The position numbers were made by a program, and so were the translations under genes. Below are positions 1-36,395 of a stretch of 36,395 nucleotides of DNA, one piece after another. How positions within the stretch are numbered: position 1 is the stretch's first letter; each line of letters begins with the position of its first letter. Below the pieces are notes generated by a model that did not search any database, was not told where the DNA came from, and worked only from the letters and a program-made list of their open reading frames with translations. Location: positions 1 through 36,395 of the forward strand of contig JAEELX010000085.1 of NCBI GenBank assembly GCA_016282955.1. The letters run 5' to 3'. The stretch comes from Paludibacteraceae bacterium. GTDB taxonomy: Bacteria; Bacteroidota; Bacteroidia; Bacteroidales; Paludibacteraceae.

Positions 1-17
1 TGGTTAAAATGTTGATT

Positions 18-1613
18 CTATTTTTCGTCTGTCGTAAAATCATGGTTGGAGTTCAAGTGTCCTCGTGCACTCGCAAACATGATATAGCGGACATTTTTAT
101 TGAGTTTGATTTTATACGAGCCGTCTCGTTTGGCTTGCATCTTGATGTTCGTGCCGTCATTTCCCACCATACGGATAGTCGCACCGTCCACCACTTCATC
201 ACGCGTGTTCACCACATAACCGTCAATAATCAGCTCTGGTTCGGGCTGAATGAAGGAATAAATATGGTCGTAGCCTTTGGGATATTTGCCGTAGGGGCGA
301 CTGGAAGAGAAAAACCCATTCTCTTTTTTGCCCATAAACGTAATGCCAAAGTCGTCAAAACTTGAATTGAACGGCACACCCATATTGCGAATTTTCCATA
401 GTTTGGAATTGAGCGAGTCGGGAGTCGCGACAAACAGGTCTAATCCGCCAAAACCCGCATGTCCGTTGGACGAGAAATACAACACTCCATTAGACCGCAC
501 CGTCGGGAACATCTCATCGCCTGCTGTGTTGATGGTTGGCCCTAAATTGCGTATATTTCCCCAACTTTTGCCCATTTTTTCTGCCACATAAATATCTTTT
601 CCGCCGTATCCATCGGGCTTATCGGACGTGAAATAGAGCAAATCGCCGGTTGCATTGATGGCTGGATGTGCCACCGAAATACTACTATCTGCGAACAAAA
701 CCACCTCTTGTGGCTCGCTCCACTCACCTGAAAGACGGTTGGTCGTATAAATTTTCGTGCCTTGGTCTTCGCCATTGATATGCTGCGAAAAAGAGAAAAA
801 AAGCGTCTTCCCATCTTCCGTAAAACTGCCAACCCCGTACTCGATTGGATTATTTTTCTTGTCGTTTTGCTTCTCTTTCTCGTTTTGTGCTGCACCCTCT
901 TCAAAGAGTCGAATTTGCTCAATATCGCCCCACTCGCCCGACGAAAGAACCCGAATGGAATAGAGATGAAAGATAGGTTTGCCTGTTATTTTGCTGAAAT
1001 TTTTGATGGTCTTATTGGCACCTTTTTGCTCTTGCCGATTGCTCGTGAAGAGGAGCATATCTGCATTTTTGCCGATGAAAACGGGCGATAAGGAAGATGA
1101 TTTTTTCTGATTAAAATCCTTTTCAAAAGCGATATTTTGTCGGCTCAAACCACCTTCTTTCTTCATATTTTCAATATCTTCACACGAGGCAAGTCCCACT
1201 TTTGCCAACGTATCGTCGGGACGGTTTTTCAGATAGGTCTCATACTGCTGTTTGGCTTCGGCGTACTTCCCTTGATACTGCAACACGTAGGCATAATGCA
1301 AAAAAATAATCGAATCGGTCGTGAAATACTTGTTTGTGATAGCCGTTTTGTAGGTTGATATGGCTCGTGAATCATTGATGAGGTAGTAACACTCGGCTTG
1401 TTTGAAAGCGACGTATGCTCTGAGGTTTTTATCTTCTTTTGGAATGCGTTTGTACGCCATTTTGTAGCGTTCCGAAGCGGCATAATACTCCCCAATCTCA
1501 AACTGTTTATCCGCTTTTTTGATTTGCTTGGATAAACTGCACGAGGCAAACGACACAATAGCCACAAGAAAAATAAACGGAATCCGCCAACGCATTTTTT
1601 TCAACTTTATCAA
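18..1613 (-). CDS. PorE-like lipoprotein (TPR + PD40 propeller + start of CarboxypepD-reg domain); OmpA domain not seen in frame
   Basis: Lipobox FASCS; TPR-like N-terminus; PD40-type motifs (LLFTSNR, LYFTSDKPDGYGGKDIY, LYFSSNGHAGFGGLDLF); C-terminal VVNTRDEVVDGATIRMVG CRD-like; stop TAG at 18-20. Confidence 0.75.
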   Translation of the reverse strand: MIKLKKMRWRIPFIFLVAIVSFASCSLSKQIKKADKQFEIGEYYAASERYKMAYKRIPKEDKNLRAYVAFKQAECYYLINDSRAISTYKTAITNKYFTTDSIIFLHYAYVLQYQGKYAEAKQQYETYLKNRPDDTLAKVGLASCEDIENMKKEGGLSRQNIAFEKDFNQKKSSSLSPVFIGKNADMLLFTSNRQEQKGANKTIKNFSKITGKPIFHLYSIRVLSSGEWGDIEQIRLFEEGAAQNEKEKQNDKKNNPIEYGVGSFTEDGKTLFFSFSQHINGEDQGTKIYTTNRLSGEWSEPQEVVLFADSSISVAHPAINATGDLLYFTSDKPDGYGGKDIYVAEKMGKSWGNIRNLGPTINTAGDEMFPTVRSNGVLYFSSNGHAGFGGLDLFVATPDSLNSKLWKIRNMGVPFNSSFDDFGITFMGKKENGFFSSSRPYGKYPKGYDHIYSFIQPEPELIIDGYVVNTRDEVVDGATIRMVGNDGTNIKMQAKRDGSYKIKLNKNVRYIMFASARGHLNSNHDFTTDEK

Positions 1614-1700
1614 ACACGCGAAGATACATTTTTATACGCAAAAAAAGCATTTCATTTTTGGGCTTAAAAATATATCAATTATGCGACTGGGTGATAAATC

Positions 1701-2189
1701 CTATTTCACACGCACAAAACGGAAAATCTGATTTTTGTAGGCAACATCGTGATACACCAACGAATCAGGCGTGGATAGCAACAATTTACAGGCACGATGA
1801 ATCGGCACATCACGGATTTCCATCGTGGCATATTCGTGAAGTTCGTTGCCTTTTTTCTCCCAACGAAACCAGCCGTTGCCGTGATATTGCAAATCTTCCT
1901 CCAAAACATCTTCCGACTCGTCCCACTCTTTACCCCAAAACAACCCTTCTTGCTCGTCGTAGTCATCGTAATAAACCTTGTGCCAATGTGCGTTATCCGT
2001 GTTTTGCCACTTACCCACAATCAACGGGTCTGCATGTGGTATTTCTTTTTCCGCATAACCCGCACTATTGGTGGACACCATTTGATTTTCCTTTGCCCGG
2101 AAAAACATATCATACACGCAATACCCAACCGTTGCAACCAAAATCGTTGCGACACACAGCAGTATTACTATCAGATGCTTACGTTTCAT
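1701..2189 (-). CDS. Membrane-anchored hypothetical protein, lipocalin-like
   Basis: N-terminal TM/signal anchor, VGKWQ...GNGWFRWEKKGNELHEY pattern; 1 bp from the upstream CDS stop. Confidence 0.6.
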   Translation of the reverse strand: MKRKHLIVILLCVATILVATVGYCVYDMFFRAKENQMVSTNSAGYAEKEIPHADPLIVGKWQNTDNAHWHKVYYDDYDEQEGLFWGKEWDESEDVLEEDLQYHGNGWFRWEKKGNELHEYATMEIRDVPIHRACKLLLSTPDSLVYHDVAYKNQIFRFVRVK

Positions 2190-2190
2190 A

Positions 2191-3804
2191 CTATTTCAGG
2201 GCAATTACTTGTGCCTCTTTGTTGTTCATATTCGGCATCGTACAACCCACACCAGCATTGATATAAGTCGGGTCGCAGACGATATACTTGCGGTTTTTGT
2301 AGGTCAGATAATCGCCATTAACGTTCTCATTGAATGCCACCGCAGCCGCTAAATGCCCCGGATAATAGAGCAAAACCACATCCAATCCGACCAAATCGCG
2401 TACGATACGAGAGAACAAAATGGCTCTATCTTCGCAGTCGCAATAGGGATAATAGAGGGTTTCTTGGGCAAAAAAGGCACGGTCGCCACCCCAAATCTGG
2501 TCATCGTAGCCGTATTCAAACGCCGTCTGCACCCAGTTGAGCAATATCCCCACTGCCTCACGTTCGCTCATGCCGTTTATCGTCCTTTTGAGAGGAGGAT
2601 AGAGCATATCTGTGATGGATTTTTCCAACGGCGTGTTGGCATACGCAGCCCAACGAGTGTTCTGGTCGCCATTGAAGCACGCTTGCGGGTAGGTGTTGAA
2701 GAAATCAATCATGTTTTTGTTGACGCTGGTAGAGGCTGCAACGCCTTTTTTGGAGGTCAGCGTGCGTTTGGATGTTGGCGTATTCGTTAAGTTCGGCAGT
2801 CGCGTTATTTGGAGCGAAAGTGATTTTTCTTTGCCGTATTTGGCTTTGCATATTTGCATATTGACGTTTTTCTCGCCCGTTATGTTGTAAAATTTCGTGC
2901 CGTCAAGCAGATAATAATTCATATTGAAGATGTCGTACAAACTCGCCACGAGCATATATAGTTTGGTATTACTCATGCCGAGTCGAATACGGTAGCCCGA
3001 TTGTGTCATCAAAAACGCCTGCATAAGCACTGCTTCGTTGGTTTTGCCGTACTGTTTTTCAGTCGCCGTTTGGAGCATTTTCATATACGCCCAATCGCAT
3101 AACGTTTGGTTTTTACGAGCATTGAGAGCCGTGCTGACGGTGATGTCGTAGCGACTATCGGAGAGTTTTTTCCAAGCGTCTGCGATAGCATTTTCTTCCA
3201 AAGCACGCAGTTTGAGGTTGTCGTTTTGTGGAAAACCAATCGTGATGGTCGAACCAAAATAGCCGAAGGACACCTTTTTGTAGGGTTCTTCTTTGGGTTT
3301 GACGGGTGCGATAGGCTCGGGCGTAGGTGGTGGAGGAGGAACAACAGCCACCTTTGGCTTCACGGCAATAGGCTGTGGTGCAACAGTCGGTTGCGGAGTT
3401 GGCTGCGGTTTAGTAGCAAGGCTTGGTTGGGACTTTTCTGCACTTGGCTGGGATTGGGGTTTATCAATGGGCTTGGGTTGCGAGGCAGGTGCGGGTTGAG
3501 GTTTTGGGGCTTCATAAACCACAGGGGGAAGCGTTTTTTCGGCTTTGGGCTTCTCGGCTTCGTGTGCTGGGAACGATTCCCACGATTTACGCATAAAATC
3601 AGCATATTCTTCATTCATACGCTTACGAAACGCATCATATTCCGCTTGTTGCTTGGTTTTGAACGTGTCGAACTTCGCTTTTTGGTTGGTTTTGAACGTG
3701 TCGAACGTCTCGTTCTGTTGCTTTTTGAAATCATCAAAACTACTATTCTGTGCCACCAAAGGCAACGCAACAAACATCAAAAATAAAAACAATATTTTTC
3801 GCAT
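2191..3804 (-). CDS. Secreted transglutaminase-like protein with N-terminal hendecad repeats and Pro-rich linker
   Basis: Signal peptide MRKILFLFLMFVALPLVAQ; five 11-residue repeats; P-rich linker; Cys-His-Asp motifs (YCDCEDR, GHLAAAV, CDPTY). Confidence 0.75.
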   Translation of the reverse strand: MRKILFLFLMFVALPLVAQNSSFDDFKKQQNETFDTFKTNQKAKFDTFKTKQQAEYDAFRKRMNEEYADFMRKSWESFPAHEAEKPKAEKTLPPVVYEAPKPQPAPASQPKPIDKPQSQPSAEKSQPSLATKPQPTPQPTVAPQPIAVKPKVAVVPPPPPTPEPIAPVKPKEEPYKKVSFGYFGSTITIGFPQNDNLKLRALEENAIADAWKKLSDSRYDITVSTALNARKNQTLCDWAYMKMLQTATEKQYGKTNEAVLMQAFLMTQSGYRIRLGMSNTKLYMLVASLYDIFNMNYYLLDGTKFYNITGEKNVNMQICKAKYGKEKSLSLQITRLPNLTNTPTSKRTLTSKKGVAASTSVNKNMIDFFNTYPQACFNGDQNTRWAAYANTPLEKSITDMLYPPLKRTINGMSEREAVGILLNWVQTAFEYGYDDQIWGGDRAFFAQETLYYPYCDCEDRAILFSRIVRDLVGLDVVLLYYPGHLAAAVAFNENVNGDYLTYKNRKYIVCDPTYINAGVGCTMPNMNNKEAQVIALK

Positions 3805-3880
3805 AGTTTTATAAATTTATCTTTTTATATTTTGATAACTCAACGCTAAATTGCCTATCTCTCCATATTTTCCCGAACTC

Positions 3881-3979
3881 AAAATGCGTTATTTTACAAA
3901 AATCAGTATATCTAAAACGCGTTATTTTACAAATTTTGGCATCGTCAGAATGCATTATTTTACAACTTTTAATATACTC
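3881..3979. repeat. Three tandem 33-bp imperfect repeats (AAAAYGCGTTATTTTACAA...)
   Basis: Copies at 3881-3913, 3914-3946, 3947-3979; core RTTATTTTACAA conserved; lies upstream of the - strand CDS 2191-3804. Confidence 0.85.
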
Positions 3980-4006
3980 AGAACTTTTTCCCAACTCCAT
4001 ACAAAA

Positions 4007-5500
4007 TCATTGAATTGGAACAATCTTTGGGGCTACTGTCTGAAATTGTGTCATACAATCGCCCGCATCGGCACCTATATAAGTTGGATCACAAATAGTA
4101 TAAACTCTATCTTCCCACCTAAAATGCCAACCATGAGCCGTATTATCTGGGAAATGAACTGCGGTGGCAAGATGTCCTGGATAATTGAGCAAAACGGTCT
4201 CTAACCCCAATAATTCACGCACAAGAATCGCATATAAAATAGAGCGATCTTCGCAATCCGAATAAGGATAATAAAACGTTTCATCACCAAAAAGAGGGCG
4301 TTCATAGCCAAATTGGTCTCCATCCGTTTGATAATCAAAAGCCGTTTGCACAAAGTTGATTAGCATATTAGCCGCATCGTAAGTAGATTTTCCTGCAATT
4401 TCTCGTCTAAGAATAGGATAAAGTGTCCGTTTGGTTTCTTCCGACAGTGAGGCAGCAGAATAAAAGTCCCATTTGCTACTCAGTGGGTAGTCATTATAGA
4501 AATCTATCAGGTTTTTATTCTCTGAGATGGTTATTTTCAAATTTGGGAAACGGCGTGAGACTAACGTTCGTTGAGGCATAGCAGAATACGCGAGTCGGGG
4601 CGATTGGGTCATTTGAAGCGATGGCATTTGCTCATTAGGAAATGCTTTGTCAAAGACATAATATCTACTATTCCCCTCTATTTTGTCCAAAATATAATAC
4701 GCTTTGTCGTCTCGCGAGAGGTATGAATAGCTATATATATCCTCTTTAAATGGCACGAGAAGCACCCACTTTTCTCCTGTACGAGCAATACGAATATCGT
4801 AACCCGACTGCGTCAGAATATACATTTGCATTAATACAGCTTCGTTGGAGTGAGGTCCAAAAAATTTTTTCGTGAATGTTCGCACAAGATTGATATAACC
4901 CCAATCGGCAAGTTGTAGTTTACTGCGTATTCGCAGACAGTCAGTTATCAATGCGTCATACGCAGGGGCAGAGAGATGCTCCCACATCTTCATGGCGTCT
5001 GGCTCCAAATAACCTCGCAACGTATATTTGAGTGCATCATTAAGGTGCACCGCACAAGGCGTTCCGTAGAACATAAAACGGAACTCAGATGTTCCTTCTG
5101 CTGACGACTCGTCAATCGGTACTACGGGTTCGGGGAGTTTGTGGGGAGGAATAAAACCAACAGATTGATACCGTATTTCATTGATTGGTGGAGGTGTTTT
5201 ATCCATTTTGACTGCTGGCTTGGGTGGATCTTGGTCTTTGGGCTTTTGTAAGGCACCAAACGACTTGCTCAAAGTCCACTTTTGTGCCATATAAGTTGCA
5301 TACTCGGCATTGATTTTTCGGCGATAAGCGTCATATTCTTTCTGTTTTGCCGACTTAAAGTTTTGATACTTTGCTTGTTGTTCGGCTTTTATTTGATTGA
5401 ACTTCTTGTCCTGTTGCTTTTCGAAATCATCAAAACTACTATTCTGTGCTACCAAAGGCAACGCAATAAATATTAAAAATAAAAACAATATTTTTCGCAT
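4007..5500 (-). CDS. Secreted transglutaminase-like protein, paralogue of 2191-3804
   Basis: Same signal peptide and hendecad N-terminus; YSDCEDR, GHLATAV, CDPTY motifs. Confidence 0.75.
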   Translation of the reverse strand: MRKILFLFLIFIALPLVAQNSSFDDFEKQQDKKFNQIKAEQQAKYQNFKSAKQKEYDAYRRKINAEYATYMAQKWTLSKSFGALQKPKDQDPPKPAVKMDKTPPPINEIRYQSVGFIPPHKLPEPVVPIDESSAEGTSEFRFMFYGTPCAVHLNDALKYTLRGYLEPDAMKMWEHLSAPAYDALITDCLRIRSKLQLADWGYINLVRTFTKKFFGPHSNEAVLMQMYILTQSGYDIRIARTGEKWVLLVPFKEDIYSYSYLSRDDKAYYILDKIEGNSRYYVFDKAFPNEQMPSLQMTQSPRLAYSAMPQRTLVSRRFPNLKITISENKNLIDFYNDYPLSSKWDFYSAASLSEETKRTLYPILRREIAGKSTYDAANMLINFVQTAFDYQTDGDQFGYERPLFGDETFYYPYSDCEDRSILYAILVRELLGLETVLLNYPGHLATAVHFPDNTAHGWHFRWEDRVYTICDPTYIGADAGDCMTQFQTVAPKIVPIQ

Positions 5501-5643
5501 AGTTTATAAATTTATCATTTTATAACGTCAACTCTAATTTATTTAATTCAATAAACATATTTTTTATAAATTTGCTTACTATATTAAGCATTTTAGACTT
5601 TTCGCCATATTTTCTCTTAAAACGCACTATTTTATAAAAGCGA

Positions 5644-7035
5644 TTATTCATGCATTCTAATAGGGCGGACGTGGGTTCGCCAATATTCCCCTTGGGTTGC
5701 GTTGTCATATTTACCTAACACAAAGAGTTTAGAATCTGTGTATATATTACCATTTGTCCAATCCATTTGTTTATTCCCGTAAACTTTAGGCAAATCTGTA
5801 CAATAGGTACGTGTACAAGAATGATAGACAACGTAAAATTTTTCATGATTGGCATTTTCTATTACATCGCAGAATCCACCAATATTTCCTTTTTGTAGGT
5901 ACATCATTTGTAATTGTTCTATGTTCGGCATAAACCAATCCGTATAACCATAACGTTCGAAACCACAATAATCAACAGCAAAATCATAATCAATACCTTC
6001 CGAATAATTACGAGGATAGTCTGGTGCCACTTTGTAAATATGTCCATTAAAACCAAAAGTCGGAAGTTCTACGTACTCTTTATTATATTTATAACTATAC
6101 ACTTTTCCATAACCTATTCCGTTTTCATTGATAGCATATGCACGTATGTAAATAGTACCCTCTGAAACATCGTTTATTGTGGAAGTGTTTATCGTAGAAG
6201 TGAAAACATTGGTTATCGCATCTGATTTTATAATGTTTGAGGCTCCCATAATGGGTTCGAACTCTATGAGATTCCAAAGAATGCCACGCTCTTTAATCTT
6301 AGAACCACCATCGAACGTTATATTACCACCTGTTACAATATCATATCCGTTTAATTTTGGGGGAGTAGTGGTTACTACGGGGAGTCGTTCGACGTAATTA
6401 GGACCATATGCTTTAAAACGAACAATACCTGACCATTGATCCGAAGTAACATACAAAGCTCCCCAATGTGGGCGATTTAATTCTAATTTAGAACGATCAA
6501 TTTGGACTGTAATCGTGACACTTTCTCCTGGGTTAATTAACATAGGCGGATCGGAAACATTCGCTAGCCAATCACAAGAAGGAGTTATTTTGAGGTCTTT
6601 ATGACTTATCGTCCCAGGATTATATATTTGAAACGATAACATATCTTTATCTTTTCCGAAATCTAACTCATAAAAAAGATCATCTTGCATATCTAAAAAG
6701 TACAAAAATGGTATTTTCGCGATTGTATAATCTCGTTGCGTACGCTTCCCGCTTATAACTTCAACATAATCATCGTCCCATTCTATATAGCCATCTTTTG
6801 ACACAATCATTTTATAATATCCTTCTTTTAGATCAAGGATCTCATATGTACCATCTGAACCAGTCAGCGTTGTTATGCCACTTGGACGCAACTGTACGTT
6901 CGCATTTTGTATAGGTTCTCCTGTGTCTAAATCAATTATTCTACCGTAGATAGAACCATTTGCTTTATCATCTTCGCACGAAACAAATGCCAAGACGATT
7001 CCTAGTGCAAACAAGATTACAAAATGTTTTTTCAT
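5644..7035 (-). CDS. Lipoprotein with CarboxypepD-reg-like domain and C-terminal DUF1566-like domain
   Basis: Lipobox FVSCE; SIYGRIIDLDTGEPIQNANVQLRPSGITTLTGSDGTYEIL; C-terminal GYTDWFMPNIEQLQMMY...WRTHVRPIRMHE. Confidence 0.65.
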   Translation of the reverse strand: MKKHFVILFALGIVLAFVSCEDDKANGSIYGRIIDLDTGEPIQNANVQLRPSGITTLTGSDGTYEILDLKEGYYKMIVSKDGYIEWDDDYVEVISGKRTQRDYTIAKIPFLYFLDMQDDLFYELDFGKDKDMLSFQIYNPGTISHKDLKITPSCDWLANVSDPPMLINPGESVTITVQIDRSKLELNRPHWGALYVTSDQWSGIVRFKAYGPNYVERLPVVTTTPPKLNGYDIVTGGNITFDGGSKIKERGILWNLIEFEPIMGASNIIKSDAITNVFTSTINTSTINDVSEGTIYIRAYAINENGIGYGKVYSYKYNKEYVELPTFGFNGHIYKVAPDYPRNYSEGIDYDFAVDYCGFERYGYTDWFMPNIEQLQMMYLQKGNIGGFCDVIENANHEKFYVVYHSCTRTYCTDLPKVYGNKQMDWTNGNIYTDSKLFVLGKYDNATQGEYWRTHVRPIRMHE

Positions 7036-7095
7036 AGTCTTTTATATTTATAAATTTCACTATATCAGAAACAATCTATTTTACATATTCACTTT

Positions 7096-8457
7096 TTATT
7101 CATGTTTCCTAATTGGACGAACGTGGCAGTACCAATACCGAGAATTTTCAACATGCCCACCATACTCATAAAAATTATAGTGATAATCCCTTGAACCATC
7201 TTCCCAGTTAATTACATATCTACAATTATTTTGAACATAAGTTGAGGAATGATAATTTGAATAAATTGTACTGCTATTGTCTGTGGTAGTATTAAAAAAT
7301 CCCCCAATAGATTTTCTATTTTGATACATTGTTTCTAATTCTTCTATGGTATGCAAATACCAATCAGCATAACCACAATAAGTTAGGTTGTTACAATAAG
7401 CATTAGCTGCCTTCCATGAAATATAATCTTTATAAGATGTATGTGGATCGGGTGCCACTTTGTATGTATGTCCATTAAATTGAAAAGTTGGAAGACCAAT
7501 ATATTCTTTGCTGTACATATATTTATACACTGCTCCATAACTTGTACCTTTATCATTGGTAGCATATGCACGAATATAATATGTAGCATCTGATAAATTA
7601 CTGAAAGTATAAGTGAATGCACCAGTTGTCCCATCTATCTTTATAACATTTGAGTTCCCCATAACGGGATCACCTAAGGTATTCCAACATATACCGCGTT
7701 CCTTAATCGTAAAACCACCATCGGAAGTTACATTACCACCTGTTACAATATCATAGCCGTTCAATTTTAGAGTAGTTGTAGTTACTACGGGGAATCCATA
7801 TGTTTCGCTACCAGTTGCTTTTATCTGAATCACATAATATCCATTATCATCAGATGTAAAATGCAAATTACTTACATTCGTACCACGCTTTAATTTAGAA
7901 CGTTCAATATAGACAGTAATCGTAGCACTCCCACCCGAATTAAGTAATTGTGGCATGTCGGAAATACTGGCAATCCAATCACAAGAATGAGTTATTTTGC
8001 AATTTGTAAGATTTATCACTCCTGTATTGTGTATTTGAAACGATAACATATCTTTATTTGTTCCAAAATTCAACTCATTAATTTTATAATTTTGCATATC
8101 GGTAATAGTGATAGATGCTGTTCTTTTCTTTATTTGGACATCACGTTTCATACGTTTCCCATTCCTGACTTCGATGACATAATTATCTAATAAATCTGTG
8201 TACCCGTCTTTTGACACTGTAAGTTTATAATCTCCTTCTTTTATATCAAGGATCTCATATGTACCATCTGAACCTGTCAGCGTTGTTATACCACTGGGGC
8301 GCAACTGTACGTTCGCATTTTGTACCGGTTCTCCTGTGGCGAAGTCGGTTATGGTTCCATAAATAGAACCATTAATGGTAGTTTCTTCTTTTTCTTTACA
8401 AGAAACGAATGCTAAAACAAATCCCAATAGGAATAAGGAAATAAAATGTTTGTTCAT
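7096..8457 (-). CDS. Lipoprotein with CarboxypepD-reg-like and DUF1566-like domains, paralogue of 5644-7035
   Basis: Lipobox FVSCK; near-identical NANVQLRPSGITTLTGSDGTYEILD; C-terminal YWYCHVRPIRKHE. Confidence 0.65.
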   Translation of the reverse strand: MNKHFISLFLLGFVLAFVSCKEKEETTINGSIYGTITDFATGEPVQNANVQLRPSGITTLTGSDGTYEILDIKEGDYKLTVSKDGYTDLLDNYVIEVRNGKRMKRDVQIKKRTASITITDMQNYKINELNFGTNKDMLSFQIHNTGVINLTNCKITHSCDWIASISDMPQLLNSGGSATITVYIERSKLKRGTNVSNLHFTSDDNGYYVIQIKATGSETYGFPVVTTTTLKLNGYDIVTGGNVTSDGGFTIKERGICWNTLGDPVMGNSNVIKIDGTTGAFTYTFSNLSDATYYIRAYATNDKGTSYGAVYKYMYSKEYIGLPTFQFNGHTYKVAPDPHTSYKDYISWKAANAYCNNLTYCGYADWYLHTIEELETMYQNRKSIGGFFNTTTDNSSTIYSNYHSSTYVQNNCRYVINWEDGSRDYHYNFYEYGGHVENSRYWYCHVRPIRKHE

Positions 8458-8517
8458 ATTTTTAATTACTTACAGATTTATTATTTTGCATATATAAAAG
8501 TTTTTAAAATATGCGAT

Positions 8518-8844
8518 TTATTCTTTTTTTAATGCAAATGTTACTTCTTCTTTTTCACCAGAAACTAAATTTACTGTTTTTCGATCTGTTCTATACCCCT
8601 GCATTTGTGCAGTAATGGTATATTGCTGAGGTTGCAAATCTTCAAACTGATACGTTCCCAAACTTCCTGTATAACGAGTTTTAGCAGTTGGCATCAGTGT
8701 CAACAGCACACCCTGTAAAGGTTCATTCGTATCAACGTCCAATACTGTCCCATAAATAGAAATTGTCGTGTCTATGATTTTTTTCTCACATCCGATAAAT
8801 AACAAAGGTAAACAGAGTATTGCAAAACATATTAATTTTTTCAT
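8518..8844 (-). CDS. Small lipoprotein, CarboxypepD-reg-like domain only
   Basis: Lipobox FIGCE; SIYGTVLDVDTNEPLQGVLLTLMPTAKTRYTGSLGTYQFEDL. Confidence 0.65.
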   Translation of the reverse strand: MKKLICFAILCLPLLFIGCEKKIIDTTISIYGTVLDVDTNEPLQGVLLTLMPTAKTRYTGSLGTYQFEDLQPQQYTITAQMQGYRTDRKTVNLVSGEKEEVTFALKKE

Positions 8845-8848
8845 TATT

Positions 8849-9640
8849 TCAAAATTTATATCTCATTGCAAGCCCCATAGACCCATCAAAAGAAATGGTC
8901 GGGGCAATAGCAAGTTTTTTGTTAATAAAAATACGCGTTTGCTTACCTGGAGCTGCTATACCATCAATTACATTGATAAGATACATAGTAGCAGTAAACG
9001 CGATACAACCATAACCTACATTTTGCCACATATCCGCCCTATCACTATATTCTGCCCTATGCTTTAGATCCTCTTGCATCAATCTTTCGTCAGAAGATTT
9101 CATAGCATAACTCAGCACAATACCTCCAATCCCTAATAGTTCAGTAGTGATAAAAAAGGCTCCTTTCCCCTTGCTTCCTTTATATATTTGTGCCATTCCT
9201 GGTACAAAACAACGTGCTGAAAAAGGATATTTCGTTGAAATACGAACATGTTCGTATTCAAAAGTAGGATTTTTTGCGGTTTGAACTAACAAATATACTT
9301 TATATTCACCAGGTCCTAATTGTTCAACGTACTCACTTATCACACGTGCCTTAACTATCAAGTCATGGTTACTTTCTACGGAAAGATTCCCTGATTTTAT
9401 AGAAACACGCGTATCGGTGCCCGTTGCAATTCCACGACGGCGAAGCAGTTCTTTATAAGCTTTATTTCGAGCGTTATTAATCTCCCAACCTTCAGCAGAG
9501 ACCACTTCAATATAGGAATTGTTTGCATCATAAAAATAACCTCCCGTCCAAAAAGGTTTTTCCTGCTGAGCAAACACACTCTGCTCACCCACCATAAGAG
9601 TGAGCAGAATGGTTAATATAGTAATAAAATGTTTATTCAT
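8849..9640 (-). CDS. LPP20-like N-terminal region plus DUF5683-like membrane domain
   Basis: Signal peptide; WEINNARNKAYKELLRR...KARVISEYVEQLGPGEYKVYLLVQ; then FVPGMAQIYKGSKGKGAFF...YLINVIDGIAA resembling the DUF5683 protein at 21076-21822. Confidence 0.6.
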   Translation of the reverse strand: MNKHFITILTILLTLMVGEQSVFAQQEKPFWTGGYFYDANNSYIEVVSAEGWEINNARNKAYKELLRRRGIATGTDTRVSIKSGNLSVESNHDLIVKARVISEYVEQLGPGEYKVYLLVQTAKNPTFEYEHVRISTKYPFSARCFVPGMAQIYKGSKGKGAFFITTELLGIGGIVLSYAMKSSDERLMQEDLKHRAEYSDRADMWQNVGYGCIAFTATMYLINVIDGIAAPGKQTRIFINKKLAIAPTISFDGSMGLAMRYKF

Positions 9641-9651
9641 TTAATGATATT

Positions 9652-10254
9652 TTAACGTCCTTCTTTATAATTTTGGAAGCGTTGTTCCATTTGTTTACGA
9701 TATTCTTGCTCATTAAATCCGATACGGTCTTTTTCGTCTTGTGTCAATTTATTTTGAACCTCTTGAGCAATCTTGCGTGCAGCTTCTTGTTTAGAAATCT
9801 GAATGGCAGTATAACACTCAATATGACCGTCGCTTTCTACTGATGACCAACGAGTGCAACTTTGTGATGTTTCATTAATAATCTTATCAATAATCCTATC
9901 ACCAGCACTTGTCAATTTTTGCTCTAAATCATTGCCTTTATTGTTTCCAACCGATGAAGAGTAATCGCTAACCATACCTTTGTAAGCATGCTGCATTTTT
10001 AGACGTACAATTTCTTGTGCATTCTGCAATGCATACTTTTGCACTTGCCCTTTTTGATTACTTGAACCACGGTATATACCCGTTGCTGCAAATTCTTGGG
10101 GAGTATCATACACTTCACAAGGCATAGAATAGGTTTCTCCAAAAGGATTTCCACCCCGACCGTTAGACTTTTGTGCTACATGTTTTTTTGCACCACAAGA
10201 TACAAGTGCAATCGCTACTATTAAAACGACTGCAAAAAGATTAATTTTTTTCAT
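9652..10254 (-). CDS. LPP20 family lipoprotein
   Basis: Lipobox LVSCG; MPCEVYDTPQEFAATGIYRGS...QNAQEIVRLK LPP20-type pattern. Confidence 0.6.
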   Translation of the reverse strand: MKKINLFAVVLIVAIALVSCGAKKHVAQKSNGRGGNPFGETYSMPCEVYDTPQEFAATGIYRGSSNQKGQVQKYALQNAQEIVRLKMQHAYKGMVSDYSSSVGNNKGNDLEQKLTSAGDRIIDKIINETSQSCTRWSSVESDGHIECYTAIQISKQEAARKIAQEVQNKLTQDEKDRIGFNEQEYRKQMEQRFQNYKEGR

Positions 10255-10341
10255 TTTTAATTTTGCCAGTTATATCCCATCGGCACGTCGGTTTTAAATA
10301 AATTTGTTTTAATTTTTTGCCTACTCACTTGGCTTTTCGGC

Positions 10342-10944
10342 TTACTCCATTTGTTGATTTTTTTTATATTGCATATATTGTTCAAATTTTTTTCTCATTT
10401 CCTCCTTGTACATAGTATCATCCACATATTGTAATAGTTCCTTCTGATCGATACTATCATTTTTTTCTAAATTACTTTTTAAGACACGAACTGCCACATA
10501 TGCTATGTATGTTCTGCTTGGTGTAATTGAAAATTTAAGACATATTATTTCGCTATTATTTAACGCTTGCTGTTGCTCTTCTGTAATCATAGGGGCTTCT
10601 ACAATCGTTTCAGAGGATGAGCTGTCAGCTGAGGTAACACTTATAATGCGTCGTGGCTTTTTTTCAATAATCTGATTAATAGCATAGCGTACTGCTTTGC
10701 TTTTAGCAATCTCTTGAGTATGACCTTCCGCAATTCCTACTGCTCGAAATTCCTCCATCGTATCATATGATTCCTCCATACAAGGGAATTGTCGTATAGC
10801 TGGATCTATTTCAAAACCATCATATAATGTATCACGTTTTGCTTGTGTTTCTTTCTTCGTCATTTTCCCCTTTGGTTTTGCAACAATAGACGAAAATACT
10901 CCACTACATATAATAGCCATAGTTATAACTAAAATTCTTTTCAT
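10342..10944 (-). CDS. LPP20-like exported protein
   Basis: Signal peptide; PCMEESYDTMEEFRAVGIAEGHTQEIAKSKAVRYAINQII parallels the 9652-10254 protein. Confidence 0.55.
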   Translation of the reverse strand: MKRILVITMAIICSGVFSSIVAKPKGKMTKKETQAKRDTLYDGFEIDPAIRQFPCMEESYDTMEEFRAVGIAEGHTQEIAKSKAVRYAINQIIEKKPRRIISVTSADSSSSETIVEAPMITEEQQQALNNSEIICLKFSITPSRTYIAYVAVRVLKSNLEKNDSIDQKELLQYVDDTMYKEEMRKKFEQYMQYKKNQQME

Positions 10945-10975
10945 TGTTCTTTAATTTAATTTTTTAGCCTACAAC

Positions 10976-11401
10976 CTATTTTAACGGCGTTTCGGCATTT
11001 TCGTTTTGTTTATCATTTTTCATTAATAATGTTATTGTATATTCGTAAAGATCATCTTTAAATTCCCATCTTCCATCAATAAAGATTTCTGCAAGAATTT
11101 GGGTTTTCCCCTTATCAATTATAGTATTTCCATTCTTATCCTTGACCTCTTCCCTGAAAGTCCCTATATATAAGGTTTTGTTAATAAGTAGAGGCATTAT
11201 ATCGTTAATTGCCGCAGATTTAGCCGCTTCTAATGTGTATCCACTTCCTACTCCGTGTGCATATACCTTAAATCTTGGATTCAAAGCATAATTATCATCA
11301 ACCATTTGTACATCTACAATCGGTTTGGATGCTTTCATTGGCATACATGTTACTATTCCGAAAGAAATAATCAACAAAAAATTAAAATACTGTTTCATCA
11401 T
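10976..11401 (-). CDS. Short LPP20-like exported protein
   Basis: Signal peptide; VYAHGVGSGYTLEAAKSAAINDIMPLL. Confidence 0.45.
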   Translation of the reverse strand: MMKQYFNFLLIISFGIVTCMPMKASKPIVDVQMVDDNYALNPRFKVYAHGVGSGYTLEAAKSAAINDIMPLLINKTLYIGTFREEVKDKNGNTIIDKGKTQILAEIFIDGRWEFKDDLYEYTITLLMKNDKQNENAETPLK

Positions 11402-11427
11402 ATTGTTATATTTTTATTGCTTCGCAT

Positions 11428-11665
11428 ACATAAAAAGAAGACGCAGACCTCACTCGTTGCCTATTCACGAACTGAGGCCTTCGCATGCCGATAAGTCAAA
11501 TAAACAACAATGAAACCTACGCCGATATGACAACTGCCTGCTTAGAACAGCAGAGCAAGTATGAACGTCATACCCATAGGCATCTGTTGATTACTTTGTT
11601 TCTGACTTATCAATTAAAAGTTTGCGAAGCTTTCAGTTCGTCAATAACAAAGCGTCAATAAACGC
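11428..11665 (-). ncRNA. Candidate structured RNA with 6S-like rod architecture
   Basis: Long-range pairing of 11467-11484 with 11624-11641, 11490-11498 with 11603-11611, 11526-11531 with 11567-11572, apical hairpin 11538-11553; U-rich 3' end (CUUCUUUUUAUG); no CDS explains it. Confidence 0.55.
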
Positions 11666-11848
11666 CATCAATATGTACTGAATCCCTCTAACCCATAGTC
11701 AAACGACTATTCGGCGTAGCAGAATTCCGCGAAAAAAGTGCCTTTTTGTGTCAACCACATTTTGACCCTTTTTCCGTTGCGAAATTACTACATATTTTTT
11801 AATACCAAAATAAAAATTATATCGTTGTATATCAACCAATTAAAATCC

Positions 11849-11888
11849 CTATTGAAAATTTTTGCATCAATACGCATTTTTTCAATAG
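11849..11888. other. 40-bp interrupted palindrome CTATTGAAAA...TTTTCAATAG, possible terminator downstream of the Rel-like gene
   Basis: 10-bp perfect arms (11849-11858 / 11879-11888) with inner TGC/GCA pairing. Confidence 0.5.
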
Positions 11889-11999
11889 AAAAAAGATGTG
11901 CTACCAAATGCTGAAAAACAGTCGTTTTATACAAAAACAACACGTCTGCTTGTGATAGCAAACAGATACATTTTTAGCCAACCAAATGCCACAAACCAC

Positions 12000-13472
12000 C
12001 TATTTTTTCTTCCACTTCGACAAAATTATTCGGTACGGATACCGCTCTTTGAGGTGTTGCACGTTCGGGCAGTTGGCAGCGTGAATCTTGATGCCCTTGT
12101 TGATGGTGATGAAGCCCACAATCGGGTCGTTGAGTTGCGGATTACAGCATTTTGCCAACGTATATTCCACGTTTTGCATATCAAAATTCACCTCTAACTC
12201 CAACGCCGAAGGACTCTCAGCAGGTCTCGGCACAAAGGGCGTTTGCGGGACGTTTTCGTGTTGGTGAGATGAGGAATCGGGATTCAATTCTTGCTCGCAT
12301 TGCTGATATAACTCCTTGATTTTCAACATCTCTTCCTTGCCTTGTGCCAACGACTGGAAGAAATCCGACATCGTCTTGTAGCCCAATTTAATCAGCAACC
12401 GATTGATGATTTTGTCGTTAAATTCCAACTTCCAATTTTTGAGTCGCCGAGCCAACATTTCCTTGCCCTCGTTGACATTTTTGTACTCAATCTCCTTCAA
12501 AGCCTGCCGAATTTTTTGGCGTGCGTGGGACGAGACAACGAACGAAAGCCAGTCATTAGTCGGTTTTTGGTTCGGTGAGGTCTTAATCTCAACGCGGTCG
12601 CCGTTTTGCAACACGTGCCGAATGGGAACGTTGACGTCATTGACCTTTGCCCCCGTGCATTTCTTGCCCAAACTCGTGTGTATCATAAACGCAAAGTCCA
12701 ACACAGTGGCGTTGATAGGCAGTTTTTTCAGGTCTCCCATCGGCGTAAAGACAAAAATCGATTCGTCCTCAATGTTGATTTGTTTAGCATCAATGCCCTT
12801 GTACGACCAATGCGAAGCCACGCCATTCTCTGCCACGTCGTCCATCCGTTTGGTGCGAATCTGTATCTCAACCCACTTTTGTTCGGGTCCTAAAACGGTC
12901 GTATGCAGGCTCTCATAGCCATTTTCTTTCGGCACCGAAATCCAATCCCGCAGTCGTTTGGGGTTGGGTGGAAAAATGTCGGTGATGATAGAATAGACTT
13001 GCCAGCAGTCCTTTTTCTCGTTCTGCGGCTCGGAATCCAAAATAATCCGAATAGCAAAAAGGTCATAAATATGGTCTACATCGCAGTGCTGCACCTGCAT
13101 CTTGTGGTAGATAGAGTGGATGGATTTGGGTCGCCCTTTGATGGTAAAATGAAAATTTTCTTCCTCCAATTTCTTCTTCAAAGGTTCAATAAACGCCTGA
13201 ATATAGTGGTCTCGTTCCGCTTTTTTCTCGTTCAGTGCGTGAGCAATGCCTTTGTATGCCTCATAATTAGTAAACTTCAACGCAAGGTCTTCCATCTCGG
13301 TTTTGATGGCGTATAAACCCAATCGATGGGCGAGTTTGGCGTGCAAATCAGCGGTTTCTTTGGCGATATGCCGTTTTTTCTCGCTGTCTTCTTCCTTGTC
13401 CAACTGTTTCATGTACTCCAACCGCTCCTGGAGGATGTTGTACAGTACCGTATTTATTTCGTTCATTGCCAT
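12000..13472 (-). CDS. RelA/SpoT-family (p)ppGpp synthetase with TGS and zinc-finger-like region; no HD hydrolase, no ACT
   Basis: LAHRLGLYAIKTEMEDL, GRPKSIHSIYHKM, DLFAIRIILD, DWISVPKENGYESLHTTVLGPE, VEIQIRT, TGS VFTPMGDLKKLPINATVLDFAFMIHTSLGKKCTGAKVN; ends at PYRIILSKWKKK. Confidence 0.9.
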   Translation of the reverse strand: MAMNEINTVLYNILQERLEYMKQLDKEEDSEKKRHIAKETADLHAKLAHRLGLYAIKTEMEDLALKFTNYEAYKGIAHALNEKKAERDHYIQAFIEPLKKKLEEENFHFTIKGRPKSIHSIYHKMQVQHCDVDHIYDLFAIRIILDSEPQNEKKDCWQVYSIITDIFPPNPKRLRDWISVPKENGYESLHTTVLGPEQKWVEIQIRTKRMDDVAENGVASHWSYKGIDAKQINIEDESIFVFTPMGDLKKLPINATVLDFAFMIHTSLGKKCTGAKVNDVNVPIRHVLQNGDRVEIKTSPNQKPTNDWLSFVVSSHARQKIRQALKEIEYKNVNEGKEMLARRLKNWKLEFNDKIINRLLIKLGYKTMSDFFQSLAQGKEEMLKIKELYQQCEQELNPDSSSHQHENVPQTPFVPRPAESPSALELEVNFDMQNVEYTLAKCCNPQLNDPIVGFITINKGIKIHAANCPNVQHLKERYPYRIILSKWKKK

Positions 13473-13489
13473 AGTTCCTATATTTTTTG

Positions 13490-13497
13490 CAAAAATA
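13490..13497 (-). promoter_or_regulatory. Bacteroidetes -7 element TATTTTTG upstream of the Rel-like gene
   Basis: Matches TAnnTTTG on the - strand, 18 bp upstream of the ATG. Confidence 0.5.
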
Positions 13498-13519
13498 CTT
13501 TTTTTTGAATAGTTTTTTT

Positions 13520-13527
13520 TATCTTTG
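13520..13527 (+). promoter_or_regulatory. Bacteroidetes -7 element TATCTTTG
   Basis: Matches TAnnTTTG, 30 bp upstream of ATG 13558. Confidence 0.5.
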
Positions 13528-13557
13528 CGAAAAATAAAAACGTATAAAGATTGAAAT

Positions 13558-14313
13558 ATGAAAAAAACGCGCCTTGTGCTTCGTTTATCGCTTAGTGGAG
13601 CAATTATTTTTTTGGTTTTAGTATGTGTTCAAAGTGTGATAACACCGATTAAATTTGAACAAGCAAGAGAGTTTCGTTCGCAAGCTGTCATCAAGAAATT
13701 GTCGTATATTCGTACTGCTGAAGAGGAGTATTTCTTGGTTACAGGTCGTTATACTGCCGATTTGGATTCCTTGCTTTACTTTTTGAAAAACACGCCCAAA
13801 CGTGAAATCCTCAAAGAAGGAAGTTTGACAGAAAAACAGTTAGAAGCGGGTTTGACCGAACATAAAGCCGCAAGAATTATTCGCGATGCAAAAGAAAAAG
13901 CAAAGAAAGAACTGCAAACGGATAATGATAGCATTTTATATGACTATATTTATGCGAACGATAAGGACGTGATTGAAAACGGATTGGTCGGCTTTAAGCG
14001 TGATACCATTATCGAAAATATGATTGATATGATCTATAAAGGTGCGTTGGACGAGACTACGATTGACGACATCATCATCATTCCTTACACAAAAGGTCAG
14101 CGTTTTGAAGCCGAAGTGAACAACGATTACGTAACTTCTAACGGCTCGAAAATACCTTTGTTGGAGGTTCGGGCACATTTCAATACCTTTTTGGGAGATT
14201 TGGACAAACAAGAAAGATTTAATTTAATCGATAAAGAGACCAAGTTAGACCACTATCCAGGCTTGAAAATCGGTAGTTTGGACGCTCCGAACAAGAATGC
14301 GGGTAACTGGTAA
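13558..14313 (+). CDS. Conserved hypothetical membrane-anchored protein
   Basis: N-terminal TM helix; good upstream -7 element; tight linkage to rsmD. Confidence 0.7.
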   Translation: MKKTRLVLRLSLSGAIIFLVLVCVQSVITPIKFEQAREFRSQAVIKKLSYIRTAEEEYFLVTGRYTADLDSLLYFLKNTPKREILKEGSLTEKQLEAGLTEHKAARIIRDAKEKAKKELQTDNDSILYDYIYANDKDVIENGLVGFKRDTIIENMIDMIYKGALDETTIDDIIIIPYTKGQRFEAEVNNDYVTSNGSKIPLLEVRAHFNTFLGDLDKQERFNLIDKETKLDHYPGLKIGSLDAPNKNAGNW

Positions 14314-14332
14314 TTTTCTGAATCGATAACGT

Positions 14333-14863
14333 ATGCGAATCATAGCAGGAACATTTAGGGGGTATCGTTTGCCCCCTATTAAGCATTTGTCTGCACGCCC
14401 TACGACCGATTTTGCGAAAGAAAATCTGTTCAATGTTTTGGTGCATCGGTTTGATTTGAGTGATTTTGAGGTTTTAGACCTATTTGCAGGTACGGGTTCG
14501 ATTAGTTTGGAGTTCGTTAGTCGCGGTGTAAAAAGCGTTACGGCTGTTGAAAAAGCCCACACGCAGCAACAATTTATTGCTTCAACTTGCAACGCTTTAA
14601 AAATCAATAATTTACGTTTAGTTCGGAGTGATGTGTTTCATTTCCTCAGTATCTGCAAGGTGCAATACGATTGTATTTTTGCGGACCCACCGTATAGTTT
14701 GGAGGCGTTGCAAAGTATTCCCGACCTAATTTTTGCTCATTCGTTGCTGAAAACAGACGGTTTGTTGATATTGGAGCATTCCAAAGAAAATAATTTTTCG
14801 ACGCATCCGCATTTTGTGGAAGAACGCGTTTATGGGAGCGTGCATTTCTCGTTTTTTCAATGA
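14333..14863 (+). CDS. rsmD: 16S rRNA (guanine966-N2)-methyltransferase
   Basis: MRIIAGTFRGYRL, RPTTDFAKENLFN, LDLFAGTGSISLEFVSRG, DCIFADPPY. Confidence 0.93.
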   Translation: MRIIAGTFRGYRLPPIKHLSARPTTDFAKENLFNVLVHRFDLSDFEVLDLFAGTGSISLEFVSRGVKSVTAVEKAHTQQQFIASTCNALKINNLRLVRSDVFHFLSICKVQYDCIFADPPYSLEALQSIPDLIFAHSLLKTDGLLILEHSKENNFSTHPHFVEERVYGSVHFSFFQ

Positions 14864-15660
14864 TTATCGGACTTTTTGGCTTCTTGCCAAGCGTTTTCCA
14901 TCTCCTCCAACGATAAATCGCTCACTTTTTTGCTTTGCTTTTGGGCATATTGTTCCACGTAATTGAAACGCTGAATGAATTTTTGGTTGGTTTTTTCCAA
15001 CGCATTATCGGGGTGCAAACCGTACAGCCGTGCCATATTGATGAGCGAAAATAGAATATCGCCAAACTCATTTTCCAAGTCCTCGCTCGGCTTCTCAGTG
15101 GTTTGTTTTTTGAGTTCGGCTTCAAATTCACCGATTTCCTCTTTGACTTTATCCCAAACGTCCTCTTTTTTCTCCCAATCAAAGCCTACATGAGCCACTT
15201 TATCTTGTATCCGAAAAGCTTTGATGAGCGTCGGTAACGAGTCAGAAATGCCTCCCAAAACCGTTTTATTACCTCCTTTTTCCTTCAATTTGATTTTTTC
15301 CCACATTAAAGAAACCTCTTCGGGATTTTCTGCGGACATATTACCATAGATATGCGGATGCCGAAAAACCAACTTATCAGATAGTTTATTGCACACATCG
15401 GCGATGTCAAAGAGGTCTGTCTCGGACGCAATCTCGGCATAAAAAACGATGTGTAACAGCACGTCTCCCAACTCTTTACACACCTCTGCGTAATCTTTTT
15501 TGATGAGTTGTGCCGACAACTCGTTGACCTCTTCAATCGTGTTTTGACGCAACGATTCGAAGGTTTGTTTGTGGTCCCACGGACACTTTTGGCGTAATTC
15601 ACTCATGATGGTCAGCAGCCGATCAAACGCCTGCAACTGTTCTTCGCGACTATGTTTCAT
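14857..15660 (-). CDS. mazG: Nucleoside triphosphate pyrophosphohydrolase
   Basis: LRQKCPWDHKQTFESLRQNTIEEVNEL, ELGDVLLHIVFYAEIA, duplicated MazG domain. Confidence 0.93.
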   Translation of the reverse strand: MKHSREEQLQAFDRLLTIMSELRQKCPWDHKQTFESLRQNTIEEVNELSAQLIKKDYAEVCKELGDVLLHIVFYAEIASETDLFDIADVCNKLSDKLVFRHPHIYGNMSAENPEEVSLMWEKIKLKEKGGNKTVLGGISDSLPTLIKAFRIQDKVAHVGFDWEKKEDVWDKVKEEIGEFEAELKKQTTEKPSEDLENEFGDILFSLINMARLYGLHPDNALEKTNQKFIQRFNYVEQYAQKQSKKVSDLSLEEMENAWQEAKKSDNH

Positions 15661-16430
15661 AAATACTGTAATTCTACTTTTCCTTGTTCGTTCATTTGGG
15701 CGTAGGAGTTGATTTTAAATAAGTCGCCCAAGATAATCACGCGACTATTGGGCGTAATTTGCAAGTCCAAATCAATGTGTCGGTGCCCAAAAATATAGTA
15801 ATCAAAGTGCTCTGTTTGCTCCTTTTCTTTGCTAAAAAGCACCAACGATTCGTTATTTTCGCCTAAAAAATCGGTCGGCTTTTTCAGTTCTTTTAAGCGA
15901 CTTTGTTTCGCCCAAGCATAGCCGATCGCATTACCAATAAAAGGTGGCAGTGAACGGTATAAATACTGCATATATCTGTTGCGGAAGATTTTTTGCAACC
16001 GCATAAAGGCAAGAATCCGTTTTTGTTTTTCTTTGGAGAAACGCTGCAAGTAATCCGAAGGCACAATCCCGTCTCCGTGTGCCAAGAAGCAACGCTTCCC
16101 GTGAATAACCGTCTGAGCAGTAGCTGGATGCCAAATGATGCCCGTCTGTTTCGCCAAATAACCGAACATCCACATATCGTGGTTGCCCGCAAAAAAATGT
16201 ACTTCAATGCCTTTGTTAGTTAGTTCGCGTAGGGTTTGCAAAAGGAGCGGAAACTGTTTGCGTTGCCACCAAAAAAACTCAAACCAAAAGTCAAAAATAT
16301 CGCCCAACAAGTAAATCGCCGTTGCATCTTGCTCAAACTTACGCAACAAATCGACCATCTTTTGTTCCTGCTCTTGCGGGGTGGAAAAAGCCCGTGAACC
16401 AATATGTGCATCGCTTAAAAAATATACCAT
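15657..16430 (-). CDS. lpxH: LpxH-like UDP-2,3-diacylglucosamine diphosphatase (metallophosphoesterase)
   Basis: FLSDAHIGS, LLGDIFDFWFE, FFAGNHDMWM, LAHGDG, FGHRH. Confidence 0.85.
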   Translation of the reverse strand: MVYFLSDAHIGSRAFSTPQEQEQKMVDLLRKFEQDATAIYLLGDIFDFWFEFFWWQRKQFPLLLQTLRELTNKGIEVHFFAGNHDMWMFGYLAKQTGIIWHPATAQTVIHGKRCFLAHGDGIVPSDYLQRFSKEKQKRILAFMRLQKIFRNRYMQYLYRSLPPFIGNAIGYAWAKQSRLKELKKPTDFLGENNESLVLFSKEKEQTEHFDYYIFGHRHIDLDLQITPNSRVIILGDLFKINSYAQMNEQGKVELQYL

Positions 16431-16432
16431 AA

Positions 16433-16744
16433 CTACATAAAGCCGAGTTCTAAACGTGCTTCTTCACTCATCATATCCTTCGACCATTCGGGTTCAAAAA
16501 CGACATTCACCTCCACTTTTTCGATGCCTTCCACGCTTCCCACTTTCTGTTTTATATCCTCCACAATAAAGTCTGCAGCAGGGCAACTTGGAGCGGTAAG
16601 CGTCATCTCAATCGTACACACTTCGCCTTCAATATCAATTTTATATATCAATCCTAAGTCGTACACATTCACAGGGATTTCGGGGTCAAACACCGTCTTT
16701 AACATGGCCAAAACCTTCTCTTCTTTTTCTAAAAACGCATTCAT
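16433..16744 (-). CDS. MIP18/DUF59 family Fe-S assembly protein (SufT-like)
   Basis: LKTVFDPEIPVNVYDLGLIYKI...EMTLTAPSCPAADFI. Confidence 0.88.
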   Translation of the reverse strand: MNAFLEKEEKVLAMLKTVFDPEIPVNVYDLGLIYKIDIEGEVCTIEMTLTAPSCPAADFIVEDIKQKVGSVEGIEKVEVNVVFEPEWSKDMMSEEARLELGFM

Positions 16745-16810
16745 ATCATCAAAGTTATGCTACAAAAATACTATTTTTTGGCATTAAAAAAAATGTTTCC
16801 AAGTGTTTGA

Positions 16811-16855
16811 CTACAAATTCACTTTATCTTTGGTGGCGAAGATTTGAAAGCCGAT
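16811..16855 (-). repeat. Direct repeat copy A: duplicated 3' end of the DUF2851 gene
   Basis: 42/45 identical to 17380-17424; translates IGFQIFATKDKVNL-stop on - strand. Confidence 0.9.
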
Positions 16856-17065
16856 AAAAAATAAGATAAAAAGGATTTATTATGCTACCCAACTGCACGA
16901 TCAAACCATATATTTGAATATTGCAGAATTTGAAAATGAACGAAAGAATAAGAAAATCAAAAAAAGAGAGAGTACTATATTCAGTAACAGACCATATAAA
17001 AAGACTTGATAGCGACAGCTTAGGTTTACACCAGTTCTGCCCACATATCAAATCTTTTTCAACCA

Positions 17066-17096
17066 CAAAGGTACAGTAATTTTTTAATATAACAAA
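17066..17096 (-). promoter_or_regulatory. Bacteroidetes promoter TTTG-N19-TACCTTTG
   Basis: CAAAGGTA (17066-17073) and CAAA (17093-17096) read on - strand. Confidence 0.5.
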
Positions 17097-17189
17097 AAAA
17101 TGAAAAAGGAAGAGCTATTAATAACAAAAGTGCCAGAAGTTAGTTAAGCAGTAGAAGCCACCATTACATAACTTTGACACTTTCGACCA

Positions 17190-17220
17190 CAAAGGTACGA
17201 TATAAAAACTAAAATAACAA
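17190..17220 (-). promoter_or_regulatory. Bacteroidetes promoter TTG-N20-TACCTTTG
   Basis: CAAAGGTA (17190-17197), CAA at 17218-17220 read on - strand. Confidence 0.5.
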
Positions 17221-17308
17221 CAAAAATGACATTCGCCGAAAAAATAAGTAAAAAGTTTACCACATTCCAACGTCTTGCCAATGCGAGCAAAATGATAACA
17301 GTCGGGGA

Positions 17309-17359
17309 CGCAAGTGTCTCACCTGCGAAAATAGTAGTGGCGAAGGTCTCCGAACCTTC
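17309..17359. repeat. Two adjacent hairpins, REP-like
   Basis: CGCAAGTGtctCACCTGCG (17309-17327) and GAAGGTctccgaACCTTC (17342-17359), second preceded by GTGG. Confidence 0.55.
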
Positions 17360-17379
17360 ACATGCCTGCAACGGGATGG

Positions 17380-18651
17380 CTACAAATTCACCTTCTCTTT
17401 AGTGGCGAAGATTTGAAAGCCGATTTCGCACTGCACACACCGATTGGCAAGGCAATAATTGTTGTGCAAATGGATAAGCACTTGGCTATCTGTGGCATTC
17501 TGCACCTTTTGACCCAACAACTTCCATTTTCGCACAATATGGTTATTTTCGGCAGGAATATCATCCAGCAAACGCACTGCACTGTTGGCTTTTTCGCGGT
17601 CGCCGTGTTCGTGTGCGTAGGCGTATTGGTAGGGAATAACCGAGTTGATGAGCAAGATATACACCGAATCTTTGCCCAACGGAGGTGGCAAAGGCAACTT
17701 TTCATCTGCATCGGGTTTGAAGGTGAACAGGTCTAACAGCGTGTCTATATTCGTGGCCTGCATGGCTTGCGAGAACAAAAATTCGGAGCGATAGAGCAGA
17801 AACGCAAACTGCCGAATACGCACTTCGGGAAAGGTTTGCGGACGCATACGCAACTTCTTCCACAAATGGGCTTCAAGGGGTTGCAACGAAAATTTTTTCT
17901 GCAAAAAAAGGTACTCTTGGTAGAGCATTTCCTCTTCCTCGTTGCGTTCTTTGAGCAACAGACCCGACTGCCCGAGCAACAAAGTCGTTAGTTGAAACAG
18001 GTTATTTCGGTGCTTATTCAAGCAACTTAACGGGGTTTGTTTTGCCAATAATTCGAACGGTTGCCCGTTGGTGTGGAAGCCAAAATTGTGTGCCAAAGTA
18101 ACATAAAAAGCGTTTTCCCAGTGGTTTTGCGTCATGTCCAACAGTTGAAAAATCGCTTCTTCTTTGCGTTTCATGCGGTCGTTGAGCAACACATTTTTCC
18201 AATTATCCGTCAACAGAGCGGGATTATGTTGCAACTGAATATAACATTGGGCGTTCTTATCACTGAAAAAACGGTTTAAATAGTCCACATTTTTCGGATA
18301 ATTCAATTCACATTGCACTATTTTTTCGCCCAACGTGTTGTAAACATCTTTATCTGCTTGATTTACAACGTGTAAAATAACATTATTGTAGCCTTTATCC
18401 AAATGATGGCGATGCTTGAACCAATCCGACGACTGGATATGAATTTCCACATTCCCGACCCAATCAATGATGTTGGTGTCCTGTCCCTCGTGCGGATAAA
18501 TCCGAATATGTGCGTTGAAAAAGTCGGGTCCCGCATCCTTGTTGTATTCTCCCACGCTTATCACTTCCACCTTCCGACCGTCCGTGGTCTGTTGCGGAAA
18601 AGCAGCAAAAATGCGTTGTTGCCAAATATAATGTAAAACGACCTCTAACAT
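17380..18651 (-). CDS. DUF2851 family protein
   Basis: MLEVVLHYIWQQRIF...GPDFFNAHIRI...WVGNVEIHIQSSDWFKHRHHLDKGYNNVILHVV. Confidence 0.88.
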   Translation of the reverse strand: MLEVVLHYIWQQRIFAAFPQQTTDGRKVEVISVGEYNKDAGPDFFNAHIRIYPHEGQDTNIIDWVGNVEIHIQSSDWFKHRHHLDKGYNNVILHVVNQADKDVYNTLGEKIVQCELNYPKNVDYLNRFFSDKNAQCYIQLQHNPALLTDNWKNVLLNDRMKRKEEAIFQLLDMTQNHWENAFYVTLAHNFGFHTNGQPFELLAKQTPLSCLNKHRNNLFQLTTLLLGQSGLLLKERNEEEEMLYQEYLFLQKKFSLQPLEAHLWKKLRMRPQTFPEVRIRQFAFLLYRSEFLFSQAMQATNIDTLLDLFTFKPDADEKLPLPPPLGKDSVYILLINSVIPYQYAYAHEHGDREKANSAVRLLDDIPAENNHIVRKWKLLGQKVQNATDSQVLIHLHNNYCLANRCVQCEIGFQIFATKEKVNL

Positions 18652-19394
18652 GGTAAAAATATATCGGATGGATACTGAATATCGGTCAAAAATAGCCCTT
18701 TTGCATGAGCCGATTCACCTGCGAGCGAACGATTTTTTTGCTCTAAAATGGCGGTAAAATCGTCTTGTGATAGTTTGTTTTTACCCACGAGCAACAGCGT
18801 TCCCACAATTGCCCGCACCATGTTTCGCAAAAAACGGTCGGCAGAGATAGTAAACACGATTTGATTGTCCTTTTGTTCCCAAAAAGCCTCGCTGATGGTG
18901 CAAATGGTCGTTTTGGCATCCGAATGTTTTTTTGCAAAGCAAGCAAAATCGTGTTTGCCGAGCAATAAGTCGCAGCAAGCGTTCATTTTTTCCGTATCAA
19001 TGGGATAATCGATGCAAGTCGTCAGCGGAAACAAAAACGGGTCTTTGTGGCGAATGATATGGTATTGATACGTGCGTTTGACGGCATCAAAACGTGCGTG
19101 AGCCGTAGGAATAACCTGCACTATCTTGTTGATTGTTATATCTTTAGGTAAAAAATGATTGATGTGGTACATAAAATCCGACACGTCCCAATCGTCCACA
19201 TAATCCAAATGTGCGACCATCATTTTAGCATGCACGCCTGCATCGGTTCGGCTGGAAAAAACGAGTTCAATCGGCGTACGCAACAACCGCGAAAAAGCCT
19301 CTTGCATAACCTCCTGAACAGATACATTATTGGGTTGTATTTGCGAGCCGTGATAAGCCGTTCCGTTAAAGGCAAAATAAACAAAATAACGCAT
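18645..19394 (-). CDS. truA: tRNA pseudouridine(38-40) synthase
   Basis: FNGTAYHGSQIQPN, SSRTDAGVHA, FLRNMVRAIVGTLLLVG. Confidence 0.93.
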   Translation of the reverse strand: MRYFVYFAFNGTAYHGSQIQPNNVSVQEVMQEAFSRLLRTPIELVFSSRTDAGVHAKMMVAHLDYVDDWDVSDFMYHINHFLPKDITINKIVQVIPTAHARFDAVKRTYQYHIIRHKDPFLFPLTTCIDYPIDTEKMNACCDLLLGKHDFACFAKKHSDAKTTICTISEAFWEQKDNQIVFTISADRFLRNMVRAIVGTLLLVGKNKLSQDDFTAILEQKNRSLAGESAHAKGLFLTDIQYPSDIFLPC

Positions 19395-19726
19395 TACAGG
19401 CTATTTTTTATTCCAATCAATTCGTCTCTTATTTTTTCAATCTGTTCTGCCACCAATAATCGCACATCAACATTCATTTTTCCACGCTCCAATTCATTGC
19501 GAATCGCTTCTATGCGTGTGATTTTCAGCTCGTCCCGAATGTACTTGATGCGTTTAAAAACCTCAATGTCCTCAGTGGTATAAAACCGATTGAGATGGTC
19601 ATCGCGGCGTGGCTGAATCTGCTTGAATTGTTGCTCCCAATAACGCAACGTAGAAGAGGGCAACGAAAGCATTTTGCTCACGTTTTGGATGGAATAGTAT
19701 TTCGGGGCATCATTTTCGTTCATCAT
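19394..19726 (-). CDS. MerR family transcriptional regulator
   Basis: YYSIQNVSKMLSLPSSTLRYWEQQFKQIQPRR. Confidence 0.85.
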   Translation of the reverse strand: MMNENDAPKYYSIQNVSKMLSLPSSTLRYWEQQFKQIQPRRDDHLNRFYTTEDIEVFKRIKYIRDELKITRIEAIRNELERGKMNVDVRLLVAEQIEKIRDELIGIKNSL

Positions 19727-21069
19727 CGCATTATTTTAAGGGTTTTGCCGGCACTGATGTTACTGCCTTTTAAGCCGTTCCATTTCTGCAATTGGCTTAC
19801 CGAACAATGGAAACGCTGGGCAATGCCACTCAACGTATCACCTCGCCGAATCTTGTAATAAGTAACGCCATTGACGGAATAGGTTCCACCTCGGTTGACA
19901 GCCGTGCGTTGTGCCAAATCAATTTCCACTTTGCGGTTGTTGATTAACTCGTTTTGACGATACGCCAAAATCGAATCTTGCAAATCAATGTACGTAAGCA
20001 CCCGATTGGCTGGCAAACAAAGAGCATAATCTTTATAGCCCGGGATAATATCTTTCGTGTATTGTGGGTTCAGACGGCGTAATTCTGCAACGCTAACACC
20101 CAACAAGGACGAAATTTGCTCAAAATGTTGCCTTTTATCCGTAACAATCGTGTCGGTTGCAAAGGTCATATTCACATAAATGGGCGAAATTCGATGGTCT
20201 TTGTAATATGTCAAAGCATAGTTGGCTGCCACGAAAATCGGCACGTACGAGCGGGTCTCGCGTGGTAAGAAGGAATAAATTCCCCAAAAATCTTTTTTGC
20301 CCGAACGACGCATCGCCTTCAACACGTTGCCAGGTCCGCAATTATACGCTGCCAAAGCGAGTGTCCAGTCGTCAAACAGATGATACAATCGCACCAAGTA
20401 ACGGCAAGCGGCTTCGGTGGATTTGATGGGGTCGCGGCGTTCGTCAATGAGTGAATTGATTTCCAAATTAAATAATCGACCTGTTGAGGGCATAAATTGC
20501 CACAAACCAGCCGCTCCCATCCGCGAATGTGCCATCGGATTCAGTGCCGACTCAATCACCGCAAGATATTTCAACTCGTCAGGTAATCCATATTTAGAAA
20601 GCATATCCTCAAAAATCGGAAAATAATACTGCGAAAGAGCATCTAACTTGACGGTCAGTTTGGGATAACTCGCCAAATAACGCAAAATAAATGCTCGCAC
20701 CACGTGATTATACGTCATATCAATTTGGCGTGGTAAAGCCTGCAAACGATGCTTGAACAGACTATCGGGACAGTTACGTATCGCCGAAATAATGCTTGTA
20801 TCAGCCACAACCACCGTATCGCTCTCATTTAGTTGTAAATCAATGTTTTGTATCAACCACTGAAAATAAATATCTTCTTCGGGCACAATCGCAAAAAATG
20901 GCGTTGGGTTTGCCAAAACACTATCGATCGCATAATTATTCAAGACCTCAATCGTGTCCAATAGTTTATCGCCCGTGACAGGTTGAATATAAGCCGTGTC
21001 GTTAGCCAAAATCCGATTCGGCATAACAACGGAAAGCAATAAAAATATATAAGGAATAAATTTTTGCAT
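19723..21069 (-). CDS. MltD-like lytic transglycosylase with LysM
   Basis: SLT motifs ESALNPMAHSRMGAAGLWQFMPSTG, ALAAYNCGPGNV; C-terminal LysM YKIRRGDTLSGIAQRF. Confidence 0.92.
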   Translation of the reverse strand: MQKFIPYIFLLLSVVMPNRILANDTAYIQPVTGDKLLDTIEVLNNYAIDSVLANPTPFFAIVPEEDIYFQWLIQNIDLQLNESDTVVVADTSIISAIRNCPDSLFKHRLQALPRQIDMTYNHVVRAFILRYLASYPKLTVKLDALSQYYFPIFEDMLSKYGLPDELKYLAVIESALNPMAHSRMGAAGLWQFMPSTGRLFNLEINSLIDERRDPIKSTEAACRYLVRLYHLFDDWTLALAAYNCGPGNVLKAMRRSGKKDFWGIYSFLPRETRSYVPIFVAANYALTYYKDHRISPIYVNMTFATDTIVTDKRQHFEQISSLLGVSVAELRRLNPQYTKDIIPGYKDYALCLPANRVLTYIDLQDSILAYRQNELINNRKVEIDLAQRTAVNRGGTYSVNGVTYYKIRRGDTLSGIAQRFHCSVSQLQKWNGLKGSNISAGKTLKIMR

Positions 21070-21075
21070 AATTTT

Positions 21076-21822
21076 TTAAAATTTAATAGCTAAGGTTATT
21101 TCATTTATCTTCTTTTGAGAAGGAATATCGTAGCGTTGTTGCGGATACAGTTGCATGGATAAGTCGTACGAAATATCAAAATCAAACAACTGTGCGTCCA
21201 CATACGCATCAATGATAGAGAGGATATACACGACCACGGTGCCCAAAACGGATAAATCTCGGAATCTGCGAGTCCTATTTTGCCACGATTGCAACCTATT
21301 TTGATAGGTAACCGCACCACCCATACGAGCAATATCGTAACCTTTCGGCAAAAGAGCCACATAAGACTTGCTTTCGTCATCGCTTACGGTACCGTTTTGG
21401 ATGTCAATATAAATATCACGATAGGCTTGTCGATACTCTTTATACATACTACCGTTCATATTGATGGCATAAATACAGCCCATAAATCCTCCATACACGA
21501 TGGGCAATTTCCAATAACTTTTGTTATAAATCTGACCATATCCGGGTATTATCGCTCCCATCCAGACGGCACGCATCGGGTCTGGTTTCCACTTTAAGCG
21601 TGCAATTTCTCTCGGCGTTAAATCCTTGTAAAGAGAAGTGTCTGGTTCAATATCCAAAGAATCGCTGTTGCGGATGTCTTCAATGACGACAACTTTTGCA
21701 CCTTCCAACATACCATCATAAAGCCTCATCGTATCCAACGGACTACGTGTTGTATCAGTTGGGATGGCATGCAAAAAGGCAACACAAAAACAACTCACCA
21801 AAAAGACAATGCAACGAAGCAT
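21076..21822 (-). CDS. DUF5683 domain protein
   Basis: AVWMGAIIPGYGQIYNKSYWKLPIVYGG; located after parB. Confidence 0.85.
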   Translation of the reverse strand: MLRCIVFLVSCFCVAFLHAIPTDTTRSPLDTMRLYDGMLEGAKVVVIEDIRNSDSLDIEPDTSLYKDLTPREIARLKWKPDPMRAVWMGAIIPGYGQIYNKSYWKLPIVYGGFMGCIYAINMNGSMYKEYRQAYRDIYIDIQNGTVSDDESKSYVALLPKGYDIARMGGAVTYQNRLQSWQNRTRRFRDLSVLGTVVVYILSIIDAYVDAQLFDFDISYDLSMQLYPQQRYDIPSQKKINEITLAIKF

Positions 21823-21823
21823 A

Positions 21824-22678
21824 TCAATGAATCCTGCTCATCAAAGAAGCCAACTCTACTTCATCTTTGAAGGTAATCACAATTTTATCGTTCTTTATCT
21901 GCACCTTCGTTCCGAGCAATTCCGTCAAGTGTTCTTGCTGTTGAACATAAGCTCCAGGCGTTTTAGACGATACTTTTTTGGTGGGTTTACCTTCGCTATC
22001 TTCTGCGGGTTCATTTTGCGACAAATTCTCTATATCTCGCACCGATAGTCCGTCTGCAAGCACTCGCCGATAGACCTCCAATTGCTTTTCAATGGAAGTA
22101 AAAGCAAGCAAAGCACGGGCATGTCCCATCGATATTTTATGGTCGCGAATGCCCATTTGAATCTCGGCAGGCAATTGGAGCAAACGAATATAATTCGAAA
22201 TAGTGGCACGTTTTTTACCCACTTTTTCGGACATCCTTTCTTGCGTCAGGTTATATTCGTCCATCAATTTTTGGTACGAAAGGGCGATTTCGATAGCATC
22301 TAAATCTTCACGTTGGATGTTTTCAATCAACGCCCACTCCATCATCTGCTCATCTTTTGCCTCACGGATATAGGCAGGGATGGTTTGTAATCCCGCTAAC
22401 TTACTTGCCCGAAAACGCCGTTCACCTGCAATGATTGTGTACGTATCGTTTTCGCCTTTACGCAACGTAATAGGGGATATGACACCATTCTCACGAATCG
22501 AATCCGCTAATTCTTGCAAAGCCGTTTCATCAAAATTTTGACGAGGCTGATTGGGATTAGGAACGATTTTTTCTAATGCAATTTCATCAATACTACTGCC
22601 ACCAAAAGTCGCTTTTTGCGTATCAATCAAAGCATCTAAACCGCGTCCTAAACCACCTGGTTTCTTTACTGGTGCCAT
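21824..22678 (-). CDS. parB: Chromosome partitioning protein ParB
   Basis: GLGRGLDALI, PNPNQPRQNFD, IIAGERRFRASKLAG, LIENIQREDLDAIE. Confidence 0.96.
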   Translation of the reverse strand: MAPVKKPGGLGRGLDALIDTQKATFGGSSIDEIALEKIVPNPNQPRQNFDETALQELADSIRENGVISPITLRKGENDTYTIIAGERRFRASKLAGLQTIPAYIREAKDEQMMEWALIENIQREDLDAIEIALSYQKLMDEYNLTQERMSEKVGKKRATISNYIRLLQLPAEIQMGIRDHKISMGHARALLAFTSIEKQLEVYRRVLADGLSVRDIENLSQNEPAEDSEGKPTKKVSSKTPGAYVQQQEHLTELLGTKVQIKNDKIVITFKDEVELASLMSRIH

Positions 22679-22679
22679 A

Positions 22680-23447
22680 TTACTTTCCTCGTGTTATTAG
22701 TTCGCGTGCCAATGCAATGTACGATTGAGCACCCTTCGATTCTTTGTCGTAATCAATAACACTCATTCCGTAACTTGGAGCCTCGCTAATACGAACATTA
22801 CGGCTAATAACCGAGCCGAACACTAAGTTCCCAAAATGTTTGGTTACCTCATCGTACACCTGATTCGATAATTTCAGACGGTTGTCGTACATCGTGAGCA
22901 AAAATCCTTCTATTTGGATGGTCGGATTCAAATCACTCTTGATGATACGAATTGTGTTCAACAACTTGGATATTCCTTCCAACGCAAAATACTCGCACTG
23001 AACAGGAATAATAACCGTGTTACAAGCCGTCAAAGCGTTGACCGTTATGGTGCCCAACGAAGGCGAGCAGTCAATGAGAATGTAATCATACTCGTTTTCC
23101 ACTTGCTTCAACACACGCCGCATCAGTTGCTCTCGGTCATTGATACTGAGAATCTCAATTTCAGCACCTACCAAGTTGATGTGCGAAGGAAGAATGAACA
23201 AATTCGGATTCTTCGTTGACAAAATAACCTTGTGAGGGTCCATGTTGTTGATTAAACACTCGTAAATGGAATTCTTGATGTCTTTGATGTCAATACCCAA
23301 TCCCGACGAAGCATTTGCTTGTGGATCAGCATCAACTAAAAGAACACGTTTTCCCTCATCTGCCAGCGCAACAGCAAGATTGATTGAGGTAGTCGTTTTT
23401 CCAACACCACCTTTTTGATTCGCTATCGCAATAATTTTACCACTCAT
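22680..23447 (-). CDS. parA: Chromosome partitioning ATPase ParA
   Basis: IAIANQKGGVGKTTTSINLA, LLVDADPQANAS, DYILIDCSPSLG. Confidence 0.96.
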   Translation of the reverse strand: MSGKIIAIANQKGGVGKTTTSINLAVALADEGKRVLLVDADPQANASSGLGIDIKDIKNSIYECLINNMDPHKVILSTKNPNLFILPSHINLVGAEIEILSINDREQLMRRVLKQVENEYDYILIDCSPSLGTITVNALTACNTVIIPVQCEYFALEGISKLLNTIRIIKSDLNPTIQIEGFLLTMYDNRLKLSNQVYDEVTKHFGNLVFGSVISRNVRISEAPSYGMSVIDYDKESKGAQSYIALARELITRGK

Positions 23448-23471
23448 AAATTTTTATATAGTTAAAGGTTT

Positions 23472-24728
23472 TTATTCCGTTATTATATCTGTATTAACAT
23501 TTTTATAGCCAAAACTTGCATACGTGAAGATGTAAATCAAACCCAAAATAGGAATGATATAGGAGTTAAAATACCCCAACTTATCTGCCACTAAGCCTTG
23601 TATAGCGGGCAATATGCCACCACCACAAACCATAATCATAAAAATACCGCTTGCCAAAGGCGTATATTTTCCTAATCCTTCGGTTGCGAGGTTGAAAATA
23701 GCACCCCACATCACACTCGTCATCAAACCGCACAAGAACACAACAATCATACTGATTGGCAACTCAACGCCTTTGAACGCAATCACCCAACTTTGTGGGA
23801 AAAAGACCACACAACACAGCATCAAAATCGCCAGACAAGAAGTCGTCTGAAGCATCGCTTTACTACTCACCACACCACCAATCGCTCCACCAATCAAACG
23901 ACCGACCATCATCATCAACCAATATAATCCTACTATCGTTCCTGCCACAACGGCACCAATAGTTGGCTCACCACTCATATACAAATTGGCGATATTCGGG
24001 ATACCCACTTCCACACCAACGTAGAAGAAAATTGCCACGCAACCCAGCACAAAGTGCCTAAACGAGAATGGACTATGCGTGTCTTTGTTTTGTTGAGCAA
24101 GTGCCCGTTGTTCAGCCGTCTCGATATGTGGTTCGGGGATATAAGCAAAGAAGATGATAACAAACGCCAACATAAAAATAATCATGGCGATTAACATGGC
24201 TGGTGCCGCATCTGCCACTTGTGCCTTGGAAACCTCGCCACCAATCAAGTAGCCCAACAAAATAGGAGCAATCGTACCACCAATGGAGTTACAACTACCA
24301 CCGAATTGCACCAACTGATTGCCTTTTTTGCCACCACCACCGAGCGTATTCAACATCGGATTAACCACACTGTTGAGAATACAAACCGCAAAACCCGATA
24401 TAAAAGCACCGAGTAAATAAATACCAAAACTGCCAGCATAGCCACTCAACCACTGCACACCTACACCTACCAAACCGATAGTAACCGCTAACAATGCTGT
24501 AAATTTGTAACCTTTACGTTTGAGAATAATACCTGCAGGATAACCCATACACGCGTATGCAATGAAGTTCGCCAACGTGCCTAATTGGGCTAAAAAGTTG
24601 CTCGTCTTAAACTGTTCCTTCACAATAACACCCATTGAACCTGCAAAGTTCGTAACGAATGCTATCATAAAAAACAGCAAAAACATCACTGCAATAGGTA
24701 ATATACTCGATTTTTGTTCCTTCGTCAT
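23472..24728 (-). CDS. MFS transporter, FHS-like (sugar permease type)
   Basis: 12-TM pattern; FVTNFAGSMGVIVKEQFKTSNFLAQLGTLANFIAYACMGYPAGIILKRKGYK. Confidence 0.8.
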   Translation of the reverse strand: MTKEQKSSILPIAVMFLLFFMIAFVTNFAGSMGVIVKEQFKTSNFLAQLGTLANFIAYACMGYPAGIILKRKGYKFTALLAVTIGLVGVGVQWLSGYAGSFGIYLLGAFISGFAVCILNSVVNPMLNTLGGGGKKGNQLVQFGGSCNSIGGTIAPILLGYLIGGEVSKAQVADAAPAMLIAMIIFMLAFVIIFFAYIPEPHIETAEQRALAQQNKDTHSPFSFRHFVLGCVAIFFYVGVEVGIPNIANLYMSGEPTIGAVVAGTIVGLYWLMMMVGRLIGGAIGGVVSSKAMLQTTSCLAILMLCCVVFFPQSWVIAFKGVELPISMIVVFLCGLMTSVMWGAIFNLATEGLGKYTPLASGIFMIMVCGGGILPAIQGLVADKLGYFNSYIIPILGLIYIFTYASFGYKNVNTDIITE

Positions 24729-24738
24729 ATCTTTAAAT

Positions 24739-26799
24739 TTAATTAAGATTTCTATCTAAAAAGTCCATAAAAGTCCGATGTACATGCTCATAATTAGAGC
24801 GTTTTTTCAAAAAATGATCGTCATCTGGATACATTTGCATCTCAAATATGATACCAGCCCGCACCAATTCATCCACAAACAACCAACTATTTTGCACGTG
24901 TACATTATCGTCTGCCAAGCCATGCACCAGCAACAATTTTCCTTTCAAATTCGAGGCTTTGGTGAGCAAGTCGCTTGTCTTGTAGCCTCTGTCGTTCACT
25001 TGCAACCTCCGCATAAAACGCTCCGTATAGCCCGAATCATACAACCGCATATCCGTAATCGGTGCAATAGCGATGCCACATTTGAACGGATGATTTTTCT
25101 CGCACAACGTCCGCAAAACCATATAACCACCGTAACTCCAACCCCAAATCGCCATTCGGTCTGCATCTATAAAGCCGTATTTTGCCGTGATGCTACTTAC
25201 AGCCGACAATAAATTTTGTGTTTCTACGGAACCCAATTTCATATAATGCTTCTCACGCCAAACGTTTGATTGAGTAGCAATTTCGGCAACATCAACCCCA
25301 ACCACCACATATCCAGCCTCTACCAAAGCATATTCCCAACCTTTTTTCCACGTATTTTTCACCAACTGGCTGCCAGGACCGCTATATTGCATAAAAACTA
25401 CGGGATATTTGGCTTCTTGTTTCGTTGGTTTCAATATCCACGCATGTACCGAATCTATGGTAAAGAACTCTTTGCGAGGGAGAGCCAATTTTTGCCACTC
25501 TTTTTTGACCGAATCATTGGCAAGTGCCACGTGATTTTTTTTGCTTTTTACGTCGTATAACGTGTATTTAGTGGGCGTTGTGTCGGTTTGATAGCAGTCA
25601 ATATAGCGTTGCAAATCATTCGAAAAAACGAACGAATGCCAACCATGCTTATTTGCCAGCGGAGTATGATTTTTCTTCTTTGTATTCAAGGCAAAACCTT
25701 GCCGATTCAAGTTTCCATCCGTTGTCAAATAATACAAAATCTTCTCTTTTTCGTCGTAACCATAAACGCTCAACACATTCATGTTGTTTTTCGTCAAACG
25801 CTTCATTTCTTGCCCATTGATGTTGTACAAATACGCATGTCGCCAGCCATTTTTCGAATTTACAACGATTGCCGTTCCATCGCTGAGCCACTGCCAATCA
25901 TCAAATTGAGCATAATCAATCCAACCATTTTTATTTTCTTCGGTGTACCACGTTTTGCAAACCGACGAATACGGATTTGCCATCTGTACCGTGAATTTAT
26001 TTTGGTCTCGATTAAGGCTTGCAATAGCCAAAACCTGCTCATTTTCGTCTTTTTTATCCTTTTTGACGCTCGGAACACTTCGCCAAGCAATGCGTGGAAT
26101 ATAACCTCCCTGATTCTCAGCCGTTTGCATCGTCAGAATCGTTTTATAGTAGATGTCGTAAACACAAACGGACACTTTCGGATTATTGCCCCCCACTTTG
26201 GGATAAATCACCGAATCAATCTTGGGATAAACATACGGAGACCAAGTCGTGGAGTCCTTTTGTTGCAAGTATGAAGTCCAATAGTACGCTGGCACCTGCG
26301 TGTCGTCAAAACGCACAAAAGCGAGCAGTTTGCTATCGGGCGAAAACGCAAAAACAGACGTTGCCGAAAACTCTTCCTCGTACAGCCAATCGGTTATGCC
26401 GTTGTAAATAGCCAACGAACTGTCGGTTTGCGTGATGGCAATTTCGGTTTTGAAATCAATTTTATAGATGTACAAATCTTTGCCTTTGCCATACACGATA
26501 TACTTGCCGTTGGGTGAGATTTTCGGGTCACGAATCGGCATATCGCTGAACTTAGTACGCGTTTTGCGAATCGTATCCACCAAATAATAATCTGCCACAA
26601 ACGAACGGCGATATACTTGTTGCTTATTTTCATATTCCAAGCGATAACGCCCTTGTTCAGTAGGATTTAAGAGCGAATCGATTTGCACGTCCGACAACAC
26701 TTGGGCATCGTATTTATGTGAAAGTATATCGCTCAGCAAATCTGCTTTTGCCATTAACGAATTGAAAATCAACAATATATATATCAAACTTTTACGCAT
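24739..26799 (-). CDS. S9 family dipeptidyl-peptidase IV-like peptidase
   Basis: DPPIV_N-like propeller; WGWSYGGYM nucleophile, HGLADDNVH, signal peptide. Confidence 0.9.
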   Translation of the reverse strand: MRKSLIYILLIFNSLMAKADLLSDILSHKYDAQVLSDVQIDSLLNPTEQGRYRLEYENKQQVYRRSFVADYYLVDTIRKTRTKFSDMPIRDPKISPNGKYIVYGKGKDLYIYKIDFKTEIAITQTDSSLAIYNGITDWLYEEEFSATSVFAFSPDSKLLAFVRFDDTQVPAYYWTSYLQQKDSTTWSPYVYPKIDSVIYPKVGGNNPKVSVCVYDIYYKTILTMQTAENQGGYIPRIAWRSVPSVKKDKKDENEQVLAIASLNRDQNKFTVQMANPYSSVCKTWYTEENKNGWIDYAQFDDWQWLSDGTAIVVNSKNGWRHAYLYNINGQEMKRLTKNNMNVLSVYGYDEKEKILYYLTTDGNLNRQGFALNTKKKNHTPLANKHGWHSFVFSNDLQRYIDCYQTDTTPTKYTLYDVKSKKNHVALANDSVKKEWQKLALPRKEFFTIDSVHAWILKPTKQEAKYPVVFMQYSGPGSQLVKNTWKKGWEYALVEAGYVVVGVDVAEIATQSNVWREKHYMKLGSVETQNLLSAVSSITAKYGFIDADRMAIWGWSYGGYMVLRTLCEKNHPFKCGIAIAPITDMRLYDSGYTERFMRRLQVNDRGYKTSDLLTKASNLKGKLLLVHGLADDNVHVQNSWLFVDELVRAGIIFEMQMYPDDDHFLKKRSNYEHVHRTFMDFLDRNLN

Positions 26800-26800
26800 C

Positions 26801-27835
26801 TCAACACGAAATAAACTGATTCAAAAAACGCACATCATTTTCCGAAAACAGCCGTAAATCCTTCACTTTATAGGTTAAATTCGTTATTCTTTCTACGCCC
26901 AAACCGAACGCATACCCGCTGTACTGTTGCGAATCTATCCCGCATAACTCCAACACATTCGGGTCAACCATCCCACAGCCCAAAATCTCTACCCAGCCCG
27001 TATTCTTGCAGAATGAACAACCTTTTCCACCGCACAAATGGCACGTTATATCCATCTCTGCAGAGGGTTCGGTGAACGGGAAGTAACTTGGACGCAACCG
27101 AATTTCGGTCTTTTCGCCAAACAATTCCTTCGCAAAATACAGTAAAACCTGACGCAAATCCGCAAAACTAACATTTTTATCCACATACAAACCTTCTATT
27201 TGGTGGAAAAAGCAGTGTGCCCGAGCCGAGATAGCCTCGTTTCGATACACGCGTCCAGGGCATAAAACCCGAATCGGTGGCTTCTGCGTGAGCATAACTC
27301 GTGTCTGCACGCTGGAAGTATGTGTGCGAAGCAAAATATCGTGTTCGGATTGCTTATCGGGTTGTTTTTCAATGTAAAACGTATCTTGCATGTCACGTGC
27401 AGGATGTTCAGGAGCGAAGTTGAGCAACGAAAAAACGTGCTTGTCGTCCTCTATTTCTGGACCGTCTGCGACCGTAAAACCGATACGCGAAAAGATGTCA
27501 ATAATTCGTTCTTCCACCAACGAAAGCGGGTGCCGAGTACCCAATTTGATAGGGTCGGGCGTACGAGTCAAATCGGCTTTGTTATAGTCAATTTTCAGGG
27601 CATTTAACTTGTTTTGCAGTTCATTAAAGCGTTCCGAAGCCGTATTTTTCAGTTTGTTCAGTTGTTCGCCAATCTCCTTTTTTTGGTCGGGTGCAACCTC
27701 TCTAAATCGTGAAAATAAATCCGAAATAACCCCTTTTTTAGAGAGGTATTTAAGGCGAATGGCTTCTAATTCTTCGGAATTAGTAGCGTTTATTTTTTCT
27801 ATCTGTTGTAAAATCTCTTGTATTTGTTCCTTCAT
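26801..27835 (-). CDS. pheS: Phenylalanine-tRNA ligase alpha subunit (ORF start trimmed to internal Met)
   Basis: HPLSLVEERIIDIFSRIGF, RTHTSSVQTRVM, FHQIEGL, GCGMVDPNVL, GLGVERI; promoter at 27862-27893 places the start at 27835. Confidence 0.93.
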   Translation of the reverse strand: MKEQIQEILQQIEKINATNSEELEAIRLKYLSKKGVISDLFSRFREVAPDQKKEIGEQLNKLKNTASERFNELQNKLNALKIDYNKADLTRTPDPIKLGTRHPLSLVEERIIDIFSRIGFTVADGPEIEDDKHVFSLLNFAPEHPARDMQDTFYIEKQPDKQSEHDILLRTHTSSVQTRVMLTQKPPIRVLCPGRVYRNEAISARAHCFFHQIEGLYVDKNVSFADLRQVLLYFAKELFGEKTEIRLRPSYFPFTEPSAEMDITCHLCGGKGCSFCKNTGWVEILGCGMVDPNVLELCGIDSQQYSGYAFGLGVERITNLTYKVKDLRLFSENDVRFLNQFISC

Positions 27836-27861
27836 AATTTTCAGGATAAAACTCACCTCCG

Positions 27862-27893
27862 CAAAGGTAAGAAATTTATTATAAAAAAACAAA
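27862..27893 (-). promoter_or_regulatory. Bacteroidetes promoter TTTG-N20-TACCTTTG for pheS
   Basis: Exact matches to both consensus elements on - strand. Confidence 0.6.
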
Positions 27894-28080
27894 AGTTATT
27901 TTTGCACGCATTTTCCTTTTTAAGAAGTGTAAAATTTTTAAACGACAATCAGCGTTTTATTATTGTGTCCAAAAGCGTCTATAATTTTGGGTCTTTTGAT
28001 ATACCTTCGATAAGATGAATAAAATTTTGTATTTTTTGTAAAAATTTCAGTTACTTCGTGCGAATTTTTGTAATCGCATT

Positions 28081-28302
28081 ATGTATTGGACGTTAGAATT
28101 GGCATCAAAGATGGAAGATGCCCCTTGGCCAGCAACGAAAGAAGAGCTATTAGATTATGCCATTCGTCAAGGAGTTCCTTTGGAGGTGGTCGAAAATTTG
28201 CGTGAAATCGAAGATGAGGAGGAAGTGTTTGAGTCGATGGAGGATATTTGGCCCGATTATCCAAGCGAGAAGGATTTCTTGTTTGATGAAGATGAGTACT
28301 AA
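28081..28302 (+). CDS. DUF2795 family small acidic protein
   Basis: MYWTLELASKMEDAPWPATKEELLDYAIRQGVPLEVVENLREIED. Confidence 0.85.
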   Translation: MYWTLELASKMEDAPWPATKEELLDYAIRQGVPLEVVENLREIEDEEEVFESMEDIWPDYPSEKDFLFDEDEY

Positions 28303-28308
28303 ATCAAG

Positions 28309-29271
28309 ATGAGATGTTATTGGCGGTCAATCTTATTGGTATTCTCTTTTTTTGTGTGTGTCTGTGAATCGCATGCACAGTTTGACGCACAAGTTGGGTT
28401 GTACAGTTTTTTGCCCGTTGCTTATAATCCATCTTTTGTTGGAGTGGACGATTTAATGCGTCTTGAAGGAATGCATAGGCGGCAGTTTATAGGGATGAAT
28501 GGAGCACCAATTACAACTTTTTTTTGTTTTTCAACGCCTTTTCGGGTGCTGGACACAAAACATGGAGCGGGGGTACGTTTTTTGAATGATAGGTTTGGGC
28601 TGTTCTCCAATCAAGCGTTGCATGTTCAATATGCTTATATGCGTCAAATTTGGGGAGGTGTGTTGAGTGTGGGCGGTGAAATGGGATATATAAACGTGAA
28701 GTTTAGTGCGGATAGCATCAACTTGAAAGATTTTGAGGATTCATACCATAGTAGTGAGGATGAGGCGATTCCAGAAGGTGCGGCGATAACGGGAATGAAA
28801 TTTGATTTTGGTTTTGGTATATATTTTGCAAGACGTGAATGGTATGTAGGCGGAAGTTTTCAACACGCAGGGTATCCGAAGGTGGATTGGAGTGAAAATT
28901 CCGACTTTCACGTGCGAGGATTGATGTGTTTAACGGGAGGATACCATTGGCAAACAAACCATCCGATGTGGAGGTTAGAGCCGAGTATGTTGGTGATGTC
29001 GGATTTTAGGGATTATGATATAAACTTGACGATGAGGGCTGTTTTTTTGGATAGATTTCAAGGAGGGGTGAGTTATCGTATAGCGGAGAATGTCGGTTTT
29101 ATAGCGGGAGTTGAAGTGATAAGTGGGTTGCAAATTATTTATACATATGAATTGCCTCACTCTAAGATATTGAGAGAAAGTTCGGGTACACATGAAATTT
29201 ATTTGTCTTATGGTTTTGAGATTTTGCGGCCTCGCCATACAAATAGATACAAAAGTATTCGGTATTTATAA
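28309..29271 (+). CDS. porP: PorP/SprF family type IX secretion membrane protein
   Basis: YNPSFVGVDDLMRLEGMHRRQFIGMNGAPITTFFCFSTPF; position before gldK. Confidence 0.9.
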   Translation: MRCYWRSILLVFSFFVCVCESHAQFDAQVGLYSFLPVAYNPSFVGVDDLMRLEGMHRRQFIGMNGAPITTFFCFSTPFRVLDTKHGAGVRFLNDRFGLFSNQALHVQYAYMRQIWGGVLSVGGEMGYINVKFSADSINLKDFEDSYHSSEDEAIPEGAAITGMKFDFGFGIYFARREWYVGGSFQHAGYPKVDWSENSDFHVRGLMCLTGGYHWQTNHPMWRLEPSMLVMSDFRDYDINLTMRAVFLDRFQGGVSYRIAENVGFIAGVEVISGLQIIYTYELPHSKILRESSGTHEIYLSYGFEILRPRHTNRYKSIRYL

Positions 29272-29299
29272 ACAAAGAGAAATATACACATTAAATAAT

Positions 29300-30664
29300 A
29301 TGAAAAAGAAAAGTTTGTTGTTGATAATTTCGTCAGTGTTATTATCGTGCACCACGCAAGTAACAAGTGAATTTGGTGCGGTACAAGAAAAAGAACCGTT
29401 TGTAGAAACTGCTCCGTATGGCATGGTTTTAGTCCGTGCTGGTAGTTATATGATGGGGTTAAATTCTCAAACCAATATTTTGAGTCAGCCAGATAATTCC
29501 AAAATGGTTACAGTAGACGCTTTTTGGATGGATGACACCGAAATCACAAACGATGAATACAGGACTTTTATCAATTGGGTTACTGATTCTATCGCTTACA
29601 CGTTGTTAATTCGTGCAGGTTTGACGGATTATGCTTTGATCGATGATTATGACGATGAAGAAGAGGAAGTAGATGCGTTTGAAGGTAATTATGCAATCAA
29701 CTGGGCTGCAGGAGTGCCTTGGGACGATGACGATGAGGAAATACAAGGAGCATTGGCACCGATGTTCTATTCTGATGGAACGTTGCGTGCAGTGAATTTG
29801 TATTATAGTTACAGTTGGTTGAATTATGATCAAGCACAATTGCCGCGGAATAAATTTGATGTAACGCGTGGAACTTATCCCGAAGGTGCTTTGGCACGTG
29901 TGGATACCGCTTGGATAGACAATCAAGGTAAAATCCAAGAGATGACTATCGAGCGTGTTTTGCGTGAACCTCGTGATTTGATGACCAACAAGATTGTGGC
30001 TGTTTATCCAGATACGATGGTATGGATACGTACTTTCCAAGCGTCTTTCAATGAGCCGATGTTGAGAACGTATTTTTATCACGTTGCCTTTAGCGATTAT
30101 CCTGTGGTTGGTGTAACGTGGGAGCAAGCACATGCTTTCTGCCATTGGCGTACAAAATATTATAAAGAATTCACAGGAAACGGAGCGATACAAGATTATC
30201 GTTTACCGACTGAGGCTGAGTGGGAATATGCAGCACGTGGTGGCAAACGTATGGCCATGTATCCTTGGGGTAATAATTATGCACGTGATAAAGATGGTTG
30301 TTTCCTTGCTAACTTCAAGCCATATAGAGGTTCTTATGCCGATGATATAGGAACAACGACTATGAAGGTTGGTCAATATCGTCCAAACGATTACGGTTTG
30401 TATGATATGGCAGGTAACGTAGCAGAGTGGACATCTTCTACTTATAGTAATAGTTCGAATGCTATCGTGTTTGACTTGAATCCAAACTTTTCATATATGG
30501 CACGTCAGAACGATCCTCCTGCTTTGAAGCGGAAAGTGATACGTGGTGGTAGTTGGAAAGATATTAGTTTTTATTTGCAATGTGGTGCTCGTACGTATGA
30601 ATATCAATACGAGAGCAAACCTTACATCGGTTTCCGTTGCGTTCGTTCGCATATTGCAGGTTAA
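29300..30664 (+). CDS. gldK: GldK/PorK lipoprotein (FGE-sulfatase-like); start trimmed from 29192
   Basis: Lipobox LLSCT; MVLVRAGSYMMGLN, MDDTEITNDEYRTFINWV, RLPTEAEWEYAARGG, VIRGGSWKD. Confidence 0.93.
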   Translation: MKKKSLLLIISSVLLSCTTQVTSEFGAVQEKEPFVETAPYGMVLVRAGSYMMGLNSQTNILSQPDNSKMVTVDAFWMDDTEITNDEYRTFINWVTDSIAYTLLIRAGLTDYALIDDYDDEEEEVDAFEGNYAINWAAGVPWDDDDEEIQGALAPMFYSDGTLRAVNLYYSYSWLNYDQAQLPRNKFDVTRGTYPEGALARVDTAWIDNQGKIQEMTIERVLREPRDLMTNKIVAVYPDTMVWIRTFQASFNEPMLRTYFYHVAFSDYPVVGVTWEQAHAFCHWRTKYYKEFTGNGAIQDYRLPTEAEWEYAARGGKRMAMYPWGNNYARDKDGCFLANFKPYRGSYADDIGTTTMKVGQYRPNDYGLYDMAGNVAEWTSSTYSNSSNAIVFDLNPNFSYMARQNDPPALKRKVIRGGSWKDISFYLQCGARTYEYQYESKPYIGFRCVRSHIAG

Positions 30665-30718
30665 TCAAATAGAAACAAAAAAATATAAAGTTGTAAATTA
30701 TAAAGAAGAAATAAAATT

Positions 30719-31687
30719 ATGGCAAAAAATCAGAAAAAGGGCGGCTTTATGGCCTGGTATGAGTCCTACAAGGGAAAAAGAGTAACTGGTATCGTTTATA
30801 GTGTCGGTGCAGCAGTCGTTATCGTTGGTGCGTTGTTTAAGATTTTGCACTGGCCAGGTGCAGCCGAAGTGTTGATGGTGGGTATGTTAACGGAGGCTTT
30901 CTTGTTTATGATCGGTACATTGGACAAACCGCATCCAACCTACCAGTGGCAAGAAGTTTTTCCTCAATTGTTAGGTGCTGGTACGAATCCCGAAGAGTTG
31001 GCACACTATGCATCTCGTCCACGTCCAACTTTGTTAGGTGGTGTTGGTGATAGTGAAGCACCTGCTCATAGTGAAGCACCTGCAGCAGCTCCTGCTTCTG
31101 CTCCTGCTAAGGTTGCTGTTAGTGCGGCTTTGGATCCATCTTCTATGAAATCGTTGGAAGACGGCATTAAGACCTTTTCAACGGCAGCAAAACAAATTGG
31201 CGAGTTGGGAGAAGTTGCTTCGAAAAATTTGAATTTAGGCGAAAAAATGAACGCTGCTTGCGAAGCGACTGACAAATATATTGCAGGTCAAGAGTCTTTG
31301 GCTTCTGTTACGCAAACCTTGGGACAACAATTTGTTGATACTGTAAAGGTTTTGAGTGCTGGCACAGACGCTTTCTCAAAGAGTTATACCGATATGGCAG
31401 ACAACCTCAAAACGGCTGTTGATAGTTCCAAAACGTATAGCGATGGAGTTAGTTCTTTGGCCACAAAGACGCAAGATGTTGTTTCTTTCTATGAAAATCA
31501 GATTGCCGTTTTGAATTCTCAAACACAAGCTTTCAAAGAGGCTGATAGTGATGTTAAAAAACTTCAAACGACAATAAAAGAGGCGGTTGCTAATGGCGAA
31601 AAATATAAAGATGCTACTCGCGTTTTAGCAGACCAAATACAACAGTTGAATGGTATTTATGGTAATATGTTGAACGCTTTATCTTAA
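30719..31687 (+). CDS. gldL: GldL/PorL inner-membrane motor subunit
   Basis: MAWYESYKGKRVTGIVYSVGAAVVIVGALFKILHWPGA. Confidence 0.93.
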   Translation: MAKNQKKGGFMAWYESYKGKRVTGIVYSVGAAVVIVGALFKILHWPGAAEVLMVGMLTEAFLFMIGTLDKPHPTYQWQEVFPQLLGAGTNPEELAHYASRPRPTLLGGVGDSEAPAHSEAPAAAPASAPAKVAVSAALDPSSMKSLEDGIKTFSTAAKQIGELGEVASKNLNLGEKMNAACEATDKYIAGQESLASVTQTLGQQFVDTVKVLSAGTDAFSKSYTDMADNLKTAVDSSKTYSDGVSSLATKTQDVVSFYENQIAVLNSQTQAFKEADSDVKKLQTTIKEAVANGEKYKDATRVLADQIQQLNGIYGNMLNALS

Positions 31688-31727
31688 TGCGTTTTTAAGT
31701 TCAATCTTAATAAAACAAGAATAAGAT

Positions 31728-33338
31728 ATGAGTGGTGCTACGAATTGTCCGGAAACGCCAAGACAGAAGATGATTGGTATGATGTACTTGGTGCTAACAG
31801 CGATGTTGGCGTTGAACGTAAGTACAGATGTCCTAAACGGTTTTACTTTGGTAGATCGTAGTTTGCATTCTTCTATTGATGGTACGATGTCGAGAAATGC
31901 AAAATTGTATAGCTATTTCAAAGCGGCACGTGACGAAAATCCCGAAAAAGCCGATCAGTGGTATCAAGAGTGCTTGAGATTGCGTGAAAATGCAGATAGT
32001 TTGTATTGGTATATACAACATTTTAAAGAAGCAATCGTTGCTCTTGCTGACGGTCAAGAAGCCGTAGATTTGCGTCGTGCAAGTCAAGATCCTGAAATTA
32101 TGAGTGTCGCTCCAGACGGGAGTGAATATGCCGATATTACGCGACAAATTGTCGGTAATTCAAACTTGGACGTAACAGCACAATATGCTATTGTGGAAGG
32201 TAATGGTAAGATCTTGAGAGAAGAGATGAAACGTTATCGTGAGTATATCATTCATTTAGTAGATCCGAACGGAGAAGGAATGATGGCAGACCAATTTAGA
32301 CGAATGTTTGCGACTGAAAAGGGTTGGAATAGCCACGATCAGGATTCTTGCGATTGGGAAATTGCGATGTTTGAAGGTATGCCTGTGGGAGCCTCTAACG
32401 TTTTGTTGACGAAAATTCAAGCCGATATTCGTAACTCGGAGAGCCAAATGATTGGGTTCTTAATGCAAAAGATTGACGCAGGTGACTTGCGTGTGAACAA
32501 AATGAATGCTTACGTTATTCCAAAATCGGAATATGTGATTCGTGGTGCAAAGTATAGTGCACGAATCGTTTTGGCAGCTATAGACTCCACACAAACGCCC
32601 GATTTTTACGTCAATGGAGCAAAATGCAAAAATGGTGTATACGAGTTGATAACAACAGGAACAGGTGTCCAAACATATAAAGGTAGAATCGAGTACAAAG
32701 GTCCTAATGGAAATAAAGTTTCGTTGCCTTTCGAAAGTAGTTATACTGTGGGCGAACCTATGGCTACCATTTCCAATACCGACTTGAATATTCTGTATCG
32801 TAGCTTTGATAACAATCTATCAATATCTGTGCCCGGTATGAGTGTGGATAAATTAGATGTTGAAGTTACGGGGGCTACCCTTAGAAATCAAGGTAAAGGT
32901 AAATGGATTGTTAAACCAGCTGAAACGTCTAAGGAAGTGACGGTAAAAGTATATGCTAAGGTAGAAGGTACGAACCAGTTGATGGGTTCTCAAAAATACC
33001 GTGTGAAAGCCTTGCCGAAGCCGAGTGTTTACTTCCAAGTGGGCGATGTAGGTTACCAAGATTATATCTCTCGTAACGCCTTGCTTAATAAAAATGGTTA
33101 CTTGCTGACAAGTTATGGTCCCGATGGTCTGTTGGATTTGCCTTGGACGGTTGTGTCGTTCAAAGTAAACATCAACGGTAGTTTGTCGGAAGTTAAGGGC
33201 AATAAGTTTGGTTCAAACGAAATTGCTAAAATAGAGAAATTGAAAAAAGGTGCCATGGTGGGTCTGGTGGATATTAGTGCCAAAGGTCCCGATGGTAAAA
33301 TCACAAAATTGTCTAACATATTGTTGACAATGAATTAA
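31728..33338 (+). CDS. gldM: GldM/PorM
   Basis: NCPETPRQKMIGMMYLVLTAMLALNVSTDVLNGF. Confidence 0.95.
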   Translation: MSGATNCPETPRQKMIGMMYLVLTAMLALNVSTDVLNGFTLVDRSLHSSIDGTMSRNAKLYSYFKAARDENPEKADQWYQECLRLRENADSLYWYIQHFKEAIVALADGQEAVDLRRASQDPEIMSVAPDGSEYADITRQIVGNSNLDVTAQYAIVEGNGKILREEMKRYREYIIHLVDPNGEGMMADQFRRMFATEKGWNSHDQDSCDWEIAMFEGMPVGASNVLLTKIQADIRNSESQMIGFLMQKIDAGDLRVNKMNAYVIPKSEYVIRGAKYSARIVLAAIDSTQTPDFYVNGAKCKNGVYELITTGTGVQTYKGRIEYKGPNGNKVSLPFESSYTVGEPMATISNTDLNILYRSFDNNLSISVPGMSVDKLDVEVTGATLRNQGKGKWIVKPAETSKEVTVKVYAKVEGTNQLMGSQKYRVKALPKPSVYFQVGDVGYQDYISRNALLNKNGYLLTSYGPDGLLDLPWTVVSFKVNINGSLSEVKGNKFGSNEIAKIEKLKKGAMVGLVDISAKGPDGKITKLSNILLTMN

Positions 33339-33341
33339 AAT

Positions 33342-34298
33342 TTGAAAACTATGAAAAGATTTTTTCTTCTTACATTTTTTGCGATGATGGCCTATGGCTT
33401 TTGTTTTTCGCAGGAGGAAAGTTTAGATTACTTTGACCAATTTGGTGCTATTGCTTTGGAAACTTCAGAGTTGACTGAAGCAAAAGAGGATTTAGTAACC
33501 GTTTTTCACCGTCGTGACGATATAGTGTGGTCAAAGGTGATTTATCGCATCATTGATATGCGTTATAAACAGAATTTCCCTTTGTATTATCCTATACAAA
33601 GTGATGATCCTGTACATCGTAGCTTGTTTAAGGTGATTGTTGATGCAATTATAGATGGTGGAATGCCTATTTATGAGAAATTGGCTGATAATCCACGTCC
33701 CAATTTTGCAACTCCTTTGGAAAAGAAAAGTATTCCTTCCTTATTTTTGATTGATGACCCTACGGTTGATTATTCTAATGACGAGAACCATTATAACATT
33801 GAGACTTCAGATGCTATGCTCGTTCATTATAATAAGAAGAAAAATAAGTTGGCTTTCAATTTCTATCCGTATGAAGGGTTTGTGAGAAATCAACTGAAGT
33901 ATTTGGTACAAGAAGTGATCTTTTTTGACAAACATTTTTCTCGTTTGTTCTCAAAAATTATTGCTATTGCACCTATGAATTCAGAGAAAATCACATCGCG
34001 TGAGCCAGGACAAGAATCGCAAGCATTGATGCAATCGGTACTCTTTTGGTGTTCATTCGATAAATTGCGTCCGTTCTTGGCACAACAATATATTTTGAAC
34101 TCTAATAACGATACAAAACGTGTTACTTTTGAGGAATTTTTTGCCAAAAGGTTGTTTTCTTCGTACATTTTGGGAGAAGATAACATTGACAACAAAATGA
34201 TAATTGATAAGACAACAAACGTGCAAGAAATACAAAAAGAACAAGCACGTATTCAAAATGAGTTATTGACTTTTGAACAAGATTTGTGGGAGTACTAA
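33342..34298 (+). CDS. gldN: GldN/PorN
   Basis: DDIVWSKVIYRIIDMRYKQNFPLYYPI. Confidence 0.93.
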   Translation: MKTMKRFFLLTFFAMMAYGFCFSQEESLDYFDQFGAIALETSELTEAKEDLVTVFHRRDDIVWSKVIYRIIDMRYKQNFPLYYPIQSDDPVHRSLFKVIVDAIIDGGMPIYEKLADNPRPNFATPLEKKSIPSLFLIDDPTVDYSNDENHYNIETSDAMLVHYNKKKNKLAFNFYPYEGFVRNQLKYLVQEVIFFDKHFSRLFSKIIAIAPMNSEKITSREPGQESQALMQSVLFWCSFDKLRPFLAQQYILNSNNDTKRVTFEEFFAKRLFSSYILGEDNIDNKMIIDKTTNVQEIQKEQARIQNELLTFEQDLWEY

Positions 34299-34304
34299 AC
34301 GGTC

Positions 34305-35186
34305 GTGCTTTTTCCTTTTATGAAAAAGAAACGTATATCATTTAATAGTGCTGTTTATACTACGACCATAAGTTTGATGCTCGTTTTATTGATGATTGGG
34401 TTAGAAACGGTAATAATCGTCTCTTCCCAATCTATCATTAAGGGCATTAAAGAGGAACTTTGTTTTTCGGTTGTATTACGAGACGATATTGATTCAACGC
34501 AATTAACACGTCTGGAGCGAACGCTGTCCTTATCGGATTATTGCAAGGAACTACGCTATATTTCCAAAGAAGAGGCTTTGCAGGAGCATATTAAGAGTTT
34601 AGGGGCAGATCCCACAAAGTATATCGGCTATAATCCGCTGTATGCTTCGTTTGAAGTGCGTTTGAATGCCGATTATGCCAACTCGCAAAGTCTGCAGCAA
34701 GTGGAAGAAAAAATTAAGACATTCCCGTCTATAGAAGAAATAGTATACCCTTCTGAAACCATCGAATTGCTTAATGAAAACATCCATAATTTGTCGCTAA
34801 TCCTTTTGGTTATCAGTGCCGTCTTGCTGGTGATTGCGTGGGTGCTGATTAGCAATACGGTGCGGTTGCATATTTATTCCAAACGATTTTTGATTAAAAC
34901 AATGCAATTAGTGGGTGCTACGTCATACGTGATAAAGAAACCATTTATTCGGCGTTCAATTCTGATGGGAATTGTGGCTACCATATTGGCTTTGGGCTTA
35001 CTTTATGGATTGATTTATTATGTAAATCAACAATTTGATGTGCTGTTAATCACTTTTTCAAAGCGTAATATCGCGATTATTGTTTCGGTAGTCCTTTTGT
35101 CGGGAATTTTGATTACTATGTTGGCTTCTACAATCCAAGTAGGGCGTTTTATAAGAATGGATAAAAATACGATTTATGAAATATAA
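34305..35186 (+). CDS. ftsX: Cell division protein FtsX
   Basis: 4-TM permease, YISKEEALQEHIKSLGADPTKYIGYNPLYASFEV. Confidence 0.9.
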   Translation: MLFPFMKKKRISFNSAVYTTTISLMLVLLMIGLETVIIVSSQSIIKGIKEELCFSVVLRDDIDSTQLTRLERTLSLSDYCKELRYISKEEALQEHIKSLGADPTKYIGYNPLYASFEVRLNADYANSQSLQQVEEKIKTFPSIEEIVYPSETIELLNENIHNLSLILLVISAVLLVIAWVLISNTVRLHIYSKRFLIKTMQLVGATSYVIKKPFIRRSILMGIVATILALGLLYGLIYYVNQQFDVLLITFSKRNIAIIVSVVLLSGILITMLASTIQVGRFIRMDKNTIYEI

Positions 35187-35400
35187 TCTTTCAAAAATAA
35201 ATTATCTTTTGATACTTTGTTCGGTAGTGATTATCGTGGTTGGTTGCTTTTTGATGGTTGGAGAACCCAGTGGGGCAACGGAATATAATCCTGACATTTT
35301 CTCAACGCGTCGCATCGTGGTGGCACCCTTGGTGTGTTTGTTCGGGTTTGTCAGTATGATTTTTGCCATTTTGTATCAACCCAAGAATAAGGAAAAATAA
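35176..35400 (+). CDS. DUF3098 family protein
   Basis: MVGEPSGATEYNPDIFSTRRIVVAPLVCLFGF; 11-bp overlap with ftsX. Confidence 0.88.
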   Translation: MKYNLSKINYLLILCSVVIIVVGCFLMVGEPSGATEYNPDIFSTRRIVVAPLVCLFGFVSMIFAILYQPKNKEK

Positions 35401-35405
35401 AGATA

Positions 35406-36212
35406 ATGAGTTGGGTAGAAGCACTTTTACTCGGTATAATTCAAGGACTTACGGAGTTTCTTCCTGTTTCAAGTTCGGGGCATTTGGAGATTATGCATCA
35501 TTTGTTTGGAACGGCGAGTGAAGGCAATCTCTTTTTTGCTATCGTGGTACATTGTGCTACTGTTTTATCAACTCTGACGGTTTTTCGCAAGGAATTAGCG
35601 GAAATTTTTAAGGGCACGTTTTCGACGGTCAGTTGGAACGACCAAAAAGAGTATTGTGCTAAAATTTTGCTTTCGTTGGTGCCGATTATGGTAGTGGGAT
35701 TGTTTTTCAAAGACGAGGTGGAAGGCCTGTTCGGGAGCAGTCTGTTGTTGGTTGGAATCGGTTTGCTCATCACGGCAACGTTGCTTTTTGTGAGCGAACG
35801 AATAAACAAAAGACGCAACGGGGCAGGGCATACAATCACATACGGCGATTCGTTTATCGTGGGACTTGCTCAGACGGTTGCTATATTGCCTGGTTTGAGC
35901 CGCAGTGGAACGACGATTGCAACTGGGTTATTGTGTGGTGTAAAAAAGGAAGAAATCGCACAATTTTCGTTTTTGATGGTGATTATTCCCGTATTGGGCG
36001 AGGCTTTTTTGGATTTGGTGGATATACTGCGTGGTACACTTGAGGTTGCTTTTGAGTGGGGCGTGCTGTTAGTGGGCTTCATTTCGGCATATATCGTGGG
36101 TTGTTTGGCTTGTAAGTTTATGATTCGGGTCGTTAGTAAGCAAAAATTGACGTATTTTGCACTGTATTGTTGTACGGTAGGTTTAACGATTGTTATTTTG
36201 ACGTTGGTGTGA
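35406..36212 (+). CDS. uppP: Undecaprenyl-diphosphate phosphatase
   Basis: GIIQGLTEFLPVSSSGHLE, LPGLSRSGTTIATGLLCG. Confidence 0.96.
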   Translation: MSWVEALLLGIIQGLTEFLPVSSSGHLEIMHHLFGTASEGNLFFAIVVHCATVLSTLTVFRKELAEIFKGTFSTVSWNDQKEYCAKILLSLVPIMVVGLFFKDEVEGLFGSSLLLVGIGLLITATLLFVSERINKRRNGAGHTITYGDSFIVGLAQTVAILPGLSRSGTTIATGLLCGVKKEEIAQFSFLMVIIPVLGEAFLDLVDILRGTLEVAFEWGVLLVGFISAYIVGCLACKFMIRVVSKQKLTYFALYCCTVGLTIVILTLV

Positions 36213-36395
36213 TGGATTTTTTGGAAGGCGAAATACTGGCTTTTGATAAGCCCTACGGCTGGACGAGTTTTGACCTCATTGCCAAGATTCGCAACACGAT
36301 TTGTCATACCTTGGGCATCAAACGCCTAAAAGTGGGACATGCAGGTACCTTAGACCCTTTGGCAACGGGCGTGATGCTTGTTTGCACCGGCAGAA
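36212..36395 (+). CDS. truB: tRNA pseudouridine(55) synthase, 5' end only (cut by window edge)
   Basis: Translation MDFLEGEILAFDKPYGWTSFDLIAKIRN...LKVGHAGTLDPLATGVMLVCTGR. Confidence 0.9.
   Translation, partial: MDFLEGEILAFDKPYGWTSFDLIAKIRNTICHTLGIKRLKVGHAGTLDPLATGVMLVCTGR

Follow-up and report, generated by a model that had tools for sequence, protein, structure and literature searches.

The question raised by this locus is what kind of RNA is encoded on the minus strand between positions 11428 and 11665 of the window, i.e. of the whole 36,395-nucleotide stretch of Paludibacteraceae DNA analysed here. The initial annotation had described a rod-shaped structured RNA at this place, and had proposed either 6S RNA or a long leader of downstream LPP20-like genes as its identity. 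That the RNA is structured is borne out by folding: its minimum free energy is -83.7 kcal/mol, compared with a mean of -58.3 +/- 4.65 kcal/mol for dinucleotide-shuffled sequences (z = -5.46), and none of 200 shuffles folds as well. All of the arms named in that annotation were recovered with the pairing described, namely ACGAACTGA/TCAGTTCGT, CTTCGC/GCGAAG, GATAAGTCA/TGACTTATC, CCTA/TAGG, TATGAC/GTCATA and the apical hairpin. The extent had to be revised, however: the structure stands, but 238 nt is too short, and the real unit reaches from a 5' hairpin (11680-11728) to a U-tract (down to ~11431).

The element matches no family of Rfam 15 above the gathering threshold (the only nearby hit, DUF805b, lies outside it), the copy in the window has no Rfam match at E <= 10 either, and a search of the open literature, which did not extend to subscription papers, found no description of such a family; this leader RNA family is apparently undescribed. 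Copies are numerous. With blastn, three were found in its own genome and, among 149 relatives, others in 65 genomes, nearly all of the same genus. A fixed pattern of the first conserved block occurred, among the matches listed, mainly in ruminant or gut MAGs labelled Paludibacteraceae or Bacteroidales, and also in some Muribaculaceae and one Lentimicrobiaceae; of 118 stretches inspected, 6 lacked the element. From 42 main-family copies a covariance model was derived, which detects five copies in the own genome. With counts that depend on the model thresholds and genomes that are mostly draft MAGs, it places the element in 38 of 39 members of the genus at >=90% completeness (between 1 and 30 copies each); within the family 29 of 40 genomes have it, within Bacteroidales 78 of 394 (39 of 203 genera), and in an even phylum sample 2 of 397, both of them Bacteroidales and the own genome included. 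Two Phocaeicola plasmids likewise carry the element, 66 nt before a hypothetical gene. None was found in the annotated phages searched, and one viral contig fits the short seed pattern, not the covariance model. A short version (~175-190 nt) lacks most of the apical hairpin and keeps all four of the segments described below; it is represented by the order-wide copies L286, L295, L299, L300, L301 and L304 and by L201 of the own genome, and its pairing is exemplified by GCGUUUUUGCUUAUU with AAUAAGUGAAAAACGC in L300.

Read 5' to 3' along the minus strand, the unit begins with the hairpin P0 (GGAATTC...GGGATTC, 11680-11728), the 5' strand of which, TGCTACGCC, shows complementarity to segment 3, as between GCAGAAGCCCA and UGGGCUUCUGC in L242. 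Segment 1, GCGUUUAUUGACGCUUUG (11648-11665), is either folded into a mini-hairpin in the rod state or paired with segment 2 in the predicted terminator state. The 5' strand of the rod base (11620-11647) comprises the variable stem ACGAACUG and then CUUCGCA, which lies within a small GAAA/UUU hairpin and is flanked by covarying GAAA/UUUC arms (z = 7.0). Segment 2, CAAAGUAAUCAACAGAUGCCUAUGGG (11573-11598), a partner of segment 1 or segment 3, leads into the apical hairpin GGUAUGAC...GUCAUAUC (11524-11575), which is common to both folds and 98.8% paired in A3, and this in turn into segment 3, GGCGUAGGUUUCAUUGUUGUUUAUUUGAC (11495-11523), a partner of segment 2 in the rod or of segment 4 in the predicted terminator. 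In the 3' strand of the rod base (11456-11490), UGCGAAG is placed between GGC/GCC and followed by UCAGUUCGU. Segment 4, GAGUGAGGUCUGCGUC (11440-11455), would be the 3' arm of the terminator hairpin, with segment 3 or the end of the rod base as its partner, and the U-tract (11431-11439) ends the conserved unit, the homology between copies stopping there. The U-rich tract that had been noted after the rod is a conserved feature, with 78-95% U at +1 to +7 past the segment-4 helix in 87 copies. The weaker outer pairing of the initial annotation proved to belong to the rod in its closed form, where segment 1 and the U-tract end pair, and its GACGC/GCGTC end additionally forms a strictly conserved mini-hairpin, GCGUUUAUUGACGC.

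Two mutually exclusive folds can be drawn from these segments, and both are conserved. RNAalifold returns the rod from 15 diverged copies, with double changes at nearly all base-stem pairs, and from 42 closer copies the other fold, with a hairpin directly before the U-tract. In a four-segment scheme the rod (fold A) consists of the pairing 2:3 and the hypervariable base stem, and the other (fold B) of 1:2 and 3:4; in the 42 main-family copies, standard pairs make up 95.2% of fold A and 98.4% of fold B. GACCUCG/CGAGGUC, at one stage regarded as the sole terminator, was replaced once RNAalifold on these 42 copies had revealed the 3:4 pairing.

Independent of any alignment of pairs is a swap test, in which the duplex energy of a segment with its own partner is compared with that obtained with partners from other copies. 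Among 83 order-wide copies with less than 75% identity, this test gave z = -36.4 for the two strands of the base, -14.4 for 2:3, -14.9 for 3:4, -11.0 for 1:2 (the A3 helices being 97.8-98.8% paired) and -4.6 for the outer 1:4 pairing, while six control pairings, including 1:3 and 2:4, stayed at |z| < 1.3; the scores ignore phylogeny, but the controls carry equal relatedness and stay flat. For P0, tested in the order-wide copies, the two arms gave z = -17.0, and the 5' strand paired to segment 3 gave z = -4.4. An earlier run on 64 copies agrees, although segment 1 was fixed there by the search pattern, so that 1:2 is tested mainly by the 83-copy run. Neither 1:2 nor 3:4 is part of the covariance model by which the copies were found. 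An alignment of 87 copies, made to fit the rod, contains 817 cells in which both sides of a rod pair have changed; shuffles give 241. The compensatory changes among homologues by which the initial annotation had proposed to judge the fold are, hence, abundant in the 15-, 42-, 83- and 87-copy comparisons. Since segment 4 has two candidate partners, i.e. segment 3 (core z = -10.3) or the end of the base strand, with which it forms a compact local hairpin (z = -7.6), the exact terminator hairpin may be either of the two. Finally, the two 7-nt loops of the base stem, CUUCGCA and UGCGAAG, match at 6.95 of 7 positions in native and 4.18 in swapped combinations, and a loop-loop contact between them is for this reason possible.

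The position of the element relative to genes is equally regular. A promoter-like motif previously seen near the 5' end, TACATATTG, is instead a conserved box of the RNA itself (ACATATT in most copies). The candidate promoter is located at 11780-11809 of the minus strand, and is composed of a -33 TTTG (11809-11806), an 18-nt spacer and a -7 element TAATTTCG (11787-11780) with one mismatch to TAnnTTTG, the -7 promoter box of Bacteroidetes. Such a box occurs at most 130 nt upstream of 110 of the 128 main-family copies (9.4 in shuffled sequences) and 73 of the 86 order-wide copies (8.5 in shuffled sequences). Between copies that are 87-95% identical, the flanks are mostly unrelated and homology runs from near the -33 box to the U-tract, so that the copied or exchanged unit is the promoter together with the leader. 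L003 and L039, from two species, are 99.6% identical and share the downstream gene but not the upstream neighbourhood, which suggests a joint transfer of element and gene. The element and the gene that follows it share a strand in 135 cases and differ in 6 in the first set, and in 66 and 5, respectively, in the order-wide set (201 of 212 combined), whereas the ratio for the gene upstream is only 86:46 and 25:22. Typically about 66 nt separate the end of the element from the start codon, so the ribosome site is not covered by it; the U's after the putative terminator and an end well before the ribosome site make control of transcription elongation the natural reading.

In the window, the first downstream gene (10976-11401, minus strand; 141 aa) starts ~30 nt past the U-tract and has an N-terminal hydrophobic, signal-like stretch. 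The proposal of a long leader of LPP20-like genes can thus be kept in its first half, given the same-strand genes just described; its second is not confirmed, as none of the window's downstream proteins matched Pfam at E <= 0.01. The genes behind the copies are unrelated to each other; by automatic family matches to mechanically called first ORFs, they encode leucine-rich repeat proteins of the BspA type, lipoproteins (PEGA, CsgG and others), restriction-modification proteins such as DNA methyltransferases, and many unknowns. Diverged copies from Muribaculaceae and related MAGs (L092, L095, L114, L136, L165 and L187) precede DNA methyltransferase, helicase and restriction genes, which suggests their use in defence islands. 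Farther downstream of the leader's gene cluster, the window contains tandem paralogous lipoprotein-like genes (5644-8844; 463, 453 and 108 aa) whose N-terminal domains resemble one another. At 10 of 40 loci scanned, DUF805b (RF02914) lies between U-tract and start codon (L003:274-308, L012:1435-1470, L017:1319-1353, L026:1443-1477, L033:1828-1862 and L039:2281-2315; also L058, L059, L171 and L192). It is a cis-regulatory motif at the same loci, but a separate one of 35 nt, downstream of the element and absent from the window, and may be a second cis element that often works together with the switch.

Conserved, mutually exclusive pairings of a putative antiterminator and terminator, a U-tract directly after the predicted terminator stem, and a position in the 5' UTR of a co-directional gene are what is found in attenuators. 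We consider it likely that the element is a transcription attenuator, which applies one shared signal to many unrelated accessory genes by means of a ~350-nt promoter-plus-leader cassette, and that it probably switches the genes downstream on or off. In the proposed mechanism, which we infer from sequence comparison, the cassette would be transcribed, and in fold A segments 2 and 3 would pair, with the hypervariable base stem closing the rod; the 3' end including the U-tract would then be tied up, so that the rod would act as an antiterminator and the gene would be on. In fold B, 1:2 would pair, and segment 4 would be taken up by segment 3, or by the base strand close by, in a hairpin immediately ahead of the U-tract, giving an intrinsic terminator and leaving the gene off. 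Segment 3 would thus have rival partners in segments 2 and 4, as segment 2 would in segments 1 and 3, the choice being biased by a cellular factor or ligand. In the full-length RNA, forced-fold energies favour the rod by ~11 kcal/mol, and it is the more stable fold in 86 of 87 copies. Termination would, because of this difference, need kinetic control or a factor, and the default is probably readthrough, or else the choice falls during transcription, before segment 4 appears. The element has conserved internal loops; the gene context of the copies, whose downstream genes share no common pathway, points to no ligand.

The logic of 1:2 and 3:4 as terminator versus 2:3 as antiterminator is that of the four-segment attenuators in the leaders of the trp, thr and phe operons, and one short copy has a weak, sub-threshold similarity to Thr_leader (E 0.06) and Phe_leader (E 1.7). 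Unlike these, the element has a hypervariable base stem, loop-loop complementarity and many copies before unrelated genes, and, judged by eye, the aligned copies contain no conserved start codon upstream of segment 1 for a leader peptide. The c-di-GMP (GEMM) riboswitches are a single RNA class with many copies before diverse surface genes and with terminator switching. The element resembles them in its multiple copies before diverse surface genes and in its predicted terminator switching, but has no Rfam match and carries the promoter inside the repeated unit. EAR (epsC) and put antiterminator RNAs and the UpxY/LoaP systems, too, let the polymerase pass terminators before accessory operons with the help of leader RNAs; here, by contrast, terminator and antiterminator would be alternative folds of the element itself. 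A NusG paralog of the UpxY or LoaP type was considered as the regulator and rejected: the own genome (G000, 91% complete) has a single NusG and no paralog, which argues against such a partner.

Among the other explanations, 6S RNA (RF00013, RF01685) has in its favour the long rod with internal loops, i.e. terminal stem, bubble and apical stem, at the right length. It is nevertheless scarcely credible: no Rfam 6S model matches, at the curated cut-offs or at E <= 10, and where 6S would be expected to stand alone, once or twice per genome, there are five copies in the own genome, each a leader before a different gene, and up to 30 in relatives, with a predicted U-tract terminator and a second, mutually exclusive conserved fold, which 6S lacks. 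As 6S-Flavo has no match in the own genome, its 6S RNA was not located; a separate Bacteroidales-1 RNA (RF01693) is present there in full length (G000:C76:689-894, L196; 59.2 bits, just below the 60-bit cut-off). That Bacteroidales-1 is a 6S homologue was considered and dropped, since the publication checked on this point makes no such statement. The copies, with their own promoter and strong U-tract terminator, could also be trans-acting small RNAs, stable transcripts of ~300 nt that stop at the terminator, the following gene being there incidentally; multi-copy sRNA families exist. We regard this as unlikely, given that 201 of the 212 scored cases have a gene on the same strand ~66 nt downstream, that antiterminator pairings would be conserved to no purpose in a simple sRNA, and that the base stem is hypervariable in sequence while its pairing is kept, the reverse of what a target-binding region common to the copies would show.

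The dispersal of the cassette, with as many as 30 copies scattered over one genome, sharp ends within unrelated flanks and plasmid copies in Phocaeicola, could alternatively reflect a repeat that is mobile or prone to recombination (a MITE or something like it), the hairpins of which act as DNA and the promoter of which is carried along. The cassette-like spread is real, but a MITE or transposon was rejected, as neither terminal inverted repeats nor target-site duplications could be made out in eight inspected pairs of copies; the strict gene orientation and spacing, the covariation of two alternative RNA folds followed by a U-tract, and the retention of the same downstream gene by L003 and L039 likewise make a mobile repeat quite improbable. 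The greater stability of the rod in nearly all copies would also suit a constitutively open leader, in which the rod stabilises the mRNA or modifies RNA polymerase in the manner of put or EAR antiterminators and fold B is a mere folding intermediate. Segment 4 with its U-tract and the 3:4 pairing are, however, kept by compensatory change across the order, and we give this explanation very little credence.

Taken as an attenuator, the element could represent a class of portable RNA switches that is new: promoter and leader would form a self-contained cassette, which would have spread across the genomes and plasmids of Bacteroidales and would place dozens of unrelated accessory genes (surface, restriction-modification and lipoprotein genes) under one signal by terminator/antiterminator refolding. 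We put this wider proposal forward tentatively, at a little under even chances; such a switch would possibly be a new riboswitch or a protein-responsive regulon. Bacteroidales dominate the gut, yet few of their regulatory RNA classes are known. The leader family occurs in roughly one in five of the sampled Bacteroidales genomes, reaches 30 copies in a single genome and is also found on Phocaeicola plasmids; if the proposal holds, the surface and defence genes behind it would form a large regulon, and the element would be a ready-made genetic switch, the sensed signal of which would be directly testable in the culturable species Phocaeicola vulgatus and P. dorei.
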